A stretch of DNA of 64,000 bases from Deltaproteobacteria bacterium (GCA_020848745.1 JADLHM010000025.1:62001-126000); one strand, 5' to 3'; positions 1 to 64,000 are shown, numbered from the stretch's first letter. Program-made: numbers and translations. Notes: generated by a model from the letters alone, not told the origin.

Positions 1-229
1 GGGCGCCGGTGCCGTCGAGGTCGCAAAGCGCGGCCTCGCAGCGGCCGTCGAGCCCCGCGGCCGCCTGCAAGGCGCGCACCCCGTCGGTGACGGTGACGGC
101 GCCGCTCCGATCGGCATCGCCGCAGACCTGCGCGGCCGCGGAGCCCGCGCGCGCGGCGACCGCCACCCCGAGCGCCACGGCACACGCGATCCGCGCGACC
201 CGGCCGATACGAACCGCTCCTGCGAACAT
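1..229 (-). CDS. Secreted dockerin/EF-hand-like protein (N-terminal part, runs off the left edge)
   Basis: The reverse strand opens with ATG at 229 and stays open to the window edge, giving 76 residues. AGGAGG lies about six bases upstream of the ATG. Residues 1 to about 35 form an Arg-containing, Ala/Val-rich signal peptide ending near SAAAQ. The mature part begins with VCGDADRSGAVTVTDGV, followed by LCDLDGTG. These are paired Asp-rich loops of the EF-hand/dockerin type (DxDxSG), with flanking cysteines. Such repeats bind calcium in known families, so an extracellular or surface location is inferred. The rest of the protein, and therefore its main function, lies outside the window. Confidence 0.7.
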   Translation of the reverse strand, partial: MFAGAVRIGRVARIACAVALGVAVAARAGSAAAQVCGDADRSGAVTVTDGVRALQAAAGLDGRCEAALCDLDGTGA

Positions 230-587
230 GAACGTCCTCCTCCTCGCGAACGACGGCGCGCTCGGCGTGCCTACGCGCGCCGCCGCGGATCGGATGCGCG
301 CGGGCGCCATCATGCCGGGCGCCTTCGGCGGGGCAAGCCACCCGGCTCGGTCCGGATGCCCGATCCGACGCCGCCACCGCATCCCCCGATCATTCCGCCA
401 CCGTCACACTGTCACCGTCACACTTGACCATCGTGGCGCCGCCCGACTACGGTTCGAGCGTTCCACCATGCGACGACTCCCGGTCATCGGCAGCATCGAG
501 CTCGCCTTCGTGAAGCCCCGGACGGACCACGCGCAGCCGGGCACGACCGGCAAGGCGCGCAACCCGAAGTAGCCGGCGGACGTCGAC
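230..587. other. Divergent intergenic region without a recognised gene
   Basis: No convincing gene is seen in this 358-base gap between two divergent genes. It holds a 12-base direct repeat (CACCGTCACACT at 399-410 and 413-424), followed at once by TTGACC (424-429) and a weak TACGGT 18 bases later. This could be a promoter for the dehydrogenase at 588, but the -10 match is poor. Long open frames across it look like high-GC artefacts. Confidence 0.4.
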
Positions 588-1469
588 GTGCCGCGCATCG
601 GCTGGATCGGTACCGGAATCATGGGCGCCTCGATGTGCGGGCACCTCGTGGACGCCGGCCACCCCACGACGATCTTCACCCGCACCCGGGCCAGCGCCGA
701 GCCCCTCCTCGCGCGCGGCGCCGCCTGGGCCGACGCGCCGGCGGCGGTCGCCGCCGCCTCCGACGTGGTCTTCACGATGGTCGGGTATCCGGCGGACGTG
801 CGTGAGGTCGTGCTCGGGCCTGCCGGCGTGCTCGCGGGCGCGGGACCCGGCACCATCCTCGTCGACATGTCGACGAGCGAGCCGGCGCTCGCACGCGAGA
901 TCGACACCGCGGCGCGGGCACGGGGCGTCGCGGCGCTCGATGCGCCGGTCTCGGGCGGCGACGTCGGCGCGCGCGAGGCCCGCCTCTCGATCATGGTCGG
1001 CGGTGACGCCGCGGCGTTCGAACGCGTGCGGCCGCTCTTCGAGCGCCTGGGCCGGACGATCGTGCTCCAGGGCCCCGCGGGCTCGGGTCAGCACACGAAG
1101 ATGGTGAACCAGATCCTCATCGCGAGCGGCATGATCGGCGTTTGCGAGGCGCTGCTCTACGCCCGGCGGTGCGGTCTCGACGTCGCGACCGTCCTCGCGT
1201 CGGTCTCTGGCGGCGGCGCGGCCTCGTGGTCGCTCGCCAACTACGTCCCGCGCATCGAGCGCGGCGACCTCGAGCCCGGGTTCATGATCGAGCACTTCGT
1301 GAAGGACATGGGGATCGCGCTCGCGGAGGCGCGGCGCATGGGGCTCACGCTGCCGGGCCTCGAGCTCGCCGCGCGCCTCTACTCGAGCCTCGTCGCGGCG
1401 GGACACGGACGCAAGGGCATCCAGGCGCTCCTCCTGGCGCTCGACCGCTCGGATCCCGTCGCCCCCTGA
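588..1469 (+). CDS. NAD(P)-dependent beta-hydroxyacid dehydrogenase (3-hydroxyisobutyrate dehydrogenase-like)
   Basis: The product (293 aa) has the family layout. An N-terminal Rossmann fold carries [13 protein letters not shown] (residues 4-16). The substrate-binding signature [11 protein letters not shown] lies near residue 120, [11 protein letters not shown] near 165 holds the expected catalytic Lys, and an all-helical C-terminal half follows. Members oxidise 3-hydroxyisobutyrate, tartronate semialdehyde, 6-phosphogluconate-like acids or succinic semialdehyde; the exact substrate cannot be read here. Start is GTG at 588, placing the dinucleotide fold directly at the N terminus as usual. 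Length is typical. The next gene starts 44 bases downstream on the same strand. Confidence 0.88.
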
Positions 1470-1513
1470 CGGGTCTTGAAGCCGCGAAGAGCTTCGCGCT
1501 AGGAGCCTGTCCG

Positions 1514-2218
1514 GTGCGTGGAACCTCGCGTCCGGGAGTGCTCGTCGGCGTCGCGTTGGTCCTGATCCTCGGGACCGCATGGCTCCTCCGCCGCGTGAAC
1601 GCCGAGCGGGCGCGCGACCGCGGCACGACGGTCGCCACGGCGCCGACCGCGGGCGCGCCCGCCGCGCCGAACGCGCGCCGGACGCCCCTCTGGCAGCCGG
1701 ATCCGAACGATCCCGAGCCCGCCGAGGATCTCGCCTACAAGGCCGATCCGCTGTCGCCGATGGTCGATCCCGCCGACGAATGGGCCCGTATCGACTTCGA
1801 CGAGATGCGGCGCGCGCTCCCCGACAACCTCTACTGGAAGATGGCCTTCCCGACGAAGGACCAGGCGTTGATCGACGAGCGCGCCCGCATCCGCGAGCAA
1901 TGGAACGTCGAGTACGGGAAGGTGATCTCGAACACCGCGACCGATCAGGAGATCGACGCCTTCTACGGTGAGCAGCAGAAGATCTCCGAGGACTACCTCG
2001 AATGGCTCGTCTACCTCGCCGACCATTACGGGAACCTCGTACCGCGCTCCGCGACCGGCGGCCTGAAGCTCGCCGGCGAGATGCACCTCGCGCGCCTCGA
2101 GGAGATCCCGCGCAAGATGGCCGAGGCGAAGGAGCGCAGCGCCGCGCACGCGAAGGCGCGCCAGGCGTGGCTCGAGGAGCAGCGCCGGTTCGCGTCACCC
2201 GCGCCGCCGGCACAGTGA
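1514..2218 (+). CDS. Membrane-anchored protein of unknown function
   Basis: A 234-residue protein starting at GTG 1514, with AGGAG eight bases upstream. Residues 8-24 (LVGVALVLILGTAWLLR) form one membrane anchor, followed by an Ala/Thr/Pro-rich linker (about 30-55) and a charged, mostly helical domain. That domain has conserved-looking blocks such as WARIDFDEMRRALPDNLYWK and a Glu/Lys/Ala-rich C terminus. The topology suggests a periplasmic or cytoplasmic soluble domain held by an N-terminal helix. No family is recognised. The open frame extends far upstream of 1514, but that part overlaps the dehydrogenase and is spurious. Confidence 0.65.
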   Translation: MRGTSRPGVLVGVALVLILGTAWLLRRVNAERARDRGTTVATAPTAGAPAAPNARRTPLWQPDPNDPEPAEDLAYKADPLSPMVDPADEWARIDFDEMRRALPDNLYWKMAFPTKDQALIDERARIREQWNVEYGKVISNTATDQEIDAFYGEQQKISEDYLEWLVYLADHYGNLVPRSATGGLKLAGEMHLARLEEIPRKMAEAKERSAAHAKARQAWLEEQRRFASPAPPAQ

Positions 2219-2324
2219 CCGCAACGCGCGGTGACGCGTAGCGGCGACATCGCTTGCCCGTTCACGACAATTTTCTTGCGCTGCGCACCGGCAACGTGCT
2301 AGCCCGCGATCCCGATGTCCCTTC

Positions 2325-2347
2325 GGACGAGGCATGGTGCCTCGTCC
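2325..2347 (+). promoter_or_regulatory. Perfect hairpin in the 5' leader of the pectinacetylesterase-family gene
   Basis: GGACGAGGCA and TGCCTCGTCC form a perfect 10-bp stem around a TGG loop. It ends eight bases before the ribosome-binding site AAAGGAGG (2356-2363) of the gene at 2373. A weak promoter (TTGCGC with TAG-containing -10) can be drawn about 50 bases upstream. It could affect message stability or translation, or could bind a regulator as DNA; no T-tract follows, so it is not a terminator. Confidence 0.45.
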
Positions 2348-2372
2348 CACATCCCAAAGGAGGCTGCGACGA

Positions 2373-3686
2373 ATGAAAGCTCGTACCTTGCTCCTGGTCC
2401 TTGCGGCTGCGGCGGCGCTGGCGCTGCCGAGCACGTCGCGCGCGATCGGCATCGAAGATGTCGTCGACGGCGGCAACACCTACCCCTGGGTCCTCGTCGA
2501 GCTGCCCGGCACCGTGTGCAGCAACGGTTCGCAGTATCGCTTCTGGTATTACGATTCGCCGACCTCCAACAACATGGCCATCTCCTACGAGGGTGGCGGC
2601 GCGTGCTGGGACTACCCGAGCTGCAGCGGGCAGACCGGCATCCTCGGCGCCGCCAACCCGAACGGCATCCCGACCGACTACATCACCCAGATGAAGGCGA
2701 AGTACGTCTCGCCGATCATCAACGGCGCCGACCCCGGCATTCCGATCTTCCGCTCGAAGACGAACCTCGTCACGAACGGCTGGGACATGGTCTACATGCC
2801 GTACTGCACGGGCGACGTGCACGTGGGGAACCGCGTCGTCACCTACACGGACCCGACCGGCCAGAACCCGCCGCTCACGTTCCGCCACAACGGCTACAAC
2901 AATTCGGTGGCCGCGCTGAACTTTCTGCACACGCGCTTCCCGTCGATCGGGAAGCTCGTCGTGACGGGCTTCAGCGCCGGCGGCGTCGCGACCAACACCA
3001 TCTTCTACCAGGCGCGCCGCACGCTGCTCCCGACCGTCAAGGCGTACCTGCTGAACGACTCCGGTCCGGTCTTCCCGGCGCCGAACGCGAGCTACAACTC
3101 GTACCAGCTCCACCAGACCATTACCGTGTCGTGGAACATGGCCTCGCTCTTCAGCCAGCTGCCCGCCCCGTTCAATCCGTCGAACTACGGCACCATCAAC
3201 CAGATGGTCGCGCAGCAGTTCCCGAACGACCGCATGGCGTACACGGGCTACTCGAGCGACTACAACTTCTCGCGCTTCTCCTACGAGCGCTTCTTCCCGG
3301 GCATCGACCAGGCCGGCATCCTCGCGAAGTGGCGGGCCGACCAGACGAACCTGATCAATCAGATCAAGAACTACTCGAACTGGAGCTACCACGTGCCGTG
3401 GCACCGGCCGATCAACGACAGCCACTGCGTATCGATCATCACCTTCATCGGCAGCCACGCCTGTCCGAGCGTGCGCAAGAAGAAGTGGTACGAGTTCTTC
3501 GAGTGGCCGCAGACGCAATCGTGGAAGTGCCCGAGCGGCTTCCGGCCCTTCGAGACCTTCCTCTCGAACTGGATCGGCAGCAACCTCCAGCAGCGGATCG
3601 TCGAGCCGGAGAACTACTACAACAACGAGGATCCCGGGATGCAGATCATCGGCCCGGCGATCAACGACGCACTCGCGGGCGTCTGA
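2373..3686 (+). CDS. Secreted pectinacetylesterase/Notum-family hydrolase
   Basis: The 437-residue product begins with a clean signal peptide (MKARTLLLVLAAAAALALPS, cleavage near SRA-IG). It then shows the carboxylesterase pattern of the pectinacetylesterase family: oxyanion-hole YEGGGACW (72-79), nucleophile elbow TGFSAGG (Ser201), NDSGP (228-232) and a late His in NDSHC. Many paired cysteines fit an extracytoplasmic enzyme. Family members remove acetyl or acyl esters from pectin, and Notum acts on a lipidated protein; bacterial substrates are largely unknown. The ATG at 2373 is preceded by AAAGGAGG. A strong terminator follows the stop codon, so the gene is probably monocistronic. Confidence 0.85.
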   Translation: MKARTLLLVLAAAAALALPSTSRAIGIEDVVDGGNTYPWVLVELPGTVCSNGSQYRFWYYDSPTSNNMAISYEGGGACWDYPSCSGQTGILGAANPNGIPTDYITQMKAKYVSPIINGADPGIPIFRSKTNLVTNGWDMVYMPYCTGDVHVGNRVVTYTDPTGQNPPLTFRHNGYNNSVAALNFLHTRFPSIGKLVVTGFSAGGVATNTIFYQARRTLLPTVKAYLLNDSGPVFPAPNASYNSYQLHQTITVSWNMASLFSQLPAPFNPSNYGTINQMVAQQFPNDRMAYTGYSSDYNFSRFSYERFFPGIDQAGILAKWRADQTNLINQIKNYSNWSYHVPWHRPINDSHCVSIITFIGSHACPSVRKKKWYEFFEWPQTQSWKCPSGFRPFETFLSNWIGSNLQQRIVEPENYYNNEDPGMQIIGPAINDALAGV

Positions 3687-3707
3687 TCGGCGGACGCGAC
3701 ATCACGA

Positions 3708-3739
3708 GGCGGGGGTCCCGGCGGGGCCCCCGCCTTTTT
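3708..3739 (+). terminator. Rho-independent terminator after the pectinacetylesterase-family gene
   Basis: GGCGGGGG (3708-3715) pairs with CCCCCGCC (3727-3734) around an 11-base loop and is followed immediately by TTTTT (3735-3739). It lies 22 bases after the stop codon at 3686. It also overlaps the only place where an in-frame 5' extension of the next gene could begin. Confidence 0.85.
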
Positions 3740-3742
3740 GCT

Positions 3743-4513
3743 CGCCGCGGTGCGCCCGCCGCGCTCGCCGCGTACACGCTCTTCGCCGCCGCCTGCAGCC
3801 CGAGCGCGCCGCCCGCGCCCGTGGCGACGACGACCCCGGCCGCGCCCGCGACGGGCGCTCCGTCCCCGGGCGGCGACGTGGGACGGGCGGCCTCCGCGCA
3901 GAACCGCGTCCTCGGGCTCGGGGAAGCCCGCAACCCGGAGCCGTTCAGCCTCGACCAGCGGCTGCTCGACGCCGCCCGCCGGAACGACCGGACCACGATC
4001 GCGCGCGCCCTCGAGCTCGGCGCGCATCCGGCCGCGAAAGACGAGATCGGGCGGAACGCGCTCTTCCTCGCCGTCATGGACGGGAAGAGCCTCGAGCTCA
4101 CGCGCTGGCTCCACGAGGAGCAGAAGCTCGGCGTCGACGATCCCGACGTCACCGGACGGACGCCGCTCAGCTTCGCCGCCGACACCGGCCAGCTCGACGT
4201 CGCGCGCTACCTCGTCGAGCAGGGCGCCGCCGTCGACAGCCGCGATTTCAACCAACGGACGCCGCTCATGCACGCCGCCGGCGCCGACCACCCCGACGTG
4301 ATCGCGTATCTCGTGGATCGCCACGCCGACGTGAACGCCCGCGACCAGTTCGGCGACACGCCGCTGATCATCGCCTGCGGGAAGGGCAACACGGGGAGCG
4401 CGGCGATGCTGCTCCGGCGCGGGGCCGACGCGACGATCCAAGACCAGGAAGGACGGACCGCCAAGGAGCGAAGCGCGCCGGAAACGGAGCCGTGCCTGCG
4501 GCTGCCGAAGTAG
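3743..4513 (+). CDS. Ankyrin-repeat lipoprotein (start codon unresolved)
   Basis: The reading frame ending at 4513 encodes a lipoprotein-type leader (ALAAYTLFAAACS, lipobox Cys near codon 18 of this span). A Pro/Ala/Thr-rich linker and about five ankyrin repeats follow, for example GRTPLSFAADTGQLDVARYL, QRTPLMHAAGADHPDVIAYL and GDTPLIIACGKGNTGSAAML. Ankyrin repeats mediate protein contacts, here probably in the periplasm. No ATG, GTG or TTG lies in this frame between the upstream terminator and the lipobox. The first in-frame candidate is GTG 3821, which would lose the signal. TTG 3738 and GTG 3750 are one frame off. Start 3743 is simply the first codon after the terminator. The 3' end overlaps lnt by 22 bases. 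Confidence 0.7.
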   Translation, partial: RRGAPAALAAYTLFAAACSPSAPPAPVATTTPAAPATGAPSPGGDVGRAASAQNRVLGLGEARNPEPFSLDQRLLDAARRNDRTTIARALELGAHPAAKDEIGRNALFLAVMDGKSLELTRWLHEEQKLGVDDPDVTGRTPLSFAADTGQLDVARYLVEQGAAVDSRDFNQRTPLMHAAGADHPDVIAYLVDRHADVNARDQFGDTPLIIACGKGNTGSAAMLLRRGADATIQDQEGRTAKERSAPETEPCLRLPK

Positions 4514-6045
4514 GCCACGGCTTCGGCGCGCGCGCCGACACGGATCCTCTCCGCGGCGCAGACGCGCTCGCCACCGCCGCGGGCGGCGCGCTCTACTTCC
4601 TCGGCTACCTCGGGTGGGGAGCCTGGCCCTGCCTCTTTCTCTTCCTCGTGCCGTTGTGGTGGGCGCTCGCGCGCGCGGCGCGGCGGCGCCAGGCGGCCGG
4701 CCTCGGCTTCCTCTTCGGCGCTTGCGCGTTCGCGGGAGGCCATCTCTGGTTGCTCGCGCTGATCGGTCCCTTTCTCGACGGCCGCTGGACGACCGGCGCC
4801 GCGCTCTGGCTCGCCTACGGCGCGTGGTTCGCGCTCGCCTTCGCGCTCTACGGGCTCGCCTTCCACGCGCTCCGGCGCCGCGGATACGGGGTGGGCGTCG
4901 CCGGCGTCGCGCCGTACGTCCTCCTCGAATGGGCGCAACCGCAGATCTTTCCGCTCTATGCCGGGAACGGCCTCGTCGCCGTCCCGCTCCTCGCGCAAGC
5001 CGCCGATCTCGGCGGACCGCTTCTGCTGACGGGCCTTCTCGCGGGCGCCAACCTCGTCGTCTTCGAGAGCATCGCGTGGCTGGACGGACGCCGCGCCCGG
5101 CCGGCGGCGACCTGGATCGCGGGCGCCGTCGTCGGGCTCGCCGTCGTCGCCTACGGACTGGCGCGGATGGCCGAAGCCGACGCCGCGAGCGCGCACGCAC
5201 CCGCGGTCCGCGTCGGCATCGTCCAGGCGAATCTCGACGTCCGAGCCAAGGACACTCTCGGCGTCATCACCCACCGCAAGCACCTCGCCCAGACGCGCGA
5301 GCTCCTGAACGAGGGCGATGTCGATCTCGTCGTCTGGCCCGAGAGCGCCTACGTCCGCGGCATCCGACGCCCCCTTCCGGTCTCGAGCCGGCCGATCGTG
5401 CAGGATCTGCCGATCCCGCTCCTCTTCGGCGCCAGTTCGGCGACCGAGGTCGACGGCCGGAAGGTCAAGTCGAACTCGGCGCTGCTCGCCGGCGAGGACG
5501 GCTTCATCCGCGACGCGTACGACAAGAACCTGCTCATCCCGCTCGCGGAATCGATGCCGTTCGCGACCACGCTGCCGGCGCTCGCGGCGCTCTTTCCCCA
5601 CGCCGAGCAGTTCGCCGCCGCCGAAACCGTCCCGGCCTTGCGTCTCGGCCCCTGGCGGATCGCGACGCCGATCTGTTACGAGGCGATCCGTCCGGAGCTC
5701 GTCCGCCGCATGGTCCGGGAATCCTCGCCGCACATCCTCGTGACCCTCGCGAACGACGCCTGGTTCGGCGACTCCCAGGAGCCCTGGATCCACCTCGGGC
5801 TCGCGCGGCTCCGCGCGATCGAGCATCGCCGCTGGCTCGTGCGCGCGACCAACAGCGGCGTGAGCGCGATCGTCGATCCCGCCGGGCGCCTCGTCGCTCG
5901 CACCGGACTTCTCACCCGCGCGAACCTGCGCGGCATCGTGCACCCCCTCGCGGGGGCGACGCTCTACGCGCGGCTCGGCGACTGGCCCGGATGGATCGCG
6001 CTCGCCGTCGCGGCGGCCGCGACGCTCGCCGGCCGGCGCCGATGA
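4492..6045 (+). CDS. lnt: Apolipoprotein N-acyltransferase
   Basis: Lnt adds the third acyl chain to the N-terminal Cys of periplasmic lipoproteins, using phospholipid as donor in the inner membrane. The 517-residue protein has an N-terminal membrane bundle (about residues 28-225), a nitrilase-fold domain (about 238-485) and a last helix. The catalytic triad is visible: Glu284 in VWPESAY, Lys345 in YDKNLLIP and Cys395 in ICYEAI. Start is GTG 4492, inside the end of the ankyrin lipoprotein gene, suggesting translational coupling. This fits, since the upstream product is itself a predicted lipoprotein. Confidence 0.93.
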   Translation: MPAAAEVGHGFGARADTDPLRGADALATAAGGALYFLGYLGWGAWPCLFLFLVPLWWALARAARRRQAAGLGFLFGACAFAGGHLWLLALIGPFLDGRWTTGAALWLAYGAWFALAFALYGLAFHALRRRGYGVGVAGVAPYVLLEWAQPQIFPLYAGNGLVAVPLLAQAADLGGPLLLTGLLAGANLVVFESIAWLDGRRARPAATWIAGAVVGLAVVAYGLARMAEADAASAHAPAVRVGIVQANLDVRAKDTLGVITHRKHLAQTRELLNEGDVDLVVWPESAYVRGIRRPLPVSSRPIVQDLPIPLLFGASSATEVDGRKVKSNSALLAGEDGFIRDAYDKNLLIPLAESMPFATTLPALAALFPHAEQFAAAETVPALRLGPWRIATPICYEAIRPELVRRMVRESSPHILVTLANDAWFGDSQEPWIHLGLARLRAIEHRRWLVRATNSGVSAIVDPAGRLVARTGLLTRANLRGIVHPLAGATLYARLGDWPGWIALAVAAAATLAGRRR

Positions 6046-6158
6046 GCGACATGTCGATGCACGAGCCGAAAGCGCGCGCGCACGCCGCCGCCGTCGCCCT
6101 GCGCGATGCGCTGCGCACCGCACGGACGAAAGAGTCGCCGCCCACCGCCGGCCGTTGA
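6042..6158 (+). CDS. Possible small ORF overlapping the lnt stop
   Basis: ATG 6042 overlaps the lnt stop in an ATGA arrangement and opens a 38-codon frame rich in Ala, Arg and Lys (MSDMSMHEPKARAHAAAVAL at its start). The coupling geometry is suggestive, but there is no clear ribosome-binding site, no recognised family, and short GC-rich frames are common here. It may be chance. Confidence 0.25.
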   Translation: MSDMSMHEPKARAHAAAVALRDALRTARTKESPPTAGR

Positions 6159-6202
6159 CGGAGGGAGTGGCCCGGCAGCGTCGGACGTGTCAGAAGGGAG
6201 CC

Positions 6203-6775
6203 ATGTCCGAGCTTTCCTCGCAGCTTCTGGTGGCGATGCCGCAGCTGGACGACCCCAACTTCAAGCGTTCGGTCGTGCTGTTGGTGCACCACGGCGAGGG
6301 AGGCAGCTTCGGCATCGTCCTCAATCGGTCGCTCGACCTCACGATGAGCGAGCTCATGCAGAACAGCGGGATCCAGTGGCCGGCGGGCGTCGGAAGCGTC
6401 GGATGGGGCGGGCCGGTACAACCCGAGCGCGGCTGGGTCGTGTTCTGCGACGACGCCCCCCCCGCCGCGGCGCCGGACGGCGGCGGCGAGGACGACGACG
6501 TGGCAACCCTGGGACACGGCGTCCGCGTCACGGGCTCGCTCGACAAGCTCCGCTCGGTCGCGAGCCATCCGCCGTCCGCGGTCCGCCTCTTCCTCGGGTA
6601 CGCCGGCTGGGGCGCCGAGCAGCTCGAGAGCGAGCTCGCCGAGGGCGCCTGGCTGCTCGCTCCGCTCCGGCGCGAGGTCGTCTTCGACACGGCGGAGGAC
6701 CACATGTGGGAGGCGGTGGTCCGCGGTCTCGGCATCGATCCGACGGCGCTCGTCCCCGCCCGCGGTATCCACTAG
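6203..6775 (+). CDS. YqgE/AlgH family protein (UPF0301)
   Basis: The 190-residue product matches the YqgE/AlgH family over its whole length. It has SSQLLVAMPQLDDPNFKRSV at residues 4-23, then GSFGIVLNR, WGGPVQPERGWV, FLGYAGWGAEQLE (about 132-144) and a C-terminal FDT...DHMWEAVVRGLG. The family is widespread. Links to alginate gene control have been reported, but the molecular role is unsettled. ATG 6203 has AGAAGGGAG just upstream. The frame's upstream extension lacks family similarity. The gene converges on the sdh operon, with the repeat pair between them. Confidence 0.9.
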   Translation: MSELSSQLLVAMPQLDDPNFKRSVVLLVHHGEGGSFGIVLNRSLDLTMSELMQNSGIQWPAGVGSVGWGGPVQPERGWVVFCDDAPPAAAPDGGGEDDDVATLGHGVRVTGSLDKLRSVASHPPSAVRLFLGYAGWGAEQLESELAEGAWLLAPLRREVVFDTAEDHMWEAVVRGLGIDPTALVPARGIH

Positions 6776-6821
6776 CCGCCGCGGCGGCCCGTCGACGATC
6801 GCGCACGACCCGGCGGTTCCA

Positions 6822-6942
6822 CGGGGGTGGCGGGTCGGTTCATCGTTCGAGCCGGTGGGGCCCAGCGCCTAGTGCCCGCCGCTGCCACCATGCCTTGGGC
6901 ACACGCGAGCTGTCCTCACTCCTCACCGACCCGCCACCCCCG
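6822..6942. repeat. Short palindromic-ended repeat, copy 1
   Basis: This 121-base element is bounded by a perfect 18-base inverted repeat, CGGGGGTGGCGGGTCGGT (6822-6839) and its complement (6925-6942). The interior contains TTCATCGTTCGAGCCGGTGG and CGCGAGCTGTCCTCACTCCT. Copy 2 at 7104-7232 is the same element in the opposite orientation. It has no credible coding frame; the size and terminal inverted repeats fit a MITE or large REP-like element. It lies between convergent genes. Confidence 0.8.
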
Positions 6943-7103
6943 CGGCGGCACCGCCGATGCCGTGCGTGGCGACAACGGGCGCCGCGAATCGTCTTCGGCC
7001 GAAGAGAAGAACCTTCGGGAACGTGCCGAGTGGTCGAAGACAGAGCAGCGATAGGGCGGCGACGACGCGGCGGGCACGAGCGCGGTCTCAGCGGACGGTC
7101 GCT

Positions 7104-7232
7104 CCGCGCGGGTGGCGGGTCGGTGAGGAGTGAGGACAGCTCGCGTCGTGCGCAGGGCGGACGAGGCAGCGGCGCGTAGTACGCGCGGGGCCCCACCGGC
7201 CCGAACGATGAACCGACCCGCCACCCGCGCGG
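7104..7232. repeat. Short palindromic-ended repeat, copy 2 (inverted relative to copy 1)
   Basis: This copy is bounded by a 21-base perfect inverted repeat (7104-7124 and 7212-7232) sharing the core GGGTGGCGGGTCGGT with copy 1. Read on the minus strand it aligns with copy 1 almost without gaps: TTCATCGTTCGGGCCGGTGG differs by one base, and CGCGAGCTGTCCTCACTCCT is identical. The centre is more variable. Copies 1 and 2 are separated by about 161 bases that include a 14-base palindrome, TCTTCGGCCGAAGA (6992-7005). Confidence 0.8.
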
Positions 7233-7272
7233 AACCGCAGCGGCGACGAGGACCGATCGAGCTCGAACGAGG

Positions 7273-8034
7273 TCAGCCGCGCCGGAGCAGCGCCCGCACG
7301 TACTCGCGACTGAGCCGCTGGATGTTCGTGACCGAAATCTCCTTCGGGCAGACCGCCTCGCACTCCCCCTCGTTGGAGCACGCCCCGAACCCTTCCTCCT
7401 CCATCTGCGCCACCATCGCGAGCACGCGCCGCTCGCGCTCCGGGCGGCCCTGCGGCAGCGTCGCCAGGTGGCCGACCTTCGCGCCGACGAAGAGCACGGC
7501 CGAGGCGTTCTTGCAGGCGGCGACGCACGCGCCGCAGCCGATGCACGCCGCCGCATCCATCGCCCGCTCCGCATCGTCCTTCGGCACCGGGATCGCATTG
7601 GCCTCGGGCGCGCTGCCCGTATCGACCGACACGTAGCCGCCCGCCGCGATGACACGATCAAAGGCGCTCCGGTCGACGACCAGGTCCTTCACGACCGGAA
7701 AGGCGCGCGCCCGCCACGGCTCGAGGGTGATCACGTCGCCGTCGCGGTAGTGGCGCATGAAAAGCTGGCACGTGGTCGTCGCGGCCTTCGGTCCGTGAGC
7801 GACCCCGTCGACGACCAGGCCGCACGAGCCGCAGATACCCTCGCGGCAATCGGAGTCGAATGCGATCGGCTCTTCGCCGCTCGCGGTGAGGTCCTCGTTC
7901 ACGACGTCGAGGAGCTCGAGGAGCGACATGTGGGGCGACACGTCGCGCGCCGTGTAGTCGACGAGCCGTCCGGGCGTCTGCGGGCCCGGCTGCCGCCAGA
8001 CCCGCAACGTCAGCGTCATCGTCGCTTCGCTCAC
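7273..8034 (-). CDS. sdhB: Succinate dehydrogenase/fumarate reductase iron-sulfur subunit
   Basis: SdhB carries electrons from the flavoprotein to the membrane quinone site of complex II. From GTG 8034 the protein is 253 aa. [2Fe-2S] ligands are Cys63, Cys68, Cys71 and Cys89; [4Fe-4S] ligands are Cys164, 167, 170 and 229 ([12 protein letters not shown] and CEAVCPKE); [3Fe-4S] ligands include Cys174, 219 and 225. The order is typical of type B enzymes with one large cytochrome b anchor. GTG 8034 overlaps the sdhA stop (GTGA) and has GGAG upstream. ATG 8019 (MTLTLRVWR) is an equally reasonable start. It is the last gene of the respiratory operon. Confidence 0.92.
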
Positions 8035-9956
8035 TTGTAGCTCCGCTGCGTCAACGTGACGCTCTCGAAGTGGAGCGGCTCCGTGTGGAGCGTCGGCGTC
8101 CGATCCCCGCCGTGCCACTCCCATGCGGCGACGTGCGCGAAGTGCTCGTCATCGCGCTGCGCCTCGCCGTCGGGCGTCGCGTGCTCCTCGCGGAAGTGGC
8201 TGCCGCACGACTCGTCACGGGCGAGCGCGTCGATCGCCACGAGCTCTCCAAACTCGAGGTAGTCGGCGACCCGGAGCGCCTGCTCGAGCGACTTGTTGAA
8301 GTTCGTGGGCTCGCCGGGAACGCGCACGTTCTGCCAGAAGGCCTCGCGCTGCGCGCGCACCGCGGCGCGCGCCTCCTCGATGCCCTGCGCGGTGCGCGAG
8401 ATGCTGCACTTCTCCCACATGACCTGGCCGAGCCGACGATGGTGGGTGGTGACCGACGTGTCCCCGCGCACGCGGAGCACGTGGTCGATGCGCGTCTGCA
8501 CCGCGTTCGCCGCCTCCTTGAAGGCGTCGTGGTCCGTCGACACCCTCCCGAGCGTCGTCCCCGCGATGTAGTTCGCGAGCGTGTACGGGATGATGAAGTA
8601 ACCGTCGGCGAGACCCTGCATGAGCGCGCTTGCGCCGAGCCGGTTCGCGCCGTGGTCGGAGAAGTTCGCCTCACCGAGCACGAAGAGGCCCGGGAGGTTG
8701 CTCATCAGATCGTAGTCCACCCACAGGCCGCCCATCGTGTAGTGCACCGCCGGGTAGATGCGCATCGGAGCCGCGTACGGGTCGTCGCCGACGATGCGCT
8801 CGTACATCTGGAAGAGGTTGCCGTAGCGCTCACGGATGACGTTGGCGCCGAGCCTCTGGATCGCGTCGGCGAAGTCCAGATAGACCGCGTAGCCCGTCGG
8901 GCCGACACCCTGCCCCGCCTCGCACACCGCCTTGCAGTTGCGGGCGGCGACGTCGCGCGGCACGAGGTTGCCGAAGCTCGGATAGCGCTCCTCCAGGAAG
9001 TAGCAACGCTCGCCCTCGGGGATCTCCCGCGGCGCGCGATGGTCGCCGGCGCGCTTCGGGATCCACACCCGCCCGTCGTTCCGCAGGCTCTCGCTCATGA
9101 GCGTGAGCTTCGATTGGTACTCGCCCGAAGCCGGGATGCAGGTCGGGTGGATCTGGACGAAACAGGGGTTGGCGAAGTAGGCGCCGCGTTTGGCGCAGCG
9201 CCACGCCGCGGTGACGTTGCAGTTCCCGGCGTTGGTCGAGAGGAAGTAGAGGTTGCCGTACCCGCCCGTCGCGAGCAGCACTGCGTCGGCGGCCCAACGT
9301 TCGATCTCGCCCGTGACGAGATCACGGGTGACGATGCCGCGCGCCCTGCCGTCGACGACGACCAGGTCGAGCATCTCGCGACGCGGGAAGATCTTGACGG
9401 TCCCCTCGTCGACCTGGCGCATGAGCGCCCCGTAGGCGCCGATCAAGAGCTGCTGCCCGGTCTGTCCGCGCGCGTAGAATGTTCGCGACAACTGCGCGCC
9501 GCCGAACGAGCGGTTGTCGAGGAACCCCCCGTACTCTCGGGCGAACGGCACGCCCTGCGCCACGCAGTGGTCGATGATCTTGACGCTCACCTCCGCGAGG
9601 CGGTGGACGTTCGCCTCGCGGGCACGAAAATCGCCGCCCTTGATGGTGTCGTAGAAGAGCCGGAACACCGAGTCGCCGTCGTTCTTGTAGTTCTTCGCGG
9701 CGTTGATCCCGCCCTGCGCCGCGATCGAGTGCGCGCGCCGGGGGCTGTCGAGAATGGTGAACGCGAGGACGTTGTAGCCGAGCTCCCCGAGCGAGGCCGC
9801 GGCCGAGGCTCCGGCGAGTCCGGTGCCGACCACGATGACCGTGTGCTTGCGCCGGTTCACCGGATTCACGAGCTTCAAGTGGTCCTTGTAATGGGTCCAC
9901 TTCGTGTCGAGCGACCCCGGAGGAACCTTGCCGTCGAGGATCACGCCGGCACCCAT
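8031..9956 (-). CDS. sdhA: Succinate dehydrogenase/fumarate reductase flavoprotein subunit
   Basis: SdhA oxidises succinate to fumarate at a covalently bound FAD on the cytoplasmic face. The 641-residue protein has the dinucleotide fold [14 protein letters not shown] (about 40-53) and the FAD-linking His76 in [12 protein letters not shown]. The active-site region is HPTCIP, and [18 protein letters not shown] lies near residue 430. The N-terminal extension before the FAD fold ([16 protein letters not shown]) is characteristic of the type B group. ATG 9956 overlaps the sdhC end by 16 bases; GTG 9944 gives a GTGA overlap and is an alternative. It sits between sdhC and sdhB. Confidence 0.95.
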
Positions 9957-10609
9957 CCGAGCCAGATCGCGATCGGGACGACGACGAAGCCGACGGTGAC
10001 GACGACCGCCAGCACGTTGCCGGTGCGACGCAGCCAGTCCCGGTCGCCGACGCCGAGCGACTCGAGGCCGCTCGCGAAGGCGTGCCAGAGGTGGCATCCG
10101 ATGATCAACATCGCGCCCACGTACCACGCGACCTCGAGCGGCTCGTGGAACTCCTCGATCACCAGGCGATGGAGGTCGCGCACCGCGGGGTCGGTCGGCG
10201 ACGGATAGATCGGTCCCCACTTGAAGGTCCAGAGGTGGAGCGGCACGAACGCGATCAGGAAGATCCCGCTCAGGATCATCGTCGAGGACGCAACGCTCTT
10301 GTGGCTCTTGCCTCCTGCCCGCCCCTTCACGACGTAGCGGTCGGGGCGCGCCTTGCGGTTCCGCACCGTGACCGCGATGCCCGAGACCAGGTGCGCCGCG
10401 AAGAGCGCGAGGAGGCCGAGCTCGGCGACGTAGATCAGCGGGTTGCTGACGAGGTGATGGCTGTACCCGTTGAAGACGTCGCGCCCCGCGAACAGGACCA
10501 GGTTGCCGGCGACGTGGACGAGCAGGAATGCGAGCAGCAGCAGTCCGCTCGCCCCCATGAGCATCTTGCGGCCGATGGAGGACGAGAGAAAGCGGACGAG
10601 CGCCGACAC
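9941..10609 (-). CDS. sdhC: Succinate dehydrogenase cytochrome b subunit (single large membrane anchor)
   Basis: A 222-residue membrane protein with five predicted helices and conserved histidines in [29 protein letters not shown] and GCHLWHAF. This is the pattern of the di-haem cytochrome b558 anchor of type B succinate:quinone oxidoreductases, which have one large anchor rather than SdhC plus SdhD. It binds SdhAB to the inner membrane and passes electrons to quinone. Start is GTG 10609, one base after the subunit IV stop, so it is read as part of the same operon as the oxidase. Confidence 0.9.
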
Positions 10610-10610
10610 C

Positions 10611-10928
10611 TCAGCCCCCGGGAGTCCCCAGCCAACCCCGGCTCACGATGTCGGACATCGTGAGCGCCAGCATGATCGCCACGAAGACGAACCCGCTCGC
10701 CACCACCAGCCACGTGAGCTTCGAGCTGTACTTCACGTGCATGAAGAACAAGACGACCAGGGTCGCCTTGGTGACGGCGATCCCGAGGGCCACGATCGTG
10801 TTCATCGTCCCGAGGTCGATGAAGGCCACCCACACGGTGAGGGCCGTCAACACCATGAGCGCCGCGAAGATCGCCAGGTAGATCGTGATCGGGACGACGT
10901 GATCGCTGCTGCGGGCGCCGGCGCTCAT
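10611..10928 (-). CDS. Cytochrome c oxidase subunit IV family protein
   Basis: This 105-residue protein has three predicted membrane helices (about 14-36, 42-65 and 73-95). It carries the family signatures TVWVAFIDLG and ALGIAVTKATLVVLFFMHVKYSS, seen in the small subunit IV of bacterial caa3-type oxidases. It is a structural subunit of the oxidase without redox centres. It starts one base after the coxC stop codon and is followed after one base by sdhC. Confidence 0.88.
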   Translation of the reverse strand: MSAGARSSDHVVPITIYLAIFAALMVLTALTVWVAFIDLGTMNTIVALGIAVTKATLVVLFFMHVKYSSKLTWLVVASGFVFVAIMLALTMSDIVSRGWLGTPGG

Positions 10929-10929
10929 C

Positions 10930-11604
10930 TCAGTGCCTCCCGATCAGATACAGCAGAGGAAACAGGAAGATCCAGACGATGTCGACGAAGTGCCAGTACA
11001 GACCCGTGAGCTCGACCGGGCTGTAGTAGGCGCTGCCGTACGCACCCCGCGCCGCCCGCCACACGAGCACTCCGAGGACGGCGATGCCGATGACCATGTG
11101 CAGCGCGTGGAGGCCGGTCATCACGAAGTAGAGGGAAAAGAAGATCTGAGCGTGCCGCGCGTCGCCGTCGAACAGGAAGTTCGGCCCCGGAATCAGGTGT
11201 TCGTGGAACTTGTGCCCATACTCGATCGTCTTGACGCCGAGGAACACGCACCCGAGAAAGATCGTCGCCAGCAGGAAGATCACCTGCGCCCAGCGCTTCC
11301 CGAGCTGCGCGCCGTGGACGGCGAGCGCCATCGTGAGGCTGGAGGCGATCAGGACCGCCGTGTTGAACGAGCCGAGGACCACGTCGAGGTGGTGACTCGA
11401 TTGCGCGAAGGCGGCCGGGTACATGAACCGATAGACGGTGTACGCGACGAAGAGCCCGCCGAAGAACAGGATCTCCTGCGCGATGAACACCCACATCCCG
11501 AGCTGTGCCGCGCCGTGCTGGTGCTCGGCGCTGTCGAACTGGTGGGCGTACGCGCGCTCGGCCGAGTGGCCGCGCGCTGCCGCGTGGGCGTGACCGGCGC
11601 TCAT
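10930..11604 (-). CDS. coxC: Cytochrome c oxidase subunit III
   Basis: The 224-residue protein has the seven-helix pattern of subunit III, with [53 protein letters not shown] and a terminal [18 protein letters not shown]. The Glu in the EIL motif and the WHFVDIVW box are family hallmarks. It stabilises subunit I and its proton uptake. The N terminus is His/Ala-rich ([16 protein letters not shown]). ATG 11604 overlaps the coxA stop by four bases (ATGA). Confidence 0.93.
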
Positions 11605-13202
11605 ATGAATTCGGCCTCGTGCATGTCTGAGTAGGCGTACGCCCCCTCGGTGACGACCGGCGTCGTCGCGAAGTTCTCGGTCGGCGGCGGTGACGGCGTC
11701 TGCCACTCGAGCCCGGTCGCGCGCCACGGGTTGTCGGGCGCGACCTTGCCGTAGCGGAGCGACCACAGAAGGTACGTGAGCGGCAGCAGGTAGCCGACGC
11801 CGAGGATCGTCGCGCCGGCCGTCGACATCACGTTCAGCACCTGAAACTCGGGCGGGTACATGTGATAGCGCCGCGGCATCCCGAGGTAGCCCGCCAGGAA
11901 CTGCGGGAAGAACGTCAGGTTGAAGCCGACGAAGATGGTCGCGGCGCCGATGCGGGCAGGCCATTCCGGATACATACGGCCCGAGATCTTCGGCCACCAA
12001 TAGTGGATGCCGCCGAGGTAGCCCATGATCGCGCCGCCGACCATGATGTAGTGGAAGTGCGCGACGACGAAGTACGTGTCGTGCACGTGCACGTCGAAGC
12101 CGAGCGTCGCCAGGAAGAGCCCCGTGAGGCCGCCGATCGTGAAGAGGCCGATGAAGCCGAGCGCGTAGATCATCGGCGCGGCGAACTCGATCGATCCGCG
12201 GTACAGGGTGGCCGTCCAGTTGAATACCTTCACGGCCGACGGGATCGCGACGAGGAAGCTCAGCACGGAGAAGATGAGCGACGCGTAGACCGACTGGCCC
12301 GAGAGGAACAGATGGTGGCCCCACACGAGGAACCCGAGCACCGCGATCGCCATGCTGGAGACCGCGACGAACCCGTAGCCGAAGATCACCTTGCGCGAGA
12401 AACAGGTGATGAGCTCGCTGACGATGCCCATGCTCGGCAGGATCATGATGTAGACGGCCGGGTGCGAGTAGAACCAGAAGAGGTGCTGGAAGAGGACCGG
12501 GTCGCCGCCGAGGGTCGGATCGAAGATGCCGAAGTGGAAGGCCCGCTCGACCGCCACGAGGAGGATCGTGATGGCGATCACCGGCGTGCCGAGAATGAAG
12601 ATGATGCTGGTCGCGTAGTGCGCCCACACGAAGAGCGGCAGCCGGAACCACGTGAGCCCGGGCGCCCGCATGCGGTGGATCGTGACGATGAAGTTCAGGC
12701 CCGTGAGGATCGACGAGAAGCCGTTGATGAAGATGCCGAGCGCCGCGGGGATCACGTTCGTGTGGGCGGCCGCGGTGCTGTAGGGCGTGTAGAAGGTCCA
12801 CCCCGTGTCGACGCCGCCCGTGAAGATCGCGTAGAGCGCAAAGAGCGCCCCCACCACGAAGAGGTACCAACTGGCGAGATTCAGGCGCGGGAACGCCAGG
12901 TCGCGCGCGCCGATCATCATCGGAATCAGAAAGTTCCCGAGCACCGCCGGGATCGACGGGATCAGGAAGAAGAACACCATCACGATGCCGTGCATCGTGA
13001 AGAGCTTGTTGTAGGTGTCGGCGCTGACGAGGTCGCCCGCGGGCGTCAGGAGCTCGAGGCGGATCATGAGGGCGAAGAGACCGCCCAGCAGGAACATGGC
13101 CGTGATCGAGACCAGGTACAGGATCGCGATGCGCTTGTGATCCTTAGTGAGGAGCCAGGACCAGATACCGTAGTCGGCGTTGATGTAGTTCGTCGACGTC
13201 AT
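11601..13202 (-). CDS. coxA: Cytochrome c oxidase subunit I (A2-type haem-copper oxidase)
   Basis: This is the catalytic subunit, reducing O2 to water and pumping protons. The 533-residue protein shows the haem ligand region [13 protein letters not shown], the CuB site [14 protein letters not shown] with its His-Tyr pair, the second His pair HHLFLSG, and [16 protein letters not shown] with haem ligands. The proton-channel Glu of HPEVY enzymes is Ala here, preceded by Tyr-Ser, which defines the A2 subtype as in Thermus caa3. ATG 13202 overlaps the coxB stop (ATGA). The C-terminal tail beyond the last helix is soluble. Confidence 0.96.
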
Positions 13203-14209
13203 GAGCCCGTCTTTCCCGTCCCGGCAGCAGCACCGGCCGTACCGGCGCTCGGTCCGAGCGACTTGATGTAGGCGATCAGCTGCATCACTTGCTCTTCCGT
13301 CAGCTGGCCCTTGAAGGTCGGCATGACCGGGGCGAAGCCTTTCACGAGCTTCGCGGCCGGGGTGAGAATCGACTCGCGGAGGTAGTCGTCGTCGACGGTG
13401 ACGGTGGTGCCGTCCTGCAGCTCGACGGAGTGACCGACGATGCCCGCGAGCTGCGGACCGAGGACGGAGCCGGGCTGATGACACGTGAGGCAGCCCTTCT
13501 GCTCGAAGAGGTCCTTGCCGGCGGCGGCGAGGTTCGGACCGGCGCCGTCCGCCGCCGCTCCGGCCGCGACCGGCACGGCAGCGCCGCTGGTCAGCCACGC
13601 CTGATAATCGGCGGGATCCATCACGATCACCTTGCCGATCATGCCGGAGTGCATGGTGCCGCAGTACTCGGCGCAGAAGAGGTGGTAGCTGCCGATCCTG
13701 GTCGCCTCGAACCACGCCGTGGTGTAGCGGCCCGGCACGGCGTCCTGCTTGATGCGGAACGCGGGCACGTAGAAGCTGTGGATCACGTCCTCCGACGTGA
13801 GCGTCAGCTTCACGGGGCGGCCGAGCGGGACGTGCAGCTCGTTGATCTCGCGGCGGCCCTCGAGGTGCTGGATCTTCCACATCCACTGCTTGCCGACGAC
13901 GTTCACCTGGAGCGCGTCGTCGGGAGGACGCTTCAAGGTGACGAAGAGGTGCGCGCCCCACCCGAACATGACCATCGCGACCCCGAGCGGAATCACCGAC
14001 CACGCGATCTCGAGCGCGGTCGAGCCGTGGATGTACGGCGTCACGTCGTTCTCGGAGCGGCGCCGATACATCACCGAGAACGCGATCACCGCGACCGCGA
14101 TCAGCACCGCGAAGAACACGGAGATCGCGACCAGGAACGCGTACAGCATGTCCGTCTGCAGCGCGACGGTCGATGCTTGCGGCGGCAGGAGGCCGAGTCG
14201 TTCGAGCAT
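13199..14209 (-). CDS. coxB: Cytochrome c oxidase subunit II fused to a cytochrome c domain (caa3 type)
   Basis: Subunit II receives electrons at CuA. The 336-residue protein has two N-terminal membrane helices (about 20-48 and 64-92) and a cupredoxin domain with CuA ligands His144, Cys179, Glu181, Cys183, His187 and Met190 ([12 protein letters not shown]). A C-terminal cytochrome c domain carries CLTCH (240-244) and a likely Met296 ligand. The fused haem marks a caa3-type enzyme able to take electrons directly from ACIII or its cytochrome. It starts four bases after the SCO stop. Confidence 0.95.
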
Positions 14210-14212
14210 GCC

Positions 14213-15052
14213 TCAGGCACTCCCCTTGCGACGGCGACCGGCGGCCGCCTCGCGGCGGAACATCACGGTCATGAAGGCGCCGAGGGCGAGGACGGTGGCG
14301 ACGCCACCCGCGCGCACCATGTTGAGGGCGATGGCGCCGTACTTCCCGGTGGCCGGATCGTAGCGGTAGCAGAACAAGAGGAGCGCATCGACGGCCGAGC
14401 CGATCTTGTGGTCCGCGGCCTCGACGAGCCCGAGGCGGAGGTCGCGGCCGGAATACTCGACGCCGTAGTAGTAGCGGGCGAGCTTGCCTTCGGGGGTCGC
14501 GACCATGATCGCCGCCGCGTGCGCGAACTGCTTCTCCTCGGGCACCCAGCGGTAGCGGAACCCGACGGCCTTCGCGACGCGCTCGATCGACGCCTGGTCG
14601 CCGGTGAGGAAATGCCAGCCGTCGGCGGTCCCGGGACGCCCGTAGTCGGCGACGTACGCCGCCTTCTTCTTCGCCGCGGTCGCGGGCGTGTCGCGCGGGT
14701 CGAAGCTCACCGCGACGACGTCGAACTCGCTGCCGGGCTCGAAGCTCATCGTCTTGAGCGTCTTCCCGAGTCCGTTCAGGACGAGCGTGCACAGCATCGG
14801 ACACTCGAAGTACGTCATCACGAGGACGACGGGCTTCGTGCCGAAGTAGTCGCCGAGCGTGACCGCGCGGCCGTGGTCGTCGGTGAACGACGCGTCGAGC
14901 GGCAGCGGCTCGCCGAGGCGCTGGTCGATGCCGACCTCGCTGAGCGCCGGCGGACGCACGTCGGCGGCGCCCGGCTCCGTCGCGGCCGACACCGGCGCGA
15001 CGCCGAGCACCAGGGTGAGCGCCGCGAGACGCTTCTGCCACCGGCGCGTCAC
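14213..15052 (-). CDS. SCO1/SenC-type copper chaperone for the oxidase
   Basis: SCO proteins deliver copper to, or reduce, the CuA site of subunit II. The 279-residue protein has a signal sequence (about 1-24), a thioredoxin-like fold with the copper ligands Cys84 and Cys88 (YFECPMLC), a late His in [11 protein letters not shown], and a C-terminal membrane helix near 250-270. Placement directly before coxB supports CuA assembly. Its start overlaps the stop of the small upstream gene by four bases (GTGA). Confidence 0.9.
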
Positions 15053-15468
15053 GGTCGATCCTCCGGCGCGGCCGGGCGTGCCGGCAACCCGCGCTCCGCG
15101 AGCAGCGCGATCGCGCGCTCGACGGGGATGCGGACGATGCCCGCCTGCTTGTCAATCCAGCCGTAGGCATGGATGGCCGCGTCTTCGCGGGCGCGGAGAT
15201 CGACGAGATCCTGGCGGGGGTCGGTCTGCAGACGCGGCGCGGGCGGCTCCTTCAGGCCGTAGCTCGCGGCGAGCGGGCTCGGCGGCTCCGTCTGCGCGGC
15301 CCGGAAACGCGCGAGGACGTTGAAGAGCATGAGCATCGCGACGAAGGCCGCGACGCTGATCGCGACGAGCCCGACCATGGAGAGCCCGACCGCCGCCGGC
15401 GCGATGTCCGACTCCTCGTGACCGACCGACCCGTCGGGCGCATGCGACTGGTGCTGGTGGGCGCTCAT
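15049..15468 (-). CDS. Small membrane protein of ACIII/oxidase operons, function unknown
   Basis: A 139-residue protein with a His/Glu-rich N terminus, one membrane helix (about 27-50) and a soluble tail containing [20 protein letters not shown] followed by [20 protein letters not shown]. Short proteins with this 'YGWID...VRIP..RA' tail accompany ACIII and cox genes in several phyla (from memory), so a structural or assembly role in the supercomplex is inferred. No redox motif is present. ActF ends two bases upstream. Confidence 0.7.
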
Positions 15469-15469
15469 C

Positions 15470-16654
15470 CTATGCTTCCCTCGGGATCGCGGGATCGTTG
15501 AGCGGCAGGACCGGACGCGTCTTCAGCTGCGACACGAAGAGCCACATCCACGTGCCGCCGATCGCCGCCGCCGCCGCCACATCGAGCCAATGGATCGAGA
15601 AGCCCTCGGGCGCGACCGCGGGACGGAGCATCCAGAAGAGGTCGACGAAGCGGCCGGCGATGAGCACCAACGCGACGACCGACACCGCCCGCGCGTGGCG
15701 CTTCAGATCGCGCGAGAGCAGCACCAGGAACGGCATCGCGAAGTGCACGACGATCAGCACGACGGCCACCCACTCCCAGCCGCCCCGGGCGCGCGCGAGG
15801 TACCAGGGAATCTCCTCGGGCAGATTCGCGGACCAGATGATGAGATACTGCGAGAGCGCGAAGTAGCCCCAGAGCATCACGAAGGCGAGCATGAGCTTGC
15901 CGAGGTCGTGGAACTGCGTCGGCGTGATGATGCGCGAGAACGGCGGGCGCTCCGCGAGGAGCGCCGCCATCGGGATGACGAAGGCGAAGGTCGCGAGCCC
16001 CTGCCCGCCCATGAACATGACGCCGTACAGGGTCGAGAACCAATGCGGCTCGAGCGACATGCCCCAGTCCATCGACGCGAAGGTGATCGTGAGGGCGTAG
16101 AGCAGCAGCCCGCCGCGGCTCAGCATCTCGAGCCGCCGGGTGAGACGCGGATCGGCGCCGGCGTCCTGTTGGAGCGACCAGCGATTCAGGAAGTACGCCG
16201 TACCGATCCAGGTCGTGAAATAGAAGACCGCGCGCCCGAGGAAGAACGGCACGTTCAGATACAGGCTCTTGTGCTGCAGGATCGGGTCGTGCGCGACGTG
16301 ATCGGGATTCGCCCACTCGTAGAGATGGGGCAGGCCGAGCGCGATCGGCAGGAAGAGCAGCGCCAGAAACGGCAGGGTCCGCGTCGCCGCCTCGAGGATA
16401 CGGCGGATCACCGCGCCCCATGCGCCCCCGGTGATGTACTGGAGCATCAGGATCGCCATGGAGCCCAGGCCGAGCCCGAGGAAGAACAGGTACGAGACGA
16501 GGTAGGCGTGGAAGAACGCCGCGCGCGCCGCGAAGAGCCCGACGACGCAGCCGACGACGCCGAGGCCGCCGACGACGAGCGCCGCGCGCTGCACGCGGTG
16601 CAGCACGTGGTCGGGCGCGAGATCGAACGACGAGCGGCGCGCGGGCTCACTCAT
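15470..16654 (-). CDS. actF: Alternative complex III subunit ActF (NrfD-like membrane subunit)
   Basis: ActF is one of the two large membrane subunits of ACIII, the quinol:cytochrome c oxidoreductase that replaces bc1. The 394-residue protein has about ten predicted helices and the ActF-like stretches YLVSYLFFLGLGLGSMAILM, WANPDHVAHDPILQHKSLYL, TFASMDWGMSLEPHWFSTLY and FALSQYLIIWSANLPEE. The last two hold the conserved polar residues of the family. ATG 16654 overlaps the actE stop by eight bases. No cofactor ligands are expected. Confidence 0.9.
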   Translation of the reverse strand: MSEPARRSSFDLAPDHVLHRVQRAALVVGGLGVVGCVVGLFAARAAFFHAYLVSYLFFLGLGLGSMAILMLQYITGGAWGAVIRRILEAATRTLPFLALLFLPIALGLPHLYEWANPDHVAHDPILQHKSLYLNVPFFLGRAVFYFTTWIGTAYFLNRWSLQQDAGADPRLTRRLEMLSRGGLLLYALTITFASMDWGMSLEPHWFSTLYGVMFMGGQGLATFAFVIPMAALLAERPPFSRIITPTQFHDLGKLMLAFVMLWGYFALSQYLIIWSANLPEEIPWYLARARGGWEWVAVVLIVVHFAMPFLVLLSRDLKRHARAVSVVALVLIAGRFVDLFWMLRPAVAPEGFSIHWLDVAAAAAIGGTWMWLFVSQLKTRPVLPLNDPAIPREA

Positions 16655-17321
16655 GACCGCCCCCCGGAGCCGCGTGATCGCCGTGCGCCGCCGGCGCCTC
16701 CCGCGCCGGGAGCCCGGTCTTCGGATCGAGCGTCTTCCCTTCGAGGAACGCCGCGCGGCCCTCCGCCGGCACCTCAGCGACGGTGGCGTGCTGGCTCAGT
16801 TGCAACGCCCGGACGTACGCCGCGATCGCCCACCGGTCGGCGGCCGGCACCTGCGCCGCGTAGCTCGGCATGACGCCGAAGCCGTTGGTGGCGACGTCGA
16901 AGAAATAGCCCGGCGGCATGCCCCGCAGCCGCTCGTCGTGGAACGAGGTCGGCTGCTTGTAGCCGCGCATCACGATCATGCCCTGGCCCGTCCCCACACG
17001 GTCGTGACACGGCGAGCAGTAGACGTCGAAGGCCTGCCGGCCGCGCTCGAGCATCTCCCGGGTCACGGGCGCGGGAAACACCTCGGCGAGCTTGCCGTCG
17101 GCTTTGCCGCTCACGAGCAGCGCGTCGTCGTCGCGCCGTCCGCGCGCCACCGTGCCGGGCACGCGCGGCCGCGACGCCCGTCCGTCATCGAAGAAATGAC
17201 TCTCCTCGAGGGGCTGATACTTCGGCTGGTCGTGCATGTCCTGCCGGCAGCCCGGGAGGACCAGGAGCGCGAGCCCGGCCGCCAGCCCCGCGAGCGCGCG
17301 CGTATGGTTCCGACGCGCCAT
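16647..17321 (-). CDS. actE: Alternative complex III subunit ActE (mono-haem cytochrome c lipoprotein)
   Basis: The 224-residue protein has a lipoprotein signal (LVLPGC, Cys25) and one haem c site CSPCH near residue 112, preceded by GRQAFDVY. The Met ligand probably lies in GFGVMPSYAAQVPAADRWA. In ACIII this subunit carries electrons out of the complex towards the oxidase. It starts at ATG 17321, one base into the actD stop (TGATG), and ends inside the actF start. Confidence 0.9.
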   Translation of the reverse strand: MARRNHTRALAGLAAGLALLVLPGCRQDMHDQPKYQPLEESHFFDDGRASRPRVPGTVARGRRDDDALLVSGKADGKLAEVFPAPVTREMLERGRQAFDVYCSPCHDRVGTGQGMIVMRGYKQPTSFHDERLRGMPPGYFFDVATNGFGVMPSYAAQVPAADRWAIAAYVRALQLSQHATVAEVPAEGRAAFLEGKTLDPKTGLPAREAPAAHGDHAAPGGGHE

Positions 17322-17859
17322 CAGTCCTCCTCGACTTCCGCCACGCTGAGCGGCTCGAGGGTCTCGAGGAATCGACGCGTCTCCTCGCGGTCGAACCGCG
17401 GGTCGGTCGCCTCGATGCAGAGAAAGAACTTCTCGCGCGTCGCGAGCGCGAACTGCGGCACGTTGAAGACCGGGTGGTACGGCATCGGCAGCCCGTTCAG
17501 CGCGAGCAGGGCGAGCACGCAGGTCCCCGCGGCCGCGAGCACCGTGGTCTCGAACGTCACCGGCAGGAACGACGGCCAACTGAACAACGGACGGCCGCCC
17601 ACGTTGATCGGGTAGTCGACGACGGAGGTCCACGTGGCGAGCGCGAAGCCGCCGATGCAGCCGGCGAGACCGCCCAGGAACACGAGGATCGGGAGGAGCC
17701 GGTCGTGGATGTGGAGCGCCTCCGAGACCTCCTCGATCGGGAACGGCGAGTACGCGTCCATCGCCCGGTAGCCCGCGGCGCGCGCCTTGTGGATGGCGAC
17801 CACGAGGGCGGTCGGATTGTCGAACTCGGCCATCATTCCGTAGAGCGGGGCGCGCTTCA

Positions 17860-17860
<1 letters not shown>
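17321..17860 (-). CDS. actD: Alternative complex III subunit ActD (DUF3341)
   Basis: The 179-residue protein has a short cytoplasmic N-terminal domain (YGMMAEFDNPTALVVAIHKA, YRAMDAYSPFPIEEV) and two membrane helices (about 58-80 and 98-120), with GGRPLFSWPSFLPVTFETTV between them. A C-terminal domain with TREKFFLCIEATDPRFDREE follows. This is the DUF3341 architecture of ActD. It has no cofactor and is structural. Both its ends overlap the neighbouring act genes by one base. Confidence 0.9.
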
Positions 17861-22243
<4,383 letters not shown>

Positions 22244-22247
<4 letters not shown>

Positions 22248-22897
22248 CGGTGGCACGTGTCGCAGTCGGTCTGCGGGTGCACGTCGTTCGCCTTCAGGAG
22301 CTCACGGCCGAGCGCGAGCTGATCGCCGCCCGGGGGCTGCCATCCCATCGTGAAGACCTCCTCCTTGGGACGCACGTAGCGCTCGGGGTTGCGGTGACAC
22401 TCGAGACACCAGTCCATCTGCAGCGAGTTCTGCTGCCACGTCAGGTTCATGCGGTCGATGCGTCCGTGGCAGGTCTCGCAACCGACGCCTTTGGCGACGT
22501 GGATGGAGTGGTTGAAGTAGACGAAATCCGGCAGGTCGTGGACCTTCACCCATGGGATCGAGACGTCGGTGCGCAAGCTCGCGCGCACCGGCTCGAGCAT
22601 CGGGCTGTCGGCCCAGATCTCCTTGTGGCAGTTCATGCACGTCTGGGTCGGCGGGATTCCGGCCTTCGCGCCGATCTCGACCGACGTGTGGCAGTACCGG
22701 CAGTCGATCCCGAGCTCGCCGGCGTGATGCCGGTGGCTGAATGGCACGGGCTGTTCGAGCGCGAGACCGGCACCCGTCACGTACGACGAGCGGTTCACGA
22801 GAGCCAATCCGTAGCCGGCCGCCGCGACCACGATGAGCGCCCCGAAGATGCTGACCCGCGCGATCGTGTTCGTGCTGCGGTGAAAGACCTGAGGCAC
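22244..22897 (-). CDS. actA: Alternative complex III subunit ActA (pentahaem cytochrome c)
   Basis: The protein begins PQVFHRSTNTIARVS, has one membrane anchor (about 16-36), and carries five haem c motifs: CRYCH, CMNCH, CETCH, CLECH and CDTCH (the last is at the C terminus). This is the multihaem subunit of ACIII. GTG 22897 puts the start where ActA homologues begin (217 aa). TTG 22945 would add 16 residues and cannot be excluded. It is the first gene of the 15-gene operon. Confidence 0.92.
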
Positions 22898-22907
22898 GCG
22901 GGGGCGG

Positions 22908-22935
22908 ATAATACCGATGACGCCCAATCCTGCAA
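22908..22935 (-). promoter_or_regulatory. Candidate sigma70-type promoter for the respiratory operon
   Basis: On the minus strand TTGCAG (22935-22930) is followed after 16 bases by TATTAT (22913-22908). The -10 ends only ten bases before GTG 22897, so a transcript from it would be almost leaderless. If TTG 22945 were the true start, this match would be inside the gene and meaningless. Confidence 0.35.
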
Positions 22936-23082
22936 GATCGCGCAAAGTGAATTAGCGTGATCGAGCCCAGAAGCGATACTAATGCGCGGCGATCGGCGTC
23001 CGCGCGGCGCCCGGACCCGGATCTCTCGACACCACGGCCTTGCCCCCGTCGAGGCCGAGCTCGGCGGCGCGGCCGATCGCGC

Positions 23083-23661
23083 TCACGGCTGCAGGAGCCG
23101 CCGCTGCCACCCGCCGCGCCGCCGCTCGAAGCGCTCGCGGTGATGGAGCCGGAACTCGCCCCGGGTCCAGAACTCGATCGCGCGCGGCACGATGCGATAG
23201 CCGCGCCAGACCGGGGGCCGCGGCACGTCCTCCCCGGGATGGCGGCGGCCGAGCACGCGCCAGCGGCGCATGAGGACGGTGCGGCTCCCGAGCGGCGCGC
23301 TCTGCGTCGACGCCGCCGCGGCGAGCCGGCTCTCGCGCGGCCGCGTCGCCCAGTAGGCGTCGGCCTCGGCGTCCTCGACGACCACGACGCGCCCTTCCAC
23401 CCGCACCTGGCGTCCGAGCGCGTCCCAGTACCAGGCGAACGCCGCCGCCGGATTGGCCGCGAGTTCGCGGCCTTTGCGACTGCGGCCGTCGGTGAAGAAG
23501 ACGAATCCACGCGCGTCGGCGTGCTTCAGAAGCACGTAGCGGACCGACGGACGCCCACGCGCGTCGGCCGTCGCGAGCGCGATCGCCTCCGGCAGCGGGA
23601 CGCCCGTACGCTCGGCCTCGGCGTACCAACGACGGAAACGTGCGATCGGCGACGGGGGCAT
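23083..23661 (-). CDS. pdxH: Pyridoxamine 5'-phosphate oxidase
   Basis: PdxH is the FMN enzyme that oxidises pyridoxine or pyridoxamine 5'-phosphate to PLP. The 192-residue protein has PLPEAIALATADARGRPSVR (N-terminal FMN region), VRYVLLKHADARGFVFFTD, SRKGRELAANPAAAFAWYW, and the C-terminal signature EFWTRGEFRLHHRERFERR ending GWQRRLLQP, which forms the PLP pocket. Length is slightly short because the N-terminal extension is brief. ATG 23661 is chosen because the upstream extension has no family similarity. It stands alone on the minus strand. Confidence 0.92.
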   Translation of the reverse strand: MPPSPIARFRRWYAEAERTGVPLPEAIALATADARGRPSVRYVLLKHADARGFVFFTDGRSRKGRELAANPAAAFAWYWDALGRQVRVEGRVVVVEDAEADAYWATRPRESRLAAAASTQSAPLGSRTVLMRRWRVLGRRHPGEDVPRPPVWRGYRIVPRAIEFWTRGEFRLHHRERFERRRGGWQRRLLQP

Positions 23662-23721
23662 GGACCGCAACCTAATGAGTCGACGGCGATGCGACAACTA
23701 CCCGGCGAGGCCGCCGTGAGG

Positions 23722-24507
23722 CTACGGCAGGTCCGCGTAGGCGCGGCGCACCGTCTCGGGATCGTGTGTGCGCTCGAGGCGCCGCACGATGAAGTGGCCG
23801 CGCGCGACATCCTGGAAGTGGCCCATGAAGAGCGCGTTCACGACGGCGCCGCCGGCCGCGCCGAGGATCGGCAGCGCCTGCGCCGCGGTCTTCTCGGAGA
23901 CGACGACGCCGTAGCGCGACGCGATCTGCACGATGAAGCGCACGAGGGCCGGAGCGCCCTCCTGGGCGATCCCCCGCTCCGCCACGAACTGCGCCGCCTC
24001 GGCGAGCGCCTGCGCGAGCGCGCCGCGGATCGCGAAGTACGCCGACTCGACGGCGTCGTCCGCCTTCGTCCGGCCGCCGAGCGCGAAGACCTGCAGACAG
24101 GCGAGCCGCGTCTCGGGGAGGCAGAGCCGCTCGCCCTCGCTGCGGGCGACGTCGGCGATCGAGCGCAGCATGAGCGTGGTCGAGACCGGAAGCTCGATCG
24201 CGAGGGCCGGCATCCCGAAGAGCCCGCCGCCCGCGCCCGTCGCGGTGAGCAGCGCCTTGTGCCACAGGTCGGCCGAGCGCGTGCCCGGCTCGTCGGCGAG
24301 CGTCAGGAGGGCGAACCGGAGCGCGGTCTCGAGCGCGCGCCGCGTCGCCGTCGTGACGAGCGCCGAGGCGCGCTTCGGCAGGAGATCGATGCCGCGCTCG
24401 ATCGGCAGGCCGACCACGTTGCTGATGCGGATCGCGAGGCTCGTCTGCTCGAGAAGCCGTTTCGCGTGCCGGAGGTCGCGCTGGTCCGACCCGGAGAGGC
24501 GCGTCAT
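23722..24507 (-). CDS. EcsC family protein
   Basis: The 261-residue product matches the EcsC protein family: a helical N terminus (HAKRLLEQTSLAIRISNVVG, then GLPIERGIDLLP), then LWHKALLTATGAGGGLFGMP, STTLMLRSIADVARSEGERL, and a C-terminal GAAGGAVVNALFMGHFQDVA. EcsC accompanies an ABC transporter in Bacillus, but most bacterial members stand alone and their role is unknown; membrane association is likely. No transporter genes are nearby. Confidence 0.82.
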   Translation of the reverse strand: MTRLSGSDQRDLRHAKRLLEQTSLAIRISNVVGLPIERGIDLLPKRASALVTTATRRALETALRFALLTLADEPGTRSADLWHKALLTATGAGGGLFGMPALAIELPVSTTLMLRSIADVARSEGERLCLPETRLACLQVFALGGRTKADDAVESAYFAIRGALAQALAEAAQFVAERGIAQEGAPALVRFIVQIASRYGVVVSEKTAAQALPILGAAGGAVVNALFMGHFQDVARGHFIVRRLERTHDPETVRRAYADLP

Positions 24508-24562
24508 CGCCGCCTGGATAGCGCAGGGCCGTGCGGAAAGGAACGTCCCCGATCGCCTCCCG

Positions 24563-24949
24563 TCACTCGGGAGCGGCGCTCCGCGTCGGCACGGGACGGC
24601 CTTGGCGCTTCAGCCCCCATTCCTGCAGCATCTGGTCGCGGATGCGCGAGCCGATCACGAACATCGCGTCGGGCACGCTGCGGTTCTGGTTCGCGGGATC
24701 GGCGTAGAACGTGTTGATGTCGGCCACCCACCTGTCGAAGTTCTTGCCGCCGCCGGTCGGGACGTTCAGCCGCGAGTCCTTACGCTGCGCCAGGCTCACG
24801 GCGTCGAGATACCCGACCACGTAGCCGAGCTGGAACTGCTCGCCGTAGCCCTTCCAGATGTTGTAGCGCAGCGCCGCGAACGAGCTCGCCGCCGCCAGAC
24901 AGAACCCTCCGAACGCCGCCAATGTCGCGACCACGACCGTCTTTCGCAT
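24563..24949 (-). CDS. Small secreted protein of unknown function
   Basis: A 128-residue protein starting at ATG 24949, with a signal peptide MRKTVVVATLAAFGGFCLAA. The mature part contains NIWKGYGEQFQLGYVVGYLD and VADINTFYADPANQNRSVPD. Aromatic-rich segments and the GYVVGYLD stretch recall small periplasmic helical proteins with a 'GYxxG' motif, but no family can be named. The upstream extension to 24988 is unlikely because the signal peptide then loses its N-terminal position. Confidence 0.6.
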   Translation of the reverse strand: MRKTVVVATLAAFGGFCLAAASSFAALRYNIWKGYGEQFQLGYVVGYLDAVSLAQRKDSRLNVPTGGGKNFDRWVADINTFYADPANQNRSVPDAMFVIGSRIRDQMLQEWGLKRQGRPVPTRSAAPE

Positions 24950-25053
24950 GATGCGCGCGACATACTCAGGGGCCCGCGCGGTCGTCAATGGACCTCGGCG
25001 TGTTTTCCGGAGGTGCAGACCCGCCGCGGCCGATGCGCTATGAGGAGCCCCCC

Positions 25054-26349
25054 ATGAGCATGCCCGTTCCCGACTGGAGACGCCGCGCCGTCGACGCCGA
25101 CACGGCGGTCGCGGTCGCGCGGAGCGCCACCAACGTTTTCGTCCAGGGTGCCGCCGCGACGCCGACCCCGCTCATCGAGGCGCTGGCGCGACGGGCCGAC
25201 GTCGAGGCGATCCGCCTCTACCATCTCCACCTGCTGGGACCGGTGCCTTTCGTGGAGCCCGCGCTCGTCGGCCGCTTCCGCTGCGTGTCCCTCTTCACCG
25301 GCGCGAACATGCGGGCGGCGGTGAACGAAGGCCGCGCCGACCACGTCCCGATCTTCCTCTCCGAAGTACCCTCGCTCTTCGCCGACGGACAGGTGCCGCT
25401 CGACGTCGCCTTCGTGCAGCTCTCGCCGCCGGACCGCCACGGCTTCTGCTCCCTCGGCACCTCGATCGACACGGCACGAGCCGCCGTCGACCACGCGCGG
25501 CTGGTCGTCGCCGAGATCAACGACCGCATGCCGCGCACGCACGGCAACACGCTGGTGCCCTTCGCGCGGATCGACCGTTTCGTGCACACGGACCGGCCGC
25601 TCTACGAGACGCCGCCCGAGGCGGAGACGCCGGTCGTCGCCCGCATCGCCGAGCAGGTCGCCGCCCTCGTGCACGACGGCGCGACGCTGCAGATGGGCAT
25701 CGGCGCGATCCCCGACGCGGTGCTCTCCCGGCTCGGCGATCGCCGCGAGCTCGGCATCCACACCGAGATGTTCTCGGACCGCCTCGTCGACCTCGTCGCG
25801 ACCGGCGCCGTCACCAACCGCCAGAAGAAGGCCTTCCACGGCCGCATCGTCACGAGCTTCGTCGCCGGGACGCGCCGCACCTTCGACTTCGTCGACGACA
25901 ACCCGCTCGTCGAGTTCCATCCCTGCGACCGCACGAACGATCCGATCGTGATCCAGCAGAATCCCGGCGTGACCGCGATCAACTCGGCGCTCGAGATCGA
26001 CCTCTCGGGCCAGGTGTGCGCCGACTCGATCGGCCATCGCATCTTCTCCGGCATCGGCGGCCAGCTCGACTTCATGCGCGGCGCGGCACGCTCGCCGGGC
26101 GGCGTCCCCCTCATCGCGCTCCCCTCGACCGCGAGGGGCGGCGCCCTCTCGCGCATCGTGGCGACGCTCACGCCGGGCGCCGGCGTCGTCACCTCGCGCG
26201 GGCACGTCCACTGGGTCGTCACCGAGCACGGCGCGGTGAATCTGCACGGCATCCCGCTCCGCGAGCGCGCCGAGCGCCTGATCGGCATCGCGCACCCCGA
26301 CCATCGGACCGAGCTCCGCAAGGCCGCCGTCGGCGCGAAGATCTGCTGA
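25054..26349 (+). CDS. Acetyl-CoA hydrolase/4-hydroxybutyrate CoA-transferase family protein
   Basis: A 431-residue class I CoA-transferase. The family pattern is clear: GAAATPTPLIEAL, FTGANMRAAVNEGRADHVPI, GFCSLGTSIDTA, LQMGIGAIPDAVL, and GIHTEMFSD with catalytic Glu238, which forms the glutamyl-CoA intermediate. GQLDFMRGAARSPGG and the C-terminal VVTEHGAVNLHG follow. It should move CoA between acetyl-CoA and a short carboxylic acid, or hydrolyse acetyl-CoA; the acid is not readable. ATG 25054 is preferred because GAGGAG precedes it by seven bases. It stands between minus-strand genes. Confidence 0.9.
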   Translation: MSMPVPDWRRRAVDADTAVAVARSATNVFVQGAAATPTPLIEALARRADVEAIRLYHLHLLGPVPFVEPALVGRFRCVSLFTGANMRAAVNEGRADHVPIFLSEVPSLFADGQVPLDVAFVQLSPPDRHGFCSLGTSIDTARAAVDHARLVVAEINDRMPRTHGNTLVPFARIDRFVHTDRPLYETPPEAETPVVARIAEQVAALVHDGATLQMGIGAIPDAVLSRLGDRRELGIHTEMFSDRLVDLVATGAVTNRQKKAFHGRIVTSFVAGTRRTFDFVDDNPLVEFHPCDRTNDPIVIQQNPGVTAINSALEIDLSGQVCADSIGHRIFSGIGGQLDFMRGAARSPGGVPLIALPSTARGGALSRIVATLTPGAGVVTSRGHVHWVVTEHGAVNLHGIPLRERAERLIGIAHPDHRTELRKAAVGAKIC

Positions 26350-26531
26350 CCCGGACGCGGGCCCTCAGTCGGCGCGATCCTTGAATCGCGTCGAGTCGTT
26401 GCGAACCGCCGGCCTCGTCCCCCCGAGTGTGGGGCGACGGATGCGAGACCGGCGCAGGGTCCGTTGTCGAAGCATTTCGACGCCGCGACGTGGCAAACGC
26501 GTTGGCGGACGCCGTCCGGCCTCGCTGCGAA

Positions 26532-28589
26532 TCAGGGCGTGACGATGAAGTCGATGTCCGGCTCGTTGGCGGTGGCGTACGCCGTCGTGAGATACGGGTC
26601 GTAGATCGTCTGCCCGAGCAGGTGGCGCCGGAAGAACGCCGCCGCGTAGAGGTTCTGGAGGCGCGTCGCCTCGTCGATCGGGAACGCGGGAGGGATGCAG
26701 GTCGCGTTGTAGGGCGCAACGAGCGCGCCGGCGCCGAGCGACGGCCACGACGCCGGCGCGAAGCCGGCAGCGATCAGAGCGTTGGCGATGTCGCAGATGT
26801 TGGCGAAGTGCGTGTGCACGGCGCCGACGACGTCCGCCCGGTAGTTGAACGGGCTCGACTGGATCAGCCCGGCCGCCCGCGCCTCCTCGGAGAGCAGCGG
26901 GTCGAGCGTGCCGGTCATGAAGAGCGTCGGCACGGCGACGTTGCCGAGCTCGGCGTCGGTGATGGTGCTCGACGCCGGCGCGATCGGCATGATCGCCTGC
27001 ACGCGCGGGTCGGGCGGAATGCCTTGATACCCGCTCTTCACGGCGAGGGCCGTGAAGCCGCCGAACGAGTGGCCGGCCACCCCGACATCGGCGCCGTCGA
27101 CGCGCCCGAAGAAGGGGTCGGCCGGGGTCGCGGCGAGCGTCGTCATGTGCGTGATCACGAACGAGACGTCCGGCACGCGGTCGAGCAGCGCCTGCGCGGG
27201 CGCGACCGAGGTCGGCGGCACGGCGGTCGAGTCGGCGGTCGTGTTGCCGGTGTGACTCGGCGCGACCACCACGAACCCGTGGCTCGCGAGCCGCTCCATG
27301 AGACGGACGGACTGAATCGCAATGCCGCCGGAGCCGTGCGAGAACACGACGAGCGGCCGCGCGCTCGCGTTCGATACGGGGGCGTTCTCGTGGGCCAGGT
27401 CGGAGTCGAGGCTGGCGATGCCCGAGAGCGAGTAGCCCGTGAACGGGCCGTACGCGTCGGGCGCATCGACGGGATACCAGGCCTCGAACGGCAGATAGCG
27501 ACCGACGGAGCAAGCGCCTGCGGGGCATTGCGAGTCCGCGGCACACTCGCGGCCGTTCTTCGTGCCGCCGATGCATCGCCGCCCGTTCGAGCGCGAGCCG
27601 TCGACGCTCACCAAGCTGCGGTGTCCGACGGCCCACGGGCCGGCCGCGCCGGGCGCGTCGGCCACGTCGCACGTGCCCGAGGGGAGGCACTTGGCGTCGG
27701 CGTGGAACGCGCCGCCGACCACCGCGCACTGCGCGGCTGCGCCCGGACCCTCGAGGCAGAGCCCGGCGCCGGGAGCGAGCGCGAAGGCATCACAGCAGCC
27801 GGCCGCGGTCTCGGTCCGCGCCTCGACACAGCCGCCGGAAGCCCCGTCACAGACCAGCGCCGGACCGGCCAAGGTTCCACCGTACCCGCTCGCGCACTGC
27901 GACACGTTCGCGGCGGAGAGATCCGCGCAGAAGCTCGCGCCGCCGTTCGCGCAGCAGCGTGCGGCCGGCGCGGCGGCCGGCGTGCCGTTCACGACGCGCA
28001 CAACGAACTCGTCGACGCGTCCGCCGATGCTCGGCGCGACGCCGTACGCCCCGCAGCCCCCGCTGGTCTTGTCCTCTTCCTTGGCGAAAGCGGCCACGAG
28101 CTTGTCGCCGGCCTTCACGAGGCACTCGGAGCTCACGGGCCCGCCGCTCTTGCTCGCCTTCGCGTGACAGCCGAGCTTGGCCGCCGCCGTCTTGCCCGCG
28201 GTCTTCCGCTTCGCCGCCGCGCACTTCGCGAAGCCGCCCGGCGGCGTCGCGTTCACCACGTCGCCGACCAGGCTCGCGACGAGCGTCGCGAGATCGTCCC
28301 CGTACCCCGGCACGAGGCACCCGCCCGCGGCGTCCTGCTTCGCGACGACGCCCGCGAGCTTGTCGATCGCCTTCTGGAGACACGGGCCGTCGACGGGCTC
28401 GCCCTTCTGCACCGCCTTCGCGTGGCAGCCGAGCTGCGCCGCGGCGGCCTTGCCCGCCGCCTTCTGCTCGGCAGCGGCGCAGGCCCCGGCCGTGGCGGCG
28501 GCGCGTCCGACGTCGGCCGTCAGGACGACGAGCCCGGCGGTGAGCATCCCGAAGGTTCGGCGAAGACTTCCCGCGAAGGAGATCGACAT
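26532..28589 (-). CDS. Secreted alpha/beta hydrolase with N-terminal four-cysteine repeats
   Basis: The 685-residue protein has a signal peptide (about 1-35) and then two copies of a Cys module with spacing C-x17-C-x14-C-x20/22-C. The modules contain GKAAAAQLGCHAKA and GKTAAAKLGCHAKA. A Cys-rich middle region (CCANGGASFC, CCDAFALAPGAGLC, CIGGTKNGRECAADSQCP) follows. From about residue 365 comes an alpha/beta hydrolase of the PAF-acetylhydrolase/PETase-like group: SHGSGG, SHTGNT, nucleophile AGHSFGG and VHTHFAN with the likely catalytic His. It probably cleaves an ester outside the cell; the substrate is unknown. The catalytic domain is paralogous to the gene at 49277-50338. Confidence 0.82.
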   Translation of the reverse strand: MSISFAGSLRRTFGMLTAGLVVLTADVGRAAATAGACAAAEQKAAGKAAAAQLGCHAKAVQKGEPVDGPCLQKAIDKLAGVVAKQDAAGGCLVPGYGDDLATLVASLVGDVVNATPPGGFAKCAAAKRKTAGKTAAAKLGCHAKASKSGGPVSSECLVKAGDKLVAAFAKEEDKTSGGCGAYGVAPSIGGRVDEFVVRVVNGTPAAAPAARCCANGGASFCADLSAANVSQCASGYGGTLAGPALVCDGASGGCVEARTETAAGCCDAFALAPGAGLCLEGPGAAAQCAVVGGAFHADAKCLPSGTCDVADAPGAAGPWAVGHRSLVSVDGSRSNGRRCIGGTKNGRECAADSQCPAGACSVGRYLPFEAWYPVDAPDAYGPFTGYSLSGIASLDSDLAHENAPVSNASARPLVVFSHGSGGIAIQSVRLMERLASHGFVVVAPSHTGNTTADSTAVPPTSVAPAQALLDRVPDVSFVITHMTTLAATPADPFFGRVDGADVGVAGHSFGGFTALAVKSGYQGIPPDPRVQAIMPIAPASSTITDAELGNVAVPTLFMTGTLDPLLSEEARAAGLIQSSPFNYRADVVGAVHTHFANICDIANALIAAGFAPASWPSLGAGALVAPYNATCIPPAFPIDEATRLQNLYAAAFFRRHLLGQTIYDPYLTTAYATANEPDIDFIVTP

Positions 28590-28759
28590 GCGTGGCGGAG
28601 TAGGATTCTCCGCAGGCGCCTGTCAACCGAGAACGCCCGGAACGCCGCGTCAACCGGTCGCAGGCTCCGACCCGAGTTCGGGTGCGCCATGGCGTCCCGC
28701 ATCGGGCCCGGCGGCGCGATCCGTGCCGAAGGTCTTCGACCCGGCCGCGGGGGCGGAGG

Positions 28760-30169
28760 TCAGTGCATCCCCGAGCCGCCGCTCAGGTGCTTCGCGAGCT
28801 CGCCGACCACCGCCTTCGCGTCGCCGAAGAGCATCCAGGTGCGGTCGCCGAAGTAGAGCTCGTTGTCGATGCCGGCGAAGCCCGGATTCTTCGAGCGCTT
28901 GATGGCGAAGATCGTGCGGGCCTTGTCGGCCTGGATGATCGGCATGCCGTAGATGGGACTGTTCTTGTCGGTCGCGGCCGCGGGGTTCACGACGTCGTTC
29001 GCGCCGATGACCAGCGCCACGTCGCACTGGGGCATGTCGGGATTGATCTCGTCCATCTCGACGAGATCCGTGTACGGGATCTCGGCCTCGGCGAGCAGCA
29101 CGTTCATGTGCCCCGGCATGCGCCCCGCGACCGGGTGGATCGCGAACTTCACCGTGATGTCCTTGGCGCGCAGCGCATCGTAGACCTCGCGCACCTTGTG
29201 CTGGGCCTGGGCGACGGCCATGCCGTAGCCGGGGATGATGACGACGAGGTTCGCCTGCTCGAGGATCTGCGCGGCGCCTTCGACGGTTTCGGCCTTGTAC
29301 TCCTTCTGCTCGCCCCGCTCCGACTGCGCCTGCACCTGGCCGAACGCACCGAAGAGCACGTTCGTGAAGGAGCGGTTCATGGCCCGACACATGATGATCG
29401 AAAGGATGAGGCCGCTCGAACCGTCGAGCGCGCCCGCCGTGATGAGGAGCTTGTTGTCGAGCACGAACCCCATCGCGACGGCCGAAAGGCCGGCGTACGA
29501 GTTCAGGATCGAGATCACCGTCGGCATGTCGGCGCCGCCGATCGGGATGATGAGGAGCACGCCGAAGACCAGCGACAGCAGGCTGACGATCGGGAAGAGC
29601 ATCGCCGAGGCGGGGTCGGTCGGGTACAGCACGACGTAGCCGCCGAGCCCGAGCGCCAGCACCAGCAACCCGAGGTTCACGAAGTTCTGGCCGGGGTACG
29701 TGACCGGACGCTGCGGGATCCACTTGAGCTCCTGGAGTTTCCCGGCCGCGAGCAAGCTGCCCGTGAAGGTCAGGTAGCCGAGCACGATCTCGAGGACGAT
29801 CGCGACCATGCGGAAGGTCGTGAGGTTCTCCGGACCTTCCGACAGCCAGAGGTAGTACTTCGCCGTGCCGACGAGGCCCGCCGCGGCGCCGCCGAAGGCG
29901 TGCGACAACGCGGTTCGTTGCGGGACGGCCGTCAGCGACACCCGCGAGAGCGGCACGCCGACCACGAATCCGAGCACGATCGCGATCACGATCCAGGCGT
30001 GGTGGATGATCTCCGGCTGCGCCCACGTCGCCAGCACCGCGATCACCATGCCGGCGACGCCGGCCTGCACGCCGTTCCGCGCCGTCTTCGGGTCGCTCAT
30101 CCAGTGGAGCGAGAAGATGAAGAGCGCGGTCGCCACGACGTACGCGAGCTGAACGAGGGTGTGGATCAC
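28760..30169 (-). CDS. pntB: NAD(P) transhydrogenase subunit beta
   Basis: PntB carries the NADP(H)-binding domain and most of the proton channel. The 469-residue protein has about eight membrane helices (1-255), including GGADMPTVISILNSYAGLSA. The soluble domain has VVIIPGYGMAVAQAQH, KFAIHPVAGRMPGHMNVLLA, DVALVIGANDVVNPAA and the C-terminal GDAKAVVGEL. These are the standard NADP-site signatures. GTG 30169 overlaps the pntAB stop (GTGA). Confidence 0.95.
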   Translation of the reverse strand: MIHTLVQLAYVVATALFIFSLHWMSDPKTARNGVQAGVAGMVIAVLATWAQPEIIHHAWIVIAIVLGFVVGVPLSRVSLTAVPQRTALSHAFGGAAAGLVGTAKYYLWLSEGPENLTTFRMVAIVLEIVLGYLTFTGSLLAAGKLQELKWIPQRPVTYPGQNFVNLGLLVLALGLGGYVVLYPTDPASAMLFPIVSLLSLVFGVLLIIPIGGADMPTVISILNSYAGLSAVAMGFVLDNKLLITAGALDGSSGLILSIIMCRAMNRSFTNVLFGAFGQVQAQSERGEQKEYKAETVEGAAQILEQANLVVIIPGYGMAVAQAQHKVREVYDALRAKDITVKFAIHPVAGRMPGHMNVLLAEAEIPYTDLVEMDEINPDMPQCDVALVIGANDVVNPAAATDKNSPIYGMPIIQADKARTIFAIKRSKNPGFAGIDNELYFGDRTWMLFGDAKAVVGELAKHLSGGSGMH

Positions 30170-30555
30170 TTGTGCGCCGCCTTCTCGCCACCGTCGCGGG
30201 TCTTGAACATCTTCAGCATGCGGTTGGTGATGAGGAAGCCGCTCACGATGTTGGTCATCGACGCGAAGAGCGCGACGGCCCCGAGGAAGCGGATGTGGGT
30301 CGGGTAGTCGCTGCCGGTCACCAGGATCGCGCCGACGACCGCGATCGCCGAGATCGCGTTGGTGAGCGACATGAGGGGCGTGTGCAAGAGACGCGACACG
30401 CGCCGGATCACGCCGACCCCGATGAAGGTCGAGAGCATGAAAACGAAGATCATCGACGGCAGGTCGAGCGCCGGGACGGCGTGCCCTCCGGCCGCGTGGA
30501 CCGGCGCGGCCACGGTGGCGAGTGCCGCCGCTGCGAGCGCAATCATCCGTTGCAT
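30166..30555 (-). CDS. pntAB: NAD(P) transhydrogenase subunit alpha, membrane part
   Basis: A 129-residue protein with an N-terminal hydrophobic leader (about 1-22) and three membrane helices. The family stretch is FVFMLSTFIGVGVIRRVSRL with TPLMSLTNAISAIAVVGAIL. It is the split-off membrane domain of the alpha subunit, as in alpha1/alpha2/beta transhydrogenases; the leader is longer than in some relatives. ATG 30555 overlaps the pntAA stop by one base (TGATG). Confidence 0.92.
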   Translation of the reverse strand: MQRMIALAAAALATVAAPVHAAGGHAVPALDLPSMIFVFMLSTFIGVGVIRRVSRLLHTPLMSLTNAISAIAVVGAILVTGSDYPTHIRFLGAVALFASMTNIVSGFLITNRMLKMFKTRDGGEKAAHK

Positions 30556-31703
30556 CACGATGCCTTTCCTTTGGCCGCCTGGATCGCCTCGCGCACGCGC
30601 GGGCTCACGACCGCGCCGTCGTGGGTGACGAGCGAGCCCCGCTGGATGTCGTCGTCCTGGTCCAGAACGAACGCCTTGTCCTTCGTGAACGTGGTGAGGA
30701 AGTTCGTGAGGTTCCGCGAGAAGAGGAGGCTCGCGTGCGTCGGCATGGTGGCGGCGAGGTTCAGCGGCGCGATGATCGTGACGCCGTTCACCTCGATCGT
30801 CTCGCCGGGCTTCGCGAGCTCGCAGTTGCCGCCGCCGTCGGCCGCGAGGTCGACGAGCACGGCGCCGGGCTGCATGCGCCGGACGATGTCGGCGGTCACG
30901 AGGCGCGGCGCGAACACGCCGCCGATGAGGGCGGTCGTGATGACGACGTCGGCCGCCGCGCACTGGTCGGCGAGCATCTCGCGCTGGCGGAGCTTGTCCT
31001 CCTCGCTGAGCTCCTTGGCGTAGCCGCCGCCGGCGGCGGCCTCCTGTGCGAGCTCGATGCCGACGTACTTGGCGCCGACGCTCTCGATCTGCTCCTTCAC
31101 CTCGGGCCGGACGTCGGTCGCGAAGACGTTGGCGCCGAGGCGCCGGGCCGTCGCGATGGCCTGGAGCCCGGCCACCGCGGCGCCGATCACGAACACCTTG
31201 GCCGGGAAGACCATGCCGGCCGCGGTCGTGAGCATCGGGAAGTACTTGTTGAGGGCCGCGGCCGCGAGCAGCACCCCTTTGTAGCCGGCGATGCTCGCCA
31301 TCGACGACAGCGTGTCCATCGCCTGCGCGCGCGTGGTGCGCGGAATGGCGTCGGTCGAGAAGGCGGTGATCTTGCGCCCGGCCAAGGCCTCCGCGATGTC
31401 GAGGTTGCGCAGCGGCATCAGCGTCCCGAGGAGGAAGGCGCCGGGGCGCATCGCGCCGACCTCCGCCGCCGTCGGCGCGGCGACCTTGCAGACGAAGTCG
31501 GCCGCGCCGAGGAGCGCGGCGGCGTCGGCCTCGATCGTGGCGCCCGCCTGCGCGTAGGCGTCGTCGCGGAAGTACGCCGAATCCCCTGCGCCGGATTGGA
31601 CCGCGACCGCGTATCCCGCCTGCACGAGCTTCTTGCACGACTCGGGAACCAGGGCGACGCGGCGCTCTCCCGGCCGAGTCTCCTTGGGGACCGCGATCTT
31701 CAT
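30555..31703 (-). CDS. pntAA: NAD(P) transhydrogenase subunit alpha, NAD-binding part
   Basis: This subunit holds the NAD(H) site of the proton-driven transhydrogenase, which makes NADPH from NADH. The 382-residue protein shows KIAVPKETRPGERRVALVPE at the N terminus, then ITAFSTDAIPRTTRAQAMD and VFVIGAAVAGLQAIATARRL in the Rossmann fold. DVRPEVKEQIES and PLNLAATMPTHASLLFSRNL follow. A Shine-Dalgarno-like GGAGGA lies upstream of ATG 31703. The three genes form one operon. Confidence 0.95.
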   Translation of the reverse strand: MKIAVPKETRPGERRVALVPESCKKLVQAGYAVAVQSGAGDSAYFRDDAYAQAGATIEADAAALLGAADFVCKVAAPTAAEVGAMRPGAFLLGTLMPLRNLDIAEALAGRKITAFSTDAIPRTTRAQAMDTLSSMASIAGYKGVLLAAAALNKYFPMLTTAAGMVFPAKVFVIGAAVAGLQAIATARRLGANVFATDVRPEVKEQIESVGAKYVGIELAQEAAAGGGYAKELSEEDKLRQREMLADQCAAADVVITTALIGGVFAPRLVTADIVRRMQPGAVLVDLAADGGGNCELAKPGETIEVNGVTIIAPLNLAATMPTHASLLFSRNLTNFLTTFTKDKAFVLDQDDDIQRGSLVTHDGAVVSPRVREAIQAAKGKAS

Positions 31704-31885
31704 TCCTTCGTCCTCCGTGAACCGCCGGCTCGTGTCATGCGTACGATGTGGAGATGGTTCGCCCGACCCGGGCCCGCGGCGTCGGCGCGGCGGACGGGAA
31801 GCAGAGGGCGCGGACGCAACGGCGCGCGACAGTATGCGACCCTCGCGGACCCAGTCAAATGCGGGGCCGCCGAGGAGCTGCTGGC

Positions 31886-31911
31886 CGAGGGTCGCGGTGC
31901 GGCGACCCTCG
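31886..31911. terminator. Hairpin downstream of the beta-helix gene, possible terminator
   Basis: CGAGGGTCGC and GCGACCCTCG form a perfect 10-bp stem with a six-base loop. It lies about 35 bases beyond the stop of the minus-strand gene ending at 31945, where a terminator would be expected. There is no T-tract on the minus strand, so it is only a candidate; the surrounding 240 bases contain no recognised gene. Confidence 0.35.
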
Positions 31912-31944
31912 CCCAGCCCCCCGAGCGCGCTCGGCTATCCGCGC

Positions 31945-32802
31945 TCAGCAGTCGGGAACGGGGCCGCCGGTGGCGTAGACGTTGTGGCGCCAGCAGTTGT
32001 TGGTGCCGGCGTCGACGACGTCCGGGTTGTTCCCCGCGAGGCGGTTGCCGGTGACGAAGTTGCCGCTCGAGTTCAGCGTGAGCAGGATCCCGGCCGCGGT
32101 GCCGGCATTGACGACGTTGCTCAGGATCTCCACCCCGTTCGATCCGAACACGTAGATGCCGACGCCGGCGCCGGTGATCTCGTTCTTCCGCACCCGCACG
32201 CCGACGGGCTTTCCGGGATTGTCGAGCGAGTCCTCGATCATGATGCCGCGGTCGTTCGGCGCGTGCAGGACGTTGCGTTCGACCCGCAGGTCGGCGTCGG
32301 GCGGCGTACCCCCGATGTAGATGGCGGCATCGCCGAACCCGTTCGGATCCTCGATGACGTTGCCGCGGATCCGCATGTTGGTGCCCTGGAACACGTTGAT
32401 GCCGTACTCGACGCCGACGCACGTCGGCACGACCTTCAGGCGGTCGACGACGGTTCGGTCGCGGCCGGTCGCATCGATGCCGTAGAAGTTGCCGCCCCGC
32501 ACCTCCAGCGTCCGGAGCGTCACGGCGTCGGCGGCCACCTGCACGGCGGTCAGCACCCCGCAGCCGGCGTCGATCACCGCCTTGCGGCCGTAGACCTTGA
32601 GCGGCTTGTCGATGGTGACCGCTTCGAAATACGTGCCCGGCCCGACACGCACCGTGTCCCCCGGCAGCGCGGCGTCTATGCCGTCCTGGAGCGGCGTCCC
32701 CGGGCCCGGAACCACCACGATGCGGCGCGCCGATGCGGGAACGGCGGACAGCAGCGGCCACGAGAGCGCGAGGGAGAGAGCGAGGGCGAGGGCTCGGGAC
32801 AT
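31945..32802 (-). CDS. Secreted right-handed parallel beta-helix protein
   Basis: The 285-residue protein has a signal peptide (MSRALALALSLALSWPLLSA) and then a run of beta-helix turns. These include PGPGTPLQDGIDAALPGDTV, VGPGTYFEAVTIDKPLKVYG, then RIRGNVIEDPNGFG, VRVRKNEITGAGVGIYVFG and NFVTGNRLAGNNPDVVDAG. This is the pectate-lyase/NosD-like carbohydrate-binding fold used by polysaccharide lyases and surface proteins; no catalytic set is evident. ATG 32802 has AAGGAG upstream. The open frame upstream of it is noise. Confidence 0.8.
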   Translation of the reverse strand: MSRALALALSLALSWPLLSAVPASARRIVVVPGPGTPLQDGIDAALPGDTVRVGPGTYFEAVTIDKPLKVYGRKAVIDAGCGVLTAVQVAADAVTLRTLEVRGGNFYGIDATGRDRTVVDRLKVVPTCVGVEYGINVFQGTNMRIRGNVIEDPNGFGDAAIYIGGTPPDADLRVERNVLHAPNDRGIMIEDSLDNPGKPVGVRVRKNEITGAGVGIYVFGSNGVEILSNVVNAGTAAGILLTLNSSGNFVTGNRLAGNNPDVVDAGTNNCWRHNVYATGGPVPDC

Positions 32803-33098
32803 GCGGCGGACTCCTTGACGTGGGGATCGGCACCGGCGTCGTCGATCGCGAGATGCGATGCGCGCCGAGTCGGAGCATACGCGGGCGGCACGTATCAGAG
32901 CAACGAGGTTTCGCCCCTGGGGCAGCGGGCCTCCCGCCATGCGGAACGACATCGGGGGGCGCGGTCCGTTGCGCCTCGAAGCATCGCGCCCGGCCGCGGC
33001 CGCGATCCCGTGCGGCCGCGGAGACCTCGGATCGTCGGGCCGGCCCGTCGGTCCGCCCTTCGTTTGACCGTGCGCGCGGACTTTGAGACGGTCCGCGC

Positions 33099-33479
33099 GT
33101 GCGTCTCCGCTCCCTGTCGGTCGCCGGCGCGCTGGTCGTGCTGACCGTTCCCGCGCGCGCCCGGAGCGGCGAGCTCGAGAGCGGCTGGACGGCGGCGGCG
33201 CTCGCGAACGAAACCATGGAGTGCACCGAGTCGCTCGTGCGCGGCGCCTGGGAGAACGCCAAACGCGAGCAAGGCGCCGACGCGGCGCTGCCGCTCACCA
33301 AGGAGATCCGCGACCAGCTCGAGCCGCAGATCGCGTCGATGAAGAAGCTCTGCGCCTGCGCGGTCCGCGCCGGCGCCGAGCGCTACACGAAGGCCGAAGC
33401 CGACGCGGCGCCCAAGGATCTCGAGCGCTTCGTCGCCGACACGATCGCCACGGGCACCTGCAAGCTCGACCGCGAGTAG
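33099..33479 (+). CDS. Small secreted protein of unknown function
   Basis: A 126-residue protein with a signal peptide (about 1-22), then a mature domain with four Cys, including TMECTESLVRGAWENAK and MKKLCACAVRAGAERYTKAE. The Cys pattern suggests disulfides in the periplasm. GTG 33099 is the only start giving a good signal. It sits at the foot of a 9-bp hairpin (CGCGCGGAC 33073-33081 pairing with 33091-33099), which may limit initiation. The gap upstream (32803-33098) has no other clear feature. The next gene starts 14 bases downstream. Confidence 0.6.
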   Translation: MRLRSLSVAGALVVLTVPARARSGELESGWTAAALANETMECTESLVRGAWENAKREQGADAALPLTKEIRDQLEPQIASMKKLCACAVRAGAERYTKAEADAAPKDLERFVADTIATGTCKLDRE

Positions 33480-33493
33480 CGCGCCGCGACGGC

Positions 33494-33943
33494 ATGCTGA
33501 TCACGCAGACGCTCGACGTCGCCGCCCCGGCGGCGACGGTATGGCAGGTGGTGACCGATCTCGATCGCTACCCGCAGTGGAACCCGTTCGTGGTCGCGTG
33601 CCGCTCCACCCTCGAGCCCGGCACGCCGATCGCGATGCGCGTTCGCGTGTTGCCGTTCCTCGCCCAGCCGCAACGCGAGACGATCTTCGAGCACGTGCCC
33701 GGACGATGCCTTCGCTACGGCATCCACCCGCTGCCGCTCGGCGCGCTGGCGAGCGAACGCTCCCACGTCGTGGAGTCGGCCGGCGAGGAGCACAGCCGGT
33801 ACGTTTCGCGCTTCGAGCTCCGCGGCTGGCTCGCTCCCGTGGTCGCGACGCTGCTCGGCGGCCGCCTCGAACGCGGCTTCGCGGCGATGAGCGCCGGCAT
33901 CAAAGCGCGCGCCGAAGCTCTGCGCTCCGCCGCGCTACGGTGA
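33494..33943 (+). CDS. SRPBCC (START-like) domain protein
   Basis: A 149-residue single-domain protein of the SRPBCC/polyketide-cyclase-like fold. It has VAAPAATVWQVVTDLDRYPQ and WNPFVV at the N terminus, and a long C-terminal helix (ERGFAAMSAGIKARAEALRS). Such proteins bind hydrophobic ligands in a deep pocket; many are of unknown role. Its last 44 bases overlap the convergent methyltransferase gene. Confidence 0.8.
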   Translation: MLITQTLDVAAPAATVWQVVTDLDRYPQWNPFVVACRSTLEPGTPIAMRVRVLPFLAQPQRETIFEHVPGRCLRYGIHPLPLGALASERSHVVESAGEEHSRYVSRFELRGWLAPVVATLLGGRLERGFAAMSAGIKARAEALRSAALR

Positions 33944-34559
33944 GCGTCGGCAGCAGCAGGAAGCCCGGGATGCGGAAGACGCGGCGCTGGCGCTCGACCC
34001 GGAAGCCCGCGGCCCTCACCTGCGTCGCGAGTCGGCTCGGCGTCGTCCACCAGAGCGGCTGACCGACCATCCGCATGCCGAGCTCGACGGCGTCGGCGAC
34101 GATCTCGAACGGCGGGCTCACGAGCGCGAGGAGGAGCCGTCCGCCGGGACGAAGCACGCGATGGAGGTCGCGGAGGGCGGCGTCCTGGTCGGGAAACCAG
34201 TGGAACGCCTCCGTCGACACCGCCGCGTCGAATGCGCCGTCCGCGAACGGCAGCCGCGTCCCGTCGCCTCGCACGAGCGCCGCCTGCCCGCGATCGCCGC
34301 GCAGACGCTCGGCCGCGTGCGCCAGCATGCCGGCCGAGAAGTCGCAGCCGACGACCATCGGCGCCCACGGCTCGGCGACCAGGCGGGCAGCGAGCCGGCC
34401 GGTCCCGCAGCCGAGGTCGAGGATGCGGGCGCACGGCTCGGAGGCCAGCGTCTTCCGCACCGCATCGTGGATCGGCTGGTAGGTGGCGCGCTGGACGAGG
34501 GGGAAGTCGTAGATGGTCGACCACGCGTCGAAGAACCCGCGCGAGGGTCCGGCGGCCAT
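33900..34559 (-). CDS. Class I SAM-dependent methyltransferase
   Basis: The 219-residue protein has the UbiE/Methyltransf_11-type pattern: ARILDLGCGTGRLAARL (SAM motif I, about 45-61), VVGCDFSAGMLAHAAERL, GDGTRLPFADGAFDAAVSTE, then FHWFPD and VLRPGGRLLLALV. Substrate is unknown. ATG 34559 starts MAAGPSRGFFDAWSTIYDF, a usual opening for this group. It faces the flavoprotein gene across a 105-base divergent gap and converges with the SRPBCC gene. Confidence 0.88.
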   Translation of the reverse strand: MAAGPSRGFFDAWSTIYDFPLVQRATYQPIHDAVRKTLASEPCARILDLGCGTGRLAARLVAEPWAPMVVGCDFSAGMLAHAAERLRGDRGQAALVRGDGTRLPFADGAFDAAVSTEAFHWFPDQDAALRDLHRVLRPGGRLLLALVSPPFEIVADAVELGMRMVGQPLWWTTPSRLATQVRAAGFRVERQRRVFRIPGFLLLPTLTVARRSAELRRAL

Positions 34560-34664
34560 GGCCGCGACATAGTCGCGGCGGCAGCGGCGCGCAACGCGCA
34601 GCCGGCGTCCGCGCCGCGCCCGTCCGCTTCGCGGGCTGCGCGCCGGCGCCCGGCATGCCATAGC

Positions 34665-35942
34665 ATGCCGATGTCCACACCCGTCCGACCGCCCTGCCCC
34701 GCGACCGCCGACGTCGTCGTCGTCGGCGCCGGCGCCGGCGGGCTCGCGGCCGCGATCTTCGCGGCGGAGGCCGCGCCGCAGAGGCGCGTCGTCGCGCTCG
34801 AGGGCGCCGCGAGGATCGGCGCCAAGATCCTGGTCTCGGGCGGGGGACGCTGCAACGTGACCCACGACGTCGTGACGGCGGACGACTTCAACGGCGTGCG
34901 GCCGGTGGTGCGGAACGTGCTCGCGGCGTTCGGCGTCGCCGCCACCGTCGAATGGCTCGCGTCGCTCGGCGTCGAGCTCAAGCGCGAAGAGACGGGCAAG
35001 CTCTTTCCGGTCTCGAACAGGGCGGCGACGGTCGTGCAGGCGCTCGTCGCGCGCTGCCGGGCGCTCGGCGTGACGCTCGCGACGGGGCACCGCGTGGCCG
35101 ACGTGGCGCCCGGCGCCCACGGCGGTCTCCGCGTCCGGCACACCGACGGCGTCGTCGACGCGCGCCGCGTCGTCATGGCGACCGGCGGCCGCTCGCTCCC
35201 GAAGAGCGGCAGCGACGGCGGCGGCTTCGAGATCGTCGCGCGGCTCGGCCACACGGTGACCCCGACCCATCAGGCGCTCGTGCCGCTCGTCTTCGCGCCG
35301 GAATCGCCGTTCGGCGCGCTCGCCGGCGTCTCGCACCCCGCCGAGCTCGCGACCTTCGCCGGCGGCACGCTCGTCGACCGGCGTGCGGGCAGCCTGCTCT
35401 GGACGCACGTCGGCGTGAGCGGGCCCGTCGTGATGGACGCGAGCCGGCACTGGGTGATCGCCGCCGCCGCGCATGCCGCCCCCGAGCTCCGCATGAGCCT
35501 CTTCCCGGGCGAGGACTTCGCGGCGGTCGACCGCCGGCTCACGACCCTCGCGCGCGCGCGGCCGAAGCTCTCGCTCACCCGCATGCTCGCCGAGCGCGTC
35601 CCCGAACGCGCCGCCGCGACCCTCGTCCGCGTCGCGGCCGCCGTCGAACCCGCGACGCCGATCGCGCGCCTCACGCGCGAGGAGCGCCGGCGCGTCGTCC
35701 ACGCGCTCACCGCGCTTCCGCTCCCGGTTGAACGACCTCGGGGATGGAACTATGCCGAGGTCACCGCCGGGGGCGTGCCGCTCGCCGAGGTCGATCATCG
35801 CACGATGGCGTCGCGGGTCGTCCCGGGCCTGCACCTCGTCGGCGAGATGCTCGACTGCGACGGCCGCATCGGCGGCTTCAACTTCCAGTGGGCGTGGGCA
35901 ACGGGACACCTCGCAGGACGCGCGCTCGCACAAGGAGACTGA
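34665..35942 (+). CDS. HI0933/BaiN-type FAD-dependent oxidoreductase
   Basis: A 425-residue flavoprotein of the HI0933 family. It has VVVVGAGAGGLAAAIFAAEA (FAD fold), IGAKILVSGGGRCNVTH (family hallmark), LKREETGKLFPVSNRA, ATGGRSLPKSGSDGGG, and the C-terminal FAD site GLHLVGEMLDCDGRIGGFNF. Most members have no known substrate; BaiN reduces bile-acid intermediates. ATG 34665 is used; ATG 34671 is possible. The next gene begins four bases after the stop. Confidence 0.9.
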   Translation: MPMSTPVRPPCPATADVVVVGAGAGGLAAAIFAAEAAPQRRVVALEGAARIGAKILVSGGGRCNVTHDVVTADDFNGVRPVVRNVLAAFGVAATVEWLASLGVELKREETGKLFPVSNRAATVVQALVARCRALGVTLATGHRVADVAPGAHGGLRVRHTDGVVDARRVVMATGGRSLPKSGSDGGGFEIVARLGHTVTPTHQALVPLVFAPESPFGALAGVSHPAELATFAGGTLVDRRAGSLLWTHVGVSGPVVMDASRHWVIAAAAHAAPELRMSLFPGEDFAAVDRRLTTLARARPKLSLTRMLAERVPERAAATLVRVAAAVEPATPIARLTREERRRVVHALTALPLPVERPRGWNYAEVTAGGVPLAEVDHRTMASRVVPGLHLVGEMLDCDGRIGGFNFQWAWATGHLAGRALAQGD

Positions 35943-35945
35943 CTC

Positions 35946-37109
35946 ATGCGGACCACCGACCCCGTCGACCTCGGCCTCGACCCCGACCGCCTCGCGCGCC
36001 TCGTCGCCGCCATCGAGGCCGACGTCGGCGCGGAGCGCTACGACGGCGCCGTCGTGCTCGTCGCACGCGGCGGCCAGGTGGCGTTGCACGCGGCAATCGG
36101 CTGGGCCGACCGCGCGGCCCGCCGGCGCGCCGCCCTCGACGACGTGTTCACGATCTTCTCGGTCACGAAGACGCTCACCACCGTGGCACTGCTGATGCGG
36201 ATCGACCGCGGCGAGATCGCGCTGACGACGCCGGTCGCGGAGGTGCTGCCCGAGTTCGGCACCTGCGGGAAGCAGCGCATCACCGTGTCCCAGCTCCTCA
36301 CCCACACGGCCGGGCTCGCGACGGGCCTGCCGCCGCTGCCGATGGAGTCGCTCGGCGACCTCTCCGCGTTCGTCGCCGCCGCCTGCCGGCAGCCTCTCGA
36401 AGCGACGCCGGGATCGAGCGTCCACTACAGCGCCATCACCGCGCACGCGGTCCTCGCCGAGATCGTCCGCCGCCTCGACGGCGGCACGCGCCGGTTCCGC
36501 GACGTCCTCGACGCCGACGTGCTGCGGCCCCTCGGCATGCGCGACACGGCGCTCGGCCTCCGCCCCGACCTCGCCGCGCGCAAGGTCCCGGTCGTGGTCC
36601 GCGACCGCTCGCCGGGCGTGTTCGACCCCGACCTGCTCGAGGCGTTCAACGTGATCGTCGGACCGGACACGGAGATCCCGGCGGCGGGCGCGGTGTCCAC
36701 CGTCGCCGACCTCTTTCGGCTCGCCGAGTGCTTCCGGCGCGGCGGCGAGTTCGAGGGCACCCGCCTCTTCGCGCCCGCGCTCCTGCGGCTCGCGACCGCC
36801 ATCCATACCGGCGACCGTCCGAACGGCTTCTACGCCTTCGCGTGCGAGCAGCGCGGCTGGGATCCCTTCCCGGCCAACATCGGCCTGAGCTTCTTCGTGC
36901 GCGGCGCCGGCGTGTTCCCCACCTATCTCGGGCTCACCTCGTCGCCGCGGACGTACGCCGGGCTCGGCGCGGGCTCGTCGATGTTCTGGGTCGACCCGGA
37001 GCGCGACCTCACGTTCGTGCTCCTCTCGGCCGGGCTGCTCGAGGAGACGCGCAACCTCGAGCGCTGCCAGCGTCTCTCCGATCTCGTGCAAGCCGCTGCC
37101 GTCGACTGA
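35946..37109 (+). CDS. Beta-lactamase-fold serine hydrolase (EstB/class C-like)
   Basis: The 387-residue protein has the SxxK motif FSVTKTLT near residue 72, with Ser nucleophile and Lys base, and a Tyr motif VHYSAI in place of the usual YxN. LTHTAGLATG precedes it, and GAGSSMFWVDPERDLTFVLL gives the third element. No signal peptide is seen, so it may be cytoplasmic. Members act as esterases, D-aminopeptidases or transpeptidases. ATG 35946 has AAGGAG upstream and the gene probably shares a transcript with the flavoprotein. Confidence 0.85.
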   Translation: MRTTDPVDLGLDPDRLARLVAAIEADVGAERYDGAVVLVARGGQVALHAAIGWADRAARRRAALDDVFTIFSVTKTLTTVALLMRIDRGEIALTTPVAEVLPEFGTCGKQRITVSQLLTHTAGLATGLPPLPMESLGDLSAFVAAACRQPLEATPGSSVHYSAITAHAVLAEIVRRLDGGTRRFRDVLDADVLRPLGMRDTALGLRPDLAARKVPVVVRDRSPGVFDPDLLEAFNVIVGPDTEIPAAGAVSTVADLFRLAECFRRGGEFEGTRLFAPALLRLATAIHTGDRPNGFYAFACEQRGWDPFPANIGLSFFVRGAGVFPTYLGLTSSPRTYAGLGAGSSMFWVDPERDLTFVLLSAGLLEETRNLERCQRLSDLVQAAAVD

Positions 37110-37343
37110 CGCCGCGCGCCGCTTGCGCGCGCGGTCCCGTCCGATACCCTGTGCTCCTTCACCGTGGACGCGCAGACGGCATCGCCGCAACGGAAGCGTG
37201 GCGCGCAAGCTCATGGAGGGTTCTCGTACGTGACGACCGGCAACTTTTTCACGGGGCGTTCGAGTCTCGACCGGCCGGCCGGCCGGCGCGCCGCGCGCTT
37301 CGCTTCCCGACGCCTGGCACCGCAGTTGCTGTCTCGTTCGCCC

Positions 37344-38432
37344 ATGCGCTCGCCCATCGTGATCCCCGGCCTCATCTGCCTTGTCGTTTGCGCCGTCGCC
37401 GCCGGCTGCGTCGCGCCGCCGAAGAAGAAGCTCGCCGCGACGCGCCCGACGAAGGTCGCCGCGCCCGCCATCGATCCCAGCATCGGCGAGCTGCCCCCGG
37501 CGTCGGAGACGATCGTGAAGGCCTCCGCCTTCACGGCCTACATTCCGCGCCCCGACGAGGTGCCGGGCGTGGTCGGCAAGAACGAGCTCTACCGCGTCGC
37601 CGCCGGCCGCAATCTGCTCGAAATCGCGCGCGAGGGCGGGCTCGGGTTCCGTGAGCTCCGCGACGCCAACCCGCGCGTCGACGAGTGGGAGCCCAAGGCG
37701 GGCGTCGAGCTCGTGCTGCCGACGCGCCGCATCCTGCCGCGCCCGAACAGCTATTCGGGTCTCGTCATCAACATCCCCGAGTTCCGCCTGTACATGTTCC
37801 CCGTCGACACCCGGCTCGGCGAGCGCGCGCCCGTCATGACCTGGCCCGTCGGGCTCGGCGCCGAATGGGCGCAGAGCCCGATCCAGGCGTTCCGCGTGAA
37901 GTCGAAGGACGAGAAGCCGACGTGGGTCGTGCCGGACTCGATCTACGTGAAGATGGAGGATCCGAAGCGCGTCGTGCCGCCGGGGCCCGACAATCCGCTC
38001 GGCGACTACCGCATCCGGCTCGACTTCGACCTGTATGCGATCCACGGGACGAACGATCCGTGGACCGTCGGCCGCCTGACGACGCACGGCTGCGTCCGGC
38101 TCTACCCCGAGGACATCGAATACCTCTATCCCCTGGTCGACCGCGGCTATCCCGGCGAGTTCGTCTACCAGCCGGTGAAGATCGGCGAGCGCAAGGGTCG
38201 CGTCTACGTGGAGGTCCACCGGGACGTCTACGAGATGTTCGAGGACCTCGACGCGCACGCGCGCGGGCTCGTCGCGCGCGCGCACCTCGATCAGCGCGTG
38301 GATCCGGACCGGCTGCAACACGCGGTGGAGCAGAAGCTCGGGGTGCCGATCGACGTCACCCGCGACGAGGCGAAGGCCGAGGCGCCGCCGGCGAATCCGA
38401 AGCGCGACGATCAGCTCGCGGCCGGCGACTGA
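37344..38432 (+). CDS. L,D-transpeptidase (YkuD family) lipoprotein with LysM-like domain
   Basis: A 362-residue protein that should cross-link peptidoglycan or attach proteins to it. The signal ends in lipobox VAAGC (Cys22). A LysM-like stretch, YRVAAGRNLLEIAREGGLGF (about 80-100), precedes the YkuD domain with YAIHGTNDPWTVG and active-site THGCVRLY (Cys near residue 252). ATG 37344 gives the correct lipoprotein signal; the in-frame GTG 37164 would bury it. The 234-base gap upstream shows no other gene. Confidence 0.9.
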   Translation: MRSPIVIPGLICLVVCAVAAGCVAPPKKKLAATRPTKVAAPAIDPSIGELPPASETIVKASAFTAYIPRPDEVPGVVGKNELYRVAAGRNLLEIAREGGLGFRELRDANPRVDEWEPKAGVELVLPTRRILPRPNSYSGLVINIPEFRLYMFPVDTRLGERAPVMTWPVGLGAEWAQSPIQAFRVKSKDEKPTWVVPDSIYVKMEDPKRVVPPGPDNPLGDYRIRLDFDLYAIHGTNDPWTVGRLTTHGCVRLYPEDIEYLYPLVDRGYPGEFVYQPVKIGERKGRVYVEVHRDVYEMFEDLDAHARGLVARAHLDQRVDPDRLQHAVEQKLGVPIDVTRDEAKAEAPPANPKRDDQLAAGD

Positions 38433-38456
38433 CGGAAGAAGAGGACGCGCTCGGGG

Positions 38457-39683
38457 CTACTCGCGCTCGCCGCGCTTGATGCCGGTCGAGAGACCCGCGC
38501 GCCGGACGTCGCTCACGCCGCGGCGGAGCTTCTGGTCGCCGAAGCGGGCGTGGATCGCGTCGACCGCCGCGTTCAACTGCGCGCGCCGCTGCTCGGTCGG
38601 TCCGCGGAGGGCGAGCGCGAGCTGCGACTCGTCGCTCGCCTCGAGACGCGTCACGGCGACGCCCACGAGGCGGATCGGCTCCCACGGCTCGACGCGCGCG
38701 AGCAGCGACAGCGCCGCGCGCGCGATCGCGTCGCCGTCGTCGGTCGCGCGCTGCAACACGACCGACCGCGTCACCAGCGGATAGCGCCCGTCGCCGAGCG
38801 GACGCGCGAGCTTGAGCTTCACCGTCACGCCGTGACCGCCGACGCGATCACGCCGCAGACGCCGCGCGATCGCGTCGGCGTGCGCGCGGATCGGGTCGGC
38901 GAGCGCGGACCGGTCGGCGACGTCGCGCTCGAAGGTGTTCTCCTCCCCGTACGACTTCGCCTCGCGGAAGGGCTCGACCTGGCGCGGATCCTCGCCGCGC
39001 GCGAGGTGCGCGAGTTCGACCCCGAACGAGCCGAGTGAGCGGCGGAGCGTCTCATCGGACGCGGCCGCGAGGTCGCCGATCGTGGCGATGCCGAGCGCGT
39101 CGAGGCGCTTGCGCCCCACGGCCCCGACGCCCCAGATGCGTCCGACCGGCAGCGGCGCCAGGAACGCGCGCACCGCATCGGGCGCGACCACGCGGAGGCC
39201 GTCCGGCTTCGCGAGGTCGCTCGCGATCTTCGCGACCATCTTGACGGGCGCGATGCCGACCGAGAGCGTGAGCCCCGTCGTGGCGCGGACCTCCGCGCGC
39301 AGGCGTTCGGCAGCCGAGACCGCGTCGCCGAGGAGACGCGTCGTTCCCGTGAGGTCGAGGAACGCCTCGTCCATCGAGAGGCCCTCGACGAGGGGCGCAT
39401 AGCGATCGAAGATCGCGAAGACGCGCCGGCTCTCGCGCCGGTACTTCGCCATGTCCCCCGCGACGAAGATCGCGTGCGGGCAGCGGCGGCGCGCCTCGAA
39501 CGACGGCATCGCGGAATGGATGCCGTAGACCCGCGCCTCGTAGCTCGCCGCCGCGACGACGCCGCGCCCCGACGCGCCGCCGACGACGACCGGCTTCCCC
39601 CGCAGCTCCGGCCGGTCGCGCTGCTCCACCGCCGCGAAGAACGCGTCGAGATCAGCGTGCAGGATGGTGCGTGGCGCGGCCAC
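38457..39683 (-). CDS. dinB: DNA polymerase IV (Y-family translesion polymerase)
   Basis: DinB copies past DNA lesions. The 408-residue protein has HADLDAFFAAVEQRDRPELR with metal Asp and aromatic steric gate, YEARVYGIHSAMPS, then EGLSMDEAFLDLT with the catalytic Asp-Glu pair near 103. APVKMVAKIASDLAKPDGL and the little-finger region from about 240 follow. No beta-clamp motif of the usual type is obvious at the C terminus. Start is GTG 39683. No LexA-type operator was recognised by eye. Confidence 0.93.
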   Translation of the reverse strand: MAAPRTILHADLDAFFAAVEQRDRPELRGKPVVVGGASGRGVVAAASYEARVYGIHSAMPSFEARRRCPHAIFVAGDMAKYRRESRRVFAIFDRYAPLVEGLSMDEAFLDLTGTTRLLGDAVSAAERLRAEVRATTGLTLSVGIAPVKMVAKIASDLAKPDGLRVVAPDAVRAFLAPLPVGRIWGVGAVGRKRLDALGIATIGDLAAASDETLRRSLGSFGVELAHLARGEDPRQVEPFREAKSYGEENTFERDVADRSALADPIRAHADAIARRLRRDRVGGHGVTVKLKLARPLGDGRYPLVTRSVVLQRATDDGDAIARAALSLLARVEPWEPIRLVGVAVTRLEASDESQLALALRGPTEQRRAQLNAAVDAIHARFGDQKLRRGVSDVRRAGLSTGIKRGERE

Positions 39684-39696
39684 GGCCCGTCGCGGC

Positions 39697-39945
39697 CTAC
39701 GCGGGTTGCCGAAAGAGCTCTTCCCGCGTCTTGCCGGCGAGCGTCGCTTGCAGCTGCACGAGCGCGTCCTCCGCGTTCGGAGCGAGCGCCATCAGGTGGT
39801 GCTCCGCGCGCACCATCGTCAGATCGCACGGCACCGCCGTCACGAACCCGTTCGGCAGGGTCGAGAGCATCACGAAGAACGCCGACCCGTCCGGCGACCG
39901 CAGCTGATACCACTCGACCTTCTGCACCACGTACGCATCACGCAT
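39697..39945 (-). CDS. Small protein of unknown function
   Basis: An 82-residue protein (MRDAYVVQKVEWYQLRSPDG at the N terminus) with GAGGAG nine bases upstream of ATG 39945. It has a Tyr/Trp-containing beta-rich start and a helical C terminus ending LAGKTREELFRQPA. No family, signal peptide or membrane helix is recognised. It lies 13 bases before dinB on the same strand and could share its transcript. Confidence 0.6.
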   Translation of the reverse strand: MRDAYVVQKVEWYQLRSPDGSAFFVMLSTLPNGFVTAVPCDLTMVRAEHHLMALAPNAEDALVQLQATLAGKTREELFRQPA

Positions 39946-39981
39946 GCGCCGACTCCTCTCCCGATGCTGGGTGGCCGCACC

Positions 39982-41322
39982 TTAGCGTTCCGGCCGGTCC
40001 TCGCTCCAGAGGTGGCGGCGGGTCTCGTCGACGATCACGTGGGTGAGCACGAGGAGCGAGAGCAGGTTCGGAATCGCCATGAGGGCGTTGGTGATGTCGG
40101 CGGCGGACCAGACGATCGGCAGCGGCGCCACCGACCCGAGGTAGACCGCGAGCACCCAGAGCACGCGATACACCCGTACCGACGCCGTTCCGAGCAGGTA
40201 CTCGCACGCCTTCTCGCCGTAGTAGGCCCAGCCGAGGATCGTCGAGAAGACGAACGTCAGCAGGCCGACCGTGAGCACCATGGGGCCGATGACGGGGTGC
40301 AGGTCGCTGAACGCCTTCGAGGTGAGCGCGGCGCCCCCGAGGCCCTGCGTCCAGTCGTGCGACTGCACGACGACGAGCCCGGTCATGAGGCACACGACGA
40401 CGGTGTCCCAGAACGTCCCGGTCGACGACACGAGCGCCTGCCGCACGGGGTTCTTCGTCTGCGCGGCCGCCGCGACGATCGGCGCGCTCCCGAGCCCGGA
40501 CTCGTTCGAGAAGAGCCCGCGGGCGACGCCGTAGCGCATCGCCTCTCGCACGCCGGCGCCGACGAACCCGCCGACCGCCGCCTGCCCGGTGAACGCCGTG
40601 CGCACGATGAGCGAGACGGTCGCCGGGATCTCGGAGGCATGCAGCGCCAGGATGACCAGACAGCCGGCGACGTAGAAGATCGCCATGAACGGCACCAGCC
40701 GCTCGCACACCGCCGCGATCGACTTGATGCCGCCGAGGATCACGAGGGCGGTGAGCGCGGTCATGATCCCGCCGGAGAGCCAGACCGAGACGCCGAACGT
40801 GTCGCGGACGAGCGTCGAGATCGAGTTCGCCTGCACGGTGTTGCCGATGCCGAACGCGCTCACCGCGGTGAGCGCCGCGAACGCGACCCCGAGCGGCTTG
40901 CTGCGCATGCCGCGCTCGAGCACGTACATGGGGCCGCCCGCCATCGTGCCGTCCGCCGCCGTGACGCGGTACTTCACCGAGAGCAGCGCCTCGGCGTACT
41001 TGGTGGCGATCCCGAAGACGCCGGTGAGCCACATCCACAGCACCGCTCCGGGTCCGCCGGAGGCGACCGCCGTGGCGACGCCGACGATGTTGCCGGTGCC
41101 GATCGTCGCCGCGAGCGCGGTCGTGAGCGCGCCGAACTGCGAGACGTCGCCCTCGCCCTCCGCCCCGCGCTCGAGAGAGATGCGGATGGCGCGCCCCATG
41201 TAGCGCTGGATGAAGCGCAGGCGGATCGTCAGGTAGAGGTGCGTCCCGACCAGCAGGATCAGCATGGGCGGCCCCCACACGACGCCCGCGATCTGATCGA
41301 GCAGCTTGGTCAGATCCTCCAT
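39982..41322 (-). CDS. AGCS-family sodium:alanine (amino acid) symporter
   Basis: A 446-residue, roughly ten-helix transporter. Family signatures are FGALTTALAATIGTGNIVGV, GPGAVLWMWLTGVFGIATKY, ADGTMAGGPMYVLERGM, then ARGLFSNESGLGSAPI and STGTFWDTVVVCLMTGLVV. These carriers bring alanine or glycine in with sodium. Length is normal for the family. It sits 11 bases downstream of a small membrane protein gene on the same strand. Confidence 0.92.
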   Translation of the reverse strand: MEDLTKLLDQIAGVVWGPPMLILLVGTHLYLTIRLRFIQRYMGRAIRISLERGAEGEGDVSQFGALTTALAATIGTGNIVGVATAVASGGPGAVLWMWLTGVFGIATKYAEALLSVKYRVTAADGTMAGGPMYVLERGMRSKPLGVAFAALTAVSAFGIGNTVQANSISTLVRDTFGVSVWLSGGIMTALTALVILGGIKSIAAVCERLVPFMAIFYVAGCLVILALHASEIPATVSLIVRTAFTGQAAVGGFVGAGVREAMRYGVARGLFSNESGLGSAPIVAAAAQTKNPVRQALVSSTGTFWDTVVVCLMTGLVVVQSHDWTQGLGGAALTSKAFSDLHPVIGPMVLTVGLLTFVFSTILGWAYYGEKACEYLLGTASVRVYRVLWVLAVYLGSVAPLPIVWSAADITNALMAIPNLLSLLVLTHVIVDETRRHLWSEDRPER

Positions 41323-41333
41323 CCGTCGGGTCG

Positions 41334-41714
41334 TTACGGCTCGCGACGGATGATCATGACCTCGAACCGCCCCGACGGTCCGACGTACCAGGAGGCGATC
41401 CACCCGGTGCACGACACCACCAGCGCGCCGAGCAGCGCCGCGCCGAAGCCCGCGAGCGTGAAGCCCTCGAGGAGCGCGGCGACGAGCGACAGCATCGCCG
41501 CGTTCACGACCCAGAGGAAGAGCCCGAGCGTCACCACGGTGATCGGCAGGGTCAGGAGCACGATCGCCGGACGGACGACGGCGTTCACGATGCCGAGCAG
41601 GAGCGCCGCGACCAGGAGCGTACCGGCGCCTCGGATCTCCACGCCGGGCACGAGCGCCTGCGCCAGCCAGAGACCGAGCGCGGCGATCAGCAGACGTACG
41701 ACGAAGCCCGGCAT
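41334..41714 (-). CDS. Phage-holin-family/YvlD-like four-helix membrane protein
   Basis: The 126-residue protein has four helices and the PF04020-type pattern: LLIAALGLWLAQALVPGVEI, then ALLLGIVNAVVRPAIVLLTL, PITVVTLGLFLWVVNAAMLS and a GFGAALLGALVVSCTGW segment. The family name is historical; most members are ordinary chromosomal membrane proteins of unknown role and there is no phage context here. Confidence 0.85.
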   Translation of the reverse strand: MPGFVVRLLIAALGLWLAQALVPGVEIRGAGTLLVAALLLGIVNAVVRPAIVLLTLPITVVTLGLFLWVVNAAMLSLVAALLEGFTLAGFGAALLGALVVSCTGWIASWYVGPSGRFEVMIIRREP

Positions 41715-41741
41715 GCCGCGCTCCTACCAAAACGCTGGCGA

Positions 41742-43562
41742 ATGAGAAATGATCGCGGCGGTTTCGTGCCCCATCGGAAGCAATCGCTCTCGCCGAGGCC
41801 TCCCCCGCGCCCGGGTCCCTCCTTCGCCAGCGCTCTCCGCGCCGCGCTCCGGCACTACGACGGTCCCGCCTTCCGCGCCGATCTCCTGGCCGGCGGCATC
41901 GTCGGCATCGTGGCGCTGCCGCTCTCGATGGCGCTCGCGATCGCGGTCGGCGTCCCGCCGCAGCACGGCCTCTACACCGCGATCGTCGGGGGCTTCGTCG
42001 TCGCGGCGGCGGGCGGCTCGCGCTTCCAGGTGACGGGGCCGACGGCCGCCTTCGTCGTGATCCTGGCGCCGATCGCGGCCCGCCACGGGGTTTCCGGGTT
42101 GCTCTTCGCGGGGATGCTCGCGGGGCTCATGCTGCTCGCCATGGGGCTCGCCGGCGCCGGCCGGCTGATCCAGTTCATTCCCTACCCGGTGACGAGCGGC
42201 TTCACCGCCGGCATCGCCACCGTGATCGCGACGCTCCAGCTGAAGGACGCGCTCGGCCTCGAGGTCGCACACATGCCGGAGCATTTCCCGGCGAAGGTTG
42301 CCGCGCTCTGGGCGGCGCACGGCACGGTGTCGCTCCCCGAAGTGGCGATCGCCGCGACGACGCTCGCGCTGCTGCTCGTCCTCCCCCGTCTCACCGACCG
42401 CGTTCCGGCGCCGCTCGCCGCCATCGTGCTCGCCGCCGCCGCGGCCGTCGGCCTCGGGCGGCTCTGGCCGGACGTCCACGTGGCCACGCTCGCCGACCGC
42501 TTCTCGACCACGATCGGCGGCCACGTGTACGCCGGCATCCCGCCGCTCCCGCCGCAGCCGCACCTCCCGTGGACGGCGGAGCTCTGGCGGCTCGACGCCC
42601 TTCGCGAGCTCGTCCCGGCGGCGTTCACGATCGCGATCCTCGGCGCGATCGAATCGTTGCTTTCCGCGGTCGTCGCCGACGGCATGACGGGCACGCGCCA
42701 CGACCCAGATACGGAGCTCGTCGCGCTCGGCCTCGGCAACGTCGCCGCGCCCTTCTTCGGCGGCATCGCCGCGACGGGCGCCCTCGCCCGCACCGCCACC
42801 AACATCCGCGCCGGCGCGCGCTCGCCGGTCGCCGCGATGACGCACGCGCTCGTCGTGCTGCTGGCGGTGTTGCTGCTAGCGCCGCTCGTCGGCTACGTCC
42901 CGATGGCGGCGCTCGCCGGCCTCCTCCTGCTGGTGGCGTGGAACATGTCGGAGATCCGGCACTTCCTGCACGTCGCGCGCGTCGGACCGCGGAGCGACGC
43001 GTTCGTGCTCCTCAGCTGCTTCTCGCTGACCGTCATCTTCGACATGGTGCTCGCGGTGTCCGTCGGGGTGGTGCTGGCGGCGCTCCTCTTCCTGAAGCGC
43101 ATGTCCGAGCTGACCCACGGTCGCCTCCTGGCGGATCCCAACGGCCAGCACGGTCCCCTGACCGTGCCGCCGCACGTCGCCCTCTACGAGATCAACGGCC
43201 CGCTCTTCTTCGGGGCGGCGCAGAGCGCCATGACCGCGCTCGACACGATCGGCGCCGACGTGCGCGTCGTCGTGCTCGCGCTCGGCCGCGTCCCGACGAT
43301 CGACGCGACCGGCCTCGTCGCGCTCGAGAGCGCGCTCGAGCGTCTGCACCGCGACCGCAAGTTCGTGCTCATCGCGGGGCCGCTCCCCGAGCCCCGCCAC
43401 GTCTTCGGCAAGGCCAACCTCCGCGCCCACCACGAAAACATCGTGCTCGAATCGAACCTCGAGCAGGCGCTGCGGACGGCCGGCGACCTCGTGCTCCTGA
43501 ACCCGCAGTGGAAGTCGCACGCGGCCGCGGCGTCGTCGACGCCGAAAGCCGTCGGGTCGTGA
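41742..43562 (+). CDS. SulP-family anion transporter with STAS domain
   Basis: A 606-residue protein with a SulP/SLC26 membrane core (about 45-430) and a C-terminal STAS domain (about 470-590). Marks include RADLLAGGIVGIVALPLSMA, GPTAAFVVILAPIA, PYPVTSGFTAGIATVIATLQ and ALGLGNVAAPFFGGIAATGA. The STAS core is GRVPTIDATGLVALESAL. SulP proteins carry sulfate, bicarbonate or dicarboxylates; substrate is not readable. The start at 41742 is only 27 bases from the divergent gene; GTG 41766 is an alternative. Confidence 0.93.
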   Translation: MRNDRGGFVPHRKQSLSPRPPPRPGPSFASALRAALRHYDGPAFRADLLAGGIVGIVALPLSMALAIAVGVPPQHGLYTAIVGGFVVAAAGGSRFQVTGPTAAFVVILAPIAARHGVSGLLFAGMLAGLMLLAMGLAGAGRLIQFIPYPVTSGFTAGIATVIATLQLKDALGLEVAHMPEHFPAKVAALWAAHGTVSLPEVAIAATTLALLLVLPRLTDRVPAPLAAIVLAAAAAVGLGRLWPDVHVATLADRFSTTIGGHVYAGIPPLPPQPHLPWTAELWRLDALRELVPAAFTIAILGAIESLLSAVVADGMTGTRHDPDTELVALGLGNVAAPFFGGIAATGALARTATNIRAGARSPVAAMTHALVVLLAVLLLAPLVGYVPMAALAGLLLLVAWNMSEIRHFLHVARVGPRSDAFVLLSCFSLTVIFDMVLAVSVGVVLAALLFLKRMSELTHGRLLADPNGQHGPLTVPPHVALYEINGPLFFGAAQSAMTALDTIGADVRVVVLALGRVPTIDATGLVALESALERLHRDRKFVLIAGPLPEPRHVFGKANLRAHHENIVLESNLEQALRTAGDLVLLNPQWKSHAAAASSTPKAVGS

Positions 43563-43575
43563 CGCGCGGCCCGGG

Positions 43576-44367
43576 TTATGCGTCCTTCGGCTTCATCATG
43601 CCGCCGACGAGGCGCGTCGTGATGCCGGCCGGCAGGTGCTTGTAGAGCCCCGCCGCGACCGCGTTCATGAGGCCGTTCACCAGGACCGAGCGCTGTCCGA
43701 CGGCCGCAATCGCCTGCTCGGCGACCTGGTCGGCGGTCATCCACACGAAGGACGGCATGCTCGCCGTGTCGAAGGTGTCGACCTTCTCCTGGAATTCCGT
43801 GCGGGTGAAACCGGGGCAGACGCAGAGGACGTGCACGCCCGTGCCGCGGAGCTCCGCGGCGAGCGACTCCGTGAAGCTCAGCACGAACGCCTTGGTCGCG
43901 CAGTAGGTCGCCATGAAGGGACCCGGACCGAAGCCGCCGACCGACGCGACGTTCATGACCGCCCCGCGCCGGCGCTCGACCATTCCGGGCAGGAAACGGC
44001 CGGTGAGCTCGACGAGCGCCGCGACGTTCAACTGGATCTCCTCGATCTCGCGGGCGACGGGGAGCTCGTGGAAGCGCCCGTGCGTGCCGAAGCCGGCGTT
44101 GTTGACGAGCCAGTCGACGACGATGCCGCGCCGCTCGGTCTCCGCTTGCAGCGCTTCGCCGGCGCCGGGCTTGGCGAGGTCGGCGGTGAGGACCTGCACC
44201 TCGCTGCCATGCGCGGCGCGGAGCTCGCCGGCCAGACGCTCGAGACGGTCGGTGCGGCGCGCGACGAGAGCGACGGAGCGGCGCTCGGCGGCGAGCCGGC
44301 GCGCCAGCGCCTCGCCGATGCCGCTCGACGCGCCGGTGATGAGGGTGAACTCCTGTGGTGACGACAT
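43576..44367 (-). CDS. Short-chain dehydrogenase/reductase
   Basis: The 263-residue SDR has LITGASSGIGEALARRLA (cofactor loop), VDWLVNNAGFGTHG, SVGGFGPGPFMATYCATKAF with Ser, Tyr and Lys of the active site (YCATK), and CPGFTRTEF. The DltE/YqjQ-like length and C-terminal extension (GLYKHLPAGITTRLVGG) suggest a membrane-associated subgroup. Substrate is unknown. It follows the alpha/beta hydrolase gene on the same strand by 27 bases. Confidence 0.9.
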   Translation of the reverse strand: MSSPQEFTLITGASSGIGEALARRLAAERRSVALVARRTDRLERLAGELRAAHGSEVQVLTADLAKPGAGEALQAETERRGIVVDWLVNNAGFGTHGRFHELPVAREIEEIQLNVAALVELTGRFLPGMVERRRGAVMNVASVGGFGPGPFMATYCATKAFVLSFTESLAAELRGTGVHVLCVCPGFTRTEFQEKVDTFDTASMPSFVWMTADQVAEQAIAAVGQRSVLVNGLMNAVAAGLYKHLPAGITTRLVGGMMKPKDA

Positions 44368-44394
44368 GATCGCTCCTTCGTGTGCCGGCCGCGC

Positions 44395-45294
44395 TCAGAG
44401 CGGCGGACGGCGCGGCACGCTGTGCTCCCAGTCGGCGAGCACCGCGCGCAGGGCGGCGATGAACGCGAGGGGCTGGTCGAGAATGAGGTGATGATGCGCC
44501 TGCGGGATCTCGACGATCGGCGCATTCCGATCGAGGAGCCCGTACATGTACTCGGCGATCTCGGGCGGCACGAGGAAGCTGAGCTCGCCCCGGAAGACGC
44601 AGACCCGGCAGCGCACCTTCGCCAGGTAGTCGCTCATCGGCACGAGCGACGTCTTCACGAAGACGCGCGGATCGAACTTCCAGGTCCAGCCCGCGTCGGT
44701 CCGCTTCAGCGAGTGCCGCGCGACGTGGTCCACGATGAAGGCGTTCTCGCACGGCTGCGGCGGAATGAGGTGGAAGTGCTGGATGGCGGTCTCGAGGTCG
44801 GCGTACGTCTTGGGGTTGCGGAACGCGCGCCCGCGCGCGCCCTCCTCGCTCTCCGGATCGGGCCGCCGCACCGGCGAGTCGACGATGATCGCGCCCGCCA
44901 GCCGGTCGCCGTAGAGCGAGGCCGCGACGATGCTCACGAAGCCGCCGAGGCTGTGTCCGACGAGCATCGGCGCGCCGACGATCCGCGCGTCGGTCGCGAC
45001 CGCCATCACCTCCCGCGCCCACACCTCGCGCGGGTACGCCTCGCGCTGCCCGCTGTCGCCGTGGCCGGAGAGCTCCGGCGCGACGACGTGGTACTGCGAG
45101 GCGAGCTGCGGCGCCAGGAAGCTCCACCACTCCGCGTGCGCCGCGCCGCCGTGCACGAGCACGAGGCCCGGCTTCGTGGAATCCCCCCACGTGAGATACC
45201 GGATGCGGCAGCCCTCGACCTCGAGGAAGCGCTCGCCGCGGGGCGCCGCGAGCGCGTCGGTGAACCACGTGGGCGCGTCGCGACGATCCGCCAT
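44395..45294 (-). CDS. Alpha/beta hydrolase
   Basis: A 299-residue hydrolase with VLVHGGAAHAEWWSFLAPQL (oxyanion region), VVAPELSGHGDS, the nucleophile elbow MLVGHSLGGFVSI, and late acid and His residues in PQAHHHLILDQP. No signal peptide is present when started at ATG 45294; the upstream frame is Arg-rich noise. Substrate is unknown. It is followed by the SDR gene and could form a two-gene unit. Confidence 0.88.
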   Translation of the reverse strand: MADRRDAPTWFTDALAAPRGERFLEVEGCRIRYLTWGDSTKPGLVLVHGGAAHAEWWSFLAPQLASQYHVVAPELSGHGDSGQREAYPREVWAREVMAVATDARIVGAPMLVGHSLGGFVSIVAASLYGDRLAGAIIVDSPVRRPDPESEEGARGRAFRNPKTYADLETAIQHFHLIPPQPCENAFIVDHVARHSLKRTDAGWTWKFDPRVFVKTSLVPMSDYLAKVRCRVCVFRGELSFLVPPEIAEYMYGLLDRNAPIVEIPQAHHHLILDQPLAFIAALRAVLADWEHSVPRRPPL

Positions 45295-45410
45295 CGTCGC
45301 ATCGTGAAATCCTGTTCGACGGGCATATGCAAGTAGCATCCGGCGGGCACGCGCGCCGCGCTTGCGACGGCGGCGGGCGCGCGCCAAGCTCGCGGACGGG
45401 AGCCTACGAC

Positions 45411-45758
45411 ATGAGCGACGACGTCTGCGATCTCACCGCGAAGGAGTGCGTGCCGTGCCGGGGAGGCGTTCCCCCGCTCGCGGCCGACGAGCGCGCGCGC
45501 CTGCTCCGCCAGCTCGGCCACGACTGGCGGGTCGTCGACGGCCATCACCTCGAGAAGGCGTTCGCCTTCCCGGACTTCGCGAGCGCCCTCGCCTTCACGA
45601 ACCGCGTCGGCGGGCTCGCCGAGCGCGAGGGCCACCACCCCGACATCCACCTCGCCTGGGGCAAGGTCCGGATCACGATCTGGACCCACAAGATCGACGG
45701 GCTCACCGAGAGCGACTTCGTGCTGGCGGCGAAGACCGAGCAGCTGCCGCGGACGTAG
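45411..45758 (+). CDS. phhB: Pterin-4-alpha-carbinolamine dehydratase
   Basis: The enzyme dehydrates 4a-hydroxytetrahydrobiopterin formed by aromatic amino-acid hydroxylases. The 115-residue protein has LEKAFAFPDFASALAFTNRV and the metal-free active-site cluster GHHPDIHLAWGKVRITIWTH, then GLTESDFVLAAKTE. The extra N-terminal stretch with CDLTAKECVPCRGG is common in bacterial members. It stands alone on the plus strand; no hydroxylase gene is nearby. Confidence 0.92.
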   Translation: MSDDVCDLTAKECVPCRGGVPPLAADERARLLRQLGHDWRVVDGHHLEKAFAFPDFASALAFTNRVGGLAEREGHHPDIHLAWGKVRITIWTHKIDGLTESDFVLAAKTEQLPRT

Positions 45759-45811
45759 CCGGCGCGGACGCGGCGATTTCACGCCGCGCCGCCCGCCGCC
45801 GGGCTCGAGCC

Positions 45812-46777
45812 TCAGCGCGCCGGCGACGGGGCGGGCTCGTCGGGCCAGAGCGCGAGCAAGGCGTCGAGGATCTCCTCGGCGGCGTCGAGGTTTCCCATGT
45901 GCCCCTCGCCGGGGCGCACGCGCAGCTCCGCACCGGGAACGAGCGCAGCCAGATGATGCGCGTGCTCGAGCGGGACGAGCGGGTCGGCGTCACCGTGCCA
46001 GAACCGGATCGGCACTCGGAGATCGCGTGGAGAGAACCCCCAATCGCGCGTGAAGAGAACGAGGTCGTAGATCGGCGCGCGCAGTTGTTCCCGTCCCGCG
46101 CGCAGCATGTCGTCGAGGAACATCGCCTTCATCTCGGGCCGACGCATCACCTGCTGATCCCCCGGCGGCATGGCGCTCACCGCGAGATCGAAGACCGCCG
46201 AGGCGACCGGCCGGAACGCGAACGCGGCCGCCCAGACGGTGAAGCCGAGAGGTTCGCGCAGCGCGTGCAAGAACACCCGGAGGCGCGCTGCGAGCCGCAT
46301 GGCGCCCCCCGGGGCCGCCTCCGCACCGACGGCCGGAGCCACCCCACCGAGCACCGCGCCGGCCACGACGCGGCTCGCAAGCCGATGCGCACACCCCAAC
46401 ACGTACGGCCCGCCACCCGACAGGCCGACGAGGGCGAAGCGGTCGATGCCGAGGTCGTCGACGACCTCCCGGACGTCCTCGGCCCAGTCCAGCACGGACC
46501 CGTGGAGATGCGGCGTCGAGTCGCCGATGCCGGGCCGCTCGACTCCGACCAATCGCAGCCCACGCGCCTGCGCCTCGGCGATCGCCCGTGGCGGCACCTG
46601 CCGCCTTCCGCCCGGTGTTCCGGGAAACCACAAGATGGCGCGGCCGCGCGGGTTTCCGTACTCCGCGATGCCGATGGTGCGCCCGTCGCCGAGCCGCACA
46701 CGGTCCTCGCGAAAGGGTACGGCCGGGCCGGCATCGACGACGCTCATCGGCCGACCATGTCGCGATCGGTCGCGCAT
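45812..46777 (-). CDS. Alpha/beta hydrolase
   Basis: A 321-residue hydrolase with FPGTPGGRRQVPP and VGVERPGIGDST, the nucleophile elbow ALVGLSGGGPYVLG, and the late pair WHGDADPLVPLEHA and PGEGHMGNLD, which supply Asp and His. This is the proline-iminopeptidase-like/Abhydrolase_1 group. ATG 46777 is chosen; ATG 46747 is possible. It follows the soluble transhydrogenase gene by 35 bases. Confidence 0.85.
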   Translation of the reverse strand: MRDRSRHGRPMSVVDAGPAVPFREDRVRLGDGRTIGIAEYGNPRGRAILWFPGTPGGRRQVPPRAIAEAQARGLRLVGVERPGIGDSTPHLHGSVLDWAEDVREVVDDLGIDRFALVGLSGGGPYVLGCAHRLASRVVAGAVLGGVAPAVGAEAAPGGAMRLAARLRVFLHALREPLGFTVWAAAFAFRPVASAVFDLAVSAMPPGDQQVMRRPEMKAMFLDDMLRAGREQLRAPIYDLVLFTRDWGFSPRDLRVPIRFWHGDADPLVPLEHAHHLAALVPGAELRVRPGEGHMGNLDAAEEILDALLALWPDEPAPSPAR

Positions 46778-46812
46778 CGCAAACCGCCCTCCGGCGATTC
46801 TCTTAGGCTCCT

Positions 46813-48264
46813 CTAGGGAACCCGGGCGCCGTCCCGCTCCTCGACCGGCGCGGCCGCGTGTCGGAGGCGGAGCCCCGCGTCGGCGCGGCGCGAGAGCAGG
46901 TCGAGCGCCGCCACGCGATACGCCTCGGCCAGCGTCGGGAAGTTGAAGATGTTCTCGATGAACACTTCGACGGGTTGCGCGCCGATCATCGCGAGCTGCC
47001 CGAGGTGCACGAGCTCGGTTGCTCCCTCGCCGATGATCTGCACGCCGAGGACGCGCGATCCGTCGGCGGCGGCCACCATCTTGAGAAAGCCGTCGCGGGC
47101 GTTCGAGATGTGTCCGCGCGCGATCTCCCTGAACGCGGCGCGGCCGACCAGGATCTCGCCGTGGCGCTCGCGGGCGGCGGCCTCGTCGAGCCCGACGCAC
47201 GCCATCTCCGGGATCGTGTAGACCCCGACTGGCATCGTCTCGCCGGACAAGCCGGCGGGAAGACCCATCGCGTGGCAGACGGCGCGCCGTCCTTGCTCCA
47301 TGGCGCTCGTCGCGAGCGCCGGAGGTCCGATGACGTCGCCGACGGCGTAGATGTGGGGCACGACCGTCCGGAGGTGCGCGTCGACCTCGATCAATCCGCG
47401 CGTGTTGGCGGCGAGGCCGGCGGCCGTGAGGTTCAACCCGTCCACCGACGCGACCCGCCCGAGCGCGCAGAGCAGCTTGTCGGAAGTCAGGACCTCGCCG
47501 CTCTCAAGCGTCGTGACCACGGAGATGCCGTCGGCCGCAACCGAGGCGATAGCGGCGTTGGCGACGTAGCGCGCCCCGCTCCGCTCGAACTCCGCCACGA
47601 AGCGATCGGTGAGCTCGGGATCCAGGAAGCCGAGCGGCCGCGGCGCCTTGTCCACCATCGTGACCTGCACGCCGAGGGTCGCGAAGATGCTCGCGTATTC
47701 GCTCGCGATCACGCCCGCGCCGATCACCGTGAGCGAGCGCGGCAAGTACTGCAGCGACAGGATGGAATCGCTGTCGAGGACGTGCTCGTGGTCGATCGGC
47801 ACGTTCGGGGGGACGCGCGGCGTCGAGCCGACGGCGATGACGATCGTGCCCGCCGCGAGCCGCCGCCGCGCACCCTGAACGCTCTGCACCTCGACTTCGA
47901 CCGGCGACACGAAGCGCGCGCGGCCGTGGATCAGATCGATGCCGTTTCGGCGCAGCTGATCGCCGATGTACCGCTGGTGGCTCTGAACGACCTCGTCGAG
48001 GCGCGTCAGCAGACTCGAGATCTTGGTGCCTTCCGGCATCTGGAGATCGAGCACGTTGCCGCTCCGCTGCCGGAAGCTCGCGAGCGCGACGGCGGTCTCG
48101 CGCAGCGTCTTGCTCGGAATGGTGCCGCGCTGGACGCACTCGCCGCCGACCGCGGCTCCGCGCTCGACGATGGCGACCCGGCATCCCGCCTTGGCGCCTT
48201 GGATCGCGGCCTTCTGACCCGCCGGGCCGCTGCCGATGACGACGAGGTCGTATCGATCCGTCAC
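46813..48264 (-). CDS. sthA: Soluble (Si-specific) pyridine nucleotide transhydrogenase
   Basis: SthA exchanges hydride between NAD(H) and NADP(H) at an FAD. The 483-residue protein has the disulfide-oxidoreductase fold but with GGECVQRGTIPSKTLRETA in the redox site. It holds one Cys where lipoamide dehydrogenase has a CxxxxC pair, as in SthA. Other marks are VVIGSGPAGQKAAIQGAKAG, SLTVIGAGVIASEYASIFAT and HIYAVGDVIGPPALATSAME. GTG 48264 overlaps the HDOD gene stop (GTGA). Confidence 0.9.
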   Translation of the reverse strand: MTDRYDLVVIGSGPAGQKAAIQGAKAGCRVAIVERGAAVGGECVQRGTIPSKTLRETAVALASFRQRSGNVLDLQMPEGTKISSLLTRLDEVVQSHQRYIGDQLRRNGIDLIHGRARFVSPVEVEVQSVQGARRRLAAGTIVIAVGSTPRVPPNVPIDHEHVLDSDSILSLQYLPRSLTVIGAGVIASEYASIFATLGVQVTMVDKAPRPLGFLDPELTDRFVAEFERSGARYVANAAIASVAADGISVVTTLESGEVLTSDKLLCALGRVASVDGLNLTAAGLAANTRGLIEVDAHLRTVVPHIYAVGDVIGPPALATSAMEQGRRAVCHAMGLPAGLSGETMPVGVYTIPEMACVGLDEAAARERHGEILVGRAAFREIARGHISNARDGFLKMVAAADGSRVLGVQIIGEGATELVHLGQLAMIGAQPVEVFIENIFNFPTLAEAYRVAALDLLSRRADAGLRLRHAAAPVEERDGARVP

Positions 48265-49154
48265 GACGTGAAGGCCTGCGCGTGCGCGAGGATCGCCGCG
48301 CGCTTCGCGAACAGCGCCTCGACGTCGTCGGGATAGAGATTCAGGGCCGCAAAGAGCGGGTGGCCGGCGAGCAGCCCGCGCTCGACTTCGTACTCCTCGT
48401 CGCTCTTGGCCGCCGCGTAGGCGATCACGTCGGCGAGCGCCGTCATCCGCACGAACTTCCCGAAACCGTCCGGCGTCTCGGTCTCGTGGTGGTGGGCGAT
48501 CGCTTGCCGCACGTCGTCGGGCAGGGCCCACCGTTCTCCGAGAAGCGAGCCGACCTGCACGTGGAAGTCCTCGAGGATCGCCTCGCATGCGGCGTGCGAC
48601 GCCGTGTGCCTGGTCTCCTTGCACACGTCGAGGAGCAGACCGAGCACGACGGGCTTCCCGACGTCGTGCAGCAGGCCGCACACGAACGCCGCCTCGACGT
48701 TGGCCCGCAACTGGCGTGCGATCTCCTTGGCGAAGAGTCCGGTCAGGGTCGCATGGCGCCAGAGCTCGGCGGTGAGCCCCTGGTGGCTGGCGCTGCGGAA
48801 GACCTTGCCGTGCAGCGCGACGGTGACGACGATCTCGCGCATCTGCACGAGCCCGATGCGGATCAGCGCCTGTTGGATCGACTGGATGCGAACGTCCCCG
48901 CCGAACGCGGCCGAGTTCGCGACCCGCAGGACGTGACCTGCGAGGGCCTGATCGCGGTGCAGGAGATCGGAAAGCCGGCGCACGTCGGCCCCCTCCGCGC
49001 TGCCTTGCGCAAGGATCTCCCCTGCGACTTGCGGCAGCATCGGGATGTCGAGGCTCCCCTGTGCGATGCGCTCGGCGATCCGCTCGCGCAGGGGTCCCGG
49101 GAGCGCTTCGCTTCGGGACGCCGGAGGAATCAGCGCGGACGCGGGCTCGGTCAT
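48261..49154 (-). CDS. HDOD-domain protein (signal-transduction type)
   Basis: The 297-residue protein has an HDOD domain: DIPMLPQVAGEILAQ, LSDLLHRDQALAGHVLRVAN, SIQQALIRIGLVQMREIVVT, and FVCGLLHDVGKPVVLG, in which the HD pair is visible. A C-terminal helical extension follows. HDOD proteins appear in bacterial signalling without known catalysis in most cases. AGGAG lies seven bases before ATG 49154. It is the first of a three-gene minus-strand run with sthA and a hydrolase. Confidence 0.88.
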   Translation of the reverse strand: MTEPASALIPPASRSEALPGPLRERIAERIAQGSLDIPMLPQVAGEILAQGSAEGADVRRLSDLLHRDQALAGHVLRVANSAAFGGDVRIQSIQQALIRIGLVQMREIVVTVALHGKVFRSASHQGLTAELWRHATLTGLFAKEIARQLRANVEAAFVCGLLHDVGKPVVLGLLLDVCKETRHTASHAACEAILEDFHVQVGSLLGERWALPDDVRQAIAHHHETETPDGFGKFVRMTALADVIAYAAAKSDEEYEVERGLLAGHPLFAALNLYPDDVEALFAKRAAILAHAQAFTS

Positions 49155-49276
49155 GAAAGCTCTCCTGGCGAGAGCTATCGGCCTTGCCGGCGATTCTCTT
49201 GAGGCCCGGCGAACCGCCCGCGCGGCGGCCGGTTACGGCGAGGGATTCGCGAGCCAGCAGTCGTCGGGGGGGCGTC

Positions 49277-50338
49277 TCACACGACCGCGACCACGACCCC
49301 GCGATCGCGCAGCGTCGCGGCGATGTCGCCGCCGAGGAAGCGCGCGGCGGGCTCGATGCCGCGCACGTGCGCATCCATGTGCGCGAGGCCGAGGCCGCGG
49401 ACGAACCGATACGCGCTGTCTGGTGCGCACAGCTCGCCGATCGGCTTGATGGCGCTCGCCACCTGATCGAAGATCGGCGGCGGCATCGTGCGGAAGAGCT
49501 CGTGAATCTGCTCGATCTGGTCGCAGAAGTGCATGTGGTCGGCGTTCTCGAGAACGACCATGCGCTTCGGCGACATCGTGCGCTGGTAGAGCTCGTGCAT
49601 GCCGCGGAGCGGCAAGAGCGTGTCCGAGTCGGCGACGAGATAGAGCGTCGGCACGTCGCGGGCCCAGTCGAGGACGAGCGCGCGCTGCAGCGGCTCGGCC
49701 GGCAGCGGCGTCCAGCCGCCCGCCGGCGCGAGCGGCAACGCCGCGCGCACGCGCGCGTCGCGTCCGGCCACCATGAGCGTCGTCCAGCCCCCGAAGCTGT
49801 GGCCGCTCATGCCGATGCGCTCGGCCTCGATGGCCGGAACGCCTTCGACGCCCGCCAGCATGCGGTCGATCACGAAGCTCACGTCCGCGGGACGCGCCGG
49901 GATGAGCTCGGAGAGGGTCGCGCCCGGGTCCGGGATCGGACCGCCCATCTGCGCCGCCATCATCATCTGCACGACCTCGAAGATGGTGTTGCCCGTGTGG
50001 TCCATGGCGGCGACGACGTAGCCGTGGCTCGCGAGGTGCGTGCAGAGGAACGTCGACTGGCGGCGATGGGCCCCGAAGCCGTGCGAGAACGCGACCAACG
50101 GATACGAGCCGCCGCGCGGCCCCGCGTCGCGTACGGCCTCCTGCCAGCCCGGGGGAAAGCCGGGGATCAGCTCGTAGGCGTCGCGGGTCGCCTCGGCGAG
50201 GTCCTGCCCGCGATGCGCCTCGGTCGCGGGGTACCACACCTCGACGGGCAGGAGCCGATCGCCCCGGGAGGGGTCACTCCAGTTGAAGGTCCGGACGCCG
50301 ACGGGAAGGGTACCGCGCGCGAAGGGATCGTAGGCCAT
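49277..50338 (-). CDS. Alpha/beta hydrolase of the PAF-acetylhydrolase-like group
   Basis: A 353-residue hydrolase without a signal peptide. It has LVAFSHGFGAHRRQST, AAMDHTGNTIFEV, the nucleophile elbow MSGHSFGGWTTLM, LYLVADSDTLLPLRG and a His in NADHMHFCDQ. The layout is close to the catalytic half of the secreted hydrolase at 26532-28589, including the HTGNT stretch. It probably cleaves a short or medium ester; substrate is unknown. Confidence 0.85.
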   Translation of the reverse strand: MAYDPFARGTLPVGVRTFNWSDPSRGDRLLPVEVWYPATEAHRGQDLAEATRDAYELIPGFPPGWQEAVRDAGPRGGSYPLVAFSHGFGAHRRQSTFLCTHLASHGYVVAAMDHTGNTIFEVVQMMMAAQMGGPIPDPGATLSELIPARPADVSFVIDRMLAGVEGVPAIEAERIGMSGHSFGGWTTLMVAGRDARVRAALPLAPAGGWTPLPAEPLQRALVLDWARDVPTLYLVADSDTLLPLRGMHELYQRTMSPKRMVVLENADHMHFCDQIEQIHELFRTMPPPIFDQVASAIKPIGELCAPDSAYRFVRGLGLAHMDAHVRGIEPAARFLGGDIAATLRDRGVVVAVV

Positions 50339-50486
50339 GACGCAGTGAAGCCCGGAAGCGCGCGTAGATCAAGCGTCCGCGCCGCTCGAGTCACCGCCCG
50401 ATCGGCATCGCGCTCGAGGCCCGAGGGTCGAACGGCCGTTCGCCGACGGTCGTGTCGAGCACGGTGCAGACCGGGGCGCAGGTCGG

Positions 50487-52319
50487 TCACCGATCGAGGA
50501 GCTCCAGCCGCTCGGCCTTCGCGAAGGTCGCGCGCAGGCCGTCGTAGTCCGCGACCGAAAACGGTTGATAGGCGCTCGACGCGCGGGTCCGCCAGAAGAG
50601 CGGCGCGTCGGGCAGCCGCTTTCGGCAGAAGTGCACCTTCTTCAGGTTGCGGACGAGGATCTTCGCCGTGTTGGTGTACTCGAACTCGTCGACGAGCCGG
50701 ATGAAGTCGGGAAACCACTTCCGATCCATGCTGCCGCCCGTGATCTGCTGCTCGCAGTAGGCGAAGAACGCCTTCGGATCGAACGCCACTCCATCGCGGA
50801 TCTTGAGCGCCGCCATGACGAGTTCGTCGGAGACCGAGCACGGCACGCCGTAGGCGGCGGCAAGCACCACGTCGGGGTGCTCCTGCAGGAGCCGCGCGAC
50901 CTGGAGCGCCGAGAAGTTCTCGCCGTCCTTGCGGATCCAGTCGTCGGTGCGGCCGTCGAAATAGAGGAAGCGCTTGCCGTCGCGCGCGAGGACATGGCCG
51001 AGATCGCCCGAGTGATAGACGCCGTCGCGGTACTTGCTGCTGTTGGCGTCGGGATTGTCGAAGTAGCCCTGGAAGAGGCTGGTGTCGGCGGCGACGCGGC
51101 AGATCTCGCCGACCGCGTCGTGGTAGTTGAGGATCTTGCCGTCGGCGCCGAGCTCGGCGGGCGGACACTCCGCGCCCTTCTCGTTCAGAATCTTCACGGC
51201 GGGATCGGTGATCTCGCCGACCGAGCCGCGCGGGTCGCCCTTGCGACGGAAGGTCGAGATCGCGGCCTCGGTCGAGCCGTAGAGCTCGAACATGTCCTCG
51301 AGTCCGAACCACCTCATGAACTTGTCGATGTCGGGCGGCGCCGCGCCGTTGCCGACCGCGTAGGTGAAGCGGTTCTTCGGGTGGTTCGTGACCTCGGCCG
51401 CGATCTTCTTCTCGTCGCCGCCGTACTGCTTCGCGAGCGCCGCCAGCACGTAGTGCACGGGCTCCCCGACGTAGTTCCAGTTCGTCACCCCGTAGCGGAA
51501 GACGTCGGGCGTGAACTTGGTCGCGCTGAAGCGCTCGTTGATCCCGAGCGCGCCGCCGACCCAGAACGCCGGCATCAAGCCGATGAAGATCGAGTTCGAA
51601 TGGAAGAGCGGCATGCAGGCGTAGCCGACGTCGTCCTGGCCGAGCCCGAGGTTCGTCGAGACGCCGATGCCGACCGCGCAGAGCTTCATGTGGTTGTTGT
51701 TGATGCCCTTCGGCAGTCCCGTCGTGCCGGACGTGTAGATGACCATGAGATTGCTCGTCGGCTCGACCTCGACCGCCGGGGGCTCGAGCTTCGCGCCGAC
51801 CGGCCCCACTTCCTTCGCCATCACCGCGAGCCAGTCGCTGCCGGCGGGAAGCGACGGCGGATCGCCGGCGGCGCGCCCGCGCAGCACGAGGACGTTCTCG
51901 CTCGGCACCGTCGTGAGGAGGCTCCCCACCCGCTCCACCTCCGGCAGCAGGCGCTCGTCGACGATCAGCATGCGCGCACGCGACTGGTTGACGACGCCGG
52001 CGAGCGTCTCGCCGCGGAGCCCGGTGTTGATGCCGAAGAGCGTGTAGCCCGCGTACGCGCAGCCGAAGAGCAGCGACACGAGCTCGAAATGGTTCTCGAG
52101 CATCATCGCCACGTGCCCCGGCGCGGCGGCGCTCACGGGCTCGAGCCTGGCGCGCAGGAAGTGCGCGGTCCGCAGCGCCTCGTCGCGCAGCTGGCGATAG
52201 GTCCAGGTCCGGTCGTCCTGCATGAGGAAGACCTTCGGGCCGCACACCTCGTGCGCGGCGCGCGCCTCGAGCTGCGCATTGAGCGTGAACGACGCCATGA
52301 ATTGGAGCGGTTCGGACAC
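50487..52319 (-). CDS. Fatty-acyl-CoA synthetase (AMP-dependent, FATP-like)
   Basis: A 610-residue AMP-binding enzyme. It has VIYTSGTTGLPKGINNNHMK (phosphate loop), CMPLFHSNSIF, MFELYGSTEAAIST, YHSGDLGHVLARDGKRFLYF and FDGRTDDWIRKDGENFSA, the adenylate and hinge motifs. It activates a carboxylic acid to its acyl-CoA. The LFHSN and tail regions match very-long-chain/FATP-like enzymes. GTG 52319 is chosen because AAGGAGGAG lies just upstream; ATG 52298 is inside. A divergent beta-oxidation gene fragment starts about 100 bases away. Confidence 0.9.
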   Translation of the reverse strand: MSEPLQFMASFTLNAQLEARAAHEVCGPKVFLMQDDRTWTYRQLRDEALRTAHFLRARLEPVSAAAPGHVAMMLENHFELVSLLFGCAYAGYTLFGINTGLRGETLAGVVNQSRARMLIVDERLLPEVERVGSLLTTVPSENVLVLRGRAAGDPPSLPAGSDWLAVMAKEVGPVGAKLEPPAVEVEPTSNLMVIYTSGTTGLPKGINNNHMKLCAVGIGVSTNLGLGQDDVGYACMPLFHSNSIFIGLMPAFWVGGALGINERFSATKFTPDVFRYGVTNWNYVGEPVHYVLAALAKQYGGDEKKIAAEVTNHPKNRFTYAVGNGAAPPDIDKFMRWFGLEDMFELYGSTEAAISTFRRKGDPRGSVGEITDPAVKILNEKGAECPPAELGADGKILNYHDAVGEICRVAADTSLFQGYFDNPDANSSKYRDGVYHSGDLGHVLARDGKRFLYFDGRTDDWIRKDGENFSALQVARLLQEHPDVVLAAAYGVPCSVSDELVMAALKIRDGVAFDPKAFFAYCEQQITGGSMDRKWFPDFIRLVDEFEYTNTAKILVRNLKKVHFCRKRLPDAPLFWRTRASSAYQPFSVADYDGLRATFAKAERLELLDR

Positions 52320-52421
52320 GGCACTCCTCCTTGGATGGCAACGGAAATGGCTGGGGACTATAGCCCTACGTTCGTCGGATACGCCACCCGACCCCACACC
52401 GAAATTGCGGAGGGAGCCACC

Positions 52422-52736
52422 ATGTCCGGGCCCGTACTGCTGGTCGACGAGGAGGACGGCATCGTCACCCTGACGCTCAACCGCCCGCAGGCCCCTCGCG
52501 CTCGAGAGCGGCGCCGCGCGCGCCCACGCGCGCACGCTCAGCGCCGACGCGATCGCGGCGCGGCGGGCGGGCGTGCAGTCGCGCGGGCGCGAGCAGCACG
52601 GGTGACGCGCGGCAGCGGTAGGCGAGCGACGGACCGTACTCGATCGACGTCCCGGGACCTGCGCGCCCGTCGTCCGCGCGGGCGTCCGGCGGAGCGACGC
52701 GCCGAGGCCGATCGGCGTGCGCGGCGGCCCGCGTGA
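52422..52736 (+). pseudogene. Remnant of an enoyl-CoA hydratase gene
   Basis: ATG 52422, with GGAGGGAG just upstream, opens with MSGPVLLVDEEDGIVTLTLN, then RPQA, the unmistakable start of an enoyl-CoA hydratase/isomerase. After about 24 codons (near 52493) similarity stops. The rest of the frame to 52736 is Arg-rich and lacks the oxyanion-hole and catalytic motifs; family members are about 260 aa. A +1 frame reads PLALESGAARAHARTL from the break point but ends by 52608. From 52494 to 52732 nothing else is recognised. It faces an acyl-CoA synthetase gene, a normal beta-oxidation partner. Confidence 0.6.
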
Positions 52737-53986
52737 CGCGCCGGGGTCGAACCGCCCTCGTCGCCTGCGCCGTCCTACTGCTGGCGACGAGCGGGTGCGC
52801 GGCGCGGCGGCCGGTCCCGGGCGCGGCGGCAGCGGCACCGCTCCGCGTCGGCACGAGCGGCGATTATCCGCCCTTCTCGCTGCGCGGCGCCGACGGCGCG
52901 TGGGACGGCTTCGACGTCGCCGTCGCGCGCGCGTACGCGGACGCCCGCGGCCGACGCCTCGAGCTCGTGCCGTTCCGCTGGCCCGAGCTCGCCGCCCGAC
53001 TCGCCGCCGGCGAGTTCGACGTCGCGATGAGCGGCATCACCGTCCGCGCCGACCGCCTCCTCGTCGGCACGATGACGGTGGCGACCGCGCGTTCGGAAGC
53101 GGTCGTGCTCGTGCGCCGCGACGCCGTAGGGGCGGCGCGCGTCGATCGTGCCGGCGTCCGGATCGCGGTGAACCACGGCGGGCACCTCGAGCGCGTGGCG
53201 CGCACCCGGCTCCGCCACGCCACGCTCGTGCCCGTCGACGACAACCGCCGCCTCCCGGAGCTGCTCGCCGCGCGCGCCGTCGATGCGGTGGTGACGGACA
53301 CGCTCGAAGCGGCGACCTTCCCGGCCGACGCGTTCGTGGTGGCGGCGCGCCTCAGCCGCGACCGCAAGGCGTACTGGGCCGCACCGGGGCGGGAGACGCT
53401 CGCCGCGGATCTCGACGCGTGGCTCCTCGCGTCCGAGCACGACGGCGCGCTCGGGCGCCTGCGAGACACCTGGCTCGCGGGCGCGAACGCACCGATCCTC
53501 GCGCCCGAGCTCGCCCGCGTCGTGGACCTCGCCGCGCGCCGCCTCATGCTGATGCCGGCGGTCGCGGCGGCGAAGCGCGCCGCCGGCACGCCAATCGTCG
53601 ATCCGGCCCGCGAGGCCGAGGTCATCGCGCGCGCCGTCGCGCGGGCGCGCGCCGCGGGACTCGACGGCAGAGCCGCCGCGCGCTTCGCGCGCGCGCAGAT
53701 CGACGCCGCCCGCGCCGTACAGGGAGCGGCGCGTCCCGCGTCCGCGCCGGCCCACGGCGCGCCGACCCTCGCCGCGCTCCGCCCGCGCATCGACGCGCTC
53801 GACGAAGCAACGGTCGCGGCGCTGGTCGCGGCGCGCACCGCGGCGGTGCGCGCGGACCACGCCGCGCTCGCGACGACGCTCCGCGCCGACGCGGACGTCG
53901 ACGGCTTCGACGAGGCCCACGCGGGCGCGATCGCCGCCGCGATCGTCGCGCTCGTCGCGAGCCCCGCGGAGCAGATCGGGCGTTGA
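52733..53986 (+). CDS. Lipoprotein fusion: cyclohexadienyl dehydratase (PheC)-like domain plus periplasmic chorismate mutase
   Basis: The 417-residue protein has a lipoprotein signal (ATSGC, Cys22). A periplasmic binding-protein fold (about 37-250) starts RVGTSGDYPPFSL, as in cyclohexadienyl dehydratase PheC; AGEFDVAMSGITV and DAVVTD follow. The C-terminal part (about 258-417) reads as the secreted AroQ class of chorismate mutase: RRLMLMPAVAAAK (Lys281), PIVDPAREAEV (Arg293, Glu294) and FARAQIDAARAVQ (Gln322, Gln330). Together they could take chorismate to prephenate and on to phenylpyruvate in the periplasm. The dehydratase call is less certain than the mutase. GTG 52733 is the start. Confidence 0.78.
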   Translation: MTRRGRTALVACAVLLLATSGCAARRPVPGAAAAAPLRVGTSGDYPPFSLRGADGAWDGFDVAVARAYADARGRRLELVPFRWPELAARLAAGEFDVAMSGITVRADRLLVGTMTVATARSEAVVLVRRDAVGAARVDRAGVRIAVNHGGHLERVARTRLRHATLVPVDDNRRLPELLAARAVDAVVTDTLEAATFPADAFVVAARLSRDRKAYWAAPGRETLAADLDAWLLASEHDGALGRLRDTWLAGANAPILAPELARVVDLAARRLMLMPAVAAAKRAAGTPIVDPAREAEVIARAVARARAAGLDGRAAARFARAQIDAARAVQGAARPASAPAHGAPTLAALRPRIDALDEATVAALVAARTAAVRADHAALATTLRADADVDGFDEAHAGAIAAAIVALVASPAEQIGR

Positions 53987-54016
53987 CGGCCGCACGGCGC
54001 TCCGAGATGACGGAGC

Positions 54017-55576
54017 ATGGCCGCCGCTTTCCCCCTCGCCGCTCGACCGACCGACGGTCGCACGTGGCGCGCGCGCCGCCGCGCGTGCTGCGCCGGAACG
54101 CTCGCGCTCGCCGCCCTCGGGCTCGTCGCCGCGACCGCGCACGCCGCCCCGAGCGCGCACCTCGACGCCACCCTGCGCCAGGTGCTCGCCGAGCAGGGAT
54201 TCACGGGCACGGTCGGCCGGAGCCTGGAGCAGCGGCTCGGGCGCGCGATCGATCCCGCCCTCGCCGATCTCGGCCGCCTCCTATGGTTCGACAAGATCGG
54301 CGGGCTCCACTCGGACAATGCCTGCGGAGGCTGCCATGCGCCGTCGGCCGGCTTCGCCGACACGCAGTCGATCGCGATCGGCATCCAGAGCAACGACCGG
54401 GTCGGGCCGCGCCGCGCCGGGCCGCGCAACCAGCGCCGCGCGCCGACCGTCATCAACGCGGCGTTCTTTCCCGCGCTGATGTGGAACGGCCGTTTCTCGG
54501 CGCCCTCGGGGGATCCCTTCGACAACGCGCGGGGGTTCCTCTTCCCCGCGCCGGAGGGCGCGACGAAGTTCCCCGCCGCCGATCCGGTCGTCACGCACCT
54601 CCTGATCGCGCAGGCGCACATCCCGCCGACCGAGCTCGTCGAGGTGGCGGGCTTCACCGGTACGGCCGGCACGATCGGCCCCGCCTTCGACGCCTTCGAC
54701 GACGGACGCGGCGGCGTCGTGCCGCCGCCCGACCAGAGCGGCTTCCGGAACGAGCCGATCCGCGCCGCGGTGCTCGATCGCCTGAACGCTTCGCCCTCCT
54801 ACCGCAGCCGCTTCGGCGCGCGCTTTCCGAGCGTCGCCGGAGGCGGCCCGATCGACTTCACGATGTTCGGGCGCGCGATCGCGGAGTTCGAGTTCACGTT
54901 GGTGTTCGCGGATGCTCCGCTCGATCGCTTCGCGCGCGGCGAGCCGCGCGCCATGACCGCGAGGGAGAAGCGCGGCGCGCTCGTGTTCTTCGGCAAGGGG
55001 CGCTGCGTCGACTGCCACGCCGTCGCCGGCGCCGCCAACGAGATGTTCAGCGACTTCCAGAGCCGCGTCGTCGGCGTGCCCCAGATCGCGCCCGTCTTCG
55101 GCGTTAGCGCCGGCAACGTGATCTTCGACGGCCCCGGCAAGGACGAGGACTTCGGGCTCGAGCAGGTGACCGGCAGCGCCGTCGACCGCTACAAGTTCCG
55201 CACTTCGCCGCTCCGCAATCTCGCGCTGCAGCCGGCGTTCTTCCACAACGGCGCCTTCACGCGCCTGCGCGACGCGGTCGAGTTCCACCTCGATCCCCTC
55301 CGCCGGGCTCCCGCGTACGACCCGCGGCGTGCCGGGGTCGACAAAGACCTGCGCCTGCGGCTCGGGCCGATTCAGCCCGTCCTCGAGCGGCTCGACCCGT
55401 GGCTGCTCGCGCCGGTCGTGCTCACCAACCGCGAGCGCCAGGATCTCCTGGCCTTCCTCCGCCGCGGGCTCCTCGACGAGCGCGCCAGCCTCCCGGCGCT
55501 CTGCGCGCTCGTGCCGAAGACCGTCCCGAGCGGCCTCCCGACGATGCGCTTCGAGCGCTGCGGCGTGCCGCGCTAG
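54017..55576 (+). CDS. Di-haem cytochrome c peroxidase/MauG-like protein
   Basis: The 519-residue protein has a signal peptide (about 20-43) and two haem c sites. CGGCH lies near residue 103 in HSDNACGGCHAPSAGFAD, and CVDCH near 331 in GKGRCVDCHAVAGA. APTVINAAFFPALMWNGRFS and PLRNLALQPAFFHNGAF are the family motifs around the active haem. Members reduce H2O2 or oxidise other substrates in the periplasm. A large insert (about 200-260) makes it longer than typical peroxidases. It follows the PheC/mutase gene by 30 bases. Confidence 0.9.
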   Translation: MAAAFPLAARPTDGRTWRARRRACCAGTLALAALGLVAATAHAAPSAHLDATLRQVLAEQGFTGTVGRSLEQRLGRAIDPALADLGRLLWFDKIGGLHSDNACGGCHAPSAGFADTQSIAIGIQSNDRVGPRRAGPRNQRRAPTVINAAFFPALMWNGRFSAPSGDPFDNARGFLFPAPEGATKFPAADPVVTHLLIAQAHIPPTELVEVAGFTGTAGTIGPAFDAFDDGRGGVVPPPDQSGFRNEPIRAAVLDRLNASPSYRSRFGARFPSVAGGGPIDFTMFGRAIAEFEFTLVFADAPLDRFARGEPRAMTAREKRGALVFFGKGRCVDCHAVAGAANEMFSDFQSRVVGVPQIAPVFGVSAGNVIFDGPGKDEDFGLEQVTGSAVDRYKFRTSPLRNLALQPAFFHNGAFTRLRDAVEFHLDPLRRAPAYDPRRAGVDKDLRLRLGPIQPVLERLDPWLLAPVVLTNRERQDLLAFLRRGLLDERASLPALCALVPKTVPSGLPTMRFERCGVPR

Positions 55577-55592
55577 ATGGGGTCCGCACGTC

Positions 55593-56300
55593 TCACGGGC
55601 TCGGCAGCACGAAGACCACCGTCGGCTGCGCCTCCGCGAGCGTGCCGACCTCGGCCGGCACCGTCGCCGGCGGCGCGTCCCAGCAGAGGAGCGCCAGGTC
55701 GACGGGGGGCGGCACGCCGCCGGGCAGCGGGAAGGTCGTCGGCGCGCCGCCGGTCGCGACCGGGACGAGGCTCGCGGTCCGCCAGGGCGCGTCGCTGCCG
55801 AGCGCGCGCGCGGCCGAGGCGCAGGCGGCGCCGGCGTCGAAGCCGTCGAGCACGACGGTCACGGACCCGGCCGCGGCCGGCGACGCCGTGGGCGCCGGCG
55901 TCGCCGGCGCGCCCGTCGCCACCGGCGAAGCCGTGCCGGCGGGCGTCGGCGCCGCCGCGGTCGCGGTCGGCGAGGGGTTCGACCCGCCGTCGGTCGGCGT
56001 CGGGCTCCCGCCCGGGACGCTCGTGGCGGTGGCCGCGGGCGTCGCGGTCCGTGTCGGGGTCGGCGCCGCCGTCGGCGCGTCCGTCACCACGCTCACGCTC
56101 TCGCCGCCCGGCGCCGTCGCGTTCGGCGAGTCGCTGCCGCAATAGGTCACGCCGTCGAACTCGTCGCACGTCCCGTTCGCCCGCACGTCGTCGACGACGA
56201 CGCTCTCGGAGGTGACGAGCCCCGTCGAGCCGCTGCCGCCGCCGCACGAGGCGAGAACGCCCGCGAGGGATGCCGCTACGATTCGTTGCCACGTCCGCAT
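55593..56300 (-). CDS. Pro/Thr-rich lipoprotein of unknown function
   Basis: A 235-residue lipoprotein with signal ending LASCGGG (lipobox Cys near 19). A long Ala/Pro/Thr/Ser linker (about 75-140, with PTPTRTATPAATATS) separates a small N-terminal Cys-containing domain (CDEFDGVTYCG) from a C-terminal domain with two Cys. The linker suits a surface-exposed protein. ATG 56300 is preferred because AAGGAG lies six bases upstream. No family is recognised. Confidence 0.65.
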   Translation of the reverse strand: MRTWQRIVAASLAGVLASCGGGSGSTGLVTSESVVVDDVRANGTCDEFDGVTYCGSDSPNATAPGGESVSVVTDAPTAAPTPTRTATPAATATSVPGGSPTPTDGGSNPSPTATAAAPTPAGTASPVATGAPATPAPTASPAAAGSVTVVLDGFDAGAACASAARALGSDAPWRTASLVPVATGGAPTTFPLPGGVPPPVDLALLCWDAPPATVPAEVGTLAEAQPTVVFVLPSP

Positions 56301-56311
56301 CGCCATCTCCT

Positions 56312-57118
56312 TCAGGCCACCGTCGCGGTGGCCAGCACGTTCATGAACGCGGTGTCGCGCGACGGCGCCGCCGCGAAACGCTCGCTGAGCGCTCGCAGCG
56401 CGTCGTCGAGGGCCGCGTGGAACTCGCCGATGCGGGCGCGCTCGACGTTCAGATAGTGGTTGCGCAGGTATGTGCCGGTCGGGGCGTCGGGAAGCGCGAC
56501 GCGGTCGAGCAGTCCCTTCGCGAAGAGCTCGACGAACTGGCGCGCCACGGCGCGGCGCTCGTCGACGCCCTCCGCCTGCAGATGGCGGCCCTTCCGGCGC
56601 GCCTTGCCGGCACGGACCTCGACGAGGTCGTGCCGCTTCAGGGTCTCCTCGACGCGCTGATCGAGCGCCGCCTCTTCGGCGGGAGAGCGGCGCCGGCGCT
56701 TACCGTCACGCCGGAACTCGCGGCGCCAGCGTTCGACGGCAATCCAGTCGCCGTCGTCCGGGAGCGCCGCGATCGCGCGGCCGACGCGCACGGCGAGCGC
56801 GCCGTCCTCGACGTCGCCGACGGCGGGCGCCGCCTGGAAGGCGCGGTCGATCTCGCGGCTCACCGCGTAGACGATGCGGTCGCGCCAGAGCATCGCGAGG
56901 AGCGCCCGGGGATCCTCGCGCCGGAACGCCGCCAGGTGCCGCACCAGGTCTTCGCTCGGGAAACGGTCCCCCTTCTCGATGTAGCTCAACATCACCGGCT
57001 CGATGCGGCCGTCGAGCGCCTCCGTCGCGAAACGCCGCAACGACCAGCGCCGGCCCCGCATAACGCGGGTCTCGTAGAAGAGGTCCCCGATGGTGCGGCT
57101 GCTCTCACGTTCGGCCAT
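56312..57118 (-). CDS. Helix-turn-helix protein, probable regulator
   Basis: A 268-residue protein whose first 70 residues read as an HTH domain: TIGDLFYETRVMRGRRWSLR, then RRFATEALDGRIEPVMLSYI and EKGDRFPSED. The long helical C terminus (RQFVELFAKGLLDRVALPDA, YLRNHYLNVERARIGEFHAA) resembles the sensor/dimer part of TIGR02147-like regulators, but that match is weak. It is divergent from the beta-propeller gene, with inverted repeats between them, so local control is plausible. Confidence 0.6.
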   Translation of the reverse strand: MAERESSRTIGDLFYETRVMRGRRWSLRRFATEALDGRIEPVMLSYIEKGDRFPSEDLVRHLAAFRREDPRALLAMLWRDRIVYAVSREIDRAFQAAPAVGDVEDGALAVRVGRAIAALPDDGDWIAVERWRREFRRDGKRRRRSPAEEAALDQRVEETLKRHDLVEVRAGKARRKGRHLQAEGVDERRAVARQFVELFAKGLLDRVALPDAPTGTYLRNHYLNVERARIGEFHAALDDALRALSERFAAAPSRDTAFMNVLATATVA

Positions 57119-57166
57119 GCGGGCCCTTTATCCGAGACGCCGCCGACCGTCGCGCGACATACCGCC

Positions 57167-57196
57167 TTGACATTCACTCATTTTGTGAAGTATACC
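57167..57196 (+). promoter_or_regulatory. Sigma70-type promoter with operator-like repeats for the beta-propeller gene
   Basis: TTGACA (57167-57172) is a perfect -35. After 18 bases comes TATACC (57191-57196), in an AT-rich stretch unlike its surroundings. The spacer contains TTCAC-7 bases-GTGAA (57173-57189), and CATTCAC (57171-57177) also pairs with GTGAATG (57207-57213). These inverted repeats sit where a repressor would block polymerase. The divergent HTH gene is the obvious candidate. Confidence 0.6.
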
Positions 57197-57250
57197 CACA
57201 TATATCGTGAATGCAACGCGGCGCCGGAATGCGCCGGGAAGGGAATCGCC

Positions 57251-59302
57251 ATGCGACGACGGCAACACACGATGCTCGGGTTCCTGATGCTGGTCTCGGC
57301 GGCGTGCGGCGGCGGCTCGGGCTCCGCGGACGGCACGGACGCCCCCGCACCCGCGTCCGCCGCGCTGTCGCGCGCCGCCGACTGCGACGAGCTCCTCGAC
57401 GCGATCCGCACCGATGCCCGCGCCAAGATCCGGGCGCAAGCCGACGAGGTCCGCATCGGCGGCTGGTACTACACGGAAGGCGGCGGCATCGGCTCCCCGA
57501 CGCCCGCGAGCACCCCCGCCGCGGCGCCGACCCTGGCCCCGAACGGCGGCGCGCCGCCCGAGGCGACCGACACCAACACCCAGGTGCCCGGCGTCGACGA
57601 GGCGGACGTCGTCGAGATCGCCGGCGATCGGATCTACCTGCTCGGGAACGACGAGCTCTCGATCCTGACGGCGGTGCCACCGGAGGCGACGACGCTCGCG
57701 GAGCGCGTCCCGATCGAGGGCGCGCCGATCGGCATGTTCGTCGCCAACGGGCGGGCGCTCGTCGTATCGTCCGTTTTCGACGAAGACGGAACGCTCGGGG
57801 GCGACCGCCGCTGCGACACGATCGGCCCGCCCTTCCCCGTGCCCGGGCCCGCGAGCTTCTTCCCTCCCCTCACGGCGTCGTGCCTGTCGGTCTTCACCAA
57901 GCTCACGCTCCTCGACGTGCACGCGACGCCGGCGCGCGTCGTGCGCGAAGCCTGGATCGAGGGCGACTACGTCGCCGCCCGCCGGCACGACGCGCGCGGC
58001 CGCGTGATCGTGCAACGCGACTGGGGGACGCCCGTCGGTCTCGTCGACCCCTGGACCGTGCTGCCCTGGGCGTCCGGCGACCTGGCGGAGTTCCTGACCC
58101 GCGTCGACGCCTGGGAGTCGTCGGCGCTCGCCGCGATCGACGACAGCACGCTCGCCGATTGGCTGCCGACGGTGCGCGAGCGCGTCGGCGGAACGCTCAC
58201 GGAACGGCCCCTCGCATGCGACCGGGCGGAGATTCCGCCGACGGCGCGGGCGCCGCAGGGCGCCACGTTGATCGTCGGAATCGACCTCGCGTCCGACGAC
58301 GCGCCGCTCGCCGATACGCTGCTGCTCGGCGAAGCGACCGAGATCCACGCGAGCGCCGATACGCTCGTCCTCGCGCAACCGACCTGGCAGAGCGAGCCGC
58401 TCGCCGAGGCGGGCACCCGCACGGCGCTCCATGTGTTCGCCCTCGCCCCGGACGCGGCGGACGTCGTCTACCGCGGCTCCGGCTTCGTACCCGGGACGGT
58501 GCTCTCGCAATTCTCGCTCGACGTGCGCGACGACGTCGTCCGCGTCGCCACGACGTTTCAGCATACGGAGCGCGGAACGCCGGTCACGCGCCTCACCACG
58601 GCCACCGTCCGCGACGGCGCGCTCGTGATCCTCGGCGCGAGCGAGGACCTGGCGCCCGGCGAGCAGCTCCAGGCCGCGCGCTTCCTCGGCGATCGCGCCT
58701 ATCTCGTCACCTTCGTCCGGATCGATCCCCTCTTCGTCGTCGACCTCGCGGATCCGGCGAACCCGCGCCTGCTCGGCGAAGTCGAGCTCCCGGGCTTCAG
58801 CCAATATCTGCACCCCCTCGACGCCGACCATCTGCTCACGATCGGGCGCGCCGGAACGGCGGGCGGTCAGATCACCGCCCCGGCACTCCGCCTCTTCGAC
58901 GTCTCGGACCCGACCTCGCCGCGGCTCACCTCGACCTACGAGCTCCCCGCCAGCTCCTACAGCCCCGCCGAGCACGATCACCTCGCCTTCACGTTCGACG
59001 CGCGGCGCGGCCTCCTGGCGCTGCCCGTGAACCTCTACGACGCCGCAAGCCACGCGACGCTCGAGCTCTTCGACGTGGATGCGACGGCCGGCATCGCGCG
59101 GCGGGGCGTCGTCGACCACGGTGCGTCAGCCGAGGCGCCGTGCCCGCCGCTCTTCGCCTTCGAGGGACACTGCGCGGTCCTCGCCCGCATGCGGCGCGGC
59201 GTCTTCATCGGCGACGCCGTCTACTCGATCGCTACGTCGCAGGTCCAGGTGCACGCCCTCGACGACCTGACGGTGCCGCTCGCGACGGTGCCGCTGCCCT
59301 GA
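57251..59302 (+). CDS. Beta-propeller lipoprotein (PF09826-like)
   Basis: The 683-residue protein has a lipoprotein signal (LVSAACGG, Cys19), a linker rich in Pro/Ala (about 80-105), and then a beta-propeller of the secreted family seen in bacteria and archaea. Marks are TNTQVPGVDEADVVEIAGDR, IYLLGNDELSIL, then SQFSLDVRDDVVRVATTF, RFLGDRAYLVTFVRIDPLFV, PLDADHLLTIGRAGT and a long C-terminal blade set. The family is thought to be extracellular and its role is unknown. ATG 57251 has GAAGGGA upstream. Confidence 0.8.
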   Translation: MRRRQHTMLGFLMLVSAACGGGSGSADGTDAPAPASAALSRAADCDELLDAIRTDARAKIRAQADEVRIGGWYYTEGGGIGSPTPASTPAAAPTLAPNGGAPPEATDTNTQVPGVDEADVVEIAGDRIYLLGNDELSILTAVPPEATTLAERVPIEGAPIGMFVANGRALVVSSVFDEDGTLGGDRRCDTIGPPFPVPGPASFFPPLTASCLSVFTKLTLLDVHATPARVVREAWIEGDYVAARRHDARGRVIVQRDWGTPVGLVDPWTVLPWASGDLAEFLTRVDAWESSALAAIDDSTLADWLPTVRERVGGTLTERPLACDRAEIPPTARAPQGATLIVGIDLASDDAPLADTLLLGEATEIHASADTLVLAQPTWQSEPLAEAGTRTALHVFALAPDAADVVYRGSGFVPGTVLSQFSLDVRDDVVRVATTFQHTERGTPVTRLTTATVRDGALVILGASEDLAPGEQLQAARFLGDRAYLVTFVRIDPLFVVDLADPANPRLLGEVELPGFSQYLHPLDADHLLTIGRAGTAGGQITAPALRLFDVSDPTSPRLTSTYELPASSYSPAEHDHLAFTFDARRGLLALPVNLYDAASHATLELFDVDATAGIARRGVVDHGASAEAPCPPLFAFEGHCAVLARMRRGVFIGDAVYSIATSQVQVHALDDLTVPLATVPLP

Positions 59303-59319
59303 CGCGCGAAGCTCGAGGC

Positions 59320-59372
59320 GGGAACGGCACGATCCACTTCGTTGGCGTGCCGGGTACGAAGGTGCCGTTCCC
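59320..59372 (+). terminator. Long hairpin after the beta-propeller gene, possible terminator
   Basis: GGGAACGGCAC (59320-59330) pairs perfectly with GTGCCGTTCCC (59362-59372), with an inner TTCGT/ACGAA pair. It starts 17 bases after the stop codon. No T-tract follows, so it is a stable structured 3' end or a rho-related site rather than a classic terminator. Confidence 0.45.
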
Positions 59373-59418
59373 CCTCGATCCGATCCGTCCGCGGCGGAGT
59401 CCTTCGGAAGCGGTGGCC

Positions 59419-59556
59419 GCAGGCGGGCGGGTCGGGGCTGCCTTCTACGGTCGCCGGGATCAAGCCACCCAGCGCGTACGGCCCGCTGGTACCTCTCTGG
59501 CCTGCGCACGACGCGCGGCGCGGCTCCCCGAAGCCAGCCCCGACCCACCCACCTGC
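59419..59556. repeat. Diverged third copy of the short palindromic-ended repeat
   Basis: Terminal inverted repeats 59419-59440 and 59535-59556 match over 22 bases with two mismatches and share GGGTCGG with copies 1 and 2. The interior shares GCGCGTAC and CCTGCGCACGACGCG with copy 2 read on its minus strand, in the same order and near the same spacing. It lies in the 503-base gap (59303-59805) between the beta-propeller and carbonic anhydrase genes; outside it, the gap holds the hairpin above and no recognised gene. Confidence 0.65.
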
Positions 59557-59805
59557 GGCAGCATCCCCCAATTCTTCGTGCGGCCGTCCACGTGCCGCCA
59601 TCGAGTGCGTCACGGCGAGTCGGCGTATCGGCGCGCCCATCGCTCGGGCCGTGCTTCAACTTCACAGAAGGAAGCATCCCGGACCCCCCACCGCCGACAC
59701 CGCAGGCAGACGGCGCGCGGCAGACCGAGGCTCCGGTGCATGATCAAACCGAGACACTACCGATCCGTCGCAATCGGCCGCGGGCTGCGCTAAGGCCGGC
59801 GGTCG

Positions 59806-60453
59806 ATGGACGAGACGAAGCGGATCGAGCGCCTCTTCGCGAGCAACCGCCGCTGGGTGGCCGCCATGACCCAGAGCGACCCGGAGTTCTTCCGGACACG
59901 CGCCAAGCCCGCCGAGCCGCACTTCCTCTTCATCGGCTGCTCGGACAGCCGCGTCCCGGCCGATCAGCTGACCGGCACGACGCCGGGCGAGCTCTTCGTC
60001 CACCGCAACATCGCGAACCAGGTGTTCACGTCCGATCTGAACGTGCTGTCGGTGCTGCAGTACGCCGTCGAGATCTTGAAGGTCGCAAACGTCATCGTCT
60101 GCGGCCACTACGGTTGCGCCGGCGTGCAGGCGGCGGCGAGCACGGCGCCGCTCGGGCTCGTCGACAACTGGCTCGGCAACATCCGGAACGTGATGCGCTT
60201 GCACCGCCGGGAGCTCGACGCGATCGCCGATCCCGCCGTGCGCCTGCGGCGGCTCATCGACCTCAACGTGATCGAGCAGATCTACAACCTCTCGCAGACG
60301 CCGGTGGTGCAGAAGGCGTGGCAGGGAGGCGCGACGCTCCTGCTGCACGGCCTCGTCTACACGCTCGAGGAGGGCCTCTTGAAGGAGCTGGCACTCGGCA
60401 TCGACAGCCCCGAGAAGGCCGAGGCGCTCGCGCACTCCGGCGAGCGCCGCTGA
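59806..60453 (+). CDS. Beta-carbonic anhydrase
   Basis: A 215-residue zinc enzyme interconverting CO2 and bicarbonate. Zinc ligands are Cys45 (IGCSDSRV), His101 and Cys104 (CGHYGCAGV); Asp47 and Arg49 complete the active site. AEPHFLFIGCSDSRV and FVHRNIANQV are family marks. The C-terminal helices include LHGLVYTLEEGLLKEL. It is of the plant-type clade of beta enzymes. The following membrane-protein gene starts eight bases after its stop codon. Confidence 0.93.
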   Translation: MDETKRIERLFASNRRWVAAMTQSDPEFFRTRAKPAEPHFLFIGCSDSRVPADQLTGTTPGELFVHRNIANQVFTSDLNVLSVLQYAVEILKVANVIVCGHYGCAGVQAAASTAPLGLVDNWLGNIRNVMRLHRRELDAIADPAVRLRRLIDLNVIEQIYNLSQTPVVQKAWQGGATLLLHGLVYTLEEGLLKELALGIDSPEKAEALAHSGERR

Positions 60454-60460
60454 CGCGCGC

Positions 60461-61240
60461 GTGAGCTTCGCGACCTGGCACGATCTCTACCGGAGCGATC
60501 TCCAGAGCGCGGTCGCGGTGACGATCGTGCCGCTGCTCTTCCTGCTCTATCTGGCGTGGACGGAGCGGCCGGACGGCAGCGGCATCGTCCCAGGGGCGCG
60601 GCGCTTCGTCGAAGCGTGGGCCGGGACGTTCGCCGTCCTGACGGTCGTGGACCCGCTCGCGGGCGGGCCGCTGCTGCGCGTGCTCGGGGTCGCCGACGCG
60701 CCCGTCGCGACCGCCGTCATGGTGGCGTTCGTGCTGCTCGGCGACTTCCGCGTCTACCTCCTCGTCTTCGCCCTGATGACGCACGCGGGCGCGCAGCACG
60801 ACGCGCGCGTCGCCGACCCGGTCTTCGCGACCCGCGACGCGCTCCGGCTGGTCCCGCCGCGCGCGGCGCTCGCGGCCGCGCTCGCGACGCTGGTCGTGCC
60901 GCTCGTCGCGGTGGCGGCCGAGGCCCTCGTGCGCACGCGCGTCGCCGCGCCACCTGCGCAATCGATCTGGCTCGCCTACGAGCTCGCGTTCCTCGTCGTG
61001 GCGCTCGCGCTGCGCCAATGGGTCGTGCCGGTGCGCGTGCCGGGCACCGCGCCGCGCCTGCGGATCTACCTCCGCCGCGTGCTCGCCTACGTCGCGACCT
61101 ACTACGCGCTCTGGGCGCTCGCCGACGCGCTCATCATCGCCGGCCTCGACCTCGGCTGGGCGCTACGGATCCTGCCGAACCAGCTTTACTACGCCTTCTG
61201 GGTGCCGTTCGCCTATGGCGCGTTCTTCGCCCGCAGGTAG
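60461..61240 (+). CDS. Polytopic membrane protein of unknown function
   Basis: A 259-residue protein with about seven predicted helices. Short loops are Arg-rich (for example PRLRIYLRRVLAYVATYYAL), and it has conserved-looking DFRVYLLVFALM and LPNQLYYAFWVPFAYGAF. No family is recognised. It follows the carbonic anhydrase gene closely enough to share its transcript, so a role linked to CO2 or bicarbonate is possible but unproven. Its last 28 bases overlap the convergent SIS-creatininase gene. Confidence 0.7.
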   Translation: MSFATWHDLYRSDLQSAVAVTIVPLLFLLYLAWTERPDGSGIVPGARRFVEAWAGTFAVLTVVDPLAGGPLLRVLGVADAPVATAVMVAFVLLGDFRVYLLVFALMTHAGAQHDARVADPVFATRDALRLVPPRAALAAALATLVVPLVAVAAEALVRTRVAAPPAQSIWLAYELAFLVVALALRQWVVPVRVPGTAPRLRIYLRRVLAYVATYYALWALADALIIAGLDLGWALRILPNQLYYAFWVPFAYGAFFARR

Positions 61241-63135
61241 GCATCGGCGAGGAGGTCGACCCAGGCGCCGAGATAGGCGTCGGCGCGCACCGCGCTCGCG
61301 CCGCGCGGGTCGCCGACGACGCCGGTCGGGGCGTGGTCGCGGAGGCTCGGGTAGAAGAGCGCCTGCGGGTCGGCGACCGCGCCCGTGTGCCCCGCCGCCA
61401 GCGCCGCGGTCCGCACGCTCGCCGGCCGGAGCGCGAGCAGGATCGACGTCTCGGCCTCGCCCGCGTGGTGACCCGCCGCGAGCGGATCGACGCCGGCCTC
61501 GGCCGCGACGCGCGCGAACGTCGCGGCGACACGTGCGAGATCCGTGAACGCCTCGATCCGCATCGGCGCCGCGGCGGCGCGGAGCGCCGGCACCATCGCC
61601 GCGAGATCGGCGTAGTTGCCGCCGTGCGCGGAGAAGACGAACGCGCCCGCGAAACCGGCGCGCGCGAGCGAGCGCACGAGGTCCGCGAGCACAGCCGAGA
61701 GGGTCGTCGGCGCGAGATCGAGAGTGCCGGGAAACGCGAGGTGCTCGCGCGAGCAGCCGAAGGGCACCGTCGGGCACACGATCGCTTCCGGAAAGCGCGC
61801 GGCGAGGCGCGCGGCGAGCGCGTCGCCGATCCACGTATCGGTCGCGAAGGGGAGGTGCGGGCCGTGCTGCTCGGTCGCGCCGAGCGGCACGAGCGCGACG
61901 CGCGGTCGCGCCGCGAGCGCGCCGGCGAGCTCGGGCCAGCTGAGATCGGCGAGCCGCGGCGCGGCGGGCGTCGACCCGGCGCGCGCCGCGCCGCCCGCCG
62001 TCGGTGCCCCCGCGCGCGCCGGCGCCGCCGCCTCGCCCGGCACGAAAGCCGCGGCCTCGTCGAAGCCGCCGACGGCATAGAGCGGGCGATCCCTTCCCTG
62101 CCCCGGCCAGCGCGCCTGCTCCACGCCGTGCGCGGCGATGCCCGCGAGCACGAGCTCGGTCACCAGCGCCTCGTGCTCGAAGAGCGCGAGCGGCATCGGC
62201 AACGTCGCCGGCAGGCGGACGAGCGCGTGGCGCGTCGGATCGAGCATGCCGGCGAAGCGGTCGAGCAGCTCATCCTCTCGGGTCGCGTCCGGGCGAGCCA
62301 GCGCGAGGAGCGTCGCCGCCCCGGCGCTCGCCTGCTGGAACGGGCCGTGCGCGAACTCGAGGAGGTCGAAGATCGGTGGCAGGGGCACGAGCAGCCCTTC
62401 GAGGAGCTTCCACGGCAGGTGCGCAGCGAGGCGCGCGTACTCCCCGCTCGCGACGAAGGCGAGCAGCCCGGCGAGGCGCCCGCTCGCCGCGAGCGCACGG
62501 AGATCGCCGGCGCGCGCGGCCGCGCCCGCGACGGCGGCGGCGAGCGCCGCGCCGTCGCAATGCGGCACCGCCGCCGCGCGGCCGATGGTCGCCGCGAGCG
62601 CCTCGGCGCAGCGGAACGCCGCCAGCATTCCCATCGTCGGACCCGTCACGCGCACGAGCGTTCCGTACTCCTCGGTCCCGGCCGCGAACGGACGCACCTC
62701 CACGCCGATCGCGTGCAGATGCTCGAGGAAGTCGGCGGCGTCGGCACGGCCGCCCGCGCGCGCGTCGGCAGCGTGTGTCGCCGTCAGGAGGACGACATGC
62801 CGCCATGCCGCGGGGTCGGCGAGCGCGAGGCGCGCGTTCGGCGTGAGCCCTTGCGACACCACGACGAGGAGGTCGTCGCACGCGCCGGGCGGCGGCGGCT
62901 CGACGAACGCCCCGATCGGCCGGAAGCGCGCGTCGCACCCGAGGTGCTCGGCGAGGAGATGCGCCAGGAGCCGGGCGTGCGCGGCCGAGCCGCCGACGCC
63001 CGTCGCGACGACGCGACGGATCTCGCCGAGCCCGATCCGCGGCGGATCGAGCGGCAGCGTCGAGGCCGCGCGCAGCAGCGCCGGCAACGCCCGCGCCCGC
63101 GCCTCCAGCGCGCGCCGCGCCTCGCGCCAGGGCAT
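61213..63135 (-). CDS. Fusion protein: double-SIS (GlmS isomerase-like) domain plus creatininase-family amidohydrolase
   Basis: The 640-residue protein has an N-terminal sugar-phosphate-isomerase-like region. VATGVGGSAAHARLLAHLLA (about 43-62), VVVSQGLTPNARLA (91-104) and LEFAHGPFQQ (259-268) align with GlmS isomerase motifs. An Ala/Gly/Pro linker (about 365-393) follows, then a complete creatininase domain (395-640). Its metal ligands are Glu422, His424 (GATEQHGPHLP), Asp433, His504 (SAHGGN) and Glu560 (HHAGEAETS). That superfamily includes creatininase, MftE and the archaeal formamide hydrolase ArfB. Both halves appear intact. ATG 63135 overlaps the stop of the GTP cyclohydrolase II-like gene by one base. 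Confidence 0.82.
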   Translation of the reverse strand: MPWREARRALEARARALPALLRAASTLPLDPPRIGLGEIRRVVATGVGGSAAHARLLAHLLAEHLGCDARFRPIGAFVEPPPPGACDDLLVVVSQGLTPNARLALADPAAWRHVVLLTATHAADARAGGRADAADFLEHLHAIGVEVRPFAAGTEEYGTLVRVTGPTMGMLAAFRCAEALAATIGRAAAVPHCDGAALAAAVAGAAARAGDLRALAASGRLAGLLAFVASGEYARLAAHLPWKLLEGLLVPLPPIFDLLEFAHGPFQQASAGAATLLALARPDATREDELLDRFAGMLDPTRHALVRLPATLPMPLALFEHEALVTELVLAGIAAHGVEQARWPGQGRDRPLYAVGGFDEAAAFVPGEAAAPARAGAPTAGGAARAGSTPAAPRLADLSWPELAGALAARPRVALVPLGATEQHGPHLPFATDTWIGDALAARLAARFPEAIVCPTVPFGCSREHLAFPGTLDLAPTTLSAVLADLVRSLARAGFAGAFVFSAHGGNYADLAAMVPALRAAAAPMRIEAFTDLARVAATFARVAAEAGVDPLAAGHHAGEAETSILLALRPASVRTAALAAGHTGAVADPQALFYPSLRDHAPTGVVGDPRGASAVRADAYLGAWVDLLADAYLRAKNAP

Positions 63136-64000
63136 CAGGCGGCCGCGAGCGCGCGCGGAGGCTCGAGCGCGACGCCGGCCGCGGCGAGCGCGGCGGGCCA
63201 GGCAGCCGCTCCCTGCTCGGCAGCGGCGACGAGCGGGACCGCGGCGCGCCCCCCGAGGTGGCGGCGCGCGAGCGTGGCGTTGGCGGCCGCGTCCTCCGAG
63301 CGCGACGCGATCGGAAAGAGGCTGTCGCCGTGCTCGTCCGTCTCCATGATCGCGACCCCGGCGCCGTGCGCCGCGAAGGCGCGCAACGTCGCGAGCCAGC
63401 GCGACTGCTCGAGGCCGGGCGCCGGGCCGCGCACGCGCTCGAGCAGGGATTCACGCTGCACGCGCAACAGGACGGGCGTCGTTCCCGTGTCGCCCAAGGT
63501 CAGCACGACGCGCTCGCGCCCGCGCACGGCGTCGACGTACGCGTGCAGCCGGAACCACGCGGGCGTCGCGTCCGGATCGGCCCACCGTCGCACCGGGAGC
63601 CAGTACGAGCCGAGGCCGATCAGCGTCGGCGCCTCGGGGAGCGCGCGCGGCGCGACGACTTCGGGCGGCGCCGGCGGCGTCGCTTCGTCGTCCGCGCCCG
63701 CCACCGACAGCCCATGACCCGCCGCGGTCTTGGCGGCGAGATAGTGGCGATTGAACGGCGACGGCGGCAGCGCGAGCGGCACCGCGCCGGCGAGCGGTAC
63801 GCCGAGGCCCGCGAGCATCGCGAGCTTCTCGGGGTTGTTCGTGAGGAGGCGGAGCGGCGCCGCGACGCCGAGGGCGCGGCACGCGGCGGCGACCGCGTCG
63901 TAGGCGCGGAGATCGCTCGGCAGGCCCATACGCGCGTAGGCATCGAACGTGCCGAGGCGCCCGCCGCTCGCCTGCACCAGCATGCGGTCGCGGACCTTGG
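63135..64000 (-). CDS. Duplicated GTP cyclohydrolase II-like protein (5' end beyond the window)
   Basis: The frame is open to the window edge. Taking the internal ATG 63983 as residue 1, the first 90 residues read as the C-terminal part of a GTP cyclohydrolase II domain: LRAYDAVAAACRALGV, LRLLTNNPEKLAMLAGLGVP and FNRHYLAAK. From about 140 to 225 a second, partial copy starts again with the family's N-terminal half: DAVRGRERVVLTLGD, PVLLRVQRESLLERV and IMETDEHGDSLF. It lacks the zinc Cys set and the catalytic Arg. The protein is probably a tandem with one active and one degenerate domain. The overlapping creatininase fusion suggests a common pathway. Confidence 0.72.
   Translation of the reverse strand, partial: KVRDRMLVQASGGRLGTFDAYARMGLPSDLRAYDAVAAACRALGVAAPLRLLTNNPEKLAMLAGLGVPLAGAVPLALPPSPFNRHYLAAKTAAGHGLSVAGADDEATPPAPPEVVAPRALPEAPTLIGLGSYWLPVRRWADPDATPAWFRLHAYVDAVRGRERVVLTLGDTGTTPVLLRVQRESLLERVRGPAPGLEQSRWLATLRAFAAHGAGVAIMETDEHGDSLFPIASRSEDAAANATLARRHLGGRAAVPLVAAAEQGAAAWPAALAAAGVALEPPRALAAA

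Follow-up and report, generated by a model that had tools for sequence, protein, structure and literature searches.

A GTP cyclohydrolase II paralogue paired with an SIS-creatininase fusion: a candidate GTP ring-opening cassette in deltaproteobacterial and Myxococcota-type lineages

Split GTP opening and the layout of the locus

In archaea, the opening of GTP is divided between two enzymes. ArfA, the archaeal GTP cyclohydrolase III, opens the ring and keeps the formyl group, which is removed by ArfB, a member of the creatininase superfamily. In bacteria, BrbF from Sinorhizobium and Brucella was described as a creatininase-family formamidase acting on FAPy, and its authors regarded the bacterial enzyme giving FAPy from GTP as undiscovered, proposing the name BrbG for it (PMC9478397). 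This report was the sole relevant item in our literature search for an SIS-creatininase fusion or for its pairing with the GTP cyclohydrolase II (GCHII)-like protein that we call RibA2. Whereas the split between GTP opening and deformylation is known, the locus presented here is an undescribed gene system carrying a candidate variant of that split.

The window, a stretch of 64,000 nucleotides (G000:C25:62001-126000) from a 4.88 Mb assembly that is 99.5% complete, ends in a conserved gene set encoding RibA2, the SIS-creatininase fusion and the membrane protein MEM. The fusion (61213..63135, minus strand) is encoded by a single open reading frame of 640 residues. RibA2 (63135..64000 in the window, minus strand) lies upstream, and its stop codon TGA shares one base with the ATG start of the fusion (TGATG, base 63135), confirming the one-base overlap reported in the first-pass annotation of this DNA. 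The 5' part of the RibA2 gene lies beyond the window; the extension to the right suggested in that annotation gave the full gene up to position 64313 (G000:C25:125135-126313), which encodes 392 residues and starts within the stop codon of an upstream c-type cytochrome gene (ATGA overlap; 294 residues). MEM, a polytopic membrane protein of 259 residues (60461..61240, plus strand), is arranged tail to tail with the fusion, with an overlap of 28 bases. The description of the pair as a GCHII-type protein and an ArfB-like domain of the creatininase superfamily, joined in one chain to a GlmS-like SIS domain, also held, as judged from PF00925, PF02633 and a predicted double-SIS fold.

By analogy with the described systems, we propose, with a probability of roughly 45%, that the set constitutes a dedicated GTP ring-opening cassette. 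RibA2, which has lost Tyr105, would convert GTP to 2-amino-5-formylamino-6-ribosylaminopyrimidinone 5'-phosphate (FAPy, also AFRPP) and pyrophosphate, and the creatininase domain would then take formate off FAPy, the reaction of archaeal ArfB and rhizobial BrbF. The ribosylamine-phosphate end may be the target of the SIS domain, with an Amadori-type aldose-to-ketose shift or cleavage of the C-N bond as the most likely reactions, and the product would enter a function involving MEM and the neighbouring c-type cytochrome. We infer each chemical step, the order of the steps and the end product from the features that sequences and models reveal directly, namely the linkage, the folds, the conserved catalytic residues, the loss of Tyr105 and the co-inheritance of the genes.

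The proposed division of labor resembles that of ArfA and ArfB, but the opener of the cassette is GCHII-like and unrelated in fold to ArfA, and its hydrolase, unlike ArfB, is fused to an SIS domain. It also resembles the BrbF system, which is represented by SMc02977 and was compared with the cassette by its published description, in combining a creatininase-family formamidase with a separate GTP-opening enzyme, a combination that is itself a proposal for BrbF. A CobW gene is found near brbF, as at the cassette locus L077. However, BrbF stands alone, with no SIS fusion described.

RibA2 lacks Tyr105 of GTP cyclohydrolase II

The catalytic domain of RibA2 matches PF00925 (GTP_cyclohydro2) with 156.2 bits (E 7e-46), and the structure closest to it is that of E. 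coli GCHII (2bz0; VIA Z 23.8, 37% identity). Residues 219-392 (63138..63659, minus strand) form a degenerate second half of the GCHII N-terminal type (hhalign against canonical GCHII, probability 93%, E 2.6e-7), which the E. coli enzyme does not have. RibA2 scores below both NCBIfam RibA cut-offs (TIGR00505, 122.1 vs 205.85 bits; PRK00393, 141.9 vs 148 bits). A search of plasmid records, rhizobial ones included, returned no record covering 80% of the RibA2 query.

RibA2 shares the fold, the zinc site, Arg128 and Lys154 with E. coli GCHII, and the zinc ligands Cys54/65/67, Asp126, Arg128 and Lys154 are kept in all 27 RibA2 members. A difference lies at Tyr105, which is replaced by Arg in 27/27 members; in HMMER alignments, Arg110 of RibA2 (P0002; codon 63984..63986, minus strand) stands opposite Tyr105 of the E. 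coli enzyme, and the canonical RibBA/GCHII proteins retrieved together with RibA2 retain the tyrosine. Tyr105 of E. coli GCHII reportedly contacts the zinc-bound, activated water. The Streptomyces coelicolor GCHII paralogue SCO6655, which likewise lacks Tyr105, is said to yield FAPy with Met at this place. As RibA2 has Arg instead of Met, FAPy as its product would be an analogy; the fixed Arg argues for an altered chemistry of RibA2.

The first-pass annotation had also considered pyrimidine salvage of the URC type, in which RibA2 would open UTP as a UTP cyclohydrolase does. RibA2 has a fold in common with the UTP cyclohydrolase structures 7eev/7ej3 (VIA Z 18.5). However, it lacks their N-terminal extension, carries the motifs of GTP enzymes, QEGR and LLTNNPxK, rather than KEGR and SMSN, and aligns to E. 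coli GCHII with 166 bits but to UTP cyclohydrolase with about 29 bits. On PRK07198, which we take to be the URC1-like model, it reaches 18.5 bits with a cut-off of 403. The bit scores and the base-site motifs thus disfavor URC1-type salvage, which we consider extremely improbable, and this part of the annotation was abandoned.

RibA2 is instead a candidate for an enzyme of the BrbG kind in other lineages, and its linkage with the creatininase domain bears on the question raised by the BrbF study, namely what enzyme converts GTP to the formylated pyrimidine in bacteria. The cassette links a GCHII paralogue devoid of Tyr105 to a domain of the creatininase family, which makes a split bacterial GTP ring opening directly testable with two genes. 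The route for GTP ring opening and deformylation outside the rib operon that the annotation had envisaged appears likely, in view of the loss of Tyr105 in 27/27 members and the published bacterial formamidase (PMC9478397).

The two halves of the fusion protein

The creatininase domain, which is formamidase-like, occupies residues 396-632 of the fusion (61240..61950, minus strand) and matches PF02633 with 208.5 bits (gathering score 31.3, E 1.3e-61). The metal-site motifs EQHGxHLP..D, HGGN and HAGExETS are conserved in alignments of the CREATININASE domain, and the corresponding half of the predicted fusion model also matches creatininase structures in Foldseek. The nearest NCBIfam model is MftE (TIGR03964, 139 bits), and true creatininase (TIGR04448) gives 95.7 bits, both below their cut-offs of 172 and 235. 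The ArfB model NF033501 was absent from the NCBIfam matches of the fusion protein in the window and gave 16.5-18.1 bits for two relatives (cut-off 180). By these scores, the domain is closer to MftE than to ArfB.

The proximity to MftE, which is also among the nearest relatives of the domain in the tree, is consistent with a different reading, in which RibA2 would be a full GCHII with a neutral Arg in place of Tyr105 and the creatininase domain would have a different amide as its substrate, possibly a peptide, as MftE has. Against it, the domain falls under the MftE cut-off, no mycofactocin genes were recognised beside the cassette and no mftA/mftC-like gene in the loci read, and the invariance of the Arg (27/27) argues for altered chemistry. 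We consider this reading rather unlikely, and prefer FAPy as the substrate of the creatininase domain.

A Pfam search with residues 1-357 of the fusion alone gave no match. We modeled the fusion with AlphaFold2 from 14 cassette sequences (pLDDT 80.9), as the first-pass annotation had recommended, and the top Foldseek match of the model was the SIS domain of E. coli GlmS (7dnr_B, E 1.8e-11). The SIS half (62101..63135, minus strand) superimposes on the GlmS isomerase with a VIA Z of 29.4 and an r.m.s.d. of 2.8 over 316 residues (residues 4-342), on NagB-II with a Z of 27.7 and on the FraB deglycase with a Z of 22.2. The SIS half is therefore predicted to be a complete GlmS-type double-SIS fold. 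Both locus architectures described below conserve Glu246 and His263 in their SIS sequences; these two residues were placed opposite Glu488 and His504 of GlmS by eye and by fold. The SIS half differs from GlmS, NagB-II and FraB in its weak sequence similarity to them, in the creatininase fusion and in an altered phosphate loop, SQG.SPNAR, which is one residue shorter than the SQSG of related proteins. GlmS, NagB-II and FraB work on amino-sugar phosphates, so that a ribosylaminopyrimidine phosphate would suit the SIS half as a substrate.

Distribution, natural lesions and metabolic context

Among 58 genomes of the window's own class, RibA2 (counted at E < 1e-80) occurs in 13, and the SIS-creatininase gene in the same 13. 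The two genes adjoin wherever the contig allows; in G056 they lie on different contig ends. The pairing, whose loss in all related genomes would by the first-pass annotation have refuted its reading, is conserved and hence not due to chance. Samples of 395 genomes from the window's phylum gave no match outside its own class. The pair recurs in further phyla. RibA2 was found in 5/195 genomes of the Pyxidicoccus phylum, and the SIS domain in 32/379 genomes of the phylum that includes the locus of 'Myxococcales bacterium DT_71'.

Two architectures can be distinguished. Type A, with the order [cytochrome c]-RibA2-SIS-creatininase and MEM tail to tail, is found at nine loci (L141-145, L147-150) and in the window's class. 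Type B, at 18 loci (L146, L151-166, L168), consists of MEM, cytochrome c and a stand-alone SIS protein with no adjoining RibA2 or creatininase; at L146, the SIS gene is on the opposite strand. Two further loci are incomplete: L169 is cut within the SIS domain by its contig end, and L167 ahead of the other genes. The flanking genes of the type B loci include none common to all, and so no shared stand-in for RibA2. A branch with 100/100 support parts type A from type B in the SIS tree, which is unrooted with respect to gain or loss of RibA2 and creatininase.

Judging by the type B loci, RibA2 is not a necessary source of the substrate of the SIS domain. These loci are also in line with a role in damage control, in which the SIS domain would cleave reactive ribosylaminopyrimidine phosphates at their C-N bond, comparable to the COG3236 N-glycosidase, and the cassette would dispose of ring-opened guanine nucleotides; the match of FraB-type deglycases to the predicted model (Z 22) fits such a cleavage. 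However, a dedicated ring-opening GCHII paralogue would make such nucleotides rather than clear them, and a conserved MEM and cytochrome would not be expected. We therefore regard damage control as distinctly unlikely.

Natural lesions separate the parts of the set further. At L077, the fusion, the cytochrome and MEM are kept without RibA2, and the genome has only a canonical GCHII; the SIS sequence of L077 nests inside type A, so that RibA2 was most likely lost, and the fusion can evidently do without it. Conversely, three myxobacteria (L078, L089, L092) keep RibA2 and creatininase and have no SIS domain, although L092 retains a short fusion-like start of the WRAGY type. Their creatininases nest in the cassette creatininase clade (support 99/98).

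RibA2 and the creatininase domain presumably make sense on their own, as these three myxobacteria suggest, which is compatible with a second flavin branch. In such a branch, both proteins would form a module like BrbG/BrbF and deliver DARoPP, an intermediate of ordinary riboflavin synthesis, to RibD for a separate flavin pool, e.g., for export, and the SIS domain would have a regulatory or scaffolding role. In Sinorhizobium, BrbF supplies an internal pool of flavin that is kept separate (PMC9478397), and the genome of the window has its own ribD and ribH to accept the product. The statement of the first-pass annotation that no rib genes are in view is correct within the window, but ribD-ribBA-ribH lie together on another contig with Tyr105 intact, and another RibBA, whose GCHII half is degenerate, is encoded beside glmS elsewhere in the genome. 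Against the flavin branch, the conserved Glu/His pair of the SIS half suggests catalysis, and none of ribB, ribD, ribE and ribH was seen in the cassette neighborhoods read. This branch is plausible, yet we judge it unlikely compared with a dedicated cassette in which the SIS domain is itself catalytic.

A replacement of the riboflavin GCHII by the cassette can be rejected on account of the intact ribD-ribBA-ribH, as can a replacement of the folate GTP cyclohydrolase I (FolE). FolE is encoded in the window's genome, outside the window, and in 12 of the 13 cassette genomes; FolE2 was found in 0/58 genomes. With its own rib genes and FolE present, the genome carries the cassette as an addition.

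The conserved neighbors may indicate where the product of the cassette is used. MEM is present in 12/58 genomes, all of them cassette genomes, and in the 13th cassette genome the contig ends inside the fusion. MEM had no significant match in Pfam and the PDB; it is an undescribed membrane protein family belonging to the cassette. Cytochrome c adjoins RibA2 in 13/13 cassette genomes, and beyond its C-terminal haem domain the N-terminal part had no match. Together, the SIS fusion, MEM and the cytochrome suggest a product other than riboflavin, perhaps a new cofactor or redox molecule. RibA2, creatininase and SIS would in that case divide the GTP cyclohydrolase I steps, i.e., ring opening, deformylation and Amadori shift, among three domains. 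As the three activities equal those steps, a pterin-type product is chemically possible. A previously unrecognised GTP-derived redox cofactor or shuttle of this kind, such as a pterin monophosphate or a related compound used by the MEM and cytochrome c core, is a doubtful proposition, and there is a modest chance that the pathway is wholly new.

Four genomes, G002, G017, G024 and G044, have the cytochrome but no cassette, and G047 gives a weak match to the cytochrome. In G002, which is of the same genus, the interval between the carbonic anhydrase and cytochrome c genes holds just a short MEM-like remnant; MEM, the fusion and RibA2 were lost there as one block.

The cassette site and the neighbouring cytochrome

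A natural empty site of the cassette was found in G002, a genome of the same genus (locus L111, about 8180-8290), where a short remnant similar to the start of the membrane-protein gene is retained. The N-terminal part of the neighbouring cytochrome (L009, 4311-5195), comprising about 190 residues, is conserved in the alignment and matched no family in Pfam or PDB.

Genes flanking the cassette and its variants

At L009, squalene-hopene cyclase, squalene/phytoene synthase-like and Dxr genes (12522-16667) were assigned by eye, which suggests hopanoid synthesis close to the cassette. The membrane-protein gene adjoins homologous genes at L066 (12596-13339) and L068 (4680-5534), which by eye look like CarF/plasmanylethanolamine desaturase. 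At L077, a locus without RibA2, the genes for the cytochrome and the SIS-creatininase fusion are closely preceded by an ArsR-type regulator and a CobW-family gene (7752-9002). A CobW gene also adjoins BrbF, the creatininase-family FAPy formamidase, in Rhizobiales (PMC9478397). In the myxobacterium Pyxidicoccus fallax (L078, 8701-13091), RibA2 and a SIS-less creatininase lead into three further genes, one of the Coq4 family and two for short-chain dehydrogenases. This arrangement is also kept at L089 and resembles a small biosynthetic cluster.

A second RibBA beside glmS

The source genome carries a second RibBA gene side by side with glmS (L093 on contig C12, 5671-6891 and 6943-8769). Its GCHII half is degenerate, having lost the zinc cysteines and Tyr105. 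Among the genomes of the class that were listed, a second, weaker GCHII match is typical.
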